Assembly (NCBI RefSeq): GCF_003076755.1
Contig: NZ_QDKM01000006.1
Location: forward strand, 1 to 64,000
Direction of reading: 5' to 3'
DNA length: 64,000 bases
Source of the DNA: Pararhodobacter oceanensis
GTDB lineage: Bacteria > Pseudomonadota > Alphaproteobacteria > Rhodobacterales > Rhodobacteraceae
In this document: positions 1 to 64,000 of the stretch, in pieces
How the letters are laid out: every line of letters begins with the position of its first letter
How positions within the stretch are numbered: position 1 is the stretch's first letter
The notes under the pieces: generated by a model
Seen by the model: the letters and a program-made list of their open reading frames with translations, nothing else
The model's database searches: none
Told to the model about the DNA's origin: nothing
Position numbers and translations under genes: made by a program

Positions 1-99
1 TTTGCCTACCTCAAGGCCACACTCGAGGCCATCGCCGCAGGCCATCCAACCCGCCGCATCGACGACCTGCTCCCATGGAACTTCAGCCCGTCAAGCTGA
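1..99 (+). CDS. tnpC: IS66-family transposase, C-terminal fragment
   Basis: This is an open frame from the first base to a TGA at 97-99, 32 residues. The peptide contains YLKATLEAIA followed by RRIDDLLPWNF, which matches the conserved C-terminal tail of IS66 TnpC transposases (Y-L-x-x-V/L-L-x-x-I then LLPWN). It stops 28 bases before the IS end, as is usual in this family. The N-terminal helix-turn-helix, zinc-finger and DDE parts are outside the window, so activity cannot be judged. Confidence 0.8.
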   Translation, partial: FAYLKATLEAIAAGHPTRRIDDLLPWNFSPSS

Positions 100-127
100 T
101 CCTGAGTGCCCTGTAGGCACCGCTTAC
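1..127 (+). mobile_element. Right end of an IS66-family insertion sequence
   Basis: The element enters from the left edge of the window and ends at 127. Its last bases read CACCGCTTAC, so the inverted repeat seen from outside starts GTAAGCGGTG, the typical IS66-family terminus. The only coding content here is the last 32 codons of the transposase. The next 8 bases (128-135, attggtct) are the expected 8-bp target duplication; the matching copy should lie beyond the left edge. To the right the element abuts the truncated 5' end of an outer-membrane-protein gene. The family call rests on the terminus plus the transposase C-terminus; the rest of the element is not visible. Confidence 0.8.
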
Positions 128-259
128 ATTGGTCTCGGGCTCGACCGGATAGACGACCGGAGGTGCCACGGTGATCGGCGTGCGCCCGCCGTCAGCCAGA
201 GCGGCAGTGGCAGTGCCGGCTACAGCAACAGCGCAAATGGTGGAAAGGAGTTGTTTCAT
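128..259 (-). pseudogene. Outer-membrane beta-barrel protein gene, 5' end, interrupted by the IS66 element
   Basis: Reading leftwards from an ATG at 259, preceded by a GGGGGA ribosome site, there are 44 codons before the insertion-sequence boundary. Residues 1-22 form a signal peptide ending ALA, and the mature start has a Pro/Val-rich stretch (VAPPVVYPVEPE). The same arrangement, a short signal peptide followed by PPAVVPVIP, opens the intact Omp25-like protein at 47000-47626, so this was probably a paralogue. The beta-barrel body is lost from this side of the element. Whether the 3' part survives beyond the element cannot be seen. The assignment to the porin-like family is inferred from this short N-terminus only. 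Confidence 0.55.
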
Positions 260-1196
260 TGGGATCCCCCGAACGGATTACTAAGTGCAAAAAGTAAAAA
301 ATATCGAAGTAAATGTTTGAGTCGCTAACGATCGAAAATTCCGACGTCAGCCGGTCAACCATTGCCAATATTTCTACACCCGCAGGGGGACCGATCAACT
401 TTTTTTCGCCATATTTCGCGTCGAAAGCCGAGACCTGTGTTTTTGCGAACACATCGGTTGGTTGGGCGCTGGGGCCAGTATATACAGGGTGTGCGTGCTT
501 TCAGGCGGGGGATTTGGGGGCTTGGTTTGGGCGCTGCGTGTCGATTTTAGGTTGAGTTGTGCAAATTAGCTGCAACTAATGATTGCGCGCGGTGCTGCCC
601 CAGAAACCGTCAGAAATCGCCACACCTCCGAGCGTGATGACGGCAAGCCACAACTTCGCATAAACTGAGTATATCGCGATTATTGAGGGGGGGCTTATAA
701 TGCCCCTTATAAATTATACTTCCGCATCGGTAGCGTATCTCTAAAACGGGATCGCTTTAAGTTCATTGCCGCGAAGTAACAAATACATGCAGTTGTTGTA
801 TGCGCTCGATCCATGAAATCCAATGCATGGGGCGAGCAGCCGGGAAACACCCTCGCGCGCTGGCATTGAGCAGGGTAGGGGGCGTGATTAACGCAAAATT
901 ATCAAACTGCTTAGGTCTCGCAGCGGGCAACGCCATCCAGCACTTGCGAGGCGCAGCGGCACCCGCGCCAGTGGGGCCTGCGTGTAGGTCTTGGCGGCCA
1001 TTCCCATACGCTCGCTTCACCGGAGCTGCGCGAATATCGCGCTATAGGCGTTTCAATCCACCGATTGCGCCGTGACCTTTGCGCGGGATTTTAGCCTTTG
1101 GCCGTTATATTTAAGGCTTTGCGCCCGTATCGGGCAGGGGCGCAAAGCGGCGTTTCGAGGTGTCAGGCAACCTCAGGGCGCGCCGGAACCTGCCGT
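260..1196. other. Long stretch without a supportable gene
   Basis: About 940 bases between the interrupted membrane-protein gene and fpr. Several short frames exist on both strands, but none has a ribosome site, plausible composition or a recognisable family. The part around 250-330 is AT-rich and probably holds the promoter of the interrupted gene. At 690-706 there is a small hairpin, GGGGC-ttataat-GCCCC, followed by an AT-rich run, which could be a weak terminator. Nothing else is recognised. Confidence 0.5.
1116..1148 (-). terminator. Possible terminator downstream of fpr
   Basis: An inverted repeat of 10 bp, GCTTTGCGCC at 1116-1125 and GGCGCAAAGC at 1139-1148, lies about 50 bases past the fpr stop codon. 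Read on the minus strand it is followed by a weakly U-rich stretch (CTTAAATATAAC). The stem is convincing; the tail is poor for a classical rho-independent terminator. Confidence 0.45.
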
Positions 1197-2009
1197 TTAG
1201 TCAACAAAGGCGCGCTCAACCACAAAGACGCCCGGCGCGCTGTTCGAACCCTCTTGCATGCCCGCGTCTTCGCAGAGCGTGCGGCAGTCTTTCAGCATTT
1301 CCATCGAGCCGCAGATCATCACCCGGTCAACCTCGGGATCGAGCGGCGGCAGGCCGAGATCCGAGAAAAGCCGCCCCGAGGTCACCGCATCGGTGATTCG
1401 CATGCGCCGCGGATGGTCCTCGCGGGTGACGCAAGTATAGTGGTGCAGCCGCCCCGCCGCGCACTCGCCGACCAGCGGATCTTCCAGCGTTTGCGTGACA
1501 ATCTGCGTGCCGTAAGCCAGTTCGGCGCTCTCGCGGCAGCCGTGCAGCAGCACCACGGTGTCGAATTTCTCATAGGTCTCGGGGTCGCGCATCAGCGAGG
1601 CAAAGGGTGCCACACCGGTGCCGGTCGAGAACATATAGAGCCGTTTGCCCGGCAGCAGCGCATCGGTGACCAGCGTGCCGGTGGGTTTCTTGCGCATCAG
1701 CACCTGATCGCCCGGTTTGATCTTTTGCAGGTGCTCGGTCAGCGGCCCGTCGGCAACCTTGATCGAATAGAACTCCAGTTCCTCATCCCAGGACGGCGAG
1801 GCGATGGAATAGGCGCGCAGCACCGGTTTCTCGGCATTCGGCAGGCCGATCATCACGAATTCGCCGGAACGGAAGCGAAAGCTCGCGGGGCGGGTCATGC
1901 GAAAGCGGAACAGGCGGTCGGTGTAATGCTCCACCTCGGTGACGGTCTCGACGAATGTATTGGCCGGGATCGGAAACGGGGCGGTGGTTTGGGCGGAATC
2001 TAGGGACAC
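1197..2009 (-). CDS. fpr: Ferredoxin/flavodoxin-NADP reductase
   Basis: A 270-residue flavoprotein of the bacterial (Rhodobacter/Azotobacter-type) FPR family, which moves electrons between NADPH and ferredoxin or flavodoxin in the cytoplasm. Residues 65-68 are RAYS, the FAD-binding RxYS motif. Residues 128-135 are STGTGVAP, the nicotinamide-nucleotide pocket. The C-terminus is VVERAFVD, close to the short C-terminal extension of the Rhodobacter capsulatus enzyme, and the length matches that family (about 270). The gene is transcribed away from the nicotinate-type operon beginning at 2335. This matters because the 6-hydroxynicotinate reductase family member at 5945 is expected to need reduced ferredoxin; that link is inference. 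A MarR-type motif lies 70-85 bases upstream (2078-2095). Confidence 0.9.
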   Translation of the reverse strand: MSLDSAQTTAPFPIPANTFVETVTEVEHYTDRLFRFRMTRPASFRFRSGEFVMIGLPNAEKPVLRAYSIASPSWDEELEFYSIKVADGPLTEHLQKIKPGDQVLMRKKPTGTLVTDALLPGKRLYMFSTGTGVAPFASLMRDPETYEKFDTVVLLHGCRESAELAYGTQIVTQTLEDPLVGECAAGRLHHYTCVTREDHPRRMRITDAVTSGRLFSDLGLPPLDPEVDRVMICGSMEMLKDCRTLCEDAGMQEGSNSAPGVFVVERAFVD

Positions 2010-2334
2010 GGCGCACCTTTATGGCTGGAATCGGGGTGGGTTGGTTGCGTCTTCTGCATCGATCTATAGCAAAATAACGTTCGTGCACAAACAAAAAAGA
2101 CGCGGCAGCGGGAGGCCCCCATCCCCCGGCATGGCAGTGGAATCACGGGGTCCGCAGCGCTTTTCCCGCTGAAAACAGGCGGAAATGCCGGTTTTCTGCA
2201 AGGGTGCTAGCGCGAACAACAAACTTCTGGCCGGTGGAAAAATTTTCTTGTGCGAAGGGGAATGCTCTGCCAGATTGAAAAATAACTTGTGTGCGTCCAA
2301 TAATTGACGCGCCCCATAGAATGGATGCCAGACC
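2010..2334. promoter_or_regulatory. Divergent control region between fpr and the molybdenum-hydroxylase operon
   Basis: A 325-base intergenic region that is clearly more AT-rich than its surroundings. At 2078-2095 it reads CGTTCGTGCACAAACAAA, whose core TTCGTGCACAA is nearly palindromic. A similar sequence occurs inverted in front of the enamidase gene (14257-14275). At 2293-2310 there is GCGTC, an 8-base spacer CAATAATT and GACGC, a dyad 25-42 bases before the first codon of the FAD-subunit gene. Both are candidate operators. No convincing -35/-10 pair could be fixed by eye. Confidence 0.45.
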
Positions 2335-3174
2335 ATGCCAGCCTTCCTTCGCCCCGCCACCCTCCAAGAGGCGCTCGCCCATCTGGCGCAGGCGCCCAAG
2401 TTGCGCATTCTCGCCGGTGGCACCGATGTCTACCCGACGCTGGGCGATGAGGTGGCGCGGGTGGCACTGATGGATATCACCGGCATCGAGGCGCTGCAGG
2501 GGGTCACGCTGAGTGACAGCTCGCTGCGGATCGGCGCGCTGGCGACATGGACCGAGGTGCAGCGTATGGAGCTGCCGCCCGCCTTCGCCGCCCTCCAGCA
2601 AGCGGGGCGCGAGGTTGGCTCGCCGCAGGTGCAGAATTCGGGCACCGTGGTCGGCAATATCTGCAACGCCTCGCCCGCCGCCGATGGCACCGTGGCGCTG
2701 CTGGCACTGGACGCCGAGGTCGAGATTGCCGGACCGCAGGGCACGCGCGAGATGCCCTTGGCGGATTTCGTTACCGGTGTGCGTCAGGTGGCGCTACAGG
2801 CGGGCGAATTTGTCACCGCCGTGCATATCAAACGCCCCGACGCGGCGGCCAAATCGGCGTTTCTGAAACTGGGCGCGCGGCGGTATCTGGTGATCTCGAT
2901 TGCCATGGTCGCGGCGCTGATCGAGTGCGACGCGCAGGGTAAGATCACCGGCGCTGCCATCGCGGTCGGCGCCTGTTCACCGGTGGCGCAGCGGCTGCCG
3001 GCGCTGGAAAAACGACTTATCGGGTTGGGCAAAGCCGATATCGCAGGGGCGCTGCGCCCCGAGGACTTCGCCGGGTTGGCGCCGATTGGCGATGTGCGCG
3101 CCGAGGCCGCCTATCGCAGCGCCTCGGTGCCGGTGTTGGTGCGCCGCGCCATCACCCGCGCGCTGGAGGCTTGA
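2335..3174 (+). CDS. FAD-binding subunit of a xanthine dehydrogenase-family molybdenum hydroxylase
   Basis: 279 residues, the usual size of CoxM/NdhF-type medium subunits, which pass electrons from the 2Fe-2S clusters to FAD. The N-terminal half shows LAGGTDVYP (residues 27-35), the first FAD loop, and GTVVGNICNASPAAD, the second flavin-binding loop. The C-terminal third is the CO-dehydrogenase flavoprotein C-terminal domain. One base separates its stop from the next start, so the two genes are translationally linked. With the fused subunit that follows it should form an FAD / two 2Fe-2S / Mo hydroxylase. In view of the downstream 6-hydroxynicotinate reductase and enamidase homologues, nicotinate is the likely substrate. 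The start has only a weak ribosome site. Confidence 0.85.
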   Translation: MPAFLRPATLQEALAHLAQAPKLRILAGGTDVYPTLGDEVARVALMDITGIEALQGVTLSDSSLRIGALATWTEVQRMELPPAFAALQQAGREVGSPQVQNSGTVVGNICNASPAADGTVALLALDAEVEIAGPQGTREMPLADFVTGVRQVALQAGEFVTAVHIKRPDAAAKSAFLKLGARRYLVISIAMVAALIECDAQGKITGAAIAVGACSPVAQRLPALEKRLIGLGKADIAGALRPEDFAGLAPIGDVRAEAAYRSASVPVLVRRAITRALEA

Positions 3175-3175
3175 A

Positions 3176-5941
3176 ATGAGAGACGCCGTGGAAAAAACCG
3201 CTTCGCAAGTCACCCTGTCCCTGACCCTCAACGGCCAGTCACGCCGCGCGGATCTGCGCCCGCAAGCAAGGTTGAGCGCCGCGCTGCGCGAGGATTTCGG
3301 CTGCGAGGATGTCAAATCGGGCTGCGACGCGGGCGATTGCGGGGCTTGCACGGTGCTCTTGGACGGTGCGCCGGTTTGCGCCTGTATGCTGCCCGCCACG
3401 CGCGCCGAGGGGCGGGTGGTGGAAACCGCGCAAGCGCTGGCGGCTGCGCCCGATCAGCCCGGCGCCTTGCAGCGGTCGTTCCTGCGCCACGGTGCCGCGC
3501 AATGCGGGATTTGCACGCCCGGAATGCTGGTCTCGGCCGAGGCTTTGCTGCGCCGCACCAAGAACCCGAGCCGCGCCGAGGTCGAAGAGGCGATCTCGGG
3601 TGTGCTGTGTCGTTGCACCGGCTACGCCAAGATCGTCACGGCGATCATGGAGTGTCACAGCGAAGCGCCCGCCAAAACGCCCGAACCCGCAGCCGTGGGC
3701 GCGCGGATCGAGCGGCTTGACGGGTTGCCGAAGGTGCTGGGTAGCGACCTTTTCGGCGCCGACAACTGGCCCGAGGGCACATTACTGGTGCGCGCCATCC
3801 GCAGCCCGTTTAACCATGCCAGCTTCACCCTCGGTGATCTGGCAGCCTACCGAAAATCCCACCCCGAGCTGCGCGCCATTCTCACCGCCGATGATATCCC
3901 CGGGCGCAACCTGCACGGCGTCATCCCTCAGCTTGCCGACCAGCCGGTGTTTGCCGAACGCACCACCCGCTTCAAGGGCGAGGCGGTGGCCATCATCGTC
4001 GGCCCGCGCAAAGTGGTTGAGGCGCTCGATCTCGCCGATTTCCCCGTCGAGTGGCAGGAATTGGACGCCGCGCTGACCGTGGATCAGGCGCTGGCCGAGG
4101 GCGCCGCCGCGCTGCACGAGAGCCGCGCGGGTAATATTCTGGTCAACGGCCTCGTGCGCCGTGGCACGCCGGAAACTGCCCTCAAAACCGCCGCGAGTAT
4201 CGTCGAAGGCCAATTTTCCAGCGGCTTTGTCGAACACGCCTATATCGAGCCCGAGGCCGGTTTCGCCCGCCGTGTCGGTGACCGTATCGAGATCGCCGTG
4301 TCCACCCAAGCGCCCTATATGAACCGCGACGATCTGGCGCTGATCATGGGGCTGCCGGTCGAGAATATCCGCATCCTGCCCACCTCGGTCGGTGGCGGCT
4401 TCGGCTCGAAGCTCGATCTGACCGTGCAGCCCTTCATTGCACTGGCGGCTTGGGTCACCGGCGCGCCCTGCGGCATGGTCTATAGCCGCAAGGAATCGAT
4501 GCAGACCTCGACCAAACGCCACCCCTCGCAGATCACCGCGCGGATCGGCGCCGACGCCGAGGGCAAGCTTTTGGGCATGGACTTCACCGGTTATTTCAAC
4601 ACCGGCGCCTATGCCTCTTGGGGGCCGACGGTGGCGAACCGCGTGCCGGTCCATGCCTCGGGCCCCTATAGCGTGCCGCATTACCACGCCAAATCCATCG
4701 CCGTGCACAGCCATTGCGCCCCCGCCGGTGCCTTTCGCGGCTTTGGCGTGCCGCAAAGCTCGGTGGTGCAGGAAAGCCTGTTTGATGAACTCGCCGATGC
4801 GCTGGGCCATGACCGGCTGGAATTTCGCATCACTAACGCGCTGACCACGGGGCAGGCGACGGTGACCGGGCAGGTGTTTGCGCAGGGCGTCGGCATCCGC
4901 GCCTGTCTTGAGGCTTTGCGCGAGGATTGGGCCACGCGCCGCGCCGCCTGCGCCACCTTCAACGCCGAACAAGAGGCCAGCGGCGGCACATTGCGGCGCG
5001 GCGTTGGCGTCGCGGGCATGTGGTATGGCTGCGGAAACACCTCCTTGCCGAACCCTTCGACAATCCGCGTCGGGCTGACCGCCAAGGGCCAACTCATGCT
5101 GCATCAGGGCGCGGTGGATATCGGGCAGGGCTCGAACACCGTAATCACCCAGATTTGCGCCGAAGCGCTGGGCCTGAGGGTCGCGGATTTCACCCTTGTC
5201 GGCGCCGATACCGACCTGACGCCGGACGCGGGTAAAACCTCGGCCTCGCGGCAGACCTTTGTCTCGGGCGCCGCGGCCCTGCGCGCGGGCGCGGCACTCA
5301 GGGCGCAAATCCTGCGGTGGTTGAACGCCGGGGATGACGCGCAGCTGACGCTGAGCGGCAGCGTCATCGCCGCCGGTGACGCGCGGCTCGATCTCGCCGC
5401 GCTCAGTGATGAAGCCAACGCGCTGGGCTATGTTTTGATGGCCGAGGAAACCTATGATCCGCCGACCAGCCCCTTGGATGAAAACGGGCAGGGCGATCCT
5501 TACGCCGCCTACGGCTGGGGCGCGCATCTGGCCGAGGTCGAGGTCGACACCGAGTTGGGCCTGATCCGCACCCGCGATCTGGTCTGCGCCCATGACGTGG
5601 GCCGCGCGATCAACCCGACGCTACTGGAAGGCCAGATCGAGGGCGGCTCGGCGCAGGGGCTGGGCTTTGCCCTGATGGAAGAATTCCACCCCGGGCGCAC
5701 CGAGAACCTGCATGATTACCTGATCCCCACCGTTGGCGATGTGCCGCGGGTGCGCTCGATCCTCATTGAGGACCCCGACGCGCATGGCCCTTACGGCGCC
5801 AAGGGCATCGGCGAGCAGGTGCTGATCCCCACCGCCCCCGCGATCCTCAATGCGGTGCGCGATGCCACCGGCGCGCGGCTGCGCGATCTGCCCGCCACGC
5901 CCGACAAAGTGCTGCGCGCCCTCAACGCTGTGGAGGCCTGA
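3176..5941 (+). CDS. Fused 2Fe-2S and molybdopterin subunit of a molybdenum hydroxylase (putative nicotinate dehydrogenase)
   Basis: 921 residues from the ATG at 3176 (TGA-A-ATG after the previous gene). Residues 1-160 are a complete small subunit. The plant-type cluster is bound by C50, C55, C58 and C70, and the second, four-helix-bundle cluster by C110, C113, C145 and C147 (CGIC and CRCTGY). After a short Pro/Ala linker, residues 176-921 are the molybdopterin-binding large subunit, with VGGGFGSK, the AFRGFG loop, GQGSNT, and the catalytic glutamate E880 in GIGEQ. Enzymes of this family hydroxylate N-heterocycles or oxidise aldehydes. E. barkeri nicotinate dehydrogenase has these parts on separate subunits, so the S-L fusion is notable. 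Alternatives are another purine or pyridine hydroxylase; context favours nicotinate to 6-hydroxynicotinate. Confidence 0.85.
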   Translation: MRDAVEKTASQVTLSLTLNGQSRRADLRPQARLSAALREDFGCEDVKSGCDAGDCGACTVLLDGAPVCACMLPATRAEGRVVETAQALAAAPDQPGALQRSFLRHGAAQCGICTPGMLVSAEALLRRTKNPSRAEVEEAISGVLCRCTGYAKIVTAIMECHSEAPAKTPEPAAVGARIERLDGLPKVLGSDLFGADNWPEGTLLVRAIRSPFNHASFTLGDLAAYRKSHPELRAILTADDIPGRNLHGVIPQLADQPVFAERTTRFKGEAVAIIVGPRKVVEALDLADFPVEWQELDAALTVDQALAEGAAALHESRAGNILVNGLVRRGTPETALKTAASIVEGQFSSGFVEHAYIEPEAGFARRVGDRIEIAVSTQAPYMNRDDLALIMGLPVENIRILPTSVGGGFGSKLDLTVQPFIALAAWVTGAPCGMVYSRKESMQTSTKRHPSQITARIGADAEGKLLGMDFTGYFNTGAYASWGPTVANRVPVHASGPYSVPHYHAKSIAVHSHCAPAGAFRGFGVPQSSVVQESLFDELADALGHDRLEFRITNALTTGQATVTGQVFAQGVGIRACLEALREDWATRRAACATFNAEQEASGGTLRRGVGVAGMWYGCGNTSLPNPSTIRVGLTAKGQLMLHQGAVDIGQGSNTVITQICAEALGLRVADFTLVGADTDLTPDAGKTSASRQTFVSGAAALRAGAALRAQILRWLNAGDDAQLTLSGSVIAAGDARLDLAALSDEANALGYVLMAEETYDPPTSPLDENGQGDPYAAYGWGAHLAEVEVDTELGLIRTRDLVCAHDVGRAINPTLLEGQIEGGSAQGLGFALMEEFHPGRTENLHDYLIPTVGDVPRVRSILIEDPDAHGPYGAKGIGEQVLIPTAPAILNAVRDATGARLRDLPATPDKVLRALNAVEA

Positions 5942-5944
5942 GTA

Positions 5945-7477
5945 ATGACCCAAGACACGCCCGAAACCACGCCGGAAATCACCACCCCGCCCTCGATCCC
6001 GCGCCGCGCCAAACGCGAGCAGCCCGAGAAAATCCGCTGTGATGCCTGTCCGGTGCTCTGCTTCATCGCTGACGGCCGCGCCGGTGCCTGCGACCGCTAC
6101 GCCAATGTCGGCGGCACCCTCACCCGCGTGGACCCGCTGGTGATCCTCGACCGCACGGTTGAGGCCGGTGGCGAGGTGGTCAGCTTTCTCGATGACAAGC
6201 GCGAATGGGAGGGCGATATCGTCCAGCCGCCGGCGAGTTTCATCACCGCAGTCGGCGCCGGCACCACCTATCCCGACTATAAACCCGCGCCCTTCATCGT
6301 TTCCAGCCAGATGGCGGGCGTCGATATGGTGACCGTGGTGACCGAGGGGATATTCTCCTATTGCGGGGTCAAGCTGAAGATCGACACCGACCGCCACCTC
6401 GGCGACGAGACCGCTGCGGTGCGCTATCAGGGCGAGGTCGTCGGCCATGTCACCTCGGGCGAATACGGCAGCCAGATGATGAGCCTCGGCGGCGTCCATC
6501 ACCTGACCGGCGGCTCGAAAAAAGAGGGCCGGATGACCTGCGAGGCGCTCTTAAATCTGTGCAACCGCCAGCCGGTGGAATTGCAGATTGATGAGGGCGT
6601 TAACATCATTGTCGAGGCCGGAAAAGCGCCGGTGATCGAGGGCCAGCGTGAAGAGCGGATGCGCGTCGGCTGCGGCTCGGCGGCGATCGGCATGTTCGCC
6701 CAGCAATGGTTCCGCCATGTCGATGATGTGGTGGTGGTCGACGACCATATCACCGGCGTGTTGTCCGAGCATCAGGCGGGCAAACTGCTGGATGTGCCGC
6801 CGACCGGCATCAAGATCAAAGGCAAGCGCAGCACCCCGGGGCGGTATTTCCGCGTCGCCGAGCCGGGGCAGGGCTGGGGTGGCACCAATCTGGATGATCC
6901 GCTGGCGATCATCGACCGGTTTGATGCGAAAACCGCGACGCCGGGGATGAAGCTGTTGATGATTTCGACCACCGGCGATCATTCGGATTATTTTGTGCTT
7001 GATGATGATCTGACACCGCAGCGCGCCGAGATGCCGCAAGCGGTCCGCGACACTGTCGAGCGGGTCAAGGAAAACTGCGAACCGGCGCTCTGTTCGGTGG
7101 TGTTCATCGGCGGTGCAGGCGGGTCCCTGCGCGCCGGTGTCACCGAAAACCCCGTGCGGCTGACGCGCTCGGTGCGCGATACGCTGACCCATGTCACCTC
7201 GGGCGGGGCCGAGGTCTATATCTGGCCCGGCGGCGGCATCACCTATATGGTGGATGTCACGCAAATGCCTGAAAATTCATTCGGTTACGTGCCGACGCCT
7301 GCGCTGGTTGCACCGATTGAGTTCACCATGCGGGTCAGCGATTACGAGGCGCTGGGTGGGCATATGGACTCGATCCGCCCGCTGGCCGAGGTCGGCGGTG
7401 CGCAGCGGCGGCTCAATCAGGGCGAAGAGGCGGGCGCATGGCCGGTGCAACCCCATCACTTCGGCTGGACACGTTAG
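5945..7477 (+). CDS. hnr: 6-hydroxynicotinate reductase homologue
   Basis: 510 residues matching, by overall pattern, the 6-hydroxynicotinate reductase of E. barkeri and its proteobacterial relatives. That enzyme uses reduced ferredoxin to convert 6-hydroxynicotinate to 1,4,5,6-tetrahydro-6-oxonicotinate. An Fe-S site is visible near the N-terminus: C32, C35, C39 and C49 in CDACPVLC...AC. The region around residues 120-190 (VTVVTEGIFSYCGVKLKI, GGVHHLTGG) and the C-terminal GGAGGSLRAGV and WPGGGITYMV stretches are strongly patterned and probably bind flavin or substrate; no structure-based assignment is possible here. It starts 3 bases after the hydroxylase gene and is followed after 1 base by the UPF0280 gene, so one operon. 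The assignment is supported by the enamidase gene 6 kb away. Confidence 0.75.
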   Translation: MTQDTPETTPEITTPPSIPRRAKREQPEKIRCDACPVLCFIADGRAGACDRYANVGGTLTRVDPLVILDRTVEAGGEVVSFLDDKREWEGDIVQPPASFITAVGAGTTYPDYKPAPFIVSSQMAGVDMVTVVTEGIFSYCGVKLKIDTDRHLGDETAAVRYQGEVVGHVTSGEYGSQMMSLGGVHHLTGGSKKEGRMTCEALLNLCNRQPVELQIDEGVNIIVEAGKAPVIEGQREERMRVGCGSAAIGMFAQQWFRHVDDVVVVDDHITGVLSEHQAGKLLDVPPTGIKIKGKRSTPGRYFRVAEPGQGWGGTNLDDPLAIIDRFDAKTATPGMKLLMISTTGDHSDYFVLDDDLTPQRAEMPQAVRDTVERVKENCEPALCSVVFIGGAGGSLRAGVTENPVRLTRSVRDTLTHVTSGGAEVYIWPGGGITYMVDVTQMPENSFGYVPTPALVAPIEFTMRVSDYEALGGHMDSIRPLAEVGGAQRRLNQGEEAGAWPVQPHHFGWTR

Positions 7478-7478
7478 C

Positions 7479-8387
7479 ATGATGCAGGCCCCGCACCACC
7501 GCATGCTGCCCGACGGGCGGCGGCTGCATCTCGGGCATGGGCCGATTGACCTGATTGTGCAGGCCGAGGGTGCCCCTGACGCGGTGGCCGAAGGCTACCG
7601 TCGGGCCGTGGCGCGGTTTGACGGGCTACTCGAGGAATTGGTCGCCGAATTGCCGCTACTGCGCCGACCAGTGCAAGGGGACGACTGCCCGCTACAAGGA
7701 CCAATCGCAAAGCGCATGTGGCAGGCGGCGCGGGGCTGTATGCCCGAGGGCGCGCCGCTCTTTGTCACCCCGATGGCCGCCGTCGCCGGTGCCGTCGCCG
7801 AGGCGGTGCTCGCCGCAATCAGCGAGGTGCCCGGTCTCACCCGCGCCAGCGTTAACAACGGCGGCGATATCGCGCTCTACCTTGCCTCCGACGCCCCCGA
7901 TTGGCGCCTCGCGGTGGTGGTTGATCCGCAAGATCCCGCCTCGCCCGGCGTGCTGCGCATCGGCCCCAAGCATAGCTGCCGCGGTGTGGCGAGTAGCGGC
8001 GCCAAAGGCCGCAGCCATTCCCTCGGCATCGCCGATAGCGTCACCGTGCTGGCCAAAACCGCGCCCGAGGCCGACGTCGCCGCGACCCTAATCGCCAACG
8101 CGGTGGACCTGCCCGACCACCCGGCAATCACCCGCCAACCCGCCTGCGTCCTCGCGCCCGACAGCGACCTCGGCGCGGCTTTGGTGACCACCCATGTCGG
8201 CGCGCTGACCGCCAAAGAAATTACACAAGCCCTTGACGCGGGGGAAACCTTGGCAGAGTCACTGCTAGCGACGCGTCGAATTCACGGTGCCGCGCTTGTT
8301 TTACAAGGGCGGGTGCGGCTGGTTGGCGATCTGCCGCTGCATACCCATGGCCAAGTCCACTCAGTTAGAAAGTTGCACAATGTCTGA
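7479..8387 (+). CDS. UPF0280 family protein (ApbE-like fold expected)
   Basis: 302 residues. The family is uncharacterised, but its members resemble ApbE-type FAD:protein FMN transferases in fold. Visible signatures are the HRMLPDGRRLHLGHGPIDL start, a Gly/Ala-rich central part (AAVAGAVAEAVL, NNGGDIALYL) and SRGVASSG-like CRGVASSGAKGRSHSLGIADSVTVLA, the most conserved part of the family. Two tandem ATGs (7479 and 7482) are possible starts. The gene overlaps the next one by 8 bases. Position directly after the Fe-S flavoprotein gene suggests a role in its maturation, for example covalent flavin attachment; this is inference. Nothing in the sequence proves catalytic activity. Confidence 0.75.
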   Translation: MMQAPHHRMLPDGRRLHLGHGPIDLIVQAEGAPDAVAEGYRRAVARFDGLLEELVAELPLLRRPVQGDDCPLQGPIAKRMWQAARGCMPEGAPLFVTPMAAVAGAVAEAVLAAISEVPGLTRASVNNGGDIALYLASDAPDWRLAVVVDPQDPASPGVLRIGPKHSCRGVASSGAKGRSHSLGIADSVTVLAKTAPEADVAATLIANAVDLPDHPAITRQPACVLAPDSDLGAALVTTHVGALTAKEITQALDAGETLAESLLATRRIHGAALVLQGRVRLVGDLPLHTHGQVHSVRKLHNV

Positions 8388-8964
8388 CATCAAGCTCCGC
8401 AAACAGGCGCTGTTGACCGAAGAAATCTTTCACGAAGGCGGCGCCATTGCCGACCTGCCCCTGCGCCGCGTGGCCATGGTCAGCGTGATCGAAAACCCTT
8501 TCGCGGGCCGCTATGAGGCTGATATCGCTGGCTTTATGAAGACCCTCGAGCCTTTGGGTCTGGCGATGGCGCAGCGGATGATCGCGGCGCTGGGCGGCGA
8601 TGCCTCGGTGGTTGAGGGCTATGGCAAGGGCGCGATTGTCGGCGCCGGTGGCGAGTTGGAGCACGGCGCGCTCTGGCATGTGCCCGGTGGCTACGCGATG
8701 CGCGAAACGCTGGATAACGCCAAGGCCATCGTGCCTTCGACCAAGAAAGTCGGCGGTGTCGGCACGCGGCTGGATGTGCCGATCACCCATATCAACGCCT
8801 CCTATGTGCGCAGCCATTTCGACGCGATGGAGGTCGGGATGCACGATGCGCCACGGGCCAATGAACTGGCGCTGATCCTTGTGATGAGCACCGGCGGGCG
8901 CATCCATGCCCGGGTCGGCGGCTTGGCCAAAGAGGAAATTTCCGCCCATGACGGGTTGAGATAA
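8380..8964 (+). CDS. DUF1185 ('amino acid synthesis') family protein, copy 1
   Basis: 194 residues, full family length. The start is the ATG at 8380, inside the end of the UPF0280 gene (8-bp overlap). The sequence has the DUF1185 hallmarks: an early VSVIENPFAGRYEADIA block, GYGKGAIVG, GELEHGALWHVPGG, a central STKKVGGVGT, and a C-terminal DAPRANELALILVMSTGGRIHARVGG. The biochemical role of the family is not known to me. A second, clearly paralogous copy lies in the opposite arm of the same island, next to enamidase (12479-13063). Such pairing suggests that both act on the ring-opened product, or that they form a hetero-oligomer. Confidence 0.8.
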   Translation: MSDIKLRKQALLTEEIFHEGGAIADLPLRRVAMVSVIENPFAGRYEADIAGFMKTLEPLGLAMAQRMIAALGGDASVVEGYGKGAIVGAGGELEHGALWHVPGGYAMRETLDNAKAIVPSTKKVGGVGTRLDVPITHINASYVRSHFDAMEVGMHDAPRANELALILVMSTGGRIHARVGGLAKEEISAHDGLR

Positions 8965-8993
8965 CGACAACGCCCAAAAGGGACGTTAAAAAA

Positions 8994-9016
8994 GCCCGGA
9001 GCAACCGGGCCATTTT
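8994..9016 (+). terminator. Attenuating hairpin between the catabolic genes and the TRAP genes
   Basis: Stem GCCCGG (8994-8999), loop AGCAA, stem CCGGGC (9005-9010), then ATTTTC. An A-run precedes the stem. This looks like a weak rho-independent terminator that would lower, not abolish, read-through into the TRAP genes. A good ribosome site (AGGAGAGA) follows before the dctP start. Confidence 0.55.
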
Positions 9017-9033
9017 CAACTAGGAGAGACATA

Positions 9034-10011
9034 ATGAACTGGAAGACCATGTTGGCCGCAGTCGCGGGGATTGGCCTGGCGCTACCGGCAGCGGCGCAAG
9101 AGCGCGAGTTTCGGCTGGGGATGATCACCCCGCCGGTGCATGTGTGGAACCAAGAGGTTGCCGCACTTAGCGACACGCTGATGGAGCTCTCGGACGGGCG
9201 CTTTTCGGTCGTCGCCTTCCCCTCGGGGCAGTTGGGCAATGAAGCGACGATGATGCAGCAGATGCAGACCGGCGCGCTGGATATGGCGTGGCTGACTTCC
9301 GCCGAAGTGACCACGCGGGTGCCCGATATGGCCGCCCTACACGCGCCGTTCTTGGTGAACAACATCGCCGATGCCGCCCGCGTTTTGCGCTCGGAGCCCG
9401 CACGCGAGATCCTCGGCGGTCTGCCCCGCGCCACCGGCACCGTTGGCCTGTGCTATGCGATGACCGGCATGCGCCAGTTGATGACCCGCGATGCCGTGGA
9501 TTCAGCCGAGGATCTGGGCGGCATGCGCTTCCGCATCACCCCCGCACCGGCGATCCGCACCTTCTTTGAGATGTTCGACGCCGCGCCTGCGCCGATGCCG
9601 CTGACGCAGGTCTATGACGCGCTCGCCAACGGCCAGATCGACGCCATCGACATGGATTTCGAGTCGATCATCAACTTCCGCTACTATGAGCATGCGCCCA
9701 ATATGATGGTCACCAACCACCATATGTTCGGCATGGTCGCGCTGGTTTCGGCCCGCGTCTGGGCCAGCCTGAGCGAGGATGACCGCGCGATCATCTCGGA
9801 GGCCGTGCAACTGCATTGCGACCGCACCATCGACCGTTTTGTCGAGGAAGAGGCCGGTAAACTCGAGCGTCTGCAAGGCATCGAAGGCGTCAATGTGACC
9901 GAGAATGTCGGCGCCGAGTTCTTTGGCGATATCGTCACCCGCTGGGACGCCCATTGGGAAGAGCAAACGCCCTACGTCGCGCGTCTGCGCGAGCTGGTCG
10001 CCAGCTTCTGA
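9034..10011 (+). CDS. dctP: TRAP transporter solute-binding protein, DctP family
   Basis: 325 residues with a cleavable signal peptide (about residues 1-22, ending PAAAQ), so periplasmic. The mature part has the DctP pattern: GQLGNEATMMQQMQTGALDMAW, APFLVNN, a GMRFRITPAPAI segment with the Arg that binds the ligand carboxylate, and the QVYDALANGQIDAIDMDF block. It should bind an organic monocarboxylate or dicarboxylate. It is followed by dctQ and dctM genes and preceded by the nicotinate-type catabolic genes, so nicotinate or a related pyridine carboxylate is the probable ligand (inference). The ribosome site is AGGAGAGA, 7 bases before ATG. A strong hairpin follows the gene. Confidence 0.88.
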   Translation: MNWKTMLAAVAGIGLALPAAAQEREFRLGMITPPVHVWNQEVAALSDTLMELSDGRFSVVAFPSGQLGNEATMMQQMQTGALDMAWLTSAEVTTRVPDMAALHAPFLVNNIADAARVLRSEPAREILGGLPRATGTVGLCYAMTGMRQLMTRDAVDSAEDLGGMRFRITPAPAIRTFFEMFDAAPAPMPLTQVYDALANGQIDAIDMDFESIINFRYYEHAPNMMVTNHHMFGMVALVSARVWASLSEDDRAIISEAVQLHCDRTIDRFVEEEAGKLERLQGIEGVNVTENVGAEFFGDIVTRWDAHWEEQTPYVARLRELVASF

Positions 10012-10027
10012 ACCCAAGCCACCACCG

Positions 10028-10051
10028 CGGGCGCAGCTTCGGTTGCGCCCG
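10028..10051 (+). terminator. Intercistronic hairpin after dctP
   Basis: CGGGCGCA (10028-10035), loop GCTTCGGT, TGCGCCCG (10044-10051): a perfect 8-bp GC-rich stem in the 78 bases between the binding-protein stop and the dctQ start. There is no T-run, so it is more likely to stabilise the upstream mRNA end or to attenuate than to terminate completely. Confidence 0.6.
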
Positions 10052-10089
10052 TAACGGTGCGCTGAATGTCTCCCAACGTGGAGGGTGCG

Positions 10090-10671
10090 ATGCTATTGAT
10101 CAGAGCGCTGCGGCGTCTGTCTGATATTCTAAGCCGGATCGAGCGGGGCATGCTGATTGTGCTGACCGCAGCGGTGGCGATTTTCGTGTTGATGAATGTC
10201 ACCTTCCGGCTGTTCAATGTGACGCTGGCCTGGGCCGATGAACTGGCGATCCTGTCGATGACGCTGGGCGGTTTTGTCGGCGCCTCCCTGATGTTGCGCG
10301 CGCGCACCGATCCCGCGGTGCTGTTGCTGCATGAGACCGGTGGCAAGGCGCTTGTCAAAGGGCTGCGGATTGCGATCTCGCTGATTGCCAGTCTCTTCGG
10401 GCTGGTGCTGCTCTGGCTGTGTTGGCGCTGGTTCAACCTGCCCGCGCTGGCTGCGGTGGGGTTCAATATCGGCGATTTCGAGATGACGACGTTCAACTTT
10501 CTTTACACCGAGCGCACGCCGGTTCTGGCGCTGCCGTATTTCTGGTTTTTCCTGATCATGCCGTGGTTTTCCCTGACCCTGAGCGTCCATGCGCTGACCA
10601 ATCTGGCCGAGGATATCGGTCTCATCGAGGCGCGTCCCTTGGCGCATGAATACACCGCAGGCGAGGGCTAA
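10090..10671 (+). CDS. dctQ: TRAP transporter small permease, DctQ family
   Basis: 193 residues with four predicted transmembrane segments (about 18-38, 52-72, 100-125 and 150-172) and the family pattern WADELAILSMTLGGFVGASLMLRAR. It pairs with the large permease DctM encoded downstream. I chose the ATG at 10090 over 10066 because GGAGGG lies 6 bases before it. The upstream ATG would add 8 residues with no ribosome site. The gene is 4 bases from dctM and co-transcribed with it. Confidence 0.85.
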   Translation: MLLIRALRRLSDILSRIERGMLIVLTAAVAIFVLMNVTFRLFNVTLAWADELAILSMTLGGFVGASLMLRARTDPAVLLLHETGGKALVKGLRIAISLIASLFGLVLLWLCWRWFNLPALAAVGFNIGDFEMTTFNFLYTERTPVLALPYFWFFLIMPWFSLTLSVHALTNLAEDIGLIEARPLAHEYTAGEG

Positions 10672-10675
10672 GCCG

Positions 10676-11941
10676 ATGACAATGTTTGCTTTTCTTGCTC
10701 TTCTGGTGATCGGGCTGCCGATCGGGCTGATCCTGTGCATCGGCGCGCTGGTGTTCATTTACGAGACCGGAAATCCCTTGCTGCTCGACAGCTATCCGCT
10801 CAAACTCTTCTCCTCGCTCGACAACTTCGGCCTCTTGGCGATCCCGCTGTTTATCCTCATTGGCGAGTTGATGAACGGCGCCGGGATCACCACGCGGCTG
10901 GTGCGGCTGGCCTCGGCCTTTGTCGGCGCGCTCAAGGGCGGGCTGGCCTATATCAATCTGCTGGCGAATATGATGGTCGCTTCGATCCTCGGCTCGGCCA
11001 CCGCGCAGATCGCGATGATGAGCCAAGTGATGGTGCCCGAGATGCAGCGCGCCGGTTATGACAGGGGCTTTGCCGCTGGGCTCACCGCTTTTGGCGGGCT
11101 CTTGGGGCCGATCATCCCGCCGTCGATTGTCTTTGTCGTCTATGCGGTTCTGGCACAGGTGGCGGTCCGCGATATGCTGATTGCGGGCATCCTGCCGGGG
11201 ATCCTGTTAACCACGCTTTTCGTGCTCACTGTCGCCGCGCTGGGCTGGCGTTACAACTACCCCAAGGGCGAGCGGTTAAGCTGGCGCGCCCGCTTTGCGG
11301 CGCTGCGCGATGCGCTGCCGATGCTGGCGATTCCGGCGGTGATCATCGGCACGATTGTCGGCGGTTTCGGCTCGCCGACCGAGGCGGCGGCCATCGGTGC
11401 GGTGGTCGCGGCGCTGATCGGCATGTTCTACACCGGCTCGCTGAAATTACGCGATTTCCCCACGATCCTTTTGCGCACCGGCCTCAGTTCGGCGCTGGTG
11501 CTGTTTCTGGTCGCCGCGGCGGGGGTGTTTTCATGGGTGCTGATCTTTGGCCAAGTGCCGCAGACCGCGGCCGCATGGATCCAGTCGGTCGCCACCACGC
11601 CCACCGCCTTCATGCTGCTGGTCTTGGTGATGCTGCTCATTGTCGGCACAGTGATCGACGGCATCCCCGGTCTGATCATGGTGGTGCCGATCCTCTTGCC
11701 GATTGCGACCGAGGTCTACGGCATCGACCCGCTGCATTTCGGCGTCGTGGTCTCGGTCAACCTGATCCTCGGATTGCTGTCGCCGCCGGTGGGCATCGGG
11801 CTTTATGTCGCCGCCTCGGTCAGCGGGGTCAGCGCGATCCGCGTGTTCTGGGTGGCGCTGCCGTTCTTCTTTGTCGCCTGTCTGGCGCTGGTGGTGCTGG
11901 CGCTGGTGCCATGGCTCAGCCTCGCCTTTGTAGGCGGTTAA
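10676..11941 (+). CDS. dctM: TRAP transporter large permease, DctM family
   Basis: 421 residues, very hydrophobic, about 11-12 transmembrane helices, the usual DctM length. Conserved blocks visible are LLAIPLFILIGELMNGAGIT, the helical-hairpin motif GLLGPIIPPSIVFVVYAVLAQ, GFGSPTEAAAIGA and the second motif LIVGTVIDGIPGLIMVVPILLPIA, which together form the Na+ and substrate path. It is the catalytic translocation subunit of the uptake system formed with 9034-10011 and 10090-10671. It is the last gene of the rightward arm of the nicotinate-type island and ends in a hairpin shared with the convergent marR gene. Confidence 0.9.
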   Translation: MTMFAFLALLVIGLPIGLILCIGALVFIYETGNPLLLDSYPLKLFSSLDNFGLLAIPLFILIGELMNGAGITTRLVRLASAFVGALKGGLAYINLLANMMVASILGSATAQIAMMSQVMVPEMQRAGYDRGFAAGLTAFGGLLGPIIPPSIVFVVYAVLAQVAVRDMLIAGILPGILLTTLFVLTVAALGWRYNYPKGERLSWRARFAALRDALPMLAIPAVIIGTIVGGFGSPTEAAAIGAVVAALIGMFYTGSLKLRDFPTILLRTGLSSALVLFLVAAAGVFSWVLIFGQVPQTAAAWIQSVATTPTAFMLLVLVMLLIVGTVIDGIPGLIMVVPILLPIATEVYGIDPLHFGVVVSVNLILGLLSPPVGIGLYVAASVSGVSAIRVFWVALPFFFVACLALVVLALVPWLSLAFVGG

Positions 11942-11946
11942 AGCCC

Positions 11947-11974
11947 TGCGCCGTCCCGCATCAGGGGCGGCGCA
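11947..11974. terminator. Bidirectional hairpin between dctM and marR
   Basis: TGCGCCGTCCC (11947-11957), loop GCATCA, GGGGCGGCGCA (11964-11974): an 11-bp stem with one G-U pair. It fills the whole gap between the two converging genes. There is no clear T-tract on either strand. Confidence 0.55.
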
Positions 11975-12463
11975 CTAGCTGATCTTGCGCAGCAATCGGA
12001 CCAGCGTCGCCTGTTCACTGTCGGACAGCGGCGCCAGCGTCAGACGGGTGATCTCCTGCCCCAAGGGCAGCACCCGTTTGGTCACCCGCTCGCCCTCGAC
12101 GGTCAGCCCGACCAGATGCATGCGGTTGTCATCGGGCGATTGCGTCTTATCGACCAGCCCGCGCTGGAACAGCCGCTTGACCACCCCGTTGATCGTCGAA
12201 TTGTCCATCGCGGTCAGCCGCCCGAGCGCGTTTTGCGAGGTCGGACCGGCCTCCAACAGCTTCGATAAAGTGGCGAATTGCTGCGCGGTCAGCCCCTCCA
12301 GCATATGCGCCGAAAAGATGCTCAGATGCCGTTGCTGGGCCTTGCGCAGCAGAAATCCGGCTTGCTGGTCAAGCACATAGCGGCGGCGCCCACGCGGGTG
12401 GGGCGCTGCCTTTTCATCGTCAGGGTCCAGCGTGTCGGGGTCGGTGTTGTCAGACTCGCGCAC
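11975..12463 (-). CDS. MarR family transcriptional regulator
   Basis: 162 residues from a GTG start at 12463, supported by GGAGG 5 bases upstream. An acidic, poorly conserved N-terminal 25 residues are followed by the MarR winged helix: LTAQQFATLSKLLEAGPTSQNALGRLTAMDNSTINGVVKRLFQRGLVDKTQSPDDNR, where DNSTINGVVKRL is the recognition helix and the DDNRMHL turn belongs to the wing. It is third in a leftward operon with enamidase and DUF1185 (15-base gap). By analogy with NicR, the MarR repressor of aerobic nicotinate catabolism in Pseudomonas putida, it probably senses a pathway intermediate. A candidate operator is the motif shared by 2078-2095 and 14257-14275. Confidence 0.85.
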   Translation of the reverse strand: MRESDNTDPDTLDPDDEKAAPHPRGRRRYVLDQQAGFLLRKAQQRHLSIFSAHMLEGLTAQQFATLSKLLEAGPTSQNALGRLTAMDNSTINGVVKRLFQRGLVDKTQSPDDNRMHLVGLTVEGERVTKRVLPLGQEITRLTLAPLSDSEQATLVRLLRKIS

Positions 12464-12478
12464 AGCGCCTCCTTGGGT

Positions 12479-13063
12479 TTACCGCAACCCATCCTTACCG
12501 CTGATCTCGTCTTTTGTCAGCCCGCCAACGCGCGGCAGGGGCCGACCGGAATCCGCCACCGCCACCGCCACCATGATCTCATTGGCGCGCGGCGCGTCAT
12601 TCAGGCTGACCACCGTGGCGTCGAAATGCGAGCGCACATAGGCCGCATCCTTATGCCCCAGCGGCACGTCCAAAACCTGCCCCGGTCCGCCCATTTTCTT
12701 GGAGGAGGGCACCAGCGCCGCGCCTTTCCCGACCGCCGCCCGCAAAGGGGCCCCAAGCCGCGGGTGCAGGATCGCGGCGGCATGTTCCAACTCGCCATTC
12801 TCGCCGACCATCGCCGCTTTGCCGTAGCTTTCGGCGGCCTCGGGCGCGATGCCAAGCGCCTCAACCGCGCGCCGTCCCAGCAGATCGCCCATCTCGGCAC
12901 CGATCTCCATCAGCGCCTCAAGATCATCCTGATACTGCCCCGCCAGCGGGTTCTCGATCACCGCCACCGCCGTGGCCTTGCGCGTGGCAGGGCTGATCTC
13001 GCGGCCCATTTCCAGATGCGTTTCCTCAAGAAACACCGCGATTTTACGGATTTTCGCTTGCAT
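12479..13063 (-). CDS. DUF1185 ('amino acid synthesis') family protein, copy 2
   Basis: 194 residues, the same length as copy 1 at 8380-8964 and colinear with it. Matching blocks are VAVIENPLAGQYQDDLEALMEIGAEMG, ESYGKAAMVGENGELEHAAAILHP, VPSSKKMGGPG, YVRSHFDA and NDAPRANEIMVAVAVADSGRPLPRVGG. It starts 11 bases after the enamidase stop with a G-rich ribosome site, so it is translated with enamidase. The two copies differ at many positions, so this is an old duplication and not a recent repeat. Function unknown. Confidence 0.8.
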   Translation of the reverse strand: MQAKIRKIAVFLEETHLEMGREISPATRKATAVAVIENPLAGQYQDDLEALMEIGAEMGDLLGRRAVEALGIAPEAAESYGKAAMVGENGELEHAAAILHPRLGAPLRAAVGKGAALVPSSKKMGGPGQVLDVPLGHKDAAYVRSHFDATVVSLNDAPRANEIMVAVAVADSGRPLPRVGGLTKDEISGKDGLR

Positions 13064-13074
13064 GATATCCCCCC

Positions 13075-14244
13075 TTATACGCTCGGCACACGCGCCGCAG
13101 GCGGCGTCGAGCGCGAGCGGCCAGTGCGCATTTTGCCGTCGATCATCACCGCGCCAATGCCCGGAATATTGCCCATCGCCATCGCCTCGAGCACATTCTT
13201 ACCGCTCGAGCCTTCGGGCTTGTCCATGAACACGATATCCGCCGGACGCCCACGCGCCAGCAGCCCCTGATCGATCCCGCGTTTGCGGCTGACATTGCCG
13301 GTGGCGCAGCAGATCGCCTGTTCGGCGGGCAGTCCGCCAAAGCTGGCCAGCAGCGTCACCATCCGCAGCATGCCGTTGGGCTGCACGCCCGAGCCTGCGG
13401 GCGCATCGGTGCCCAAGAGGAAATCCGCCAGACGGCCATTCGCAAGCGCCGCTTCCATCGCCACAATCGCCGATTTCTCGTTGCCGTTGTGCACCGCTTC
13501 CAGCGCGCCCTTGGCGTGTTTGCACAATTCGCGCACCGCTTCATGCGGGATCGAGGTCGGCCCACCGTTGATATGGCTGACCACATCGGGCTGCGCCTCC
13601 AGCACATCCTCGGCGGTAACCAGATGCGAGCCGGCAATCGACGGCCCGCCGGTGTGCATGATCGTCTCGATGCCCAACTCGCGGCACCAGCCGGTGACCC
13701 GCGCCGCATCCGCGCCCTTGGCCACCGTGCCCAAGCCGATCTCGCCAATCCGCGCGATTCCGGCGGCTTTCAGGCTGGCATAGAACTCACGGTCGAAATC
13801 AAGTTCCGGCACCGGCGCACCGGCGATCACCTTGGCGCCAATCGGGCGGAAGTTCTGAAAGCAACGCTGCGCCACCATCGCCAGCGCGCGCACGCCCTCG
13901 GCATCCTTGGGGCGGCCCGGCAGATGCACCTCGCCTGCCGACAGAAAGCTGGTGACCGCGCCATTCACGTTCATCTCGATCCAGCCAAGCTGGTTCTGGC
14001 GCGGCGTCCAATCGCCGAACACCGGATGCGTGTGGCTGTCGATCAGCCCCGGCATCACCGCACAGCCCTGCGCGTCGATCTCGCTATCGACGTCACCGGC
14101 CTCGAAGCCGACGATCACCCCGTCCTCGATCAGCAGACAGTCACTGTCCACAATCGGCTGGTCCAGATCACCGCTCAGCAACAACCCGATGTTGCGGATC
14201 AATTGCCGGCCTTGCGCCGGAAGGTCCTTTGATTCAGCCGCCAT
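13075..14244 (-). CDS. ena: Enamidase (1,4,5,6-tetrahydro-6-oxonicotinate amidohydrolase)
   Basis: 389 residues, an amidohydrolase-superfamily TIM-barrel metalloenzyme. It aligns by eye along its length with E. barkeri enamidase, which hydrolyses 1,4,5,6-tetrahydro-6-oxonicotinate to 2-formylglutarate and ammonia. Shared landmarks are SGD near residue 24, PGLIDSHTHP (metal ligands H71 and H73), LPGRPKDAEG, GEIGLGTV, MHTGGPSIAGSHLVTAEDV (H197), PDVVSHINGGPTSI (H224), LGTDAPAGSG (D280) and the C-terminal IDGK...SRSTPPAAR. GGPTSI and GRPKDA are specific to enamidases as opposed to generic imidazolonepropionases. It is first in a leftward operon with DUF1185 and marR. GGAGTG precedes the ATG. Confidence 0.82.
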   Translation of the reverse strand: MAAESKDLPAQGRQLIRNIGLLLSGDLDQPIVDSDCLLIEDGVIVGFEAGDVDSEIDAQGCAVMPGLIDSHTHPVFGDWTPRQNQLGWIEMNVNGAVTSFLSAGEVHLPGRPKDAEGVRALAMVAQRCFQNFRPIGAKVIAGAPVPELDFDREFYASLKAAGIARIGEIGLGTVAKGADAARVTGWCRELGIETIMHTGGPSIAGSHLVTAEDVLEAQPDVVSHINGGPTSIPHEAVRELCKHAKGALEAVHNGNEKSAIVAMEAALANGRLADFLLGTDAPAGSGVQPNGMLRMVTLLASFGGLPAEQAICCATGNVSRKRGIDQGLLARGRPADIVFMDKPEGSSGKNVLEAMAMGNIPGIGAVMIDGKMRTGRSRSTPPAARVPSV

Positions 14245-14256
14245 GATATCACTCCA

Positions 14257-14275
14257 GTTTGTTTGTGTAGAAACG
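14257..14275 (-). promoter_or_regulatory. Candidate regulator-binding motif upstream of enamidase
   Basis: On the minus strand this reads CGTTTCTACACAAACAAAC. The region before fpr has CGTTCGTGCACAAACAAA at 2078-2095, so 14 of 18 positions agree. The site lies 13-31 bases upstream of the enamidase start. Two sites in the two arms of the island are compatible with control by the island's MarR protein, but this is not proven. Confidence 0.35.
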
Positions 14276-14362
14276 ATATCAGCGGAAACCCCCTCGCGGC
14301 AAGACAGAAATCTCGCCGCGGGTTATCGGGGGCAAAAGGGGTCATTTGCAGTTAAAAACGGC

Positions 14363-17300
14363 TCATTCGGCGGGTGACTGGCTGCTGCGTTCGCTCTGCA
14401 ACCGTTTCACCGCCATGCCCGGCGCCGCGCCCCAGACCGCGATCCAGCGATAGAAGATCGGCGTCAGGAACAGGGTAAACACGGTGGCAAAGCCCAGCCC
14501 GCCGACGATCACCCAGCCGACCGCAATCCGCGCTTCGGCACCGGCGCCCGAGGTCATCACCAAGGGCAGGCCGCCAAAGACCGTCGAGACCATGGTCATC
14601 ATCACCGGCCGGATCCGCAGCCGCAGCGCATCGCGGATGGCGCTGTCGATATCCTGCCCCGCCTCGCGCAACTGGTTGGCGAATTCGACAATCAGAATGC
14701 CGTTCTTCGCCATCACCCCGATCAGCATCACCAGACCGATCTGGCTGTAATAATTCAGCGAGCCGCCAGTGATCGAGATCGCCATCAGGGCGGCGGCCAG
14801 ACCAAAGGGCACGGTCAGCATAATCACCACCGCGCTGGCGAAACTCTCGAATTGCGCGGCCAGCACAAGGAACACCACCAGAAACGCCACGCCAAAGACC
14901 ATGATCATCCCCGACTGGCTGTCGGATAGCGTCGCCGCCTCGCCGGTGAAAATGATCCCCATGCCGTCGGGCAGGGTCTGATCGGCAATCTCCGACAGCG
15001 CGCCCATCGCAGTGCCCAGATCAACCCCCGGTCCGAGGTTCGCCTGCACCGAGACCGCCAGCGATCCGCCCTGCCTCGAGATCGACGACTGGCTGACCGT
15101 CGAAGACAGGCTCGCCGCCGAGGACAGCGGCACATAGCCCCCCGCAGGCAGGCGCAGATAGATCGATTCCAGATCATAGGTGTCGTTGATCGGCGGCCCG
15201 CCCGGCACCACGCGCACATCGACTTCGGTGTCATCCGAGAACACGCTGACCGCGGTCACCCCGCGCACCATGGCGCTGATCGTGCGCGAAATCTCGGATT
15301 CGGTCAGCCCGAACACGCTGGCCATATCGGGATCGACATGGACCTCGAATTGATGCTGCACCGAATCGCCGGATAGCTGCGGGTTCACAAAGGCCGCATT
15401 CCCCTCCATCACCGCGACCAACTGGTCGGCGGCCTCGATCATCGCCTCGATATTGCTGCCGGTGACGGCAAATTGCAGCCCGCGACCGGCGCCGCGAATG
15501 TTCAGCGAGTTGGTCGAGCGCCCGAACACCATAATCCCGGGCACCGCCGCCAGCTCGCTGTTGATATCGCCCATGATCTCGGCCTGCGAGCGGTCGCGCG
15601 TGTCCCAATCGGGCAGGCGCACGATGATGAACGCCGCAGTGCCACCGCCGACACCGATGATGCTCTGCACTGCCGCCACTTCGCCGCTTTCGCGGAACGG
15701 CGTCAGGATCTCTTCGACCAGCGCGGTCTGGGTGTCGACATATTCGGTGGTGGTGTCCGAAGCGCCGCGCGCGAAGATCAGAAAGAACCCGCGGTCCTCG
15801 GCGGGGGTGACGCTGGACGAGAGGGTGCTCGCCGCACCCAGCGCGATGATCACCAGCCCGCCAGCCGTCGCCAGCACCACCAAAGGCGTGCGGATCGACC
15901 AATCCATCACCCTATCAAACCCGCGCGCCAGCCAGCCGGGTTTGCGCGTAGTGGCCGCTTTGGCATCGGGCTTGCCGGGGTCGAGAAAGGCCGCCATCAC
16001 CGGCGCGAGGGTCAGCGCGGTGATCGACGACAGCGTCACCGCAAAGGCCAGCACAAAGCCGAACTCGCTAAACACCCCGCCCGCCTGTCCGGGCAGGAAA
16101 GAGATCGGGATGAACACCGCCGCCAGCGTTGCGGTGGTGGAAATCACCGCAAAGAACACCTCGTTCGCCCCCGCCGCGGCGGCGGCAAAGGCGCCCATCC
16201 CGTCCTTGCGTTTGCGCACGATATTCTCGATCACCACAATCGCGTCATCCACCACCATGCCGGTCGCCAGCACCAGCGCCAACAGGCTGATGGTGTTGAC
16301 CGAAAAGCCGGTGATCCAGATCGCGCCAATGGTGCCGACCAGCGCCACGGGGATGGTGACGGCAGGGATGATCGTGGCGCGCGCCGAGCGCAGGAAAGCA
16401 AAGATCACCGCGATCACGATCAGCGTCGCCAGCCCGATCGAGCGCACCACTTCATTGATCGAACCCTCGATAAACGTCCCGTCATCCGAGGTGACCAAGA
16501 GTTCCACACCCTCGGGCAAGGTCGCGCGCAATTCCTCCACCGCCTCACCCACCTGTTGCGAGATCGACAGCGTATTGCCCACCGACTGGCGGGTGATGCT
16601 CAGGCTGACCGCGCTCTGCCCGTTAACGCGGGTGTAAAACCCGCTGTCCTCGGGGGTCACGCGCACGAAAGCCACATCCGCCACGCGGGTATGGGCGTTG
16701 ATCGGGATCTGGCCGATCATCTCGGTGGTGACCTCGGCATTGCCGACCCGCAGCGCCAGCGTTTGCGCATCGGTTTCCAGACTGCCCAAAGGCGTGTTGT
16801 CGCGCAGCGCGGTCAGCGCGTTGGAGACATCGAATATTGTCAGATTGCGGCTGAGCAGCGCCGCCATATCCAGCGTCACGCGGAATTCATTGGCGCGGCT
16901 GCCCTGCACGGTGACCTCGGCGATCCCGTCAATCGCCGACAGCCGGTCATAGATCGCCCCCTCGGCCAGTGCGGTCAGCGAATCGAGACTGGCATCCCCC
17001 AATAGCGCCAGCCGGATGATCGCATCGGCGTTGGTATCGGCTTTGGTCACTCTCGGGTCGTCGATATCATCGGGCAATTGCCGCTGGGTCGCGGCAACAA
17101 TCTCGCGCGCTTCATTGGCGGCGACATCGACATTGGTGCCCTCGGACAGATCAATGGTGATCCGGCTCGATCCGGTGGATGAAGAGGATTCCATATAGGA
17201 CAGCCCCTCTAGCGCGCTCAGCGCCGCCTCGAGAACCTGCGTCACCTCTTGATCCACGGTCGAGGGCACCGCGCCCTCATAGGTGGTGCGCACCGAGAGC

Positions 17301-17458
17301 ACCGGCCGGTCAACATCGGGCATCTCGCGGACATCGACACCGGTCAGCGCGGCGAGACCGGCAATCAGGATCAACAGATTGATAACAATGCCGAAAATAG
17401 GTCGCGAGACAAAGAGATCGGCGATCCCTTTGCCCGCCTTGGTTATCGTCCCGCTCAT
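14363..17458 (-). CDS. RND efflux pump inner-membrane permease (AcrB/HAE1-like)
   Basis: 1031 residues, standard for the hydrophobe/amphiphile RND family. It has one N-terminal transmembrane helix, a large periplasmic loop (about 35-330), a block of five helices, a second periplasmic loop and the last helices. The proton-relay signature GMVVDDAIVVIENI is present in the fourth helix, so coupling residues are intact. The N-terminal MPDVDRPVLSVRTTYEGAVPSTVDQEVTQ is the porter-domain start. The start overlaps the upstream adaptor gene by 4 bases (ATGA), so the pump is translated as a unit. No outer-membrane factor or regulator is adjacent. Substrates cannot be deduced. Confidence 0.92.
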   Translation of the reverse strand: MSGTITKAGKGIADLFVSRPIFGIVINLLILIAGLAALTGVDVREMPDVDRPVLSVRTTYEGAVPSTVDQEVTQVLEAALSALEGLSYMESSSSTGSSRITIDLSEGTNVDVAANEAREIVAATQRQLPDDIDDPRVTKADTNADAIIRLALLGDASLDSLTALAEGAIYDRLSAIDGIAEVTVQGSRANEFRVTLDMAALLSRNLTIFDVSNALTALRDNTPLGSLETDAQTLALRVGNAEVTTEMIGQIPINAHTRVADVAFVRVTPEDSGFYTRVNGQSAVSLSITRQSVGNTLSISQQVGEAVEELRATLPEGVELLVTSDDGTFIEGSINEVVRSIGLATLIVIAVIFAFLRSARATIIPAVTIPVALVGTIGAIWITGFSVNTISLLALVLATGMVVDDAIVVIENIVRKRKDGMGAFAAAAAGANEVFFAVISTTATLAAVFIPISFLPGQAGGVFSEFGFVLAFAVTLSSITALTLAPVMAAFLDPGKPDAKAATTRKPGWLARGFDRVMDWSIRTPLVVLATAGGLVIIALGAASTLSSSVTPAEDRGFFLIFARGASDTTTEYVDTQTALVEEILTPFRESGEVAAVQSIIGVGGGTAAFIIVRLPDWDTRDRSQAEIMGDINSELAAVPGIMVFGRSTNSLNIRGAGRGLQFAVTGSNIEAMIEAADQLVAVMEGNAAFVNPQLSGDSVQHQFEVHVDPDMASVFGLTESEISRTISAMVRGVTAVSVFSDDTEVDVRVVPGGPPINDTYDLESIYLRLPAGGYVPLSSAASLSSTVSQSSISRQGGSLAVSVQANLGPGVDLGTAMGALSEIADQTLPDGMGIIFTGEAATLSDSQSGMIMVFGVAFLVVFLVLAAQFESFASAVVIMLTVPFGLAAALMAISITGGSLNYYSQIGLVMLIGVMAKNGILIVEFANQLREAGQDIDSAIRDALRLRIRPVMMTMVSTVFGGLPLVMTSGAGAEARIAVGWVIVGGLGFATVFTLFLTPIFYRWIAVWGAAPGMAVKRLQSERSSQSPAE

Positions 17459-18684
17459 GTCGGTGCCTCGGCACCGGCACGCCGCCGCGCCCCATCCCGC
17501 ATGCCACCACGTGGCCCATCTCCGGCGCCATCCGGCGTTGCAATCCGCGCACCGGCGCGCAGTTTATGCGCGCCCTCCGTGACCACCGGCGTGCCCTCGG
17601 CAATCTCGCCGTCGATCCAGACCGTGGTGTTGCGCCGGTAAAGGATCGTCACCGGCACCTGCACAGCGACGCCGCCCTCATCGACCCAGACACTGGACCC
17701 GGCGCGCGACCATGTGATCGCGGTCGAGGGCAGGGCGGGCAAAGGTGCGCTTTCATGGATCAGGCTGATCGAAAACGTCATTCCGGGCCACAAGACACCG
17801 TCGGGGTTGTCGATCCGCGCGCGTACGGTGACGCTGCGGGTGACACTGTCGATGCGGCTGTCAAAGGACACAATCTCGGCGTCAAACACCCGTCCGGTAA
17901 AGCTGGAGGTCCGCGCCAGCACCTCGCGCGCCTCGCCAAGCAGCGAGATCGCCCGCTCCGGCAGTTCGAATTCCAGCAGCAGCGCGTCCGCCTGATCAAT
18001 GCTCGCCACCACGGTATTGGCGGTGAGCACATCGCCGATCTCCACGCGGCTCAGGCTCAGGCGTCCGGCAATCGGCGCGCGGATGATCCGGTCATCCAGC
18101 GCCACCTGCGCCAGCCCGACCGCGGCCTCGGCCAGACGCTGCTCGACCCGCGCCTCCGAAAGCGCCACCTCGCTGACCGAGGAATTGCCCCGCGCCTGCA
18201 ACTGCTCGTAACGGCTGACGGTTTCGCGCGCGACATCGAGATTGGCCTGCGCGATCTCGAGGTTCAATTGCTGCGTGCGCGCATCCAGCCGCAGCAGCAC
18301 TTCGCCCGCTTCGACATCGCGATTACTCGCCAGATGGCTCTCGATCACCGTGCCGGCGGTGCTGCTTACTACATCGGCGCTGCGCAGGGCGCTGGCGGTG
18401 CCGATGGCCTGCAGGATGGTTTCAAATGGCAGCATCTCGAGCGGCGTTGTCACCACCGTGGTCGCACGCCCGCCACCCCGTCCACCACCTGGTCCGCCAC
18501 CCGGCCCACCACCGGGTCGGCCGCCCGCACCACGCGCCGCCTGAGGGGCGCCGCCGCTGGCCGAAGGCTCCGCCTCGGGGCTCTGCCCGATCAGCGCGGC
18601 AACGGGTGTCGGCACCCCGAAGGTCGCCGCATAGGCACCCGCGATAATCGCGATCGCCATAATGAGATTGAGCAGTTTCCGCAT
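17455..18684 (-). CDS. RND efflux periplasmic adaptor (membrane fusion protein) with Gly-Pro-rich linker
   Basis: 409 residues. An N-terminal membrane anchor or signal (residues 3-25) is followed by a low-complexity linker at about 52-73 made of GGGP and GGGR units. Then come the lipoyl/barrel-sandwich half motifs (SSTAGTVIESHLASNRDVEAGEVLLRLD and IRAPIAGRLSLSRVEIGDVL), a helical hairpin between them, and a beta-barrel with VTRSVTVRARIDNPDGVLWPGM. It links the permease encoded just downstream to an outer-membrane channel. The glycine-rich linker is unusual for the family and is encoded by near-tandem 12-base units around 18468-18538. The C-terminus is Arg/Gly-rich. It is first in the pump operon. 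Confidence 0.9.
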   Translation of the reverse strand: MRKLLNLIMAIAIIAGAYAATFGVPTPVAALIGQSPEAEPSASGGAPQAARGAGGRPGGGPGGGPGGGRGGGRATTVVTTPLEMLPFETILQAIGTASALRSADVVSSTAGTVIESHLASNRDVEAGEVLLRLDARTQQLNLEIAQANLDVARETVSRYEQLQARGNSSVSEVALSEARVEQRLAEAAVGLAQVALDDRIIRAPIAGRLSLSRVEIGDVLTANTVVASIDQADALLLEFELPERAISLLGEAREVLARTSSFTGRVFDAEIVSFDSRIDSVTRSVTVRARIDNPDGVLWPGMTFSISLIHESAPLPALPSTAITWSRAGSSVWVDEGGVAVQVPVTILYRRNTTVWIDGEIAEGTPVVTEGAHKLRAGARIATPDGAGDGPRGGMRDGARRRAGAEAPT

Positions 18685-18860
18685 CGGAATAAGCGCCTTT
18701 GGCCAGAGTGGTCCTGAGGTTATACGCGATCGCGCGCGGTTTCCGTCGAGGTTTATGCAACATCCTCAAAAAGTCTAGCCGATTGCCGGTTGATTGACGG
18801 TTGATTAACGCGGCTGTGATAGGCGGCGGCGCGATCCGCGGCGCTTTGCCCCGCGCCCCC

Positions 18861-19721
18861 TCAGGTGTCGTCAGACAGCGCCGAGGGGATCAGATCACCC
18901 AGCCCCATGGCGCGGTTATAGGCGTCAAACCCCAGCCGCGGCACCTCGGCGGGCAGACGTCCGGCGGTTTGCATCTGCTGGTAAACGTCGCGCAACAGGC
19001 TCGAGACCGCAAGCAGCGCCGAGACCGGATAAATCGCCAGTGCAAACCCCATTTCCGACAGTTCCGCCGCCGAAAGATAGGGCGTTTTGCCGTCCTCGAC
19101 CATATTCGCCACCAGCGGCACGCCTTTGAAATGCGCGGCCACGCGCTGCAATTCCGCCAGTGACTGCGGCGCCTCGATGAACAGTATATCCGCGCCCGCC
19201 TGCAGGAACGCCTCGCCGCGCCGCAGGGCCTCGTCCAGCCCATGGGGCGCGCGGGCATCGGTGCGGGCCATGATCAGGAACTCGGGCGAGCACCGCGCGG
19301 CCACGGCGGCGGCGATCTTGGCGGCGGCGTCCTCAATCCCGATCACCGCTTTCGAGGCCATATGCCCGCAACGCTTGGGAAAAACCTGATCCTCAAGCTG
19401 GATACAGGCCACTCCCGCCTGCTCATAAAGCCGCACCAGCCGCGCCACATTCAGCACCCCGCCATGGCCGGTATCACCGTCCGCAATCAGCGGCAGCGGC
19501 GCCGCGGCCTCGGCCAATGCGCGCGCCCGCTCGGCCATTTCGGTGGCGCTCATCAAGCCGATATCCGGCATCCCGAGGCTCGCCCCCGAGACCCCGAAAC
19601 CGGTCATATACAGCGCCTCGAACCCCGCCTGCGCTGCCAGCCGCGCCGATACCCCGTCATAGACCCCCGGCGCCATCAGCGTCGGCCCCTGCGTGAGCCG
19701 CTGTTTCAACGAGATCGGCAT
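18861..19721 (-). CDS. Isocitrate lyase/PEP mutase superfamily enzyme (2,3-dimethylmalate/2-methylisocitrate lyase type)
   Basis: 286 residues, the length of PrpB/dimethylmalate lyase/oxaloacetase-type members. The Mg site is seen in LIADGDTGHGG (D81, D83) and the catalytic flexible loop in FPKRCGH (C118), which lyases have and which PEP mutase lacks, so C-C bond cleavage of a 2-hydroxy or 2-oxo dicarboxylate is likely. It is the last gene of the leftward operon, 8 bases after the alpha/beta hydrolase gene. E. barkeri nicotinate fermentation ends with 2,3-dimethylmalate lyase of this same family, which is a possible but unproven link to the island at 2-14 kb. Exact substrate unknown. Confidence 0.8.
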   Translation of the reverse strand: MPISLKQRLTQGPTLMAPGVYDGVSARLAAQAGFEALYMTGFGVSGASLGMPDIGLMSATEMAERARALAEAAAPLPLIADGDTGHGGVLNVARLVRLYEQAGVACIQLEDQVFPKRCGHMASKAVIGIEDAAAKIAAAVAARCSPEFLIMARTDARAPHGLDEALRRGEAFLQAGADILFIEAPQSLAELQRVAAHFKGVPLVANMVEDGKTPYLSAAELSEMGFALAIYPVSALLAVSSLLRDVYQQMQTAGRLPAEVPRLGFDAYNRAMGLGDLIPSALSDDT

Positions 19722-19729
19722 ATCGGCCC

Positions 19730-20917
19730 CTAAAGCGATGAGGTCAGGCCGGTCTGCGCCAGCCAGCCGGAAATCAGATCAAGGCATTCCTGCAGCTTTT
19801 CGGGCTGGCCCTTATAGTAATGCGTCGCGCCCTTGATCACATGCATCTCGCGCCGCGTCTGCGCCGCCGCCTCATAGACCATCCGGCTGTGCGAGGCCGG
19901 CGCCCCGTCATCGGCGCTATTCTCGATCACCATCAGGGGCACCGAGATCTTCGCGGCGCTGACCACCGCGTCGCAGCGACTGTCATCCACCGACCATTGC
20001 GACAGCCAACTGCGCAGGCTGGAATAGCGGCCAATTCCCACCGGATTGACATTCGCCGCCTCGGGATTGCCCAGATAGCAGGTCTGCGGCACACGGTCGT
20101 TGGGATCGACATTCGGATCGAGCCAGCGCAGATCGGCCATCGTCCGATGGGTGACAAAACTCCGCTCGAACTCGGCCCCGCCCGCAGCGTTCAGCCGCTC
20201 CAGCTCGTCGCGCGCCCAAGCGGTGATCCTGCGCATCCGCGCCAGTTGCGCAGCGCGGAATGTGGCAATGAAATCAGCCGAATAGGGCGGCGGCGGCGCG
20301 CCCATCGGGTCATAGATATCCAGCTCGGGATCGCGGGTATAGGGATCGGATTCGTCGATCACCGACGGGTCGAGCCATTCGCTGAGCGTGCGCGCGCGGC
20401 TGGCATGGGCGGCGACCATCATCACCCCGTCGGCCGGGATCAACCCCGCCTGCGTCAGATCATAGAGATCGCCCGCCGGCGTATGGGTGATATCGGGGCT
20501 CTCGGCCTGCGACTGGTAGAACAGCGACAGCGAGGCGCCCCCCGACCAGCCCAGCAGCACGACTTTTTCATAGCCCAGCACGTTCTTGGCGTGGTCGATA
20601 TAGGCGCCCATATCGCGGGCCACTTTCTCCATGATCAGGCTGGCATCGAACCGCGCATAGCGACTGTTGCCGCAGATCACATGAAACCCCGCCTCGGCCA
20701 GCGCAATCGGCACCGGCAGCAATTGCAGCGTCGTCGCCGGATGCATGATCAGCAACACGGTTTTCGCCGCCACCCCCTCGGGGCGCAGCAATTGCCCCTC
20801 AAGATTAACCATGCCTTGGGTGCCGACAAACCCGTAAGTCTCGGCGTTTTTCAACGCTTCGGGATACTGGATAATCAGCGGCAGACGGGTGAACTTGTGT
20901 TTTTGCCGGTCGGTCAT
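19730..20917 (-). CDS. Alpha/beta hydrolase family protein
   Basis: 395 residues, cytoplasmic (no signal). The nucleophile elbow is GWSGG at 123-127 (S125), the oxyanion region is MHPATT, and a C-terminal SADDGAP and THYYKG supply the expected Asp and His, so the catalytic triad looks complete. A long insertion (about residues 135-290) forms a cap. The N-terminal part EGQLLRPEG and HPATTLQLLPVPIALAEAGFHVICGNSRYARF is typical of esterases of this group. The gene lies between the TRAP permease (6-base gap) and the lyase gene, so it probably de-esterifies or cleaves the imported compound. The substrate is unknown. Confidence 0.75.
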   Translation of the reverse strand: MTDRQKHKFTRLPLIIQYPEALKNAETYGFVGTQGMVNLEGQLLRPEGVAAKTVLLIMHPATTLQLLPVPIALAEAGFHVICGNSRYARFDASLIMEKVARDMGAYIDHAKNVLGYEKVVLLGWSGGASLSLFYQSQAESPDITHTPAGDLYDLTQAGLIPADGVMMVAAHASRARTLSEWLDPSVIDESDPYTRDPELDIYDPMGAPPPPYSADFIATFRAAQLARMRRITAWARDELERLNAAGGAEFERSFVTHRTMADLRWLDPNVDPNDRVPQTCYLGNPEAANVNPVGIGRYSSLRSWLSQWSVDDSRCDAVVSAAKISVPLMVIENSADDGAPASHSRMVYEAAAQTRREMHVIKGATHYYKGQPEKLQECLDLISGWLAQTGLTSSL

Positions 20918-20923
20918 AGCGGA

Positions 20924-22222
20924 TCAATTCATCATATTGGGAAGGAACAAAGACAGCGCCGGAAACGCCAACAGCAGCGCCAACCGCAGGAAATCGGCGG
21001 CGATAAAGGGGATCACCCCGCGATAGATCGTGCGGATCTGCATCTCGGGCACGACGCTGGCCAGAACAAAGATATTCATCCCCACCGGCGGCGTGATCAG
21101 GCTGATTTCGGTGACCACCACGATGATGATGCCAAACCAGATCGGGTCCAGCCCGTAGAATTGCACCAGCGGAAAGAACACCGGAATCGTCAGCAATATC
21201 ATCGAAATACTGTCAAGGATCATGCCCAACACCAGATAGGCCAGAATGATCAGCGCCATCACCAGCCAGACCGGATAGCCATTGCCAGCGACGAATTCGC
21301 CGATCTGGCGCGGCATGCCGGTCATATTCAGAAAGTTGGAAAACACGAAGGCGCCGATCAACACCACGATCAGCGTCGCCGACATCACCGCGGTCTCGTA
21401 GAACACATCGACCAACTGGCCAAAGCCGATGGTGCGGCGGAACAGGGTCGACAAAAGCGCCCCGAAGGCGCCGACGCCCGCCGCCTCATTCGGGGTGAAC
21501 AGGCCAAAATATATCCCGCCGATGACCAGCGCGAACAGCAAGACGATCTCCCAGACACCCAGCAACGCGCTCCATTTCTCGCGCCAGCTGACCACCGGAC
21601 CGGCCGGCCCCGCCTGCGGTGCGCGGCGCACGACGAATGTCACCGCGAGGTTATACATCACGATGCCCATCACTCCCGGGATCACCCCGGCGATGAACAG
21701 CGCCGCGATATCGGTCTGGGTCAACACGCCATACAGCACCATGATCACGCTCGGCGGGATCAGGATGCCCAAAGTGCCGCCCGCCGCAATCGCTCCGGCG
21801 GAAAGTTCGGGCGAATAGCCGAGCCGTTTCATCTGTGGCACGGCGATTTTCGCCATCGTCGCGGTGGTCGCCAGCGATGAGCCGCAGACCGCCGAAAACC
21901 CCGCACAGGAGACAATCGTCGCCCGCGCCAGACCGCCGGGCCGATGCCCCAACCAGGCATAGGTCGCATCATACAAACGCCCCGAGAGGCCCGAACGCGA
22001 GATCAGATTGCCCATCAACAGGAACAGCGGGATCACCAGCAGCGAATAATCCTGCGTGGTGTGGATCGTCGCCTGCGCCGCCGAGATGAACGAGGGCCGC
22101 CAGCCGATCACCAGTCCAAAGCCGACCAGCCCGACCAGCATCATCGCAAAGGCAATCGGCACCCGCAAAAAGATCAGCAAGAGCAGCGCGGCAAATCCGA
22201 GAAAGGCGTCAATCATCGGCAC
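20924..22222 (-). CDS. dctM: TRAP transporter large permease, DctM family (second system)
   Basis: 432 residues, about 12 transmembrane segments. It has DctM signatures: LVIPLFLLMGNLISRSGLSGRLYDA, the hairpin GGTLGILIPPSVIMVLYGVLTQTDIAALF, FTPNEAAGVGA, and LGMILDSISMILLTIPVFFPL. It overlaps the end of the dctQ gene by 14 bases. The system is followed in the same operon by a hydrolase and a lyase, so it probably imports a carboxylate or ester that these degrade. Confidence 0.9.
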   Translation of the reverse strand: MPMIDAFLGFAALLLLIFLRVPIAFAMMLVGLVGFGLVIGWRPSFISAAQATIHTTQDYSLLVIPLFLLMGNLISRSGLSGRLYDATYAWLGHRPGGLARATIVSCAGFSAVCGSSLATTATMAKIAVPQMKRLGYSPELSAGAIAAGGTLGILIPPSVIMVLYGVLTQTDIAALFIAGVIPGVMGIVMYNLAVTFVVRRAPQAGPAGPVVSWREKWSALLGVWEIVLLFALVIGGIYFGLFTPNEAAGVGAFGALLSTLFRRTIGFGQLVDVFYETAVMSATLIVVLIGAFVFSNFLNMTGMPRQIGEFVAGNGYPVWLVMALIILAYLVLGMILDSISMILLTIPVFFPLVQFYGLDPIWFGIIIVVVTEISLITPPVGMNIFVLASVVPEMQIRTIYRGVIPFIAADFLRLALLLAFPALSLFLPNMMN

Positions 22223-22727
22223 CGCCCGATATTGGCAAGGGGGCGCGCAGGGCGATCACGAATTGCCCCGCAAGGATCAGCGCGGTCAGCGCAATCGACC
22301 CCGCCGCCAGCAGCGAAAACGGCCCCAGCGGCACCCGCAGGAACATCGTCGCCTCGCCATAGCGCATCGAGCCAAAGGCCTTTTGCGCGACATAAAAACT
22401 CAGCGCACCCAGCGTCACCGCGCAAAGCAGACAGACCGCCGCATCCAGCATCCGCCGCGCCCGCACTCCCAAGCCCGAGTCGATCAGCCCGACGGTAATG
22501 TGCACCCCCTGCAGCGTCGCCTCCGGCAGGCCAAGGAAAAACAGCACCATCAGCAACAGGCCGGTGACCTCATAGGCGCTGCGCAGCGGGCTGTCGAAAA
22601 TATCGCGCCCGATCACGTCAATCACGGTGATCATCATCAGCGCAAAAAGCACCAGCGCAAGGCCGGTTCTCAGCAACCTGCGGGGCCAGTCACCCCGCAG
22701 ATTGTCACTCTGGTTCGCCGCGGCCAT
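22209..22727 (-). CDS. dctQ: TRAP transporter small permease, DctQ family (second system)
   Basis: 172 residues with four predicted transmembrane helices (about 18-40, 55-76, 92-112 and 132-155). The pattern IDVIGRDIFDSPLRSAYEVTGLLLMVLFFLGLPEATLQGVHITVGL is the normal DctQ core. It starts 10 bases after the binding-protein gene and runs into dctM. Unlike the other transporter operons in this window, no hairpin separates it from the binding-protein gene. Confidence 0.85.
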   Translation of the reverse strand: MAAANQSDNLRGDWPRRLLRTGLALVLFALMMITVIDVIGRDIFDSPLRSAYEVTGLLLMVLFFLGLPEATLQGVHITVGLIDSGLGVRARRMLDAAVCLLCAVTLGALSFYVAQKAFGSMRYGEATMFLRVPLGPFSLLAAGSIALTALILAGQFVIALRAPLPISGGADD

Positions 22728-22737
22728 TCAGCCGCCC

Positions 22738-23775
22738 CTATTCGGCAAGTTCGGCATTGAGCCGCGCAACCTCGTCGCGGTAAGCGGCCAAAGCGGCGCG
22801 CCCGTCAACGCCCAGATTGGCGGCGTTTTCAAACCATTCCTCTTCGATCGGGGCAAAGGCGGCTTCGATCTCGGCGCGGAATTCCGGTGACATATCAACC
22901 ACGTCGACGCCTTCCTCCGCGACATACTCACGCCCCGCCGCATCGCCGACATCCCATGACCGGCCAATCAGCCGCGCCCCGGATTCGCCCGAGATCTCCA
23001 TGATCGCGGCCTGATCCTCGGCTGAGATTTCGGCCCATGCCTCACGGTTGATCGCAAAGTGGAACACGAAGTTATACAGCCCGCCGGGCACATCGGTGGT
23101 ATAGGGCAGATAGCGCGCCAGAGACATATCGCGCACCGCATTATAGGGCACGAAAATCCCGTCAACGATGCCGCTCGAAATCACCTGCGAGACCTCGGTA
23201 AAGGGCACCGACATCGCCACCGCCCCCAGCGAATCCGCCAGTTGCCCGATGGTGTCACCGGGCACCCGCATCTTCAGCCCCTCAAGATCGGCGGCGCTGA
23301 TCACCGGCCGTTCCGAGTTATGGATCATCCCCGGCCCATGGGTGGACACGGTGACCACAACGACCTCGTCATTCTCGCCCGCGGCGGCCAGATATTCTTG
23401 GTAAATGCGCCAATAGGCGACCGAATTTGCCTCGGCGGAATCGCCCAGAAACGGCAGTTCGGCGACACGGTGCAGCACGAAAGGCCGCTGCTGGATGCCG
23501 GGCGAATAATAGCCCGCATCCATCACGCGGTCGCGGATCAGATCATGAAACACCACCGGCGAGCCCGGCGGCGAGGCCAGAAATTCGACCTGCACGCGGC
23601 CCTCGGTGGCCTCTTCGACCATCTCGCCCCAGACAAAAGTGCCATCGCGGTTAAAGTCGGCCTCGGCGCTGCCATACCAGCCAAATCTGAGCGTTGTGTC
23701 GGCGCCCGCTGCGGATGTAAACGTGAACATTTGCATCCCGAAAAAAAGCCCGGCTAGGGCAAATCGCGTATTCAT
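22738..23775 (-). CDS. dctP: TRAP transporter solute-binding protein, DctP family (second system)
   Basis: 345 residues from the ATG at 23775, chosen because AGGGAGG sits 7 bases upstream; a longer open frame has no ribosome site. The signal peptide is about residues 1-25 (MNTRFALAGLFFGMQMFTFTSAAGA). The mature part has the DctP core with AADLEGLKMRVPGDTIGQLADSLGAVAMSVPFTEVSQVISSGIVDGIFVPYNAV, including the ligand-binding Arg region. It is first in a five-gene leftward operon (dctP-dctQ-dctM-hydrolase-lyase). Ligand unknown. Confidence 0.87.
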   Translation of the reverse strand: MNTRFALAGLFFGMQMFTFTSAAGADTTLRFGWYGSAEADFNRDGTFVWGEMVEEATEGRVQVEFLASPPGSPVVFHDLIRDRVMDAGYYSPGIQQRPFVLHRVAELPFLGDSAEANSVAYWRIYQEYLAAAGENDEVVVVTVSTHGPGMIHNSERPVISAADLEGLKMRVPGDTIGQLADSLGAVAMSVPFTEVSQVISSGIVDGIFVPYNAVRDMSLARYLPYTTDVPGGLYNFVFHFAINREAWAEISAEDQAAIMEISGESGARLIGRSWDVGDAAGREYVAEEGVDVVDMSPEFRAEIEAAFAPIEEEWFENAANLGVDGRAALAAYRDEVARLNAELAE

Positions 23776-23916
23776 AGAATCCTCCCTGGATTTAATGTCA
23801 TGCGGGCGAAGCCGCGCTCTGGTCAAAATATGATCGTCTCTATCACTGGCGCGGGTGGCGGAAACTGCCGGTCCATTGATCTTTATCTGCATTCGACACC
23901 CCGCCCGTCGCGGCGT

Positions 23917-24441
23917 TCATTCCGCGAGTTTCGCCATCAAATGACGCGGCGCCCGCTTGGTCTTGGTCCATTCTTCCAGCATCGGCGCCGAAATGTCATG
24001 CAATTTTTTGGCCAGCTCATCCGAGAGCGTGCGATAGGCCAGCTCGAGCCGGTGACCGTTGGGATCGAAGAAATAGATCGAATGGCAAATCTTGTGATCG
24101 GTCGGTCCGACCACCTCGACGCCCATCGCTTCCAGCCGGGATTTGGCGGTGTTCAGGTCGTCCAGACTGCCGACATCCATCGCCAGATGCTGCACCCATT
24201 CCGGCGTGTTCGGGTCGCGGCCCATCTCGTTTTCTTCGGGCAGTTCAAAAAACGCGACATGGCTGCCATCGGGCAGTTGAAAGAAGATATGCATGAAGGG
24301 TGCGGATTCGCCGGTGGTCGGGTTTTCATCCTCGGCAACCGCAAAGGTATAGGACATGCCCAGTGCTTTTTCGTAAAAGTCGACGGTCTCTTTCGCGTCT
24401 TTGCAGCGGTAGGCCACATGGTGAATCGACTGCGGTAACAT
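23917..24441 (-). CDS. VOC superfamily protein (glyoxalase/bleomycin-resistance/dioxygenase fold)
   Basis: 174 residues, one VOC module of two beta-alpha-beta-beta-beta units plus a C-terminal helix. Possible metal ligands are the His of SIHHVAY (residues 6-12), the His of VQHLAMDV and the Glu of HRLELAY near residue 137, the pattern seen in glyoxalase-type and small extradiol-type members. The start is supported by GGGAG before ATG. About 40 bases upstream is a near-perfect copy of the palindrome found in the phthalate dioxygenase promoter, so it may belong to the same regulon. It is not long enough for a classical two-module ring-cleavage dioxygenase. Reaction unknown. Confidence 0.75.
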   Translation of the reverse strand: MLPQSIHHVAYRCKDAKETVDFYEKALGMSYTFAVAEDENPTTGESAPFMHIFFQLPDGSHVAFFELPEENEMGRDPNTPEWVQHLAMDVGSLDDLNTAKSRLEAMGVEVVGPTDHKICHSIYFFDPNGHRLELAYRTLSDELAKKLHDISAPMLEEWTKTKRAPRHLMAKLAE

Positions 24442-24481
24442 CAGTTTCTCCCTTACTGATATGGTTCTCGATTTGATAATA

Positions 24482-24493
24482 TTCGATATCTAA
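24482..24493. promoter_or_regulatory. Candidate operator TTCGATATCTAA
   Basis: Matches 11 of 12 positions of the perfect palindrome TTAGATATCTAA at 33167-33178. It lies 41-52 bases upstream of the VOC gene start, a typical repressor position. Confidence 0.5.
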
Positions 24494-24789
24494 GAAGTAG
24501 CAAAGATTTTTATCTGGAACGGTGGAATTTCTTGTAGAATGTTGATGTGGCGCGTGAAAATCTGACGTGGCAGCAAAGGGCAGGGGCGCGGGTTGTGGTG
24601 GCCAGTATGATTCGAACAGGGGTTTCCGGCAAGAATTTTGCCGGAGTTTGCGCCAGTCTTCCGGCTGCCCTGCCGCGGGTCGCGCGGTATTTTGCAGCCG
24701 CGACCCAAGCAACACCAAAGGGGTTTTCTCGACAATTTTATCAATTTCCCCGCGCCGCCGGTTGCGCCGAACCGTCCCCACGCCATAGC

Positions 24790-24801
24790 TTAGATATCAA
24801 A
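24790..24801. promoter_or_regulatory. Candidate operator TTAGATATCAAA
   Basis: Matches 11 of 12 positions of the palindrome at 33167-33178. It lies about 80 bases upstream of the FMN-reductase start. With the two other sites it defines a possible regulon covering the VOC, FMN-reductase and phthalate genes. Confidence 0.45.
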
Positions 24802-24881
24802 ACTTACCGGTGTCAGGCCAAGCGTCAGACCCCGTGCCCGACCCCGCAGATCCCAGTTTCCAGACCCTTAGGAGTGTTTCG

Positions 24882-25436
24882 ATGACCATCATTGCGCTGG
24901 CCGCCTCAAGCCGCGACCAATCCTTGAATGTCGCCTTGCTCGACGTGATCCTCACCGCGCTCGACGGCGCCGCCGGACAGGTCGAACGGGTGGATTACAG
25001 GCTTTTCGAGGACACGCCGCAGTATTCCGCCCGCCGCGAGGCGGCAGAGGGCCCGCCGCAGGGGATGAAAGACCTTGCCGATAAAATAAGCGCCGCCGAC
25101 GGTTTGATATTCGTCACACCGGAATACAACCACGCGATTCCCGGCAGTTTTAAAAACGGCATCGACTGGTTGAGCCGTATCTCGGTTACCCTGATGGCGG
25201 TGAAACCGACGCTGATCGGCGGCGCCTCGGCCTCGCCCTACGGCGCATGGCGCGGGATGAAATCGCTGCGGCCAAGCATTGAACTCTTGGGTGCGTTGAC
25301 AATGCCCTATATGATCTCGATGAGTGGTGTCGGGTCAAAAGCGGATATCGAGGCCCGGTTTCAAGACCCGATGGCGCGGGTGCGGATCGACGCGGCCTTG
25401 AACGCATTCCGCGGACAAATGGCGGCAAAGCAATGA
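24882..25436 (+). CDS. NADPH-dependent FMN reductase (ChrR/quinone-reductase type)
   Basis: 184 residues, a flavodoxin-like fold protein. The FMN phosphate loop is LAASSRDQSLN near the N-terminus. The family signature TPEYNHAIPGSFKNGIDWLSR at about residues 76-96 is complete, followed by GGASASPYGAWRGMKSLR. Members reduce FMN, quinones or chromate with NAD(P)H in the cytosol and often support oxygenases or detoxify quinones made in aromatic catabolism. I chose the ATG at 24882, which has GGAG 7 bases upstream, over an upstream in-frame start. It stands alone between the VOC gene (divergent) and the LacI gene (same strand). Confidence 0.85.
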   Translation: MTIIALAASSRDQSLNVALLDVILTALDGAAGQVERVDYRLFEDTPQYSARREAAEGPPQGMKDLADKISAADGLIFVTPEYNHAIPGSFKNGIDWLSRISVTLMAVKPTLIGGASASPYGAWRGMKSLRPSIELLGALTMPYMISMSGVGSKADIEARFQDPMARVRIDAALNAFRGQMAAKQ

Positions 25437-25473
25437 CTTACCGCAAGCGTATTTAGCGCTGCGCATACGCCGC

Positions 25474-25484
25474 CGAACGGTTCG
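25474..25484. promoter_or_regulatory. Possible autoregulatory site of the LacI-type gene
   Basis: The 11-base palindrome CGAAC-G-GTTCG lies 43 bases before the TTG start of the LacI-family gene. LacI-family operators usually have an even, CG-centred axis, so this is only a weak candidate. Confidence 0.25.
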
Positions 25485-25526
25485 TCGCACGGGGGCGCAG
25501 TCGCAGGCGCAAAGGAGATCACCGGT

Positions 25527-26555
25527 TTGGTAACGATCAAAGATATTGGCCGCAAAATCGGGATGTCGCATGCGACAGTCTCGCGCGCGCTCAATAATTC
25601 GCCATTGGTGAACCCCGAGACCTTTGAACTGGTGCAGCGCACGGCCAAGGAAATGGGGTATTTCCCCGATAACGCCGCACGGGCTTTACGCGGCTCGGCG
25701 TCGAATATTGTCGGCTTTGTTTTGCCCGATATTAACAACCACTTCTATTCGCGAATAGCCAGCGTTGTCGGGCGGCATGTGGCGGACCGCGGTTTGCAAC
25801 TGGTTCTGGCCACCAGCGATGAGGATCCGGCCCGCGAAGAGCGCCATTTGGTCGAACTCCAGCGGGCGCGCGCGCGGGCGATCGTGATCACCCCGACAAG
25901 CGCGTTAACCAAATTGTCGCTGGATATTCTCAGGGCGATTCCAACCACCCAGATGGTGCGCCGCAATCCGGCTCTGGCCACGGATCTGATCGCCGCGGAT
26001 GACGGGCAGGGGGTGGCACAGGCGGTGCGGCATCTGCTGTCGCGCGGGCATCAACGCATCGCCTATATCGGCGGCGGGCCCGAGACCCTGAGCACCGGCA
26101 GCGAGCGGTTGCAGGGCTATCTGTCAGCGATGCAAGAGGCGGGCGTTGCGGCCCATACGCATTATGACCTCGGCCCGCCGCAGCCCGAATTCGGCCGCGC
26201 CGCAACCGAGCGTCTGTTGCGCGATCCTGATCGCCCCGAGGCCATCGTTCTGGGCTCCTCGCAGCTGACCATCGGCTTTCTGGACGCGGTGCGCGCGGCG
26301 GGTCTGTCGGTGCCCGAAGACCTGAGTTTCACCGGCTATGATGACCCGGACTGGTTCGCCCATTGGGGCGCGGGGATCACCACGGTCGGCCTGCCGATTG
26401 ACCGGATCGCCAGCACCGTCGCCGCACTCGCCAGCGGGCAGAAAGCCGATGCCGCGGCCCAAAACGCTGTGCAAATCGAGACGGATGCGCAGGGCCAGCG
26501 TGATTTTCGGTTTGCCTGTGCGCTGATCGAACGCGGCACAGTGCGGCGCATTTAA
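25527..26555 (+). CDS. LacI family transcriptional regulator
   Basis: 342 residues. The start is most likely TTG at 25527: AAAGGAG lies 8 bases upstream and the protein then begins right before the helix-turn-helix (VTIKDIGRKIGMSHATVSRALNNSPLVNPETFELVQRTAKEMGYFPDNAARALRG, with hinge). The effector domain (about 60-342) is periplasmic-binding-protein-like, with GFVLPDINNHFYSRIASVVG and RGHQRIAYIGGGPETLSTGSERLQGYL. It converges with the PanE-tartrate dehydratase operon and could control that operon or the FMN-reductase gene upstream. The ligand is unknown, probably a sugar acid or hydroxy acid. Confidence 0.87.
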   Translation: MVTIKDIGRKIGMSHATVSRALNNSPLVNPETFELVQRTAKEMGYFPDNAARALRGSASNIVGFVLPDINNHFYSRIASVVGRHVADRGLQLVLATSDEDPAREERHLVELQRARARAIVITPTSALTKLSLDILRAIPTTQMVRRNPALATDLIAADDGQGVAQAVRHLLSRGHQRIAYIGGGPETLSTGSERLQGYLSAMQEAGVAAHTHYDLGPPQPEFGRAATERLLRDPDRPEAIVLGSSQLTIGFLDAVRAAGLSVPEDLSFTGYDDPDWFAHWGAGITTVGLPIDRIASTVAALASGQKADAAAQNAVQIETDAQGQRDFRFACALIERGTVRRI

Positions 26556-26561
26556 GGGCGC

Positions 26562-27560
26562 TTAACCGGCCTCGCTGTCACCGCGCAACCCCGCCTGCCG
26601 CTCGCGGTGGCGCACCAATGCGGCGATCGTCGCATTGACCGGCGCTATGGTGCCGAACCGGCGCGCAATCGGGTCGATGGCGCCGTTGATCACCTCGATC
26701 TCGCTGCGCCGTCCGGCCTCGATATCCAACAGCACCGAGGGTTTCGCCGCGCGCACTTTCTCGCCGAACGCCATCGCATGGGCGACGGGATCGCGGACCG
26801 TCAGGGCGACGCCCGCGGCCTGCGCGACGGCAAAGGCCTCGGCGGCGGCGGCTTGGGCCAGCGGTGCCAGTTCGGCGCTCGCCATCACTTCGCCGACGCG
26901 CAAACCGGTCACCCCGCAAAGCCCGCTGAAGGCGGCGTTGCAGATCAGTTTCTCCCATTGCATCGCGGCGATATCCGCCACGGCCTCGGCCCTGATCCCC
27001 GCCGCGCGCCAGAGCGCCGCGATCCGCGAGACTTGCGCCGCATCCAGCCCGCGATAGGCGCCGATGGTCAGGCTGCCGCTATGGGCGTGATGGGCATGGC
27101 CGGGGGCCTGGATGCTGGCGCCAAAGGCCGCGGCGATACCCACCGCAAGCCGCTCGGCGCCGACAATTCCGGCGAGTTGATCACTGGTGCCAAGCCCGTT
27201 CTGGATGGTTAACACCAGCGTCTGCGGCGCCAGCAAAGGCAGCGCGTCGCGCGTCGCTTGCGCCGCATCCATGGATTTGGTGGCGACGATCAGCAAGTCC
27301 AATGGCGGCAGGGTCTCGGCGTGCTCGGGCGGCATCGCGCAGGTCTGCAGGTGCACCACCCGATCCCCGCTGGCGCCCGAAAGCCGCAGCCCATGGGCGG
27401 TGATTGCACCCAGATGCGCGCCCTTGCGATTGAGCGCAATCACCTGCGCCCCGGCCTCGGCAAAGAGCGCCGCATAGACCGATCCCATCGCGCCGCAGCC
27501 CAAAATGCCGATCCGCGCCGGTTCGACATCCGCGCCGATCATTCCCCCCGCGCCGCTCAT
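26562..27560 (-). CDS. Ketopantoate reductase family (PanE/ApbA) 2-oxoacid reductase
   Basis: 332 residues. The N-terminal Rossmann fold has GILGCGAMGSVYAALFAEAG (dinucleotide loop GCGAMG), then the family blocks VATKSMDAAQ and LTIQNGLGTSD. The all-helical C-terminal domain contains QWEKLICNAAFSGLCGVTGLRVGEV with the catalytic Lys. It overlaps the stop of the tartrate dehydratase gene by 4 bases, so the two are co-translated. A catabolic partner role, reducing a 2-oxo acid such as the oxaloacetate made by the dehydratase, is more likely here than pantothenate synthesis, but the sequence does not settle it. Confidence 0.8.
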   Translation of the reverse strand: MSGAGGMIGADVEPARIGILGCGAMGSVYAALFAEAGAQVIALNRKGAHLGAITAHGLRLSGASGDRVVHLQTCAMPPEHAETLPPLDLLIVATKSMDAAQATRDALPLLAPQTLVLTIQNGLGTSDQLAGIVGAERLAVGIAAAFGASIQAPGHAHHAHSGSLTIGAYRGLDAAQVSRIAALWRAAGIRAEAVADIAAMQWEKLICNAAFSGLCGVTGLRVGEVMASAELAPLAQAAAAEAFAVAQAAGVALTVRDPVAHAMAFGEKVRAAKPSVLLDIEAGRRSEIEVINGAIDPIARRFGTIAPVNATIAALVRHRERQAGLRGDSEAG

Positions 27561-28753
27561 TCAAGCAACCCCTGGATATGCGGCCTAAGCCCTTGTTTTT
27601 GCTCCAACCCAAACCCCGGCGCATCGCTGGGGCTGATCCTGCCGTCCTGCAATCGGCACTGGGCGGAATAGCCGCCGAAGGGCTCGAACACCCTGGGATA
27701 GGCCTCGCAGCCGCCCAGCCCCAGCGCGGTGACGATATGCAGATTGATCAGATGCCCGCCGTGCGGCATGATCTGCGCGCGGCTATGGCCCGCCGCCTCC
27801 AGATCGGCGATCATACCGGCGTATTCACCCAGCCCATAGCTCAGCCCCGCGTCCATCTGAAAGATATCCCGCAGGGGCCGCGCGCCGCCAAATCCGATCA
27901 GATTGCGCAGGTCCTGACGGCTGAACAGGTTCTCGCCGGTGGCAATCGGCGTTTGCAGCGCCTTGGTTAACGCCGCATGGGTGCCAAGATCCAGCGGATC
28001 GCCCATTTCCTCAAGCCAGCGCAGCCCGTAGCCGTCCAGCCGTTGCCCCCAGTCCAGCGCCGCCGCACGGTCAAACCGCCCGTTGGCATCCACCGCGACA
28101 TTGCCCGCGCCACCAAGGATGCCAATCGCCTGTTCGACGCGCGTCAGATCCTGTGCCAAGGCCGCGCCGCCGATCTTCATTTTCACCGCGGTAAAGCCCA
28201 GATCGAGATAGGATTTCAGCTCATCCGTCAGGGTGCGCGTGGTGTCGCCGCTGTAATAATAGCCGCCCGCCGCATAGACATCGCAGCCGTTGCGATGCGG
28301 CGTGCTGCCAAAGGCGCGCGAGATCGTCATCCAGGCCGGCTCATCCCCCAGTTTCGCCGCCAGATCCCAGATCGCCAGTTCCAGCGCCGCCACCGCCGAG
28401 GCGCGGTCGCCATGGCCGCCGGGTTTCTCATCGCGCATCGCAGCAGCGCGGATTTTCGCCGGATCGGGCGCGCCATTCGGCCCTCCGGCCAGTGTCTCGG
28501 GATCGGCGGCGAGCAGGCGCGGGATAAAGCGGCGGTTCAACAATCCCGGCTGGGCGAAACGGCCAATCGAGTTGAACGCGAGCCCCGCCACCGGCCTGCC
28601 ATCGCGGATCACATCGCTGATCACCGCGACCAGCGAGACGTCATGCGAGGCGAAATTCACCACCGCATTGGCCAGCGCGCCGCTCAAGGGCACCGAGACC
28701 TCGCGGATATCGATAATGCGGGCCTGCGTCAGACCCGTCGCCATCTGCGCCAT
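27557..28753 (-). CDS. tarD: D(-)-tartrate dehydratase (mandelate racemase/enolase superfamily)
   Basis: 398 residues from the ATG at 28753, preceded by AAAGGA; a longer frame has no ribosome site. The sequence closely follows the Bradyrhizobium TarD pattern: FNSIGRFAQPGL near residue 60, the active-site Lys in DEKPGGHGDR (K110), YAAGGYYY, the K-x-K motif KMKIGG (K191, K193), Mg ligands DANGRF (D222), EEMGDP (E247/E248) and TGEN, and the distal MPHGGH histidine. The family dehydrates D-tartrate to oxaloacetate in the cytosol. It is divergent from the MarR gene at 29042 and operonic with the PanE-like gene. A related acid-sugar substrate cannot be excluded. Confidence 0.82.
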   Translation of the reverse strand: MAQMATGLTQARIIDIREVSVPLSGALANAVVNFASHDVSLVAVISDVIRDGRPVAGLAFNSIGRFAQPGLLNRRFIPRLLAADPETLAGGPNGAPDPAKIRAAAMRDEKPGGHGDRASAVAALELAIWDLAAKLGDEPAWMTISRAFGSTPHRNGCDVYAAGGYYYSGDTTRTLTDELKSYLDLGFTAVKMKIGGAALAQDLTRVEQAIGILGGAGNVAVDANGRFDRAAALDWGQRLDGYGLRWLEEMGDPLDLGTHAALTKALQTPIATGENLFSRQDLRNLIGFGGARPLRDIFQMDAGLSYGLGEYAGMIADLEAAGHSRAQIMPHGGHLINLHIVTALGLGGCEAYPRVFEPFGGYSAQCRLQDGRISPSDAPGFGLEQKQGLRPHIQGLLE

Positions 28754-29041
28754 GGGGATCCTTTGGATGCTGCGCGTGTTTGCTGCGTGATGCCGCGATC
28801 TGAACACGTGTGCAAAATCAAGTCAACAACCCAGTCGCCGCTAACCGGCAGGGCGTTGCACGCGATATAAACCTGAGGTAGAAATCCGCCCTGCGATATT
28901 CCGCATTACGCGAGCCGGGTCAAGGCTAGGCTTTAACCATGGCTTTGCGTTTTGCAAAGGATTAACCTGTCTGGAAAATCACGCAGGGCTCTCACGCTGT
29001 GGAGCCGCGCGCCGCAATGAGGACATGCGGGGGGGAACAGA

Positions 29042-29569
29042 ATGTCACGCATTGACACTATCGAAGCGCAGGACACCAGCGCCGATCCGCAAGAAGAGCG
29101 TTTGGCGCGATTGATCCGGCTGGCGGCGCGGTCGTTCAACCGGTCGCTGCAGATCCGCCTGTCGGTTCATAATGTGACCTTCAGTCATTGGATCTTTCTG
29201 CGCATTCTGTGGCAGGAGGACGGGCTCTCGCAGCGCGCATTGAGCGAGCGCGCGCATCTCAAAGAACCGACCACCCATACCGCGCTGCTGCGGATGGAGG
29301 AGCTGGGCTATCTTGAGCGCCGCAATGTCGAGGGCAACAAGCGCCGCCAGCATGCGTTTCTGACGCCCGAGGGCTGGGCGCTGCGCGACAAGCTGGTGCC
29401 GCTGGCGATCGAGGCCAATGAGGTCGCGGTCGAGGGGTTGAGCCTGCAGACCCAGCAGGTGTTGCGGGATGCTTTGGGGGTGATCATCGACAATCTGGCC
29501 CGCGACGAGATCGAAGCCGCCGAACGCGGTCTGCGGGTGCCTCCCACCCGCGCCACCAGCGCGGTTTAA
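29042..29569 (+). CDS. MarR family transcriptional regulator (phthalate region)
   Basis: 175 residues. The winged-helix core spans about residues 55-115, with GLSQRALSERAHLKEPTTHTALLRMEELGYLERRNVEGNKRRQHAFLTPEGWALRDKLVP, in which EPTTHTALLRM is the recognition helix and EGNKRRQ the wing. The start has a G-rich ribosome site (GGGGGGAA). It lies between the tartrate dehydratase gene (divergent) and the phthalate operon (convergent). It is the best local candidate to bind the TTAGATATCTAA palindrome at 33167-33178 and its two relatives near 24.5-24.8 kb. MarR proteins commonly repress aromatic catabolism and respond to the aromatic acid or its CoA ester. Confidence 0.85.
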   Translation: MSRIDTIEAQDTSADPQEERLARLIRLAARSFNRSLQIRLSVHNVTFSHWIFLRILWQEDGLSQRALSERAHLKEPTTHTALLRMEELGYLERRNVEGNKRRQHAFLTPEGWALRDKLVPLAIEANEVAVEGLSLQTQQVLRDALGVIIDNLARDEIEAAERGLRVPPTRATSAV

Positions 29570-29654
29570 GCGCGGGGCGCCGGGGCCAGCCACTGGCAGG
29601 TTGGCACTCCCCGGCTACCAGTGACTGCGCCGAACTTGCAAAACGCGACAGGGT

Positions 29655-30080
29655 TCAGCGCCGCTTGGCCCGTCCGGCCAGATCTTCCACCAGATCATCC
29701 AGCGCGCGGATTTCGCGAAGCGGCAGGTCGTCGGCATCCTCGGGCCGACGCAGCCTGAGCCGCCCCGCCTGCCAGATCCAGTCGTAAATCTCGGCCCCCG
29801 CGCGGTCCCGCACCGGCACGCGAAACCCGGGCGATGGTGGCGGGCGCTGCGCCCCCAGAACCCGCAGATGCCCCGCAAGCTGCGCCCGGTCCAGCGGCAT
29901 CAACACCACCTGCAAAGCGGTGGGATCCAAGGGCGCGGCGGGGGCGGGTAAGGGCGCGTCATGCAGCACCATCGCCACCCCGATCGCCGGCGGATAGCCC
30001 GCCTCCTGCGCCATCACCAACCCCTGCAGCCACCCCTGCGGCGTCTCGATCTCGACGATATCTCCAGCGCGCAGGCTCAT
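29655..30080 (-). CDS. Hypothetical protein at the end of the phthalate operon
   Basis: 141 residues, not recognised. The N-terminal 30 residues (MSLRAGDIVEIETPQGWLQGLVMAQE) resemble a small SH3-like or KOW-like beta-barrel. The middle is Pro/Leu-rich, and the C-terminus is Arg/Asp-rich and probably helical. No signal peptide or membrane segment. It overlaps the decarboxylase stop by 4 bases (ATGA), so it is very likely translated with the phthalate genes. Codon usage matches the neighbours. Reality of the gene is likely; function is unknown. Confidence 0.6.
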   Translation of the reverse strand: MSLRAGDIVEIETPQGWLQGLVMAQEAGYPPAIGVAMVLHDAPLPAPAAPLDPTALQVVLMPLDRAQLAGHLRVLGAQRPPPSPGFRVPVRDRAGAEIYDWIWQAGRLRLRRPEDADDLPLREIRALDDLVEDLAGRAKRR

Positions 30081-31060
30081 AGCGAATAGCTTTCCAGCGT
30101 GGAGGGATGGAACAATTCATCCACCTCCAACAGACGCGGGCTCAACCCCTGCGCATGGTGGTGGCGCAGGAAATACGCCAGTGTCGCGCGGTTCTCGGCC
30201 ACGCCGTAAGACCATATATCCGCCGACATCCGCGCCGAGATCGCCAGAATATCCTCGACAAAGGGCATCGTCACTTTGGTCGCCGAGGTGTCCGCCAATG
30301 CCGCCTGCGCCGCCTGTTTCGACAGGGTGAAGGCCTTGAGCAAAGCGCCGGGCAACCACGGGTGCTGCGCGGCCAGTTCACGGCGCAGCCCGAGGATATG
30401 CATGATCGGAAAATGCCCGCTCTCCGCATGCCAGTCCCGCGCCGCCTGCAGCCCGTCACGCCAGAGCCGCCGCACCATCGGGTGGCCCTCGTGAAAGCAC
30501 GCCGGCCAGCGCGGGCCGATAAACCCGTCAATCGCGCCATCAACCAGCATCTGGTTCAGCGTTGCCCCCTCGGGTGCCTGTTCGACGGTCACATCGGCGG
30601 GCAGGTCGAGCCTGATCTTCTCGGGCCGCCCCGGCGCATTCATCCCGCCGCGCAGCCAGGTGATCCGGTCGGGCGTCACCCCGGCCTCGGCCAATATCGC
30701 CCGCACCCAGACATTCGCTGTTAGCTGGTATTCGGCCAGCCCGATACGCTTGCCAGCCAGATCAACGGGGCTTTCGATCCCGCGATCCTCGCGCACATAA
30801 ACCGACGAGTGGCGGAACGCACGGCTCAGAAACACCGGAATGCCGATATAGGGCGGGTCCTCGCGGGTCAGCGACACGCAATAAGAGCTCAGCGACAATT
30901 CGGTCACATCGCAGGTGCGGTGCCGGAAGGCGTTGAAAAACATCTCTTCGGGCGACTGCAGCAGAAACAGCGGATCGACCCCGTCGATCTGCACGCGGCG
31001 GTCAAACAGCGGGCGCGTGCGGTCATAATCGCCCATCGCAATCGAGAGTTTCAGCGTCAC
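30077..31060 (-). CDS. pht5: 4,5-dihydroxyphthalate decarboxylase
   Basis: 327 residues. The start is the GTG at 31060 (AAGGTGA upstream); the long upstream frame overlaps the previous gene and is not used. The protein has the fold and motif pattern of Pht5/4,5-dihydroxyphthalate decarboxylases, which resemble periplasmic substrate-binding proteins but lack a signal peptide: DYDRTRPLFDRRVQIDGVD, EMFFNAFRHRTCDVTELSLSSY, IPVFLSRAFRHSSVYVRED, KRIGLAEYQLTANVWVRAIL and the C-terminal DELFHPST. It would convert 4,5-dihydroxyphthalate to protocatechuate. It is third in the leftward operon after the reductase and dehydrogenase genes, which fits the phthalate pathway order. Confidence 0.85.
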   Translation of the reverse strand: MTLKLSIAMGDYDRTRPLFDRRVQIDGVDPLFLLQSPEEMFFNAFRHRTCDVTELSLSSYCVSLTREDPPYIGIPVFLSRAFRHSSVYVREDRGIESPVDLAGKRIGLAEYQLTANVWVRAILAEAGVTPDRITWLRGGMNAPGRPEKIRLDLPADVTVEQAPEGATLNQMLVDGAIDGFIGPRWPACFHEGHPMVRRLWRDGLQAARDWHAESGHFPIMHILGLRRELAAQHPWLPGALLKAFTLSKQAAQAALADTSATKVTMPFVEDILAISARMSADIWSYGVAENRATLAYFLRHHHAQGLSPRLLEVDELFHPSTLESYSL

Positions 31061-31064
31061 ATCA

Positions 31065-32225
31065 TCACCTTTGGAATTGAAGGGGTTGCACCGCGCCGCT
31101 GCGCGCACCGGCCAGCGCGGCAAGGCAGATTTCCAGCGACGCCCGCCCCCATGCGCCGTCTTGCAAGGGCGCGCGGCCGTGGCGGATCGCGGCATAAAGC
31201 GCGTCAAAGACCTCGGCGCGCGGGGTGGTGATCGGGGCGGGGTGAAAGCTGCGGCGCTGGGCATCGCTCAGCTCAACGCCCTCGGGCGTCAGCCGCAGAT
31301 CGCCCTGCGTGCCAAAGACGATCACCTGCCCGAAATGCTCATGGGTTTCGGGCTGCGGGCAGTCCTCCAGCCGGGTGAACCGCCGTGCACGCCGCGCCGC
31401 CGCCTCATCGGCGGTAGCGTGCAGCCGTGGGTGGGTGGCGCGATGGCGGTCGGGCTTGCGGATACCCAGTTCCGAGATGCCCTCCATCAGCCGGTCGCCG
31501 TCAAAATGCCCATGGCCGGAATAGGTCAGCGTGGCGAAAATCCCGCCGTCGAAATCCACCAGCATCGCATAGGCACCCTCGACCCGCCGCGCTGGATCCC
31601 AAGCCCCGCCGGTGCGCGCGGTGACCCGTTGCGCGGGCACGCCCGCCAGCCGCCGCACCACGTCAATCTGGTGGATCGCCTGCCCAAGCACCGCGCCGCC
31701 GCCCAGATCCCCCGCCAGTTCCGCAGCCCGTCGCGGACGATAGAGGAAATCGGTCGCATAGAGCGCATGGATCATCTTCACCGCGCCAATCGCCCCCGCG
31801 GCGATCATCTCGGCGGCCAGCCGCACCGGCGCGTCGAAACTATGGCTGGGGCCGACAATCAACTGCCGCGCCTCCGCCTCTGCGGCATCAATCATCGCGT
31901 GGGTCTCGGCCAGCGTCACCGCCATCGGCTTTTCCACCAGCACATGTTTGCCCGCGCGCAGGGCGGTCAGCGCGTGGTCGCGGTGCAGGTGATGCGGGGT
32001 GCAGATATAGATCGCCTCGATATCGGGATCGCCCGCCAGCGCCGCGATATCACCATAGATGCGCCCGCCAAAGGCGCCCTGGACGGCGCGGCAACTCTCA
32101 TCATCGGGATCGGCGGCACCAACCAGCCGCAGGCCGGGATGGGCCGCGATGGCCCGCGCGCTCAGGGCAAAGCCGCGGCCCAGCCCGACCACGCCAAGGC
32201 GCAGGGGGTCAGAGATCGACAACAA
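31065..32225 (-). CDS. pht4: Gfo/Idh/MocA family oxidoreductase, putative phthalate dihydrodiol dehydrogenase
   Basis: 386 residues. The Rossmann domain starts LRLGVVGLGRGFALSARAIAAHPGLRLVGAADPD (GLGRGF loop). The family motif is HHLHRDHALTALRAGKHVLVEKPMAVT, with the catalytic EKP. The C-terminal domain has ALYATDFLYRPRRAAEL and GGGAVLGQAIHQIDVVRRL. Pht4 of the pseudomonad pathway belongs to this family and oxidises the cis-4,5-dihydrodiol of phthalate with NAD+. Placement between the dioxygenase reductase gene (17-bp overlap) and the decarboxylase gene (4-base gap) supports that role. Other dihydrodiol or sugar substrates remain possible from the sequence alone. Confidence 0.78.
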   Translation of the reverse strand: MLSISDPLRLGVVGLGRGFALSARAIAAHPGLRLVGAADPDDESCRAVQGAFGGRIYGDIAALAGDPDIEAIYICTPHHLHRDHALTALRAGKHVLVEKPMAVTLAETHAMIDAAEAEARQLIVGPSHSFDAPVRLAAEMIAAGAIGAVKMIHALYATDFLYRPRRAAELAGDLGGGAVLGQAIHQIDVVRRLAGVPAQRVTARTGGAWDPARRVEGAYAMLVDFDGGIFATLTYSGHGHFDGDRLMEGISELGIRKPDRHRATHPRLHATADEAAARRARRFTRLEDCPQPETHEHFGQVIVFGTQGDLRLTPEGVELSDAQRRSFHPAPITTPRAEVFDALYAAIRHGRAPLQDGAWGRASLEICLAALAGARSGAVQPLQFQR

Positions 32226-33138
32226 GATGCCCCGCCGCCGCGCGCGACACGCAAATCATGATGTGGTCCTGCTTTTGATCCTCCATCAACACCCTGTCGC
32301 GGTGATCGACCGCCCCCGCCAGCAGGCCGCATTTGCAGGTGCCACAGGTGCCGCTCTCGCAGGAACTCACCGTCGGATGACCGGCATCGCGCAGCGCCTC
32401 AAGGATCGAGCGGTCGGCGGGCACCAGTATCTCTTGGCCCGAGCGTTGCAGCGTCACCATGAAGGGCTGGTCATCGGCGCGGACCACGTCGACGGGTTTG
32501 AAATCCTCGAAATGCACCCGCCCCTCGGGCCAATGGCCGGTGACCGCGCGGACCTCCTCCATCAAGGGCGCGGGGCCGCAGCAATAGATATGTTCCGCCG
32601 TCGGCTCGGCGCAGATGTCCCAGAAATCAAAGGCATTTTCGGGATCGCCCGCGTCGCAATGCAGGGTCAGCCGCGCGCCGCATAGCGCCTGTAATTCCGC
32701 CGCATAGGCCGCGTTTTGCGCATCGCGGGCGCAATAGACCAGCCGGAAGGCACGGCCCTCGGCGGCCAGTTGCTGGGCCATCGCATAGATCGGGGTGATC
32801 CCGATCCCGCCCGCAATCAGCAGCGCCGGATGCTCTGCACCCAGCGCAAAGGCGTTCTCGGGCGGCGCGCCGTCCAGCATCTGCCCGACCTGCGCGGCGT
32901 CATGCATCGAGGCCGAGCCGCCGCGCGACTGCGGCTCGCGTTTCACCGCCACCACATAGGCCTCGGGCGCCTTGGCCGGATGCACCAGCGAATAGCGCCG
33001 CATCGCGCCCGAGGGGGTCTGCAGGGTGATATGCGCCCCCGCTTCGGCTGCGGGCAGCACGCGGCGATCCGCAGCGGCAAGGGTGAATTCCATGATCTGC
33101 GGGGTCAGCGCACGCCGCTGGAGGACGTCAAGTTTCAT
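32209..33138 (-). CDS. pht2: Phthalate dioxygenase reductase (FMN, NADH, 2Fe-2S)
   Basis: 309 residues from the ATG at 33138, which has GGAG 8 bases upstream; the TTG one codon earlier is less likely. Domains in order: FMN-binding barrel with RRYSLVHPA (about 50-58), NAD-binding domain with LLIAGGIGITPIYAMAQQL and CCGPAPLMEEV, and a C-terminal plant-type ferredoxin with SSCESGTCGTCKCGLLAG and a distal CVSRA cysteine. This order is that of the phthalate dioxygenase reductase family. It passes NADH electrons to the Rieske oxygenase encoded divergently at 33238. It is first in the leftward phthalate operon. Confidence 0.9.
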   Translation of the reverse strand: MKLDVLQRRALTPQIMEFTLAAADRRVLPAAEAGAHITLQTPSGAMRRYSLVHPAKAPEAYVVAVKREPQSRGGSASMHDAAQVGQMLDGAPPENAFALGAEHPALLIAGGIGITPIYAMAQQLAAEGRAFRLVYCARDAQNAAYAAELQALCGARLTLHCDAGDPENAFDFWDICAEPTAEHIYCCGPAPLMEEVRAVTGHWPEGRVHFEDFKPVDVVRADDQPFMVTLQRSGQEILVPADRSILEALRDAGHPTVSSCESGTCGTCKCGLLAGAVDHRDRVLMEDQKQDHIMICVSRAAAGHLVVDL

Positions 33139-33166
33139 CAATCAGGCTCCGCTGAATAGATTTAGC

Positions 33167-33178
33167 TTAGATATCTAA
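33167..33178. promoter_or_regulatory. Perfect palindrome TTAGATATCTAA between pht2 and pht3
   Basis: A 12-base perfect palindrome in the 99-base AT-rich gap between the divergent reductase and oxygenase genes, 29 bases from one start and 60 from the other. Two 11/12 matches occur upstream of the VOC and FMN-reductase genes. The size and symmetry suit a MarR dimer; the MarR gene at 29042 is the obvious candidate. Confidence 0.6.
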
Positions 33179-33237
33179 TATTATCTTGTCAAGCGCGGGC
33201 GGCTTTGGCAGAGTTTTCGCAGCCATAGGAGATGAAC

Positions 33238-34509
33238 ATGCTGTCAGTGCAGGAAAACGAGGTTTTGACGCAGGTCTCGAAGGGCACGCCGATGGGCGAT
33301 CTGATGCGCCAGCATTGGACGCCGGTCTGCCTGTCCGAGGAGGTTACTGAGCGCGATGGCACGCCGCTGCTGGTCGAGGCGCTGGGCATGCGGATGGTGG
33401 CCTTTCGCAACACCAAGGGCGAGTTGGGCCTGCTGGATGAGCGCTGCCCGCATCGTCTGGCCTCCTTGGTCTTGGGGCGCAATGAGGACTGCGGGCTGCG
33501 CTGTCTCTATCACGGCTGGAAATTTGACGTCGCGGGCAATGTCGTGGCGATGTCCTCCGAGCCCGAGGGCAGCCCCTTGATGAGCAAGGTCAAACACCGC
33601 GCCTATCCGACGGTGGAGGCGGCGGGGTTTGTCTGGGCATGGCTCGGCGATCCCGAGACCGTGCCCGAATTCCAGCCCCCCGCCTTTTGCCCGACCGGCA
33701 CCGAGCGCGTGTCGATCCTGAAAATCCGCATTCCGGCAAATTGGGCGCAGATGACCGAAGGCCAGATCGACAGCGCCCATTCGTCCTCGCTGCACTCCTC
33801 GGATATGGTGCCCGCGCGGGTCGATAGCGCCGGTGCCACCGACAGCAAATGGCTGCGCCCCTCGACCGATAAATCCCCGCGTATGCAGGCCGCGACCACC
33901 GATTACGGGTTTCAATATGTCGCCATCCGCCGCCCGATCAAACAGGCCGCGACCCATGACTATCTGCGCATCACCCAGTATATCGCGCCCTATACCTCGC
34001 TGATCCCGCCCAATTCCTCGTATAATGTGGCGACGGTGATCGTGCCGGTGGATGACGGCGCCTCGATGTTTCATTTCATCGCTTGGGGCGATCCCGAGGA
34101 CACCCCCGATACGCAATCATGGCGCGCCTTTGCCAGCGCCGTGCCGGGCGAGGATCTGGATCCGGTGACATGGGCGACCTATGGCACGATGGAGAACCGC
34201 TTCCGGCAGGACCGCGACTTGATGAAAGAGGGGAATTTCACCGGCATCAAAGGCATTCCCAATCAGGATATCGCGATGTGGGTGTCGATGGGCACGATCG
34301 TTGACCGCAGCGATGATGTGCTCGGCGCCTCGGATATCGCGATTGTCGAATTCCGCCGCCTGATGGTCGATGCCGCCATCGCCATGGCCAATGGCGCCCC
34401 CGCACTCGGCACCGCCTGCCGCCTGCCGCAGGCGCAGATCGCCTCGTATCAAGGCGTGGTGCCCAAGGGCAGCGACTGGCGCGCGATCTGGCAGACGCCC
34501 GCGCCCTGA
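33238..34509 (+). CDS. pht3: Phthalate 4,5-dioxygenase oxygenase component (Rieske)
   Basis: 423 residues. The ATG at 33238 is chosen over 33232 because AGGAG is 6 bases before it. The Rieske centre is C70-P-H72 and C89-L-Y-H92. The mononuclear iron site is in EGQIDSAHSSSLH, with D178, H181 and H186. The length and pattern are those of one-component-type phthalate dioxygenase alpha subunits, and no small beta subunit is encoded nearby. It forms phthalate cis-4,5-dihydrodiol. It is the only rightward gene of the set, divergent from the operon of reductase, dehydrogenase and decarboxylase. Substrate assignment rests on the full gene set; isophthalate-like acids are an alternative. Confidence 0.87.
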   Translation: MLSVQENEVLTQVSKGTPMGDLMRQHWTPVCLSEEVTERDGTPLLVEALGMRMVAFRNTKGELGLLDERCPHRLASLVLGRNEDCGLRCLYHGWKFDVAGNVVAMSSEPEGSPLMSKVKHRAYPTVEAAGFVWAWLGDPETVPEFQPPAFCPTGTERVSILKIRIPANWAQMTEGQIDSAHSSSLHSSDMVPARVDSAGATDSKWLRPSTDKSPRMQAATTDYGFQYVAIRRPIKQAATHDYLRITQYIAPYTSLIPPNSSYNVATVIVPVDDGASMFHFIAWGDPEDTPDTQSWRAFASAVPGEDLDPVTWATYGTMENRFRQDRDLMKEGNFTGIKGIPNQDIAMWVSMGTIVDRSDDVLGASDIAIVEFRRLMVDAAIAMANGAPALGTACRLPQAQIASYQGVVPKGSDWRAIWQTPAP

Positions 34510-34512
34510 GGT

Positions 34513-34623
34513 CTAGCCGTCGTCATCCCTGTCGATCAGCGCTTTCAGACTGTCCAGATCGCGTTGCAGATCCTCGCCCGCGCTGCGCTTTTTAGCCGCG
34601 CCGCCGGTGTATTTCAGCGTCAC
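34513..34623 (-). CDS. Possible small protein or gene remnant
   Basis: A minus-strand frame of 36 codons from GTG at 34623 (the open frame extends a further 15-20 codons without an ATG). It ends TGGAAKKRSAGEDLQRDLDSLKALIDRDDDG and has local codon bias like real genes. The ribosome site would be too close to the GTG. It could be a genuine small gene or the C-terminus of a gene lost in rearrangement. Low confidence. Confidence 0.25.
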   Translation of the reverse strand: MTLKYTGGAAKKRSAGEDLQRDLDSLKALIDRDDDG

Positions 34624-34707
34624 CTCCGCCAGCCATTGCCACCGCCGATGTTGCGAAATGAAAGTAAACCGGCTTTACTCCGCGTCACAGAGATGGGGGG
34701 AGGCTCC

Positions 34708-35085
34708 ATGAGTGATATTTTGATTGCCGAGGACGAGCCCGCGATCCTCGATCCGCTGCGTTTTATCCTCGAGCATGCGGGGTGGTGCGTCGAGTCCGTC
34801 ACCGATGGCGAGGCGGTGCTGGCCAGTATCCGGCGCGCGCGGCCACGGCTGTTGCTGCTTGATATCATGCTGCCGCGGCTCAGCGGGCTGGAGGTGCTGC
34901 GCATCCTGCGCGATGATCCGCATCTGGCCGATATCTCGGTTCTGGTGCTCACCGCGCGCGGGCAGAAACAGGACCGCAAGATGGCGCTGGACCTGCGCGC
35001 CGACGGCTTCATCACCAAGCCCTTCGACAATGATGAGCTGCTCGCGGAAGTCTCGCGGCTGCTCAGCAAAGACCGCGCGCCATGA
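34708..35085 (+). CDS. Stand-alone receiver-domain response regulator
   Basis: 125 residues, only a receiver domain. The acidic pair is in LIAEDEP, the phospho-acceptor is D52 in LLLLDIMLP, the Thr is in VLTARG, and the Lys is K104 in ITKPF. The start at 34708 has GGGGGAGG 5 bases upstream; the longer frame upstream is not needed. The stop overlaps the start of the small membrane protein (ATGA), which in turn overlaps the kinase gene, so the three genes form one translational unit. It is the natural partner of the SSF-type kinase and must signal to another protein because it has no output domain. Confidence 0.88.
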   Translation: MSDILIAEDEPAILDPLRFILEHAGWCVESVTDGEAVLASIRRARPRLLLLDIMLPRLSGLEVLRILRDDPHLADISVLVLTARGQKQDRKMALDLRADGFITKPFDNDELLAEVSRLLSKDRAP

Positions 35086-35375
35086 GCGCCCCGCGTCCGG
35101 TTCCGGCCCGCACCGAAGTGCGCCGTCGCTGGCAGGACGCCGGATTTGTCATCCCCGCCTTTGCCGCGCTACTGCTGACGCCGCCATTTCTCAACCTGTT
35201 TGCGGTGCGCCGCCTTCTGTTCGGCATCCCTCTGGAAGTCGCCTATCTGTTCACCATCTGGACGGCGCTGGTGCTCTGCGCGGTGGTCCTTTCGCGCCGT
35301 CTACCACGCCAGATCGACCCCGAGCCGGTGGACAGCCCCCCGATCGACAAAAGCGCGGAGCCCGATAAATCCTGA
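35082..35375 (+). CDS. Small membrane protein coupled to the SSF-type kinase
   Basis: 97 residues with two predicted transmembrane helices (about 20-40 and 48-70) and an acidic/Pro tail. It resembles the short accessory membrane proteins often encoded next to sodium:solute symporters (DUF3311/DUF4212-like size), but I cannot assign a family with certainty. It overlaps both neighbours by 1-4 bases. It probably associates with the symporter-like part of the kinase. Confidence 0.7.
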   Translation: MSAPRPVPARTEVRRRWQDAGFVIPAFAALLLTPPFLNLFAVRRLLFGIPLEVAYLFTIWTALVLCAVVLSRRLPRQIDPEPVDSPPIDKSAEPDKS

Positions 35376-38098
35376 TGCTGTCACCGGATTTCGTCATTCT
35401 GACGGCGGTGGCCTATGTCGGTTTGCTGTTCGTCATCGCCTATTTCTCCGACGCCCAAACGCGCCGTGGCAAGGCCGGATTCCTGCGCTCGCCCTTGGTC
35501 TACACGCTGTCGATCTCGGTCTATTGCACCAGTTGGACATTCTACGGCGCGGTCGGCACGGCGGCCCGCGACGGGCTCGAGTTCATGGCCGTCTATATGG
35601 GGCCGACGCTGGTGTTTGTCGGCTGGTGGTTCCTGTTGCGCAAACTGGTCTGGGTCTGCCATTCGCAGGGCATCACCTCGATTGCCGACCTTCTGTCCTC
35701 GCGGTTCGGCAAATCCAGCAGCCTCGCGGTTCTGGTGACGCTGATCGCCATGGTCACGATCACCCCCTATATCGCGCTGCAACTCAAGGCGATTGCCACC
35801 TCGATCCAGACCGTATCCAGCGCCCGCGGCCATGGCGACCGGCTGGCGGGGCTCGATGATGTCAGCCTTGCGCTGGGCGCGGCGGTGGGCATGGCGCTGT
35901 TCTCGATCTTTTTCGGCACTCGCAACGTCGATGTGCGCGAGCAACATCTCGGCGTTGTCGCCGCCATCGCCTTTGAAGCCGCCGTCAAACTGCTGGCGCT
36001 GATCGCGGTCGGGTTGTTTGTGGTCTTCGGGATGAGCGGCGGCTTTGGCGATGTCTACGCCCGCGCCGTTGAGGCGGGGTTTGATATCCATGAGCGCGAG
36101 CCCTTCGGCAGCCGCTGGATCGCGATTCTGATCCTCTCGTCCAGCGCCATCCTCTGCCTGCCGCGCCAGTTCCATATCACCGTGATCGAGAACTCCAACG
36201 AGGAACATCTGCGCACCGCCGGCTGGGCCTTTCCCGCCTATCTGCTGTTGATGAGCACCTTCACCCTACCGATCGCCTATTACGGGCTGGCGACGATGCC
36301 CGCAGGATCGAACCCCGATATGTTCGTCCTCACCCTGCCGATGGCGGCGGGGCAGGACGGGCTGGCGCTGTTTGCCTTTATTGGCGGGTTTTCCTCGGCC
36401 ACCTCGATGATCATCATCGCCTCGATTGCGCTGTCGATCATGGTCTCCAACCATATCGTGCTGCCCCTCGCGCTCAGCCGTGGCGACAAGCTGGTCGAGA
36501 CCGGCGAAAAGGGCATCGCGCGGTTGCTACTGCGCTCGCGCCGGATCTCGATTGCGGTGATCCTGCTGATGGGCTTCCTCTATTTCTGGTTGACCGGTGA
36601 AAGCGACGCGCTGGCGCCCATCGGGCTGATTTCCTTCGCCGGTGTCGCGCAATTCCTGCCCGCGCTTCTGGCCGCGCTTTATTGGCGGCAGGCGCATGTC
36701 TACGGCGCGCTGTCGGGCATTCTGATCGGCACCGCGACGTGGGCATGGACGCTGTTTCTGCCCAGTTTCACCAGTTCTTCGCTGACCATCGCCAGCCTTG
36801 TGGCCCATGGCCCATGGGGGCTGACCGCCCTGCGCCCCGAGGCCCTCTTTGGCATGGAGGGGCTCGATCCCTTGGTGCATTCGGTGTTCTGGAGCCTGTT
36901 TTTCAACGTCACCGCGCTGATTTTCGTCTCGCTTCTGGCCAAGCAGAACATCATGGAGCGGGTGCAATCCGGCGTTTTCGTCGATATCTTCCGCGCCGAT
37001 CAGGGCGCACAAACCCGCGTCATTCGCGGCTCGGCCACCACCGATGAGATATTTTTCGTCGCCGAGCGCGTGCTTGGCTGGCACCGCGCACAAACCCTCT
37101 TTGAGGCCGCCAATATCCCGCGCGGCGATCACGCGCTCGATGTTGCGGTCTCCTCGGAATTCATCGCCCGATTGGAACGCGAGCTCGCCAGTTCCATCGG
37201 TGCCGCCTCGGCGCATGTGCTGCTGACCAAGGTCGGCGCCGATGACCGGATTTCATTAGAGGAGGTGATGCAGATCGCCGGTGAAACCCAGCAGGCGATT
37301 GAATATTCGCATGAGCTAGAGGAAAAATCCCACAAGCTGCGCCTCACCGCCCAACAGTTGCAAGAGGCCAACGCACGGCTGCATGAACTCCACCGGCAAA
37401 AGGATGATTTCCTCAGTCAGGTCAGCCATGAGGTGCGCACGCCGATGACCTCGATCCGCTCGATCTCGCAGATCCTCTTGCGCGAGCGGGATCTCGACCC
37501 CGACCGCCGCAGCCGGTTCATCCAGACCATCCACCAAGAAAGCGCCCGTCTGACGCGGCTTCTCGACGGTATCCTCGACATGAGCGCTTTGGAGCACGGC
37601 GAGGGCACATGGGACATCCGCCCCATCGACGGCGAAACCGTGCTCGCCCGCGCCTTTATCGTCTGCGAGGCGCTCGCCCGCCAGCACGCCATCGCTGTCG
37701 AGCATCACCCGCAGGTGCCAGACGCGCAGATCCTCGGCGATCCCGACCGGCTCTGTCAGGTGTTCATCAATATCATCGCCAACGCCATCGCCCATAACGA
37801 CGCCAAAGCGCCGGTGGTGCAGGTGCTGTCACGGGTCGAGGGCGGGAAATATGTGGTCGATATCGCCGATAATGGCAAAGGCATCTCGGCGGAATACCAC
37901 AGCAATATCTTCGATAAATTCATGCGCGTGCAGCCCTCGGATGCGGGCGCGGCGGTGCCCTCGGGCCTCGGGCTGGGGCTGAACATCAGCTATACGATCA
38001 TCCAGAAGATGAACGGCAGGCTGGAACTTGTCGATGGCCCGCTCGAGGGGGCGTGTTTCCGTATCACCCTGCCGCTGAGCGAGGACGAACCCGCCTAA
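35375..38098 (+). CDS. Sodium:solute symporter-histidine kinase fusion (CbrA/CrbS type)
   Basis: 907 residues. Residues 1 to about 490 are a 12-13-helix sodium:solute symporter domain (SWTFYGAVGTAARDG, QGITSIADLLSSRFGKS, GFSSATSMIIIASIALSIMVSNHI). A linker of about 500-670 follows, ending in a coiled coil (EYSHELEEKSHKLRLTAQQLQEANARLHELHRQ). The HisKA phospho-acceptor is H685 in SQVSHEVRTPMTSIRSIS, followed by the ATPase domain with N box NIIANAIAHND, DNGKGIS and GLGLGLNISYTIIQ. Such kinases sense or depend on an organic solute and control acetate, amino-acid or carbon-source use (CbrA, CrbS). It is encoded with a receiver protein and converges with the XRE regulator. Confidence 0.92.
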   Translation: MLSPDFVILTAVAYVGLLFVIAYFSDAQTRRGKAGFLRSPLVYTLSISVYCTSWTFYGAVGTAARDGLEFMAVYMGPTLVFVGWWFLLRKLVWVCHSQGITSIADLLSSRFGKSSSLAVLVTLIAMVTITPYIALQLKAIATSIQTVSSARGHGDRLAGLDDVSLALGAAVGMALFSIFFGTRNVDVREQHLGVVAAIAFEAAVKLLALIAVGLFVVFGMSGGFGDVYARAVEAGFDIHEREPFGSRWIAILILSSSAILCLPRQFHITVIENSNEEHLRTAGWAFPAYLLLMSTFTLPIAYYGLATMPAGSNPDMFVLTLPMAAGQDGLALFAFIGGFSSATSMIIIASIALSIMVSNHIVLPLALSRGDKLVETGEKGIARLLLRSRRISIAVILLMGFLYFWLTGESDALAPIGLISFAGVAQFLPALLAALYWRQAHVYGALSGILIGTATWAWTLFLPSFTSSSLTIASLVAHGPWGLTALRPEALFGMEGLDPLVHSVFWSLFFNVTALIFVSLLAKQNIMERVQSGVFVDIFRADQGAQTRVIRGSATTDEIFFVAERVLGWHRAQTLFEAANIPRGDHALDVAVSSEFIARLERELASSIGAASAHVLLTKVGADDRISLEEVMQIAGETQQAIEYSHELEEKSHKLRLTAQQLQEANARLHELHRQKDDFLSQVSHEVRTPMTSIRSISQILLRERDLDPDRRSRFIQTIHQESARLTRLLDGILDMSALEHGEGTWDIRPIDGETVLARAFIVCEALARQHAIAVEHHPQVPDAQILGDPDRLCQVFINIIANAIAHNDAKAPVVQVLSRVEGGKYVVDIADNGKGISAEYHSNIFDKFMRVQPSDAGAAVPSGLGLGLNISYTIIQKMNGRLELVDGPLEGACFRITLPLSEDEPA

Positions 38099-39693
38099 CC
38101 CGTCGGGGATTGCATCATTGTCGCCGCCTCTTCCTGCCGGTGACTGCACCCCTCGCGCACACACAAAAGGCAACTCGGCCCCACCGGCACCCGCGCCTGC
38201 GGATCGTCCAGATCCAGCCCCTGCCCATACACCGTGCGCCCCGCATGCAAGAGATCGCAGGCCAGCATCACCGAGAACACCAAGGGTTGTTCCTGCCACG
38301 CCTGCACGCGTTTCTTCACCGTCTTGGCGATCAGTAAAAACCGCGCGCCATTGGGAAACTCGGAAATCTGCCGCTGGATGCCCGAGGTGCCAAACACCGA
38401 ATAAATCGGCCAGAGCGAACAGCCGAACCCCGAACTCGGCAGCGACAATCCGGGCAGCGGAAAGCGTTTGGTCAACCGCCCCGAGATATCCGAGCGCAGA
38501 AAGCCAAAGGGCACCCCCTCCGCCCCCTCGCGCCGCAATGTCACCAGCCGATGCGCGACCTGTTCGAAACTGGCGGTGTAGCTGTGGCTCAACAGGTCGA
38601 TATCATAACGCTGCGCCTCGGCATCGGTCCAAAACTGTGCATAGGGCATCACCATCGCCCCCGCCACATAGGACGACAGCGCCCCCTGCGCCAGCGCACG
38701 CGCCTCGGGCGATGACAGGTCCAGCCGGTCGCAGGTCGCGTCAATCTGCGCCGCACCGGCCTGTTGCGCATAGAGCCGGCACATCTGGAATTGCCGCGTC
38801 GCCGCCGTCGCCGAGCCGCGCAGCCACAGGGTCTTGGCGTCACCATCATAGCGCGCCGGACGCGGCCCGCCCGAGGCTATCACCTGTGCCGGCATCTGCG
38901 CCCGAACCGCGCCGGTCCAGCGCCGACAGGTGACGCCGAACTGCGCCTCCAAAGCCGCCGCCATGGCTGATTCGCCAAACGCCCCCTGCGCCTCGATCTC
39001 GGCGCGCAGCGCCTCGGCCAGCAGTTCCAACTCGGGGAAATGGTTGTTGCTGTTGATCAGCGCATCCTCGACCTCGCGCAGCGGCGACAGGGTGCGGCGC
39101 TCGCGCGATTCCATATCGAAATACGACGCCAGCCCGCGCACCGTCTCCGACATGCTGCTCGCCTCGCTCGAGATCAGCCCGCTGAACCGCTGCCGGTCCT
39201 TGGGCGCCAGATCCTCCATCTTACTCAGGATTTCCGCGCTCGAGCGCATCGCGGTGATCCGGCTGAGCACCTCATGCAGCATCTGCGACAGCATCGGGTC
39301 CGACGACAGCCGGTTGGCATAGGCGTCAAGCTCGGAATTGGCGTCGGTATAGGCGGCGTGCAGCTTGGTCAGCGCCCGCGCCACCTCGGGAAATCTGGCA
39401 ACCAAATCATGCAGATCGGCCTGTTCCAGCGCCAGCCGCTGCAACAAGGGATCGTTCAGAACCTCTTGCAGCGCATTCAGCGTGCGCTGCTCGGGATCGC
39501 CGGACAGATCCTCAACCCCCAGCCCCAGATGCTGGGCAATCGCTTGCAGCAGACTGCCGCCGATCTCGCGCTTGTTGTTCTCGATCAGGTTCAGATAGCT
39601 CGGCGAAATCCCCACCGCCCGCGCCAGCCCCGCCTGCGTCAGCTTCAGCGCCATCCGGTGCCGCCGCACCCTGATCCCGATCGGTGCCCGCAT
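38095..39693 (-). CDS. ScfR/RamB-like XRE regulator with DUF2083 and a HisKA-like segment
   Basis: 532 residues. The start at 39693 is preferred (GGGGAGG 6 bases upstream) over 39699. Residues 5-60 are an XRE helix-turn-helix (TQAGLARAVGISPSYLNLIENNKR). Residues 133-195 form a predicted helical hairpin with SQMLHEVLSRITAMRSSAEIL (H140), strikingly like the HisKA helix of the adjacent kinase. The C-terminal third is DUF2083 as in short-chain-fatty-acid regulators (PYAQFWTDAEAQRYDIDLLS, SFEQVAHRLVTLRR, FGCSLWPIYSVFG, PVGPSCLLCVREGCSHR). The usual HExxH of the DUF955 part was not found. It probably controls acetate/propionate-type metabolism; targets are unknown. Its stop overlaps the end of the kinase gene by 4 bases, tail to tail. 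Confidence 0.82.
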   Translation of the reverse strand: MRAPIGIRVRRHRMALKLTQAGLARAVGISPSYLNLIENNKREIGGSLLQAIAQHLGLGVEDLSGDPEQRTLNALQEVLNDPLLQRLALEQADLHDLVARFPEVARALTKLHAAYTDANSELDAYANRLSSDPMLSQMLHEVLSRITAMRSSAEILSKMEDLAPKDRQRFSGLISSEASSMSETVRGLASYFDMESRERRTLSPLREVEDALINSNNHFPELELLAEALRAEIEAQGAFGESAMAAALEAQFGVTCRRWTGAVRAQMPAQVIASGGPRPARYDGDAKTLWLRGSATAATRQFQMCRLYAQQAGAAQIDATCDRLDLSSPEARALAQGALSSYVAGAMVMPYAQFWTDAEAQRYDIDLLSHSYTASFEQVAHRLVTLRREGAEGVPFGFLRSDISGRLTKRFPLPGLSLPSSGFGCSLWPIYSVFGTSGIQRQISEFPNGARFLLIAKTVKKRVQAWQEQPLVFSVMLACDLLHAGRTVYGQGLDLDDPQARVPVGPSCLLCVREGCSHRQEEAATMMQSPTG

Positions 39694-39716
39694 CGCCATC
39701 CTCCCCGCTGCAATCT

Positions 39717-39731
39717 TGTCAACAATTGACA
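39717..39731. promoter_or_regulatory. Palindrome TGTCAA-CAA-TTGACA upstream of the XRE gene
   Basis: A perfect 6+3+6 inverted repeat, 24 bases before the XRE gene start and about 135 bases before the ABC binding-protein gene. It is a good candidate for autoregulation by the XRE protein or for control of the divergent pair. Confidence 0.45.
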
Positions 39732-39777
39732 GATCACACCCCGCATAAGTTCAATGATTAACAGATTTATGCAGTGT

Positions 39778-39796
39778 AATCAAATTGATATTGATT
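39778..39796. promoter_or_regulatory. Inverted repeat AATCAA-N7-TTGATT upstream of the Liv-type operon
   Basis: A perfect 6-base dyad with a 7-base spacer in a very AT-rich segment 69-87 bases upstream of the binding-protein start. It may be part of the promoter or an operator of the ABC operon. Confidence 0.35.
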
Positions 39797-39864
39797 AGAT
39801 TTTCAATGTGTCCCTAGTCTTTCGGCGGGAGAAACTGGTGTTTACACCGCAAGGGAGGACAGTG

Positions 39865-41211
39865 ATGACAAAGTTCACAATGAACAGGCGTGGCTTGCTC
39901 AAGACCGTGGGGGCAGGGCTGACAACAGCGGTGGCCTCGCCTCTGGTGCTGACCAACCGCGCCTATGCGCAGCAGTTTTGCAACAATCCTGGCGACAATG
40001 ATCCGATCATCGGTTTCAACGTGCCGCAGACCGGCACCTATGCCGAAGAGGGGCTCGAGCAACTCAAGGGTTACGAGCTGGCCGTTAAGCATATCAACGG
40101 CGAGGGTGACGGCGGCATGATCAACACCATGCAGCCGACTGCGCTCAAGGGCAACGGCATCCTCGGCAAGCGGCTGCGCTATGTCACCGGCGACACCCAG
40201 ACCAACACCGACGCCGCCCGCGACGGCGCCCGCCGGATGATCGAACGTGACGGCGCGGTGATGGTCACCGGCTGCGTCACCACCGGCGAGGCTGTGGCGC
40301 AACAGGCGCTCTGCCACGAGTTGGGCGTGATCTATATGTCCGGCCTGACCCACGGCAATGACACCACCGGCAAGGACAAGCGCCGCTACGGGTTTAGGCA
40401 TTTCTTCCAAGGCTATATGTCCGGCGTCGCGATCGCGCCGCTGCTGGCCGAGGAATATGGCCGCGACCGCCGCGCCTATCATTTGACCGCCGATTACAAC
40501 TGGGGCTGGACCCAGGAAGAATCGATCATGGCGGCGACCGAAGCATTGGGTTGGGAAACCGTGCGTGCCGTTCGCACACCGCTCGGGATCGGGGATTATT
40601 CGCAGTATCTGACGCCGGTGCTGAACTCGGGCGCGGATGTGCTGATCCTCAACCACTATGGCCACGACATGGTGAATTCGCTGCCGCAGGCGGTGCAATT
40701 CGGCATGCGCGACCGGATGGCGAACGGCAAGCAGTTCGAAATCATCGTGCCGATGTTCTCGGAACTGATGGCGGTGGGCGCGGGCGATGCGGTGAAGGGC
40801 ATCATCGGCACCCAGAACTGGAACTGGCAGCTTGACGACGCGGGCTCGCGCGCCTTCACCCAGTCCTACGGCGCCGAATACGGCGAGCCGCCCTCGCAGT
40901 CGGCGCACACCGGCTATGTGCAGACGCTGCTCTACGCCGATGCGGTCGAGCGGGCCGGCACTTTCTACCCGCCCGAGGTGATCCGCGCGCTCGAGGACTT
41001 CGAGTTCGACGGTCTCGGCAACGGCCCGACGCTCTATCGCGGCTCGGACCACCAGTGCTTCAAAGAGGTGCTTGTGGTGCGCGGCAACGAGGCGCCGACC
41101 AGCCGCTTTGACGTGCTCGACGTGGTCGGCAAGACGCCGCGCGAGGATGTCATGTATGACCCCGCGATCTTTGGCGGCGAGCTGGGCCCCTACGAGCCGA
41201 ATATGTGCTGA
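39865..41211 (+). CDS. Branched-chain/amide-type ABC transporter substrate-binding protein
   Basis: 448 residues from the ATG at 39865 (GGGAGG upstream). The N-terminus MTKFTMNRRGLLKTVGAGLTTAVASPLVL is a twin-arginine-like signal ending near AYAQ, so export may be through Tat. The mature protein is a type I periplasmic-binding fold of the Liv/urea/amide group (IIGFNVPQTGTYAEEGLEQLKGYELAVKHIN, GDTQTNTDAARDGARRMI, GLTHGNDTTG, GIIGTQNWNWQLDD). It is longer than typical LivJ (about 370). The last residue is Cys. It is followed by livH, livM, livG and livF-type genes and then the ATP-sulfurylase homologue. The ligand is not branched-chain amino acids with any certainty. Confidence 0.87.
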   Translation: MTKFTMNRRGLLKTVGAGLTTAVASPLVLTNRAYAQQFCNNPGDNDPIIGFNVPQTGTYAEEGLEQLKGYELAVKHINGEGDGGMINTMQPTALKGNGILGKRLRYVTGDTQTNTDAARDGARRMIERDGAVMVTGCVTTGEAVAQQALCHELGVIYMSGLTHGNDTTGKDKRRYGFRHFFQGYMSGVAIAPLLAEEYGRDRRAYHLTADYNWGWTQEESIMAATEALGWETVRAVRTPLGIGDYSQYLTPVLNSGADVLILNHYGHDMVNSLPQAVQFGMRDRMANGKQFEIIVPMFSELMAVGAGDAVKGIIGTQNWNWQLDDAGSRAFTQSYGAEYGEPPSQSAHTGYVQTLLYADAVERAGTFYPPEVIRALEDFEFDGLGNGPTLYRGSDHQCFKEVLVVRGNEAPTSRFDVLDVVGKTPREDVMYDPAIFGGELGPYEPNMC

Positions 41212-41266
41212 TCGCAGCACTCTAACTGGCGCCATAACAGGCACGACTGACGCATGAGGCAAAGGG

Positions 41267-41289
41267 CGGCGCGGGACATTCCCGCGCCG
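41267..41289 (+). terminator. Intercistronic hairpin after the binding-protein gene
   Basis: CGGCGCGGG (41267-41275), loop ACATT, CCCGCGCCG (41281-41289): a 9-bp stem in the 149-base gap before the permease gene. There is no T-run directly after it. It is comparable to the hairpins after the binding-protein genes at 10 kb, 51 kb and 59.5 kb. Confidence 0.6.
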
Positions 41290-41360
41290 ACCGTCCCCTC
41301 TGTGCGCAAGAAATTTTTCGCCCGGATATTTGCCGGAATGATGCGGGAGTTGAGGGTAAA

Positions 41361-42389
41361 ATGGACGCGATACTTGCTCAATTGCTCAACGGTCTGGACA
41401 AGGGCGGCGCCTATGCGCTGATCGCCCTCGGCCTGACCTTGGTTTTCGGAACGCTGGGCGTGGTCAATTTTGCCCATGGCGCCCTGTTCATGCTGGGATG
41501 TTTCTGCGCGGTGGTCTTCCGCTATCTCTTGACCATCGAGACGGTGACCGTCGATCCCACGCAGCTGTCGCCTTGGGGCGCGCCGGTCGAGGTGCGCACG
41601 CCCTTGGTGCAAAGCTGGCTTGGCGATTGGGGCGCGTTTCTGGTCGATTACTCGGTGCCCCTCTCGGTGATCTTTGCCGTGCCGGTGATGCTGGTGATCG
41701 GCATCGTCATGGAGCGCGGGCTGATCAAGCATTTCTACAAACGCAGCCACGCCGAGCAGATCCTTGTCACCTTCGGCCTTGCCATCGTGCTGCAGGAAAT
41801 CGTGCGCAGCTTCTTTGGCGCCAATCCGGTGCCGCAGCCGATCCCCGCCGATCTGCGCGTTGCTGCCGATGTCGGCGTCTGGTTCGGGATGGAGGCCTAT
41901 AGCGTCACCTATCCGACATGGCGGCTGGTCTATCTGCTGTTCTCGGCCGGTGTGATCGGCGCGGTCTTTGCCTTCATGCGGTTCACCACCTTCGGGATGG
42001 TGGTGCGCGCCGGTATGGCCGACCGCGAGACGGTGGGCATTCTGGGCATCGACATCGACCGCAAATTCACCATCGTCTTCGGCCTTGCCGCGGTCGTCGC
42101 CGGTGTCGCGGGGGCGATGTATACCCCGCTTCTGGCGCCCAACTATCACATCGGGATGGATTTTCTGGTGCTGAGCTTCGTCGTCGTGGTGGTCGGCGGC
42201 ATGGGGTCACTGCCCGGAGCGGTGGTGGCAGGCTTCCTTCTGGGCGTCCTGCAGAGCTTTGCCTCGATGAATGAGGTCACCTCGATTTTTCCGGGGATCG
42301 ACCAGATCATCATCTACCTCGTCGCAATCATCATTTTGCTGGTGCGCCCGCGCGGCCTGATGGGTCGTTCCGGCGTCATGGAGAGCTGA
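41361..42389 (+). CDS. Liv-type ABC transporter permease (LivH family)
   Basis: 342 residues, about 8 transmembrane helices. Typical blocks are LNGLDKGGAYALIALGLTLVFGTLGVVNFAHGALFMLG at the N-terminus, ILVTFGLAIVLQEIVRSFFGANP, RAGMADRETVGILGIDIDRKFTIVFGLAAVVAGVAGAMYTPL and VVVVGGMGSLPGAVVAGFLLG, which includes the EAA-like loop. It is longer than classical LivH (about 300) because of an insert around residues 55-100. GAGGG precedes the ATG. It forms the channel with LivM. Confidence 0.9.
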   Translation: MDAILAQLLNGLDKGGAYALIALGLTLVFGTLGVVNFAHGALFMLGCFCAVVFRYLLTIETVTVDPTQLSPWGAPVEVRTPLVQSWLGDWGAFLVDYSVPLSVIFAVPVMLVIGIVMERGLIKHFYKRSHAEQILVTFGLAIVLQEIVRSFFGANPVPQPIPADLRVAADVGVWFGMEAYSVTYPTWRLVYLLFSAGVIGAVFAFMRFTTFGMVVRAGMADRETVGILGIDIDRKFTIVFGLAAVVAGVAGAMYTPLLAPNYHIGMDFLVLSFVVVVVGGMGSLPGAVVAGFLLGVLQSFASMNEVTSIFPGIDQIIIYLVAIIILLVRPRGLMGRSGVMES

Positions 42390-42395
42390 TCCGCC

Positions 42396-43541
42396 ATGTT
42401 TTCACTATCTCGCAAAGACTTCACCTTGCTGGCGGTGTTTTCCGTCATCGTCATGACCATGCCGATCTGGCTGCAGCCCTTGGGCGCGGCCTACCCGGGG
42501 CTGATGCAGAAATTCGTCATCTATGCGATTTTCGCCATTGGGTTTAACATCCTCTTCGGCCTCACCGGCTATCTCAGCTTTGGCCATGCGGCGTTTCTCG
42601 GCGTCGGCTCTTATACCGCGGTCTGGTCGTTCAAACTCCTGTCGATGGATATGATCCCGGCGCTGTTCTTCGCCGTGGTCTTCGCCGGTATCTTCGCGCT
42701 GTTCATCGGGTTTTTCAGCCTGCGGCGCTCGGGTATCTATTTCTCGATCCTGACGCTGGCCTTCGCGCAGATGAGCTATAGCCTCGCCTATTCCGTGCTC
42801 ACCCCGATCACCAATGGCGAGACCGGCCTACTGATCGCCCGCGATGATCCGCGCGCGATTGATACGATGCTTGGCGTCGGGCAATCCGCCTCTGGCATGC
42901 CGATGCCCTCGCTGATCGGCATTGAGCTGGGCGGCTACGGCGGGTTTTATATCTGCGCGCTGGTGCTGATCGCCTGTTTCTTTCTGTCGCAGAAAATCTT
43001 TGCCTCGCCCTTTGGCATGGCCCTGCGCGGGATCAAATCGAACCCGACGCGGATGATCTACACCGGCTTTAACACCAAGCCCTATATGCTGACCGCCTTT
43101 GTGATCTCGGGCATGTTCGCCGGTCTGGCCGGTGGCCTTCTGGCGGTGACCGATCCGATTGCCGGTGCCGAGCGCATGCAATGGACGGAATCGGGCAACC
43201 TTGTGTTGATGACCATTCTCGGCGGCGTCGGCACGCTGCTTGGGCCGGTGATCGGTGCTTGGGTGATCAAATATTGCGAGAATATCTTCTCGGCGATCAA
43301 CACCCAGATGCTCAACGGGTTTTTCGAGTTCCTCCCCGACGGGGTGCAAAGCGTCGCCGTCACGGTGATGTCGAAATTTGTCGGCGAAGGCTGGCATCTG
43401 ACGCTGGGTCTGGTGTTCGTGCTGATCGTGGTGTTCCTGCCCGGCGGTCTGGTCGAGGGCGCCGAAAAGCTCCGCCACCGCTTTAGACGCCGCTCCGACA
43501 CCTATGACCTTGCCGCCGACGCACAGGAGAAACGCACATGA
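42396..43541 (+). CDS. Liv-type ABC transporter permease (LivM family)
   Basis: 381 residues with about 10 transmembrane helices. The LivM signatures are [54 protein letters not shown], the conserved [44 protein letters not shown] and [17 protein letters not shown]. It starts 6 bases after livH and its stop overlaps the livG start (ATGA). Confidence 0.9.
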
Positions 43542-44338
43542 CCGCGCAAGCCAAAGCCGTCGCCCCTGACGCCGTTCCGGGCAATATCGTCCTGCATGTC
43601 GCGGATGTGTTCAAGAATTTCGGTGGGCTCAAGGCGCTGTCCGATATCGACCTTCAGGTCGAAGAGGGCACCACCCATGCGATCATCGGGCCCAATGGTG
43701 CGGGGAAATCCACGCTGTTGAATGTGATCATCGGCCGCCTGCCGCCGACCAGCGGCGCGGTGGTCTTTGATGGCAATGTGCTGACCGGCATGGCCCCGCA
43801 TGAGATCAACCAGCTCGGTATATCTAGGGTGTTCCAGACCCCCGAGATCTTCGCCGATCTCTCGGTCCTGAACAACGTCATGGCGCCCGCTTTCGCCCGC
43901 CGCGACGGGGCGTTTCGGGTCAATATGTTCCGCGCGGTGATGGATGAGGCCGAGATCCGCGCCGAGGCCGAGGGGCTGCTGCGCGAATTCGGCCTTTATG
44001 CGCGGCGCGAGGATCACGCCGGTGCCCTCTCGCGCGGCGACAAACGGCGGCTGGAACTGGCGATGTGCCTGATCCAGCGCCCGCGTCTGCTGCTTTTGGA
44101 CGAGCCCACCGCCGGCATGTCGCGCCATGACACCAACACCACCATCGAGCTGCTGAAATCGATCAAAAGCCGCGGCATGACCATCGTGATTATCGAGCAC
44201 GATATGCATGTGGTGTTTTCACTCGCCGACCGGATCTCGGTGCTGGCGCAGGGCCGGTTGATCGCCTCGGGCCCGCCGCAACAGGTCAAGGATGACCCGC
44301 GCGTCAAAGAGGCTTATTTGGGAGTGCCTGCAGAATGA
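43538..44338 (+). CDS. Liv-type ABC transporter ATP-binding protein (LivG family)
   Basis: 266 residues. Walker A is [11 protein letters not shown], the Q-loop region is [18 protein letters not shown], the signature is [15 protein letters not shown] (S-R-G-D in place of the usual SGGQ-type, a variant seen in LivG-like proteins), Walker B is [11 protein letters not shown], and the H-loop is [10 protein letters not shown]. It forms a heterodimer with the LivF-type protein. Overlaps of 4 bases with both neighbours show translational coupling. Confidence 0.9.
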
Positions 44339-45144
44339 ATATCGCTGTCACAGAAAAAACCCCCGCCACTGCCGCAGCCAATATCGGCGCCACTACCGCC
44401 GATACCGCTGCCGCCAATACCGCCACAAAACCCGCCGGAGACGCGTTCTTTTCGATCCGCGACATCCATGCTTATTATGGCGAAAGCTATATTGTGCAGG
44501 GCGTCTCGCTAGAGGTGCGCAAGGGTGAAATCCTCGCACTTTTAGGGCGCAACGGGGCGGGTAAAACCTCGACCCTGCGGGCGATCGCGCGGCTGGATGA
44601 TCCGGCAATGACCCGCGGCGAAATCTGGCTTGAAGGCCAAGCCGTGCACCCGATGAAAGCCTTTGAGGCCTCGCGCGCCGGTATCCAGCTGGTGCCCGAG
44701 GACCGCCGCATCATCCCCGGCATGACCGTCGAGGAAAACCTGATCCTGTCGCAGGTCTCGCCCGGTCGCGGCTGGGAGATCGAGGAAATCTACGAGCATT
44801 TCCCGCGGCTTGCCGAGCGTCGCCTGCAAGAGGGGATCACCCTTTCGGGCGGCGAACAGCAAATGCTCGCCGTCGCCCGCGCGCTGGCCCGCGATATCAA
44901 ACTGCTGCTGCTGGACGAGCCCTATGAGGGCCTCGCACCGGTGATCGTGCAGGAAATCGAGCGCATCGTGCAAAGCATCAAAGAACGCGGCATCACCACG
45001 ATCATCGTCGAGCAGAACGCGGTGGCGGCGCTGCGCCTCTCGGATCGGGCGGTGATCCTTGACTCGGGCGAGTTGGTCCATACAGGTGGAGCCGCCGAGC
45101 TTTTGGAAAACACCGAATTGCGGGAAAAATACCTTGCCATTTGA
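44335..45144 (+). CDS. Liv-type ABC transporter ATP-binding protein (LivF family) with Ala/Thr-rich N-terminus
   Basis: 269 residues. The first 37 residues (Ala/Thr-rich, TPATAAANIGATTADTAAANTATKPAG) are an extension absent from classical LivF (about 235). Then come Walker A GRNGAGKTSTLRAIA, VPEDRRIIPGMTVEENL, signature LSGGEQQMLAVARALA, Walker B LLLLDEPYEGLAP and H-loop IIVEQNAVAAL. It is the last gene of the ABC set and is followed after 64 bases by the ATP-sulfurylase homologue. Confidence 0.9.
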   Translation: MNIAVTEKTPATAAANIGATTADTAAANTATKPAGDAFFSIRDIHAYYGESYIVQGVSLEVRKGEILALLGRNGAGKTSTLRAIARLDDPAMTRGEIWLEGQAVHPMKAFEASRAGIQLVPEDRRIIPGMTVEENLILSQVSPGRGWEIEEIYEHFPRLAERRLQEGITLSGGEQQMLAVARALARDIKLLLLDEPYEGLAPVIVQEIERIVQSIKERGITTIIVEQNAVAALRLSDRAVILDSGELVHTGGAAELLENTELREKYLAI

Positions 45145-45156
45145 GCGGCTAAAATA

Positions 45157-45172
45157 TGTGGTGAGCACCACA
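45157..45172 (+). repeat. Inverted repeat TGTGGTG-AG-CACCACA between livF and the sulfurylase homologue
   Basis: A perfect 7-bp dyad with a 2-base centre, 36 bases before the next start codon. It may be an operator for a separate promoter of the downstream gene or an mRNA hairpin. No T-tract. Confidence 0.4.
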
Positions 45173-45208
45173 AATACGACTGTCTAAAAAGGGGGGCACA
45201 GACCTGAT

Positions 45209-46912
45209 ATGCCTAAAGATATGAACTTCGACACCTACCCGCAAAAACCCCACGGCGGGGTGCTGGTGGATCAGGTTGTGCCCGCGGGGCAGCGCGACGC
45301 CGAAATCGCGCGCGCCCGCAATCTGCCCTCGATCCGCGTTGATCTAGAGGCTGTCATCACCATCGAAATGATCGCCACCGGCGTCCTTTCGCCCAACACC
45401 GGCTTTATGAATGAGGCGGATTATAACTCGGTGCTCTCCGAAGGCCGTCTTGCCAATGGCACGATCTGGCCGGTGCCGCTCAGCTTCGCGCCGGTGGGCA
45501 GCAAGAACGCCGAGATCATCAAGACCCTGAGCGTCGGCGATGAGGTGGCGCTGACCGATAGCAACAATGATCCGGTCGCGATCCTGACCCTCAGCGATAT
45601 TTTCGACTATGACAAGGACGGGCGCGCGCAGAAACTCTTCGGCACCAGCGACCGCAGTCATCCCGGTGTGGACTCGATCTATCGGCGCATGGGCGACACC
45701 TCGCTGGCCGGTCCCGTCACGCTGCTCAAGCGCGCCGACTGGGGGCCGTTCGAGAAAATCCGACAAGAGCCCAAAGACACTTGGCGGATGTTCTACGACG
45801 AGCGCAAGTTCTCCTCGGTCGCGGGGTTCATCACCGGCGCCAACCCGCTGCACCGCGGCCATGAATACATCCACAAAAACGCGCTCGAAGAGGTCGACGG
45901 GCTGTTTGTCCAGCCCCTCGTCGAGATGGCGAAACGCGAATATGTGCGCCATGAATTTCGCATGCTCGCCTATCGCTCGGTGCTCGATACCTATTACCCC
46001 GACACCCGCGCGATGATGGCGCCCCTGCGCGTGACCTATATTTTCGCCGGTCCGCGCGAGGCAATCCTGCATGCGCTGATCATGAAAAACTACGGCTGCA
46101 CCCATGCGCTGATCGGGCGTGACCACGCCGGTGTCGGCAGTTTTTATGACAAATACGCCGGTCACTCGATCTTTGACAATTACAGCGCCGAAGAACTGGG
46201 CATCGACATCCGCCTGTTCCATGAGGTGTTCTACTGCGCCCGCTGTTCCTCCCATGCGACCGAGAAAACCTGTTCGCATGACGCGCAATACCGGCTGGGC
46301 ATCTCGGGCACCGGCATCCGCGAGATGCTGCGCCACGGCATCCTGCCCCCGAAAGAGGTGGTCCGCCCCGAGGCCGCGCGGATCGCCATTCAGGGCGTCC
46401 AGCCCAAGGGCGTTGACGAGGCGGGCGAGGGCACGCTGCCGGTCGCCAAAGTCGTCCAGAGCATGTATCCCTTCTACCGTGAGCATACCCGTTTCGGCGG
46501 CCCCAAACGCGCCACGCCACTCGCCGCCGAGGACCTCACTGTGCGCGATCTCGAGGCCGCCAGTCTCGATGTGCGCAGCAACGCGCATATGGTCTACAGC
46601 GATGTTTATAATGAATATAGCAGCCTCGCCGACCACAATCTGAGCCTGCAGCGCACATGGATCACCGAGGCCCGCGCGACGATCAAGGCGCATCAGGAAA
46701 TGGTGCTCTCGGACCTTGAGGAAAAACTCGCCATGGCGCCTGCCGAGGCTTCGGATGAGTTCATGTATCAAGACAAGTCCGAGACCGAGCGCGAGGTGGT
46801 GGCCGCCAAGCTGCATCTCGACGCGGCGCCGCCGGTCACCGCCGAGGACACGCTATCGGCCAAGGTCTGGAACCCGCTGCCCTACCACCGCTACCGCGGC
46901 ATCGACGACTAA
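45209..46912 (+). CDS. ATP sulfurylase (sulfate adenylyltransferase) homologue with altered sulfate site and C-terminal extension
   Basis: 567 residues. Residues 1 to about 420 follow dissimilatory-type Sat: an N-terminal PUA-like domain, then the catalytic domain with NPLHRGHEYI (H215, H218), FAGPREAILHALIMKNYGCTHALIGRDHAGVG, a zinc-type site FYCARCSSHATEKTCSHD and ISGTGIREMLRHG. The QxRN motif that holds sulfate reads T209-G-A-N212, so both Gln and Arg are replaced. Residues 420-567 are an extension I cannot assign (charged, helical, ending YHRYRGIDD). The gene follows a Liv-type ABC operon by 64 bases with the same strand and ends at a strong terminator. It may act on another anion, run in reverse, or be non-catalytic. 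The name Sat should be used with caution. Confidence 0.8.
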   Translation: MPKDMNFDTYPQKPHGGVLVDQVVPAGQRDAEIARARNLPSIRVDLEAVITIEMIATGVLSPNTGFMNEADYNSVLSEGRLANGTIWPVPLSFAPVGSKNAEIIKTLSVGDEVALTDSNNDPVAILTLSDIFDYDKDGRAQKLFGTSDRSHPGVDSIYRRMGDTSLAGPVTLLKRADWGPFEKIRQEPKDTWRMFYDERKFSSVAGFITGANPLHRGHEYIHKNALEEVDGLFVQPLVEMAKREYVRHEFRMLAYRSVLDTYYPDTRAMMAPLRVTYIFAGPREAILHALIMKNYGCTHALIGRDHAGVGSFYDKYAGHSIFDNYSAEELGIDIRLFHEVFYCARCSSHATEKTCSHDAQYRLGISGTGIREMLRHGILPPKEVVRPEAARIAIQGVQPKGVDEAGEGTLPVAKVVQSMYPFYREHTRFGGPKRATPLAAEDLTVRDLEAASLDVRSNAHMVYSDVYNEYSSLADHNLSLQRTWITEARATIKAHQEMVLSDLEEKLAMAPAEASDEFMYQDKSETEREVVAAKLHLDAAPPVTAEDTLSAKVWNPLPYHRYRGIDD

Positions 46913-46945
46913 GGCGGCGGCTAAGGGGCTGCCCCTGATCGCCAA

Positions 46946-46976
46946 CAAAAAAACCCGCCCAATCGGGCGGGTTTTT
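46946..46976. terminator. Strong bidirectional rho-independent terminator
   Basis: A-run, ACCCGCCC (46953-46960), loop AATC, GGGCGGGT (46965-46972), then TTTTC. A perfect 8-bp stem with A and T tracts on both sides serves the sulfurylase homologue (plus) and the outer-membrane protein gene (minus), whose stop codons flank it. Confidence 0.9.
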
Positions 46977-46999
46977 CACTCCGTCAAGACGCTGACAGA

Positions 47000-47626
47000 T
47001 CAGAAGCGGCGGACAACACCGACGCGGAGCAGCGAGGTCGAGGCCGAATAGGTGTTGGCACCCACGGTTTCCGAACCAAAGAAGTAATGCTCCAGATCGC
47101 CGCGAACGCTCCAGTCGTTGTTCATCGCATGCTCGACGCCGACACCGATGGTCGGGCCGTTGAAGCGCGCGCTGCCATTGACGCCGTTGTCGGTGAAGCT
47201 ACGCGCATCGGTGGCGTAACCGGCGGTCATGAAGAACATCGTGCGGTCAACCGCATAGCCGAGGCGACCGCGCACAGCGGCGAAATTCTCGACATTAACC
47301 GCGCAGACACCGCCACAGGTGCTGGTGGCTGACAGGTTCGAGAAGCTCAGCGCCGCTTCGACACCCATCACGGTGTTGTTGTTCTGCCAGTTGTAACCGG
47401 CCAGCACACCCAGCGATCCGCCGGTGGCGTCGGGCAGGGCGTTGCCGCTGGTGCTCGAGGTCTGGGCACGGGTATAGGCCAGGCCGACGCCGACATAGGC
47501 CCCGTTCCAGTCATAAGCGGAGGGGATCACCGGCACCACGGCGGGCGGGGTGTATTCAATCGGGCCCGAGGCCATAGCGGCGGTCGAGGTTGCAGCGAGA
47601 ACTGCGGAAAGCACTAGTTTTTTCAT
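47000..47626 (-). CDS. Outer-membrane beta-barrel protein (Omp25/LomR-like)
   Basis: 208 residues from the ATG at 47626 (AAAGGTG upstream). The signal peptide is residues 1-19 (KKLVLSAVLAATSTAAMA). The mature protein begins SGPIEYTPPAVVPVIPSAYDWNGAYVGVGLAYTRA and has alternating short amphipathic strands (GVEAALSFSNLS, VRGRLGYAVDRTMFFMTAGYA, SVRGDLEHYFFG) and ends in ...VGVVRRF, a C-terminal Phe as needed for barrel assembly. It is an 8-strand opacity-type barrel with structural or surface role. It has a likely disrupted paralogue at 128-259. It has its own promoter region and ends at the shared terminator. Confidence 0.85.
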   Translation of the reverse strand: MKKLVLSAVLAATSTAAMASGPIEYTPPAVVPVIPSAYDWNGAYVGVGLAYTRAQTSSTSGNALPDATGGSLGVLAGYNWQNNNTVMGVEAALSFSNLSATSTCGGVCAVNVENFAAVRGRLGYAVDRTMFFMTAGYATDARSFTDNGVNGSARFNGPTIGVGVEHAMNNDWSVRGDLEHYFFGSETVGANTYSASTSLLRVGVVRRF

Positions 47627-48067
47627 GTCCGTGCACCTTTCATTATCGTGAGCCACAAAAGCCCAGGTTCGGCTCCTGCATTTACACATCGGATCTGTAA
47701 ATGAGAACAGCCCAGCACTGGAATGGTTCCCCACTTTACCGTGAAAAGCGGCTTTCCGCTCAGATAAATTCCGGCATGGTGAAGGGTGTGGCGGTCACGG
47801 GATCGTGAGTTATCCACAACATATTGTGGTCATTGGATTTCTTGCCAGTTCACGCGATGTTGCAATATTTCAGCCCTTGCACGGCGGATCTGGCGATGTG
47901 GCGGGACTGACGCACGCGACGCCGCCAATACAGTGGTTGCCGTCGCGGCAGCGGGTGTTCCGCCCTCGCGGCAGACCGTTCACGATGCGCGAATCACCTC
48001 GGTGCAGCGCAGATCCGCATCGAACAGCCCGTTGGCGAAGCCCCCGCGATGGCCTAACCTGCGCCCC
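47627..48067. other. Intergenic region upstream of the outer-membrane protein gene
   Basis: 441 bases between divergent genes. It contains one perfect DnaA box (TTATCCACA, 47810-47818), which overlaps a dyad CCACAA-CATA-TTGTGG (47814-47829). Promoter elements for the outer-membrane gene should lie in the AT-rich part near 47640-47780, but I could not fix them. No gene is supported here. Confidence 0.45.
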
Positions 48068-48553
48068 ATGGCAGAGTTATTGATCATCTATCACAGCAAA
48101 ACCGGCGGCAGCCGCCAGATGGCCGAAGCCGCGGCGCAGGCCGCCCGCGATGAGACCACCACCACGCTGTTACCCGCCGCCGAGGCCGGCCCCGAGGATA
48201 TGTTGCGCGCCGATGGCTATATCTTCTGCGCGCCCGAAAATCTGGCGGCCATTGCCGGGGTGATGAAGGATTTCTTTGACCGCTGCTATTATCCGGTCTT
48301 GGGCCGGATCGAGGGGCGGCCCTATGCGCAGATGGTCTGCGCCGGATCGGATGGCGAGAATGCGGCGCGGCAGACCGCGCGGATCGCGCAGGGCTGGCGG
48401 CTTAAAGAGGTGCAGAAACCCCTGATCATCTGCACCCACGCGCAAACGCCGGAGCAAATACTGGCAGAGAAAACCATCCCCGACGCCCAACTCGCCCAAT
48501 GCCGCGAGCTTGGCGCGGCGCTGGGCGCAGGGCTGGCGCTAGGGGTGTTCTGA
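48068..48553 (+). CDS. Flavodoxin-like NAD(P)H-dependent oxidoreductase
   Basis: 161 residues. The FMN phosphate loop is HSKTGGSRQMAEAA at residues 9-22, followed by DGYIFCAPENLAAIAGVMKDFFDRCYY, typical of flavodoxin/NADPH-FMN reductase folds. There is no signal peptide. I chose the ATG at 48068; the frame is open further upstream, but no ribosome site is seen there and the flavodoxin fold begins directly at this ATG. It is monocistronic, convergent with ridA. Electron partner unknown. Confidence 0.72.
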   Translation: MAELLIIYHSKTGGSRQMAEAAAQAARDETTTTLLPAAEAGPEDMLRADGYIFCAPENLAAIAGVMKDFFDRCYYPVLGRIEGRPYAQMVCAGSDGENAARQTARIAQGWRLKEVQKPLIICTHAQTPEQILAEKTIPDAQLAQCRELGAALGAGLALGVF

Positions 48554-48617
48554 ACGAAAAAGGGTGGCGCTGCCGAAACAGACGCCACCCCAATCCGGCT
48601 TACGCCATCCCAACCCG

Positions 48618-49118
48618 TCAGGGGTTCGCGTGCAGTGCCGCGGTCACCTCGATCAGCACCGGCGCATTGCGCGGCAGGCTTTTGACCCCGATCACCGCGC
48701 GCACATGGCGACCGGCATCGCCGAGCGCCTCGATCAGATAATTCGACGCGCCATCCGCCACCCGCGAAATATCCTGAAACGTGTCGTCATGCGCCACATA
48801 GCAGGTCATCCGCAGGATCCGCCGCAGGTTCTGCAAACCGCCCGCCGAATGGTTCAGCCAGGCCAGCGCCTGTTCCGCACAGATCCGCGCCGAGGCGACG
48901 GCGGTCTCGGGATCGGTCTCGGCGCCGACGCGCCCGACATGGGCCAGCGCGCCATCGCGCTTGGCGATCTGCCCGGCAACAAAGGCGGTGTTGCCCTCGA
49001 TCGAGACCAGCTCATAGGGATAGACCGTCCCCTCGGGCACTGGCAGGCTGCGCGCCAGTCTGGCGATATCCGGCATATCGGGCGTCACATCGGTCGGGGT
49101 GGGGTTAAGAATTGCCAC
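48618..49118 (-). CDS. RidA family enamine/imine deaminase
   Basis: 166 residues, longer than classical RidA (about 130) with a 35-residue N-terminal lead. The start is the GTG at 49118, with GGAGAGA 5 bases upstream, and it lies inside the end of the TRAP gene (14-bp overlap). RidA features are VSIEGNTAFVAGQIAKRDG, ASARICAEQALAWL, VAHDDTFQDISRVADGASNYL and VGVKSLPRNAPVLIEVTAAL. The Arg before NAPVLIE that binds the carboxylate of the imine intermediate is present. It probably hydrolyses a reactive imine produced from the substrate taken up by the TAXI-TRAP system; this is inferred from the operon only. Confidence 0.85.
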   Translation of the reverse strand: MAILNPTPTDVTPDMPDIARLARSLPVPEGTVYPYELVSIEGNTAFVAGQIAKRDGALAHVGRVGAETDPETAVASARICAEQALAWLNHSAGGLQNLRRILRMTCYVAHDDTFQDISRVADGASNYLIEALGDAGRHVRAVIGVKSLPRNAPVLIEVTAALHANP

Positions 49119-50997
49119 GGGTCTCTCCTTGCAGTGCAACCGCGCCGGGGCCGTATTTTTGCAACGCCCAGACGCCGAGTATTCCAACCGCCGCCACAGC
49201 GTTCAGCATCAGCGTCGGGGTGATCAATAGGGCCGCCGCCACCAGCAGCAGGCCACGGCTGGTCCATGCCAAGGTGCGCCCGCCCAGCCAGCCGGTCAGC
49301 ATGATCGACAGGCAGATGATCGCCACCAAGGACCGCGTCAGCACGAGGATCAGCTCCAGCCATTCGCCCTGACCCAGCAGCACCGGATTGGCGACAAACA
49401 GGAAGGGGATCACATAGGCCGGAATGCCCAGCGCAAAGGCGCGCCAGCCAACGCTCGAGGCACTGGTGTCGGCAATCGGTGCCGCGGCAAAGGCGGCGAC
49501 AGCCACCGGCGGGGTGATCTGGCCGAGAACGGCGTAGTAAAAGACAAAGAGATGCGCGGCCAAAGGATCGGCGCCAAGGTTCACCAAGGCAGGCGCGACC
49601 AATGTCGCCTGAATGATATAGGCGGGTGTCGTCGGCATCCCCATGCCAAAGATGAAGGCCGCGATCATCGCCAGCGCCAGCGCGGTGTAAAGATTGCCAT
49701 TGGCAAAGGACACCACAAGGCTGCTGAACCTAAAGCCGAGGCCGGAAATCTGCACGATGCCGACGATAATCCCCGCCGAGGCACAGGCCACCGCCACCGT
49801 CACCGCCGCCCGCGCGCCAAGGTTCAGGCCTTGCGCCAGCACCGCCGGCGAAACAAAGGTCGAGCGCCGCAGGAAGGGCGTCGCCAGCGTCGCGACCACG
49901 CCATAAAAGGCCGAGAGGCTGGGCGTGTAGCCCATCATCAGGAAGGTCATGATCACCACCAGCGGCAGCAAAAAGGTCCAACCGGCCTTGAACTCGCGCC
50001 AAGTGGTGCCCTTCACGCTGCGCTCCAAGGGCTGCAGCCCGTGCTTGAGCGCTTCCCAATGCACTGCCACGAACAGCGACACAAAGAACAGCACCGCGGG
50101 CAGAACCGCTGCGGTGATCACCTCTTGATAGCTGATCCCCAGAATCGCCGCCATCAGGAAGGCCGCAGCGCCCATGATCGGCGGGGTGATCTGGCCACCG
50201 GTCGAGGCCACTGCCTCAACGGCTCCGGCGAAATTCTTCGGGTAGCCGAGTTTCTTCATCATCGGAATGGTGATCGCGCCGGTGGTGGCGACATTGGCCA
50301 CCGAAGAGCCCGACATCGTGCCCATCAGGGCGCTGGCCACCACTGCCATTTTCGCGGGGCCGCCACGGGTCGAGCCGGTCGCCGCTTTGGTGACATTCAC
50401 AAAGAAATCACCGCCGCCGATGACCTGCAGAAGCGCGCCAAAGACCACGAACAGAAAGATGAAATTTGTCGACACGCCAAGGGCGACACCAAAGATACCC
50501 TCAAAGCTGAAATACATCTGGTCAACGAATTCGTTGATATTCACGCCGCTATGGGCAAGGGGCCGCAGAAAGCTGACATGCCGCAGATCGGGGCCGAAAA
50601 ACCCGTAGAGAATGAAAATGATGCACAATAGCGAGATCGCCATGCCCAAGGCGCGGCGGGTCAGTTCCAGCACCACAAGGATGGTGCCAAAAGCGACGAA
50701 CAGCTCCATCGGGGTGGCGGCGCGGGTCCATGGCGGGCGCACCACAATCGCGGCGTGATTGACCACCAGATAGCCGACGCAGACCACCGAGAGCGCGATC
50801 AAAGCGGCATCCACCGTCTTGCGCAGGCGGCTGCCCTCCATGCCATAGATCAGATAGCCGATCACCAGCGCCAGCAGCAGATGCGTGCCACGCAGGATCA
50901 GGTCGGGCAGCAGCACCATCGGTGAGGCCGCAACGATATGGAACAGGGCCATCAGAACCGCCAATGCGGTCGCCGTTTGCTTGAGGGTAATAGGCAT
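49105..50997 (-). CDS. TRAP transporter 4TM/12TM fusion permease (TAXI-associated)
   Basis: 630 residues from the ATG at 50997 (a TTG three codons earlier is possible). The DctQ-like four helices are at residues 10-150 and the DctM-like twelve helices at about 165-620. Signatures are VASTGGQITPPIMGAAAFLMAAILGISY, GTMSGSSVANVATTGAITIPMMKKLGYP, FGMGMPTTPAYIIQATLVAPALVNLG and the second hairpin GQITPPVAVAAFAAAPIADT. It pairs with the TAXI binding protein encoded upstream at 51134-52144. Together they take up a small carboxylate such as an amino acid or 2-oxo acid. ridA overlaps its 3' end. Confidence 0.9.
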   Translation of the reverse strand: MPITLKQTATALAVLMALFHIVAASPMVLLPDLILRGTHLLLALVIGYLIYGMEGSRLRKTVDAALIALSVVCVGYLVVNHAAIVVRPPWTRAATPMELFVAFGTILVVLELTRRALGMAISLLCIIFILYGFFGPDLRHVSFLRPLAHSGVNINEFVDQMYFSFEGIFGVALGVSTNFIFLFVVFGALLQVIGGGDFFVNVTKAATGSTRGGPAKMAVVASALMGTMSGSSVANVATTGAITIPMMKKLGYPKNFAGAVEAVASTGGQITPPIMGAAAFLMAAILGISYQEVITAAVLPAVLFFVSLFVAVHWEALKHGLQPLERSVKGTTWREFKAGWTFLLPLVVIMTFLMMGYTPSLSAFYGVVATLATPFLRRSTFVSPAVLAQGLNLGARAAVTVAVACASAGIIVGIVQISGLGFRFSSLVVSFANGNLYTALALAMIAAFIFGMGMPTTPAYIIQATLVAPALVNLGADPLAAHLFVFYYAVLGQITPPVAVAAFAAAPIADTSASSVGWRAFALGIPAYVIPFLFVANPVLLGQGEWLELILVLTRSLVAIICLSIMLTGWLGGRTLAWTSRGLLLVAAALLITPTLMLNAVAAVGILGVWALQKYGPGAVALQGETRGNS

Positions 50998-51089
50998 TTC
51001 AATCAACTTTCGCGCAAGATGCAGGCAGCAGCGCCCGCGCCAGTATCGGGGCGGGCAAAGACCAACTGTGCAAAAACCATATGAGAAAA

Positions 51090-51123
51090 CGCGCGGGCAG
51101 GTGCCAATGGACCTGCCCGCGCG
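51090..51123 (-). terminator. Intercistronic hairpin between TAXI binding-protein and permease genes
   Basis: CGCGCGGGCAGGT (51090-51102), loop GCCAATGG, ACCTGCCCGCGCG (51111-51123): a perfect 13-bp stem directly after the binding-protein stop. It is the strongest hairpin of the kind in the window. There is no long T-tract on the minus strand. Confidence 0.65.
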
Positions 51124-51133
51124 GAGAGGGGGA

Positions 51134-52144
51134 TCAGTTCAGTTGTGCGTCGTCGACCGCGATGCCCTGCTCGTCATAGAAACGGGCAGCACCGGGGTGG
51201 ATCGGCACGAACATGCCGCGACCGGCAGTGTCCTCGTTGATATATTGCAGCAGCGCATGGGTCTGCTGGAACCGCTCGAGGTTGTTCCAGATCGACGAGG
51301 TGACGCGGTAGGCGGTCTCGTCATCCATGTCGTCATTGGCAAACAGGAAGGTGGTGGTGCCCACGCTCAGCGCCGGCTCGGTCTGGCCTGCATAGAGGCC
51401 CACCGGCAGGTTGACCGCGGCGAAACCGGCACCGTGCAGCTCCAGATATTCCTGCACGTGGTCCTCATCGAGCGACAGCACGCGGATCGGGCGCGCGGTC
51501 TCGGTGGCCAGCACCGTCGAATGCGGATAGAGCGCCACCCACATCACCGCATCCAGTTGCCCGTCGCGCAGGGCGTTCTGGCTCTCGGCCCAGCTCAGGT
51601 GATGGACCTGACCGCCATCGGCCTCAAGGTCCTCGATCGTCATGTCATAGATCGCCAGCAGGTTGTTGAAGGCGTTCCACGAGGTCTGGCCGGGCTGACC
51701 GGCGCTGATCTGGCGACCGACAAGATCCTCGACGGTGTAGATATCCGAGGAGGCATCAACCCAGATCTGGATCGCGCTGGGGAAAAAGCTCATCAAGCCG
51801 CGCACGTTCTGGATCGGCGCTTCCGGTGTTGCCGGATCGCGGCCCGCCCAGGCGTCGGCGGCATTGCTGGCCGAGGTGATGCCCAGATCGGCGTCGCCCG
51901 CCGAGACCCGCAGCAGGTTCGGACCCGAGCCACCCGGCTGCACGCCGATGATGCTGTCGGGGAAGGTCTCGCGCATCAGATCGCCAAGGCCGGTGGCGAC
52001 GACGTTAAAGGTGCCGCCGCTGGGGCCGCCACCGATGTTGAGGAAATCGGGATCTTCGGCCATCGAGGGCGTTGCCAGCGACAGGCTTGCGGCCAGCGCA
52101 GCGGTGGCGGCGATAACGGCACGACGGTTGAACGAATGGGTCAT
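51134..52144 (-). CDS. TAXI family TRAP transporter solute-binding protein
   Basis: 336 residues from the ATG at 52144 (GGGAGG upstream). The signal peptide FNRRAVIAATAALAASLSLATPSMAE is twin-arginine-like. The TAXI core is FLNIGGGPSGGTFNVVATGLGDLM, VQPGGSGPNLLRVSAGDADLGITSASNAADAW, SAIQIWVDASSDIYTVEDLVGRQISAGQPGQTSWN, and the C-terminal FVPIHPGAARFYDEQGI typical of the family. It serves the fused permease encoded downstream. Ligand unknown. The LysR gene on the same strand lies 185 bases upstream. Confidence 0.9.
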   Translation of the reverse strand: MTHSFNRRAVIAATAALAASLSLATPSMAEDPDFLNIGGGPSGGTFNVVATGLGDLMRETFPDSIIGVQPGGSGPNLLRVSAGDADLGITSASNAADAWAGRDPATPEAPIQNVRGLMSFFPSAIQIWVDASSDIYTVEDLVGRQISAGQPGQTSWNAFNNLLAIYDMTIEDLEADGGQVHHLSWAESQNALRDGQLDAVMWVALYPHSTVLATETARPIRVLSLDEDHVQEYLELHGAGFAAVNLPVGLYAGQTEPALSVGTTTFLFANDDMDDETAYRVTSSIWNNLERFQQTHALLQYINEDTAGRGMFVPIHPGAARFYDEQGIAVDDAQLN

Positions 52145-52329
52145 TATTGGAGTCCTCCCAGATGAATGATGCAGATAATCAGGCATAAAAATTCGCCCGT
52201 TTCCAACTTCAATATGCCGCAAGACGATAAAACTCGCCCAGTTATAGGTTCACTCTATAATAAAATAACCAGCGCCACAGGCCGCCACACCTCTAGCGAC
52301 ACCCCTATATGCACCTCACATCCCGCGCC

Positions 52330-53232
52330 TCACCGCACCCACTGCGGGCGCAGCACATCCTTCATATGCTGCACGAAATTCTGCGCGGTCGGCGAGAGCG
52401 AGCGCCCCTCGCGCGTGATCAGCCCCAATTCGCGAAACAAGGGCGGGTTCAAGAGGGTGCGGAACACCACGTCATTCTCGATCGTGTTCACCGCCATCTT
52501 CGGCAGCGCCGCGATCCCGACATTGGTCTTCAGCAGCGCCAGCACGGTGGCGATATTCGACACCTCCACCCATGGCGCGGTGATATTCTCCGGCACCTCG
52601 CGCAGCGTATCCAGCAGCGGGCGCAATCCGGTATCGGCGGCGAACGAGATGAACGGATATTCCGCCAGCGCATCCCAACCCACCGGCCCGGCCTCGGCGG
52701 CCAGCGGATGCGAGCGATGCACCACCGCGCCGAAAGGATCGCGGATCAGGGGCTCGAAATGCAGCCCCGTGGTCTGCGCAATCCGCCCCGCAACCCCCAG
52801 ATCAACCTCGCCACTGAGCACCCGCTCATAAACCCCGGGCGAGTTGTCATCGCGCAGGGAAATGCGGGTTTTCGGATAGGCCGCCGAAAAGCTCTTGATC
52901 GTCGAGGGCAGCACAAAGGTCGCCACCGAGGGCAGCACCGCCACCGCGACGCTGCCCTGCGAGCCCTCGGCCACCGATTGGAAATCCGCCAGCGTCGCGT
53001 CCAGCTCGCTGAGGATTCGCTCGATGCCGGGCAGGAAATTCGCGCTGGCTTTGGTCAGGGTCAGCATCTTTGTCGAGCGGTCAAATAACCGCAGCCCCAA
53101 GGCGGTCTCTAATTGTTTGATCGCCACGGTGATCGAGGGCTGCGACATCTTCAGCACCTCGGCGGCGCGGGTGAACGACCCGGCGCGGGCGACGGCGACA
53201 AATGCGCGAAGTTGGGTGAGCGTGACCTTCAT
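52330..53232 (-). CDS. LysR family transcriptional regulator
   Basis: 300 residues from the ATG at 53232. The N-terminal winged helix is LTQLRAFVAVARAGSFTRAAEVLKMSQPSITVAIKQLETALGLRLFDRSTKMLTLTKASANFLP (residues 4-68). The C-terminal co-inducer domain spans 90-295. It is divergent from the aminotransferase gene at 53453 (220-base gap), the classical LysR arrangement, and lies upstream of the TAXI-TRAP genes on the same strand. It may therefore control polyamine genes, the transporter, or both. Confidence 0.88.
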   Translation of the reverse strand: MKVTLTQLRAFVAVARAGSFTRAAEVLKMSQPSITVAIKQLETALGLRLFDRSTKMLTLTKASANFLPGIERILSELDATLADFQSVAEGSQGSVAVAVLPSVATFVLPSTIKSFSAAYPKTRISLRDDNSPGVYERVLSGEVDLGVAGRIAQTTGLHFEPLIRDPFGAVVHRSHPLAAEAGPVGWDALAEYPFISFAADTGLRPLLDTLREVPENITAPWVEVSNIATVLALLKTNVGIAALPKMAVNTIENDVVFRTLLNPPLFRELGLITREGRSLSPTAQNFVQHMKDVLRPQWVR

Positions 53233-53452
53233 GCACGATCTATACCGCGTTTCACTTGGCAAAGTCAGCAGGGCGAAGCGCGGTTATTTCCCCCCTGCAG
53301 GCGAGGATACAAGCTCGGGGCAGGGCGCCCGACCGGGCATGAAACTTGCGCCCAACGCCGCGCAAATAATTTGATCAAATTCTATTGCCGCGCCCCCCGC
53401 GCCGGATTATTCTCCCCCCAAATCCCGCCATCGGGCCAGCCGGAGACATCTG

Positions 53453-54850
53453 ATGACCAAGATCACCAACCACCTGCCCACCGCCGAACTGCAAGCCATT
53501 GATGCCGCGCATCACATGCATCCGTTCAGCCAGAATGACGGGTTCCAGCGTAAGGGCGCGCGGATCATCACCCGCGCCGATGGCGTGATGCTGACCGATA
53601 GCGATGGCGAAAGCATCATCGACGGGATGGCGGGCCTGTGGTGCGTCAATATCGGCTACGGGCGCAAGGAACTGGCCGATGTCGCGGCGCGGCAGATGCA
53701 GGAGCTGCCCTATTACAACACGTTTTTCCAGACCAGCCATGTGCCCGCGATTGCTCTGGCCGCGCGGATTGCCGAACTCGCGCCCGGTGATCTGAACCAT
53801 GTGTTCTTCGCCGGCTCCGGCTCCGAGGCCAATGACACCAATATCCGCATGGTCCGCCATTACTGGGCGCTCAAGGGCAAGCCCGAGAAATCGGTGATCA
53901 TCAGCCGCAAGAACGGCTACCACGGCTCGTCGATGGGCAGCGGCAGTCTGGGCGGCATGGCCCCGATGCATGCCCAAGGCGGGATGCCGATCCCCGATAT
54001 CGCCCATATCGACCAGCCCTATTGGTATGGCGAGGGCGGCGATATGACGCCCGAGGATTTCGGCCTCGCCCGCGCCCGCCAGCTTGAGGCGAAGATCCTC
54101 GAGATCGGCGTTGACCGCGTCGCCGCCTTCATCGGCGAGCCGGTGCAGGGCGCCGGCGGGGTGATCATCCCGCCCAGCACCTATTGGCCGGAAATCCAGC
54201 GCATCTGCGATCACTACGGCATTCTGCTGATCGCCGATGAGGTGATCACCGGATTTGGCCGCACCGGCCAGTGGTTCGGCAGCCAGACCTACGGCATCCG
54301 CCCGCATATCATGACCATCGCCAAGGGGCTGTCTTCGGGCTATGCGCCGATCGGTGCCTCGGTGGTCTGCGATGAGGTCGCCGCGACCATCGCGCAGGAT
54401 GAATTCAACCACGGCTACACCTATTCCGGCCATCCGGTCGCCGCCGCCGTGGCGCTGGAAAACCTGCGCATCATGGAGGAAGAGGGCGTCGTTGATCACG
54501 TCCGCGATGTGGCCGGTCCGCATCTGGCCAAACGCTGGCACGCGCTGGCTGATCATCCGCTGGTCGGCGAGACCTCGCTGATCGGGATGATGGGCTCGCT
54601 GGCCCTGACCCCCGGCACCGGTGCGCGCGGGCGTTTCGCCGCCGCGCCCGGCACCGCCGGTTTCATCGTGCGCGAGCGCTGTTTCGCCAATAATGTGATC
54701 GTGCGCCATGTCTATGACCGGATGGTGGTCTCGCCGCCCTTGGTGATGACGCCCGACCAGATCGACATGATGATCGACCGGCTGACCACAGCGCTGGATG
54801 AGGCCCATGCGCAGATGCGCGCCGACGGGCTGCTGGTCGCGGCCAGCTAA
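53453..54850 (+). CDS. spuC: Class III aminotransferase, putrescine-pyruvate type
   Basis: 465 residues. A PLP enzyme with FFAGSGSEANDTNIRMVRHYWALKGKP, ADEVITGFGRTGQWFG and the Schiff-base Lys K291 in TIAKGLSSGYAPIGA. DGMAGLWCVNIGYGRKEL and NTFFQTSHVPAIALAARIAEL are typical of SpuC-type omega-aminotransferases, which move the amino group of putrescine or other polyamines/beta-alanine to pyruvate. The stop overlaps the next start by one base (TAATG). The adjacent PuuB-like oxidase supports polyamine use. The exact amine cannot be fixed by sequence alone. Confidence 0.87.
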   Translation: MTKITNHLPTAELQAIDAAHHMHPFSQNDGFQRKGARIITRADGVMLTDSDGESIIDGMAGLWCVNIGYGRKELADVAARQMQELPYYNTFFQTSHVPAIALAARIAELAPGDLNHVFFAGSGSEANDTNIRMVRHYWALKGKPEKSVIISRKNGYHGSSMGSGSLGGMAPMHAQGGMPIPDIAHIDQPYWYGEGGDMTPEDFGLARARQLEAKILEIGVDRVAAFIGEPVQGAGGVIIPPSTYWPEIQRICDHYGILLIADEVITGFGRTGQWFGSQTYGIRPHIMTIAKGLSSGYAPIGASVVCDEVAATIAQDEFNHGYTYSGHPVAAAVALENLRIMEEEGVVDHVRDVAGPHLAKRWHALADHPLVGETSLIGMMGSLALTPGTGARGRFAAAPGTAGFIVRERCFANNVIVRHVYDRMVVSPPLVMTPDQIDMMIDRLTTALDEAHAQMRADGLLVAAS

Positions 54851-56151
54851 TGGACCTGCTGACCGCCAATGACCGCGCGGGCGAATACCCGCGCAGCTAT
54901 TACGCCGAACACGCCACCCCGCTGCCGCCATTCGCACCGGCACAGGGGGCGCTGTCTTGCGAAGTCTGCGTCATTGGCGGCGGTTTCACCGGCCTCTCCG
55001 CCGCGCTGCATCTGGCCGAACGCGGCTATGATGTGATCCTCGTGGAGGCGCAGCGCCTCGGCTTCGGTGCCTCGGGCCGCAACGGCGGGCAGGTCGGCAT
55101 GGGCCAGCGGCTCGATCAGGACACGCTCGAGGGTATGGTCGGCCAAACCGCCGCCCGCGCGCTGTGGGATATGGCACTGGAATCCGTCGCCCTGACCCGC
55201 GAACTGGCGCAGACCCATGCGCCGGAGGCGGGGTTTAAGCCCGGCATCATCCACGCCGCGCATAAAGCGAAATACGTCGCTGACGCCCATGCCTATGCCG
55301 AGAAACTGGCCCGCGATTACAATTATGACCAGATCCGCCCGCTTGATCAGGCGCAGCTACAGGAGTTGCTCAACTCGCCCGCCTATTACGGCGGCGATAT
55401 CGACATGGGCGCAGGCCATCTGGACCCGCTGCGCTATGCCCTCGGGCTGGCCCGCGCGGTGCAGGCGGCGGGGGTGCGCATCTATGAGGGTTCGCGCGTT
55501 ACCAGCCTGACCACCAGCGACCCCGCGATTGTCAAAACCGAAAACGCCGTGATCACCGCGCGCTTTGTCGCACTGGGCTGCAACGGCTATCTCGGCAATC
55601 TCGCGCCTGCGGTCGCCGCAAGGGTGATGCCGATCAACAATTACATCGCCGCGACGCGCCCGCTCACCGAGAGTGAGCGCGCCAATGTGATGCCCAGTGA
55701 CCACGCCGTCGCCGACACCAAATTCGTGGTCAATTACTTCCGGTTTTCGCCCGACAACCGGCTGCTGTTTGGCGGCACCGAAAGCTATGGCTACCGCTTT
55801 CCCGCCGATATCGCAGGCAAGGTCCGCCGCCCGATGGCGCAGATCTTCCCTCAACTCGCGGATATCAATCTCACCCACGCTTGGGGCGGCACGCTGGGGA
55901 TCAGCTTCAACCGCATGCCCCATTTCGCGCGGCTCGCGGGGAATATCCTCAGCGCCTCGGGCTACTCGGGTCACGGCGTCGCCATGGGCACGCTGGGGGG
56001 CAAGCTGCTGGCCGAGGCGATCTCGGGGCAGGCCGAGCGGTTTGACCTGATGGCGCAAGTCCCGACCCCGGCCTTTCCCGGCGGCGCCAGCCTGCGCTGG
56101 CCGCTTCTGGTCGCCGCGATGCTGTGGTTTTCCCTGCGCGACCGGCTGTGA
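54850..56151 (+). CDS. puuB: FAD-dependent oxidase, gamma-glutamylputrescine oxidase-like
   Basis: 433 residues of the DAO family. The dinucleotide-binding loop is CVIGGGFTGLSAALHLAERGYDVILVEAQRLGFGASGRNGGQVGMGQ (residues 37-83), with SGRNGGQ the typical PuuB/OrdL signature. The C-terminal flavin-binding HAWGGTLGISFNRMPHFARL and ASGYSGHGVAMGTLGGKLLAEAI are complete. The N-terminus SYYAEHATPLPPFAPAQGALSCEVCVIGGG is also typical. It oxidises gamma-glutamyl-putrescine or a related amine to the aldehyde with H2O2 release. It is co-translated with the aminotransferase. No PuuA or PuuC gene is in the window. Confidence 0.85.
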   Translation: MDLLTANDRAGEYPRSYYAEHATPLPPFAPAQGALSCEVCVIGGGFTGLSAALHLAERGYDVILVEAQRLGFGASGRNGGQVGMGQRLDQDTLEGMVGQTAARALWDMALESVALTRELAQTHAPEAGFKPGIIHAAHKAKYVADAHAYAEKLARDYNYDQIRPLDQAQLQELLNSPAYYGGDIDMGAGHLDPLRYALGLARAVQAAGVRIYEGSRVTSLTTSDPAIVKTENAVITARFVALGCNGYLGNLAPAVAARVMPINNYIAATRPLTESERANVMPSDHAVADTKFVVNYFRFSPDNRLLFGGTESYGYRFPADIAGKVRRPMAQIFPQLADINLTHAWGGTLGISFNRMPHFARLAGNILSASGYSGHGVAMGTLGGKLLAEAISGQAERFDLMAQVPTPAFPGGASLRWPLLVAAMLWFSLRDRL

Positions 56152-56398
56152 CCCGCTGTCACCGGCAGTGATTCGCTTGTGAACAACCCCGCCTCCCAAG
56201 GCGCACCGGCAAAGATCCGCCCGTTGCTGCGCAAGCAAAAGTGGCGCCTGGGCAACACAGATCACCGGATTTCACCCTGAAAACACAAGAAATTGTGGTT
56301 TTTGAGCCGCACCCCACAAGCGGCGATGCGGGGTCGGCGGGTTTCCGCTTTCCCCCCGTTGCCTGCGCGCCTACCACTTTAGGCTGCTGCTAACACAC

Positions 56399-57223
56399 AT
56401 GTCGGGGGACGGTGTGACTCATATAAATCGCCGGGCGCTGCTGTCCGGAATGGGAGCGTTGTGTCTGTCTGGCACCGCGGTCCTGAACACTTCTTCACGC
56501 GCTGCCGCGCAGACTGCTGCCATTCCGATGCCGCCGGTGCCGCGTTTGACCCGCGCGCATGGGCTGGTCTCGGTGCATGCGGTGCAGACCACGCGCCCGC
56601 AGGTCGCGCTGACCTTCGATGATGGTCCGCATCCGACCCATACGCCGGTGCTGCTGGATATTCTCGCGCGCTATAACGTCAAGGCGACCTTCTATGTGAT
56701 CGGCTCGATGGTGCGGCGCTATCCCGAGATCCTGCACCGGATCGTTGCCGAGGGCCATGAGGTGGGCAACCACACATGGACCCATCCGACGCTCAGCCGT
56801 CTTGGTCATGGTGGTTTCCTGCGCGAGATCGACCGCACGCAGGAAATCGTCTGGCGCACCGTTGGCGTGCTGCCGGTGACCATGCGCCCGCCTTACGGCG
56901 CGATCACCGGACGCCAGAGCCATATGCTGGCCGGTGAGCGCAATATTCCGACGGTAATGTGGTCGGTCGATACCAGCGACTGGCGCCGTCCCGGCTCGCA
57001 CGTGGTCGCCGACCGGATGATCCGCGGCGCCCGTCCCGGCGCGGTGATCCTGGCGCATGATATCCACGGGCCGACGGTGCGCGCGGTGCCGCAGGCGATC
57101 GAGGGGATATTGGCGCGGGGGATGGAGCTGACCACCATGTCCGAGCTTCTCGGCTGGCAACACTGGGGCCCCCGCGGCCTGCGCTATGTGCGCCAAGGGG
57201 CAGCGGATAACTGGCGGGGGTAG
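56399..57223 (+). CDS. Polysaccharide deacetylase (NodB homology domain), exported
   Basis: 274 residues. The N-terminus has a twin-arginine-like signal (INRRALLSGMGALCLSGTAVL). The NodB domain is ALTFDDGPHPTHTP (metal/base Asp residues, motif 1), GNHTWTHPTLSRL (metal-binding H-x4-H, motif 2), MRPPYGAITG (motif 3), WSVDTSDW (motif 4) and VILAHDIHG (motif 5), all present, so it should be active on N-acetyl groups of peptidoglycan or a surface glycan. It stands alone. The 980-base repeat region follows. A later ATG would shorten the signal region; I kept the first. Confidence 0.85.
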   Translation: MSGDGVTHINRRALLSGMGALCLSGTAVLNTSSRAAAQTAAIPMPPVPRLTRAHGLVSVHAVQTTRPQVALTFDDGPHPTHTPVLLDILARYNVKATFYVIGSMVRRYPEILHRIVAEGHEVGNHTWTHPTLSRLGHGGFLREIDRTQEIVWRTVGVLPVTMRPPYGAITGRQSHMLAGERNIPTVMWSVDTSDWRRPGSHVVADRMIRGARPGAVILAHDIHGPTVRAVPQAIEGILARGMELTTMSELLGWQHWGPRGLRYVRQGAADNWRG

Positions 57224-58199
57224 GGGGGCTTCCCCATCGCCACGACCGGCTCCCACCACATCGTCCACCCCTTTGGCCCGTGTGGAACACGGGCCGCGCC
57301 CGATCCTTCGAGAGTAAGCACCACCATCCCGTAGCGCACCGCATCGCCCCACCCCTTGGCCCGGGGGCACCCCGGGCCGCGCCCGACCCTCCCCCCGGGA
57401 GGGCGCCTTGGCGATGCCCGTCACCGCCCAACCGACATCCGTGCTTCCAATCGCCCCGCGTCGTTCCAAGCACACCTGCGCCCACCCAGTGTCGGGCGCG
57501 TCCCTTTGCGCTTGGTTCGGATCTGCCAATAACGCGCCCAAGCGAGAGCCATCGATAGTAAACACCTCCGTCCCGTAGCGCACCTCATCGCCCCACCCCT
57601 TTGTCCCGGCGGCACCGCCGGGCCGCGCCCGACCCTCCCCATGGGAGGGCGCTTTGGCAATGTCCTTCACCGTCCAACCGACATCCATGCTTTCAAGCAC
57701 ACCGCCTTGTGGCAAAGCCAGAGCGCCCTCCCAGGGTCAGGCGCGACCCTCCACGCTTGGCTCCGAGCGGGGGCTGTTAGGGAAATCACCCTGAGTCGTT
57801 CCCGAGCAACACCACCCCCCGTCACGCCCGGCGGCACCGCCGGGCCGCGCCCGACCCTCCCCATGGGAGGGCGCCTTGGCGATGGCCGTCACTGTTTAAC
57901 CGACATCCATGCTTGCAAGCCACCGCGTCGTTCCACGGGCACCTGCGCCCACCCAGGGTCAGGCGCGGCCCTCCACGCTTGGCTCCAACCCTGCGCCACA
58001 CCGCCCCGTCCCCCTGCAACCAGCTTCGGAAATACCCGCATCCCGCCGCCGCAAAGTGCGTCTTTTTTCGAAATTCTGTCATACGGGCTTCACAAACGTG
58101 GTTTATCGCATCAGAGTGCAGATATTCGCGCTTCGGGTCACCGATGTGCGGGCGTTTGTCAGGTGCAGAAGAAACCTACATTACCATGGGGATCAGATT
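57224..58199. repeat. Degenerate tandem repeat array with conserved hairpins
   Basis: About 980 bases with no credible gene. A core of about 73 bases occurs at 57374-57446, 57620-57692 and 57842-57914 (periods 246 and 222), with a partial fourth copy near 57275-57361. Each copy is preceded by a hairpin: GGCCCGTGT/ACACGGGCC (57275-57295), GGCCCGGGG/CCCCGGGCC (57358-57378), CCCGGCGG/CCGCCGGG (57605-57622 and 57827-57844). Stems differ in sequence but stay paired. Each full core also carries CCCTCCC-N3-GGGAGGG (57387-57403, 57633-57649, 57855-57871). A trailing element ending ...CGCTTGG recurs at 57459-57515, 57710-57766 and 57926-57985. Long open frames through it are repeat artefacts. The ugpB promoter should lie near 58050-58190. 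Confidence 0.8.
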
Positions 58200-59525
58200 A
58201 TGATGAAACACAGTCTAATGGCAGCCACCGCGCTGGGCATGACCCTGTCGGCTCAGGCCGCACAGGCGCAGGTGGAACTGCAGTGGTGGCACGCAATGGG
58301 CGGCCGCTTGGGTGAATTGGTCGAGGAAATCGCGACCAACTTCAACGAGAGCCAGTCCGACTATGTCGTGCGGCCTTCGTATCGCGGCAACTACACCGAA
58401 ACGATGACCGGCGCGATCGCCGCGTTCCGGGCCGGTGAGCAGCCGCATATCGTGCAGGTGTTCGAGGTTGGCACCGGCACGATGATGTCGGCCGAGGGCG
58501 CGATTGTGCCGATCTACCAGCTGATGGCCGACAATAATGTCGAGTTCGACCCCGAGGCCTATCTGCCCGCGGTCGTCGGCTATTACACCGACCCGAACGG
58601 CAATATGCTGTCGTTCCCGTTCAACTCCTCGACGCCGATCCTCTATTACAACCGCGACGTCTTCGAGGCCGCCGGTCTCGACCCGGATCAGGCACCGACC
58701 ACTTGGGCCGAGATGGAATCCGCCTCGCAGCAGATCGTGTCCTCGGGCGCGGCGACCTGTGGCTTTACCACCCGCTGGCCCAGCTGGGTGCAGATGGAGA
58801 ACTTCCTCGCCTATCACAACCTGCCGCTCGGCACGCAGCAAAACGGTTTCGCCGGATTTGACTCGGAACTGGTGCTCAACCAGCACGAGCCCTTGGTGCG
58901 GCACTGGGAGAATCTGGCGCGCTGGCAGTCCGAAGGCCTGTTTAGCTGGGCCGGTGGTGGCGCTGGCCCCGATGCCGGACCCAAGTTCTACTCGGGTGAA
59001 TGCGCGATGATGATGGAAAGCTCGGCCGGTCGTGCGGGCGTCATGGCAAATGCCGACTTTAGCGTTGGCTACGGCATGCAGCCCTATTACGCCGATGTCG
59101 AAGGCGCACCGCAGAACTCGATCATCGGTGGCGCCACGCTGTGGACCCTCTCGGGTCATGACGCAGGCGATTACGCCGGTGTCGCACAGTTCTTCGCCTT
59201 CCTGTCGCTGCCGGAAAATCAGGCCTGGTGGCACCAGAACACCGGTTACCTGCCGATCACCCATGCCGCCGCGGAGCTGACCCGCGAGCAGGGGTATTAC
59301 GACGAGAACCCGGGCGCCGACACCTCGATCCTGCAGATGAACCTGAACCCGCCGACCGAAAACTCGCGCGGCCTGCGGTTCGGCAACTACGTGCAGATCC
59401 GCGACATCGTCTCCGAGGAAATGGAATCGATGATCACCGGGTCGAAAACCGCACAGGAAGCCGCCGATGCGGTGGTCGAGCGTGGCAATCGCCTGCTGCG
59501 CGACTTCGAAGCCGCGATGCAGTGA
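58200..59525 (+). CDS. ugpB: sn-Glycerol-3-phosphate ABC transporter binding protein (UgpB)
   Basis: 441 residues from the ATG at 58200 (a second ATG follows directly). The signal peptide is about 1-24 (ending AQAAQA). The mature protein has UgpB features: VELQWWHAMGGRLGELVEEIATNFNESQSDYVVRPSYRGNYTETMTGAIAAFRAGEQPHIVQVFEVGTGTMMSA, including the Y-x-G-N-Y and E/S residues that contact the phosphate, and FTTRWPSWVQMENFLAYHNLP and GGATLWTLSG. It binds glycerol-3-phosphate or glycerophosphodiesters. A strong hairpin-T terminator follows, so it should be made in excess of the membrane subunits. Confidence 0.92.
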   Translation: MMKHSLMAATALGMTLSAQAAQAQVELQWWHAMGGRLGELVEEIATNFNESQSDYVVRPSYRGNYTETMTGAIAAFRAGEQPHIVQVFEVGTGTMMSAEGAIVPIYQLMADNNVEFDPEAYLPAVVGYYTDPNGNMLSFPFNSSTPILYYNRDVFEAAGLDPDQAPTTWAEMESASQQIVSSGAATCGFTTRWPSWVQMENFLAYHNLPLGTQQNGFAGFDSELVLNQHEPLVRHWENLARWQSEGLFSWAGGGAGPDAGPKFYSGECAMMMESSAGRAGVMANADFSVGYGMQPYYADVEGAPQNSIIGGATLWTLSGHDAGDYAGVAQFFAFLSLPENQAWWHQNTGYLPITHAAAELTREQGYYDENPGADTSILQMNLNPPTENSRGLRFGNYVQIRDIVSEEMESMITGSKTAQEAADAVVERGNRLLRDFEAAMQ

Positions 59526-59544
59526 TCTGACGACTTGACCTCTC

Positions 59545-59579
59545 CTCCCGCCCGGCGACATGCTCGGGCGGGAGTTTTT
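59545..59579 (+). terminator. Rho-independent (attenuating) terminator between ugpB and ugpA
   Basis: CTCCCGCCCG (59545-59554), loop of 10, CGGGCGGGAG (59565-59574), then TTTTT. This is a textbook terminator, 20 bases after the ugpB stop and 17 before the ugpA start. Because ugpAEC have no other obvious promoter, partial read-through is expected. Confidence 0.88.
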
Positions 59580-59595
59580 GACTGACAGGCCCGAA

Positions 59596-60480
59596 ATGCA
59601 AACCAAACGCATGACCTTTAACAGCCGTTGGTTGCCCTATGCGCTGCTCGCACCGCAGGTGATCATCACGCTGGTTTTCTTTGTCTGGCCCGCCAGTCAG
59701 GCATTATGGCAATCGATGCTGCGCCAAGACCCCTTCGGGCTGCGCACCACCTTTGTCTGGTTCCAGAACTTTGAACGTTTGTTCGAGGATTCGCATTACC
59801 TCGCGTCGATGAAAACGACGCTGATCTTCTCGGTCTCGACCACCCTTCTGTCGATGTCCGTGGCGCTGTTGTTCGCGGTGATGGTCAACCGGATGATCCG
59901 CTCGCAGAACGCTTATTCGACATTCCTCGTCTGGCCCTATGCCGTGGCCCCCGCGATTGCCGGTGTGCTCTGGTGGTTCATCTTTAACCCCTCGGTCGGC
60001 ATCCTGCCCTATATTCTGGAAGGCTTCGGCTATGACTGGAACCACCGGCTGGATGCGGGCGATGCGATGATCCTTGTGGTCGTTGCCGCCGCATGGAAGC
60101 AGATCAGCTATAACTTCCTGTTCTTCCTTGCCGGTCTGCATTCGATCCCGCAGTCCTTGGTCGAGGCCGCCGCGATTGACGGCGCCAGCCGCACCAAGCG
60201 GTTCTGGACAATCATCTTCCCGCTGCTCTCGCCGACGACCTTCTTTCTGATGGTGGTCAATGTGGTCTACGCGATGTTCGACACATTCGGCGTGATCCAT
60301 GCCACCACCGAGGGCGGACCGGCGCAGGCGACCAATATCTTGGTCTATAAAGTCTATCGCGACGGGTTTGTCGGCAACAATCTGGGCTCCTCGGCGGCGC
60401 AATCGGTGATCCTGATGGTGATCGTGATCGCCCTTACCGTGGTGCAATTCCGCTGGATCGAGCGGCGGGTGAACTACTGA
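59596..60480 (+). CDS. ugpA: sn-Glycerol-3-phosphate ABC transporter permease UgpA
   Basis: 294 residues with six transmembrane helices. The N-terminal cytoplasmic start is short. The EAA loop is [31 protein letters not shown]. The start at 59596 is the first ATG after the terminator; the open frame begins upstream inside the hairpin. It forms a heterodimer with UgpE. The gene lies 30 bases before ugpE. Confidence 0.9.
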
Positions 60481-60510
60481 TGCATACGGCACAATTGAAA
60501 GGCGCGGATC

Positions 60511-61359
60511 ATGGTTGAGAATGACCGCTGGGGCACGCTGTTTGCCCATATCATCCTGATCCTCGGCGTTGCCGTGGTGGTGTTTCCGGTCTATGTGGCG
60601 CTGGTTGCCTCTACGCATGAGGGCGGCACCTTCCTGCGCGGGGTGATGCCACTGCTACCGGGCTCGCACGGCTGGGAGAATTACTCGACGGTGATCATCG
60701 AGGGCCGCTCGAACGCCGGTGCGCCGCCAATCGGGGGCATGCTGTGGAACTCCTTCGTCATGGCGATGGCCATCGCCATTGGCAAAATCGCCATCTCGCT
60801 GCTCTCCGCCTTCGCCATCGTCTACTTCCGCTTTCCGTTCCGCATCTTTTTCTTCTGGGTGATCTTTGTCACCCTGATGCTGCCGGTCGAGGTGCGGATT
60901 GTGCCGACCTTCGAGGTGGTCGCGCAGCTTAATATGCTCAACACCTATGCGGGGCTTTCGATCCCCTTGATCGCCAGCGCCACCGCGACCTTCCTGTTCC
61001 GGCAGTTCTTTATGACCGTCCCCGAAGAAATGCTCGAGGCCGCCCGTGTTGACGGCGCCGGTCCGATGAAATTCTTCAAGGATATCCTGATGCCATTGAG
61101 CATCACCAATATCGCGGCGATGTTTGTGATCATGTTTATCTACGGCTGGAACCAGTATCTCTGGCCGCTTTTGATCACCACCGACGACAGCTATTACACC
61201 ATTGTGATGGGCATCCAGCGCATGGTCACCGGCGGCGATAGCGAACCCCTGTGGCATCTGGTGATGGCCACGGTGGTGCTTGCCGCCCTCCCACCGATCC
61301 TTGTGATCCTGTTTATGCAGCGGCTCTTTGTGAAGGGCCTGACCGAGACGGAGAAATAA
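60511..61359 (+). CDS. ugpE: sn-Glycerol-3-phosphate ABC transporter permease UgpE
   Basis: 282 residues, six transmembrane helices. The EAA loop is EEMLEAARVDGAGPMKFFKDILMPLSITNIAAM. The N-terminal VENDRWGTLFAHIILILGVAVVVFPVYVALVASTHEG and the HGWENYSTV region are typical of UgpE. The gene ends 3 bases before ugpC. Confidence 0.9.
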   Translation: MVENDRWGTLFAHIILILGVAVVVFPVYVALVASTHEGGTFLRGVMPLLPGSHGWENYSTVIIEGRSNAGAPPIGGMLWNSFVMAMAIAIGKIAISLLSAFAIVYFRFPFRIFFFWVIFVTLMLPVEVRIVPTFEVVAQLNMLNTYAGLSIPLIASATATFLFRQFFMTVPEEMLEAARVDGAGPMKFFKDILMPLSITNIAAMFVIMFIYGWNQYLWPLLITTDDSYYTIVMGIQRMVTGGDSEPLWHLVMATVVLAALPPILVILFMQRLFVKGLTETEK

Positions 61360-61362
61360 CCC

Positions 61363-62409
61363 ATGGCGCGCATCGTGATCGACGATCTGCACAAGGTCTA
61401 TGCCGGGGGCGTAAAGGCGGTAACGGGCGTCAGCCTCGATATCGCCGACGGCGAAATGATCGTGCTGGTCGGCCCCTCGGGCTGTGGCAAATCCACCCTG
61501 CTGCGGATGGTGGCGGGGTTGGAAACCATCACCAACGGCACGCTGACCATCGGCGACCGTGTGGTCAATGATCTGGAACCCGCCGACCGCGATATCGCGA
61601 TGGTGTTCCAGAACTACGCGCTCTATCCGCATATGACGGTGCGCGGCAATCTCGCCTACGGGCTGAAAAACCGCGGTGTCTCGAAACCGGATATTGAGCG
61701 GCGGGTGAATGAGGCGGCGGCGATGCTGGAGATTGCCGATTTCCTCGACCGCAAGCCCCGCGCCCTGTCGGGTGGCCAGCGCCAGCGCGTCGCCATGGGT
61801 CGCGCTTTGGTGCGCGAACCCGCGGCGTTTCTGTTCGATGAACCGCTGTCGAACCTTGACGCCAAACTGCGGGTGCAGATGCGCGTCGAGATCCGCCAGC
61901 TTCAGCGCCGGTTGCGCACCACCTCGCTCTATGTGACCCATGACCAGCTTGAGGCGTTAACCATGGCCGACCGGCTGGTGGTGCTCAACGGCGGGGTGAT
62001 CGAACAGGTCGGCACGCCGATGGATGTCTACGCCAAACCCGCCTCGGTGTTTGTCGCCGGTTTCATCGGCTCACCGGCGATGAATATGATCGACGCCGGA
62101 TATCTGCGCGATCACGGCAGCATGCCCGCCGAGATGCCCTCGGGCACCGATATTGTCGGCGTGCGCCCCGATGATCTGCTGCTGGCCAAACCCGAAGGCC
62201 CGCATCTGGCGCTGCAAGGCACCGTCGCGCTGTTGGAACCGGCCGGCGCCGAGAGCCATATCTACGTCACGCTCGACGGCAATAGCGCGCCGTTGACCGT
62301 GCGCGTGCAGGGTCTGCCCTCGGTGCTCGAAGGGCAGGGGGTGCCGCTTTACGCGCCGCTCTCGGCGCTGCACCCGTTCAACAAAGCCAGTGGCAAACGC
62401 ACGGATTGA
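61363..62409 (+). CDS. ugpC: sn-Glycerol-3-phosphate ABC transporter ATPase UgpC
   Basis: 348 residues. Walker A is [12 protein letters not shown]-loop [11 protein letters not shown], signature [15 protein letters not shown], Walker [17 protein letters not shown]-loop [11 protein letters not shown]. The C-terminal TOBE/regulatory domain (about 235-348) starts [15 protein letters not shown] and includes [12 protein letters not shown]. It powers the UgpABE system. This is the last gene of the operon. Confidence 0.92.
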
Positions 62410-62971
62410 CCGGTCAAAAGCCTGCACTTTCCCTGTTATGACGCCCAAATTCGGGCGGCGCGCGCGCAGTGCCGCCGTGCCGCCCGACCCCAGGTCAACG
62501 CCTGATACAAAACTGCAACAGTCACGCGCCGACACCCGCCCGAGTTGAATATCCCTCACCATCGACTGGGGGGAATGCGCGGAAACGCGGAATAGGGCAG
62601 ATACATCGCACAACCACAGGGTGAGGCGCGGCAAGCCACACGCGCGCGGATCCATCCGGCTGGAATAGATTTTCCTGACATTCCCAAGGCTTGCACCCAG
62701 CTTTGATCCGCATAGTGCACAGGGGCCAACCGCCACCAACAGAGTTAACGCCACCCCTGCCACCACCCACAGCGCAGCAAATCAGCCCCGCCCAAGCCCC
62801 TCACCGAGACGCATATGACTGTTGAATCCGCGCCCGCCAAATGCTTCCATGGCGCAAAATCGCAAATTGCAGATCGTGACGTTTGCATGTTCGCGCGGAG
62901 TTGATTACCAAGTATCGGGAGTCCTCGTGATCGCAATAACAAACGGCAGAAGACAAAAAGGATCGGTGCGC
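62410..62971. other. Intergenic region upstream of the polysaccharide export gene
   Basis: 562 bases. A hairpin CGGGCGGC (62452-62459) / GCCGCCCG (62479-62486) lies soon after ugpC and may terminate it, although no T-run follows. The rest (62500-62960) turns AT-richer towards the export gene and probably contains its promoter. Minus-strand frames here have no start signals and look spurious. Confidence 0.45.
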
Positions 62972-64000
62972 ATGACGCAGGCTTCGGTAGCTGCAAGCCC
63001 CTCGCAAATCGGCCTCACGGCACCTGTCCGGCATCTGCTGGCGCGGCTTCGGCATTTGCGCCCCGGTGCTCTGGCCTGGCTTACCGGCGCGGCGCTGCTG
63101 CTCTCTGCCTGTTCCGACAGCTATGTGAATTTTCCGGTCACCGCCGAAGGGCAGGACGATCTCGATGAAAACGTCGAGGTGATCCGCCTTGATATCACCA
63201 ATATCGAAAGCTTCACGCTGCCCTCGCGCGGCCATGAGGCCACCAGCCTGCCCAGCGGGCGCAACTGGAACTATCTGGTCGGCACCGGCGATATCCTCTC
63301 GGTGATCGTCTTTGACCACCCCGAGCTGACCCTGCCAGAAGGCGAGCGTTCTGCCGGCAGCGGTTTCAGGGTGCAGAGCGACGGCACCATTAACTATCCC
63401 TTTGTCGGCGCGGTTGCCGCCCGTGGCCGCCCGCCCGAGCAGATCCGCAATGATCTGACCCAGCGTCTGGCGCGGTTCATTCCCGACCCGCAGGTCGATG
63501 TCCGCGTCGCGTCCTTCAACTCGCAGGGCATCGTTGTCTCCGGTCAGGTCAACACGCCGAACCGGCAGCCCCTGACCACCGTGCGGCTGACCCTGATCGA
63601 GGCGATCAACGCCGCTGGCGGCGCCACCGATGCCGCCGATCTGCGCGAAGTGACGGTGCAGCGCGGCGGCCATGTCTATCCGGTCGATGTGCAGGGCTTC
63701 CTTGAGGCCGGTCTGACGCAAAACAATCCGGTGTTGCGCAACGGCGATGTGGTCAGCGTGCCGCGCCGCCGCGCCGAAGAGGCCTATCTGCTGGGCGAGG
63801 TTGCGCGGCCCGACGCCATCGACCTCTCGCTCGAGCCGATCACCCTGACCCAGGCGGTCACCCGTCAGGGCGGGCTGGCGGATTCGCGCGCCGATGTGCG
63901 CGGGGTCTTCGTGTTCCGCATCCATCAGGGGCGCACGCGGGTGTTCCAGCTCGATACCAGCTCGCCGACCGGATTGCTGCTGGGCACCCGTTTCGTGCTC
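62972..64000 (+). CDS. Polysaccharide export outer-membrane lipoprotein (Wza-like), 3' end outside the window
   Basis: 343 codons to the window edge, no stop. The ATG at 62972 has weak upstream GGATCGG. A 37-residue basic lead precedes the hydrophobic stretch and lipobox LLLSAC, with the lipidated Cys at residue 47; the long lead is unusual, and a shorter start is possible. Next come the poly_export domain (YLVGTGDILSVIVFDHPELTLPEG, FRVQSDGTINYPFVGAVAARGRPPEQIRNDLTQRLARFIPDPQVDVRVASFNSQ) and SLBB-type repeats (IVVSGQVNTPNRQPLTTVRLTLIEAINAAGGATDAADLREVTVQR; AYLLGEVARPDAIDLSLEPITLTQAVTRQGGLADSRADVRGVFVFR). This pattern is that of Wza/KpsD-type channels for capsule or exopolysaccharide export. 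A polysaccharide synthesis cluster probably continues to the right. Confidence 0.85.
   Translation, partial: MTQASVAASPSQIGLTAPVRHLLARLRHLRPGALAWLTGAALLLSACSDSYVNFPVTAEGQDDLDENVEVIRLDITNIESFTLPSRGHEATSLPSGRNWNYLVGTGDILSVIVFDHPELTLPEGERSAGSGFRVQSDGTINYPFVGAVAARGRPPEQIRNDLTQRLARFIPDPQVDVRVASFNSQGIVVSGQVNTPNRQPLTTVRLTLIEAINAAGGATDAADLREVTVQRGGHVYPVDVQGFLEAGLTQNNPVLRNGDVVSVPRRRAEEAYLLGEVARPDAIDLSLEPITLTQAVTRQGGLADSRADVRGVFVFRIHQGRTRVFQLDTSSPTGLLLGTRFVL

Follow-up and report, generated by a model that had tools for sequence, protein, structure and literature searches.

The known routes by which acetate, a central carbon source, is activated are AckA-Pta, ADP-forming ligases, CoA-transferases, and acetyl-CoA synthetase (Acs), a member of the AMP-binding (ANL) superfamily. 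Carboxylates are also adenylylated by PanC and by class I aminoacyl-tRNA synthetases, relatives with the HIGH/HxGH nucleotidyltransferase fold that belong to families other than PF01747, the family of the ATP sulfurylases (Sat). In the Sat of A. vinosum, the sulfate of APS is reported to be held by the side chains of Gln199 and Arg201 and by the amide of Ala299, and Arg201 to be hydrogen-bonded by Asp237 of the GxxKxxD motif (PMC3779200).

Here we describe a gene for a sulfurylase-like protein in a window of 64,000 nucleotides, the whole stretch of DNA analyzed, from Pararhodobacter oceanensis (contig NZ_QDKM01000006.1). The encoded protein is probably an enzyme derived from ATP sulfurylase that has exchanged sulfate as its substrate for acetate or a similar small monocarboxylate, acting in place of or beside Acs. 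Among the papers listed by a literature search, with bioRxiv and most subscription journals outside its reach, none linked a sulfurylase homologue to acetate activation.

The sulfurylase-like protein and its substrate site

An intact open reading frame on the forward strand (45209-46912) encodes the ATP-sulfurylase homologue, a protein of 567 amino acids with a PUA_2 domain (PF14306, residues 13-175, E = 4.8e-44) and an ATP-sulfurylase domain (PF01747, residues 183-393, E = 2.2e-70). The protein passes the cut-off of the NCBIfam model NF003166 (396 vs 387 bits) and misses that of TIGR00339 (sopT), the sulfate adenylyltransferase model (308.7 vs 322.95 bits). The first of two structure models was weak over residues 273-319, and adding canonical Sats to the input raised the mean pLDDT from 74.0 to 85.6 in a second AlphaFold model (pTM 0.79). 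Foldseek matched this model to ATP sulfurylases over about 390 residues, with 8a8d from M. thermolithotrophicus at an E-value of 2.6e-41. Residues 1-400 have the same fold as this Sat and those of T. thermophilus (1v47) and A. vinosum (4dnx), with TM scores by target of 0.93, 0.94, and 0.85, respectively. The NMNAT and PPAT nucleotidyltransferases were weaker structural matches, and neither PanC nor class I aminoacyl-tRNA synthetases were among the Foldseek matches listed for the model.

The HxxH, GRDH, SGTxxR, and zinc-type motifs are common to the window protein and Sat. In contrast, the window protein has an I-T-G-A-N sequence with an insertion and an ExxKxxY motif, has lost two further arginines, and carries an additional C-terminal domain of no known family. 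The altered QxRN loop, F207-I-T-G-A-N-P-L-H-R-G-H218 (45827-45862), contains one inserted residue and runs into an intact HxxH. Both phmmer comparisons with solved sulfurylases and a MAFFT alignment with 36 canonical Sats pair F207-I208-T209-G210-A211-N212 with F-Q-T-(gap)-R-N, so that the Gln position of QxRN is taken by I208 and the Arg position by A211, G210 being the insertion (or vice versa). The original prediction had read T209-G-A-N212 as the replacement of QxRN. The bases 45833-45844 do encode these four residues, as it had proposed, and its register was off by one, with the Gln position at I208 and not at T209, because the loop exceeds the canonical one by one residue.

Conservation across the family sets the retained motifs apart from the substrate site. 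Among 51 aligned members, H215 and H218 of HxxH, the GRDHAG motif (residues 303-308; 46115-46132), the zinc-type site C343-x-x-C346 ... C355-x-H357 (46235-46279), and S366-G-T, I370, and R371 of SGTGIR (residues 366-371; 46304-46321) are invariant, and G369 is nearly so. The motif E239-x-x-K242-x-x-Y245 (45923-45943) is present in all 51 and lies where canonical Sats have their GxxKxxD mobile loop (36 of 36 rows). Two more arginines, found in all 36 canonical rows, are replaced by I278 and M292 in 50-51 of the 51. The claim that the nucleotide and pyrophosphate motifs are kept while the Gln and Arg for sulfate binding are missing thus holds throughout the aligned sequences (51 family vs 36 canonical rows). 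The joint loss of the sulfate-contacting residues and of the Asp of GxxKxxD argues that the sulfate-specific network is, as judged from these alignments, rebuilt as one unit in this family.

The loop is equally constant in the wider sample. The motif GFITGANP[LM]HRGHE was read in 80 of 80 loci (the best 80 of 130 relatives) and in all 20 loci of a second set, the genomes of which partly overlap with the first, and FQTRNP was read in 28 of 28 loci with canonical Sats. Since every locus carries it, the altered loop is neither chance nor a base-calling error, and the sequencing error that had been allowed for as an escape is ruled out.

The family-specific C-terminal domain spans about residues 403-567 (46415-46909), as delimited by sequence searches and the model. 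In the window sequence, these approximately 165 residues gave no Pfam match at E <= 10 and no PDB sequence match at E <= 5, and the corresponding domain of two relatives gave Pfam matches below cut-off only. The model, at lower confidence in this part, shows mainly three long helices.

Phylogeny and spread of the family

A scan with one genome per species produced 137 pattern matches, 130 of which encode a relative of the window protein. The best 80 of these 130 were kept and are 64-82% identical to it. Their hosts include Roseovarius and relatives, Alcaligenaceae, Pseudomonas, Aliidiomarina, Sporosarcina and other Bacillota, and the actinobacterium Homoserinimonas. In a tree built on residues 1-402, a branch with support 100/100 separated 37 family rows from 17 canonical rows. 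The place of the family among the canonical Sats was weakly defined, and its long stem depended on the model. Short tree distances between members from different phyla suggest that the gene may have spread horizontally. Some match at E <= 0.001 was present in 162 of 198 genomes of the family to which the window belongs. Close relatives were present only in two (G000 and G152), the next match being of 234 bits and 34% identity.

Among the canonical Sats compared, those most similar to the window protein (39-43%) are from Bacillota genomes that also carry a family member (L180, L181, L158, and L159). All four read FQTRNPVHRAHE and lie outside the family branch (support 100/100). One Bacillales metagenome-assembled genome (L061, 2744-7837) has two sulfurylase-like copies flanking an L-lactate-type MFS transporter, one of which (61% to the window protein) diverges more than any other of the 51 aligned sequences. 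A further locus (L194, NZ_CP081281.1, 1-8200) arranges ActP, CrbR, CrbS, and the sulfurylase-like gene as in Alcaligenaceae loci. It lies on an unannotated record of 16.7 kb that is labeled a Phaeobacter inhibens plasmid, in which CrbS and the sulfurylase-like gene are split over several frames. This carrier was set aside as evidence, as its sequence may be of low quality and misassigned, being of Alcaligenaceae type.

Sulfate metabolism in carrier genomes

The original prediction had suggested looking for a canonical Sat elsewhere in the genome. The sulfurylase-like gene is the only PF01747 gene that a profile search found there. A sulfate-activating system is present nonetheless, in the form of CysD (515 vs a cut-off of 413 bits) and a CysN/CysC fusion (1061 vs 715 bits), together with a second PF01507 match. 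The genome is therefore predicted to activate sulfate by CysDN/C, and the sulfurylase-like gene should not be needed for that purpose. Over a broader set, 6 of 23 carriers had no PF01507 (PAPS/APS-reductase) match over cut-off, with no match at all in G206, G216, G224, and G225 and a match below cut-off in G207 and G217. The sulfurylase-like protein is the sole PF01747 protein of these six. Additional PF01747 genes accompany it in G152, G198, G199, G201, G211, and G227. We also considered a dissimilatory or sulfur-oxidation context and rejected it, as no conserved sulfur gene was found near the family in the mapped loci, for which open reading frame calls were crude where G+C-rich.

The window operon and the acs slot

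The gene is the last of an operon that begins with a HAAT (branched-chain/urea type) ABC transporter on the forward strand, composed of a substrate-binding protein (39808-41211; PF13458), two permeases (41361-42389 and 42396-43541; PF02653 in both), and two ATPases (43538-44338, PF00005 and PF12399; 44335-45144, PF00005). It follows the second ATPase on the same strand after 64 bp. Upstream of the transporter lies a divergent regulator on the reverse strand (38095-39699) with a short-chain fatty acyl-CoA regulator domain of the RamB/ScfR type (PF09856, ScfRs), which scores below the cut-off of the NCBIfam RamB model NF038139 (291 vs 700 bits). Beyond it, on the forward strand, is a CrbS-like fusion of an SSS symporter and a histidine kinase (35375-38098; PF00474, PF00512, and PF02518), a homologue of which adjoins the same transporter in most relatives fetched. 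CrbS and CrbR are reported to control acs and actP in Pseudomonas and Vibrio (PMC5715377). Elsewhere in the window (57909-62409) there is an ordinary glycerol-3-phosphate ABC transporter, with ugpB, ugpA, and ugpC over their NCBIfam cut-offs.

The same transporter in related genomes indicates what usually occupies the end of this operon. A homologue of the substrate-binding protein at E <= 1e-100 was present in 84 of 120 family genomes, including the window's own, and the transporter locus was fetched from 40 of the other 83 in two sets of 20. In 27 of these 40 loci (13 of 20 and 14 of 20) the gene directly after the second ATPase was acs, at a distance of 95-314 bp and with 73-82% identity to the Acs of the window's genome. 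Two of these acs genes were run against NCBIfam, and both pass TIGR02188 and NF001208. The remaining 13 loci had no acs after the second ATPase, three of them (L135, L224, and L226) ending at the end of a contig. Consequently, the sulfurylase-like gene of the window occupies the position that holds acs in most relatives checked. The Acs of the window's own genome is encoded elsewhere (L152), beside ActP-like and DUF294 genes. In two Alcaligenaceae (L239 and L253), an acs of a second class follows a distantly related HAAT ABC transporter, the parts of which are 31-45% identical to those in the window, so the pairing of ABC transporter and acs is wider than Rhodobacteraceae.

Although it shares this position with Acs (TIGR02188), the window protein matches only sulfurylase models, and Acs is an unrelated protein family. 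The window protein falls outside the Acs family, and within PF01747 it fails defining residues of ATP sulfurylase. The original prediction did not mention the acetate-type operon, the C-terminal domain, or the wider family.

Neighborhoods in other hosts

Neighbors were assigned by tblastn, and weak matches of ABC ATPases (24-45%) were left out as generic. Acetate-type neighbors, as opposed to sulfur genes, accompany the family in 28 of 80 loci (best 80 of 130): the HAAT operon in 3, CrbS in 16, and a Bacillota-type ActP in 9. In 50 of the 80, some of them short, none of the acetate or lactate neighbors sought was detected by tblastn, and the same holds for one of the four Rhodobacteraceae loci (L034).

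Alcaligenaceae carriers have the sulfurylase-like gene beside yjcH-actP-crbR/crbS loci. In all 12 Alcaligenaceae-type loci that show both genes, the gap between actP and crbR is 45-153 bp and contains no acs. Among non-carriers of this group, two loci read yjcH-actP-acs-crbR (L196 and L200) and one reads acs-crbR (L197). These are 3 of 17 fetched non-carrier Acs loci, the rest having mostly the second-class Acs or lacking these neighbors. One carrier (G209) retains a complete yjcH-actP-acs-crbR operon and has the sulfurylase-like gene elsewhere in its genome. The ActP of L036 passes the NCBIfam ActP subfamily model NF006903 (845 vs 750 bits). In Bacillota, the gene directly follows an ActP-type gene in 9 loci (best 80 of 130). 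An L-lactate MFS transporter over cut-off adjoins it in two others (L061 and L096). In both Aliidiomarina carriers (L044 and L046; 7983-9689), it lies between the same two large, unrelated-looking open reading frames of 861-863 and 821-822 amino acids, which do not form an acetate locus.

Co-occurrence with Acs and AckA

The occurrence of the gene is partly complementary to that of Acs. We sampled 151 genomes from the family of Oligella ureolytica, of which 20 are carriers and 129 have Acs at a threshold of E <= 1e-200. Acs was missing from 12 of the 20 carriers vs 10 of the 131 non-carriers (Fisher p = 2.5e-7, a value that ignores relatedness), several of the carrier assemblies without Acs being small and possibly incomplete. 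Among the eight carriers with Acs, seven have only the second Acs class, unlinked to actP/crbR (L214 serving as the reference for G205). A survey across Alteromonadaceae found one carrier in 98 genomes and was uninformative. Narrowed to the genus of Aliidiomarina, it found two carriers in 17, exactly the two without Acs over cut-off (Fisher p = 0.007, again ignoring relatedness), and these two had no AckA match either. Note however that the window's own genome and the Roseovarius-type and Pseudomonas carriers keep Acs (the latter two groups over cut-off) and that Bacillota carriers keep AcsA-like matches; replacement is therefore seen in only part of the hosts. Furthermore, AckA, the one other activation route covered by the search, was present in 16 of 20 carriers, four of them Alcaligenaceae that lack Acs, and could provide another way of activating acetate.

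Proposed function and competing explanations

From the retained catalytic motifs and the genomic context we infer the following chemistry. ATP would be bound as in ATP sulfurylase, through HxxH, GRDH, and SGTxxR, and a carboxylate, replacing sulfate, would attack the alpha-phosphate to yield acetyl-AMP and PPi. The residues I208, G210-A211, and I278 and the E239/Y245 loop may shape a pocket that is less cationic and more hydrophobic and that would accommodate a methyl-bearing monoanion. The acyl group would then pass to CoA, perhaps with the help of the C-terminal domain, so that the enzyme would do the job of Acs. With less assurance, we also lean toward a more specific formulation, in which the protein is an acetyl-adenylate-forming synthetase (with its C-terminal domain, an acetyl-CoA-forming one) of a fold unrelated to Acs that spread horizontally between phyla and displaced acs from acetate operons repeatedly. 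Of the substrates that the original prediction had entertained, another anion or an organic acid, it is the organic acid that gene context favors. If true, activation by a sulfurylase fold would be a new route to the use of acetate, and, were the chemistry confirmed, the family would constitute a new class of acetate-activating enzyme. It would also provide a clear case of a nucleotidyltransferase whose substrate changed from an inorganic to an organic anion. Since the family passes NF003166, carriers can be wrongly credited with sulfate activation, and genome annotation would then have to be corrected.

The identity of the carboxylate is the point at which an alternative comes closest to our proposal. 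By the same adenylylation chemistry, the enzyme might target propionate, lactate, glycolate, or the substrate of the ABC transporter, a reading that would suit the persistence of Acs in the window's genome, the L-lactate-type transporters adjoining the gene in two Bacillota loci, and a transporter whose substrate is unproven. We nevertheless consider it rather unlikely, as three unrelated neighborhoods (ActP, CrbS/CrbR, and the acs slot) point to acetate and as the gene coincides in Aliidiomarina with the loss of Acs itself. It is more doubtful still that the protein belongs to acetate metabolism without being an activating ligase, whether by regulating or using acetyl-AMP or PPi or as a partner of AckA/Pta or of a second Acs. 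The frequency of AckA among carriers, the second Acs in 8 of the 20 Alcaligenaceae carriers, and the Acs kept by Bacillota, Pseudomonas, and Roseovarius-type carriers would all agree with such a role. They are outweighed by the placement of the gene in the acs position itself, by its presence in both Aliidiomarina that have neither Acs nor an AckA match, and by the invariance of the motifs for adenylyl transfer.

Explanations that stay closer to the ancestral function fare worse. The fold, PF01747, the NF003166 score, the zinc-type site, and the status of the gene as the sole PF01747 of its genome could be taken to mean that the protein still adenylylates sulfate, or selenate, molybdate, or another oxyanion, with an unusual binding loop. 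We judge this very improbable, given that all family members seen have other residues in place of the Gln and Arg that contact sulfate, that the score falls under the TIGR00339 cut-off, that CysDN is present in the window's genome, that some carriers are without PF01507 over cut-off, and that no conserved sulfur gene adjoins the gene in mapped loci. Loss of substrate residues can also mean loss of activity, and the protein might be an inactive paralogue retained for structure or regulation. This last idea is scarcely credible, for 51 sequences from three phyla show no variation in HxxH, GRDH, SGTxxR, or the new loop, a constancy that decay would not be expected to leave.

Upstream motifs

The CrbR-linked ACTU motif, searched as a position weight matrix, offered a separate view of regulation. 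Control of the sulfurylase-like gene itself by CrbR through ACTU was considered and set aside as weak, the motif being found upstream of the gene in only 4 of 26 proteobacterial loci at p <= 0.05 (combined p = 0.012) and in 1 of 24 Bacillota loci (combined p = 0.82). Upstream of yjcH-actP it was present in 9 of 9 loci, with p <= 0.015 in each. These nine loci are of betaproteobacterial type (L036, L039, L043, L045, L055, L057, L066, L072, and L073), and the ACTU motif, described in Gammaproteobacteria, is thus recognizable upstream of yjcH in this group as well.
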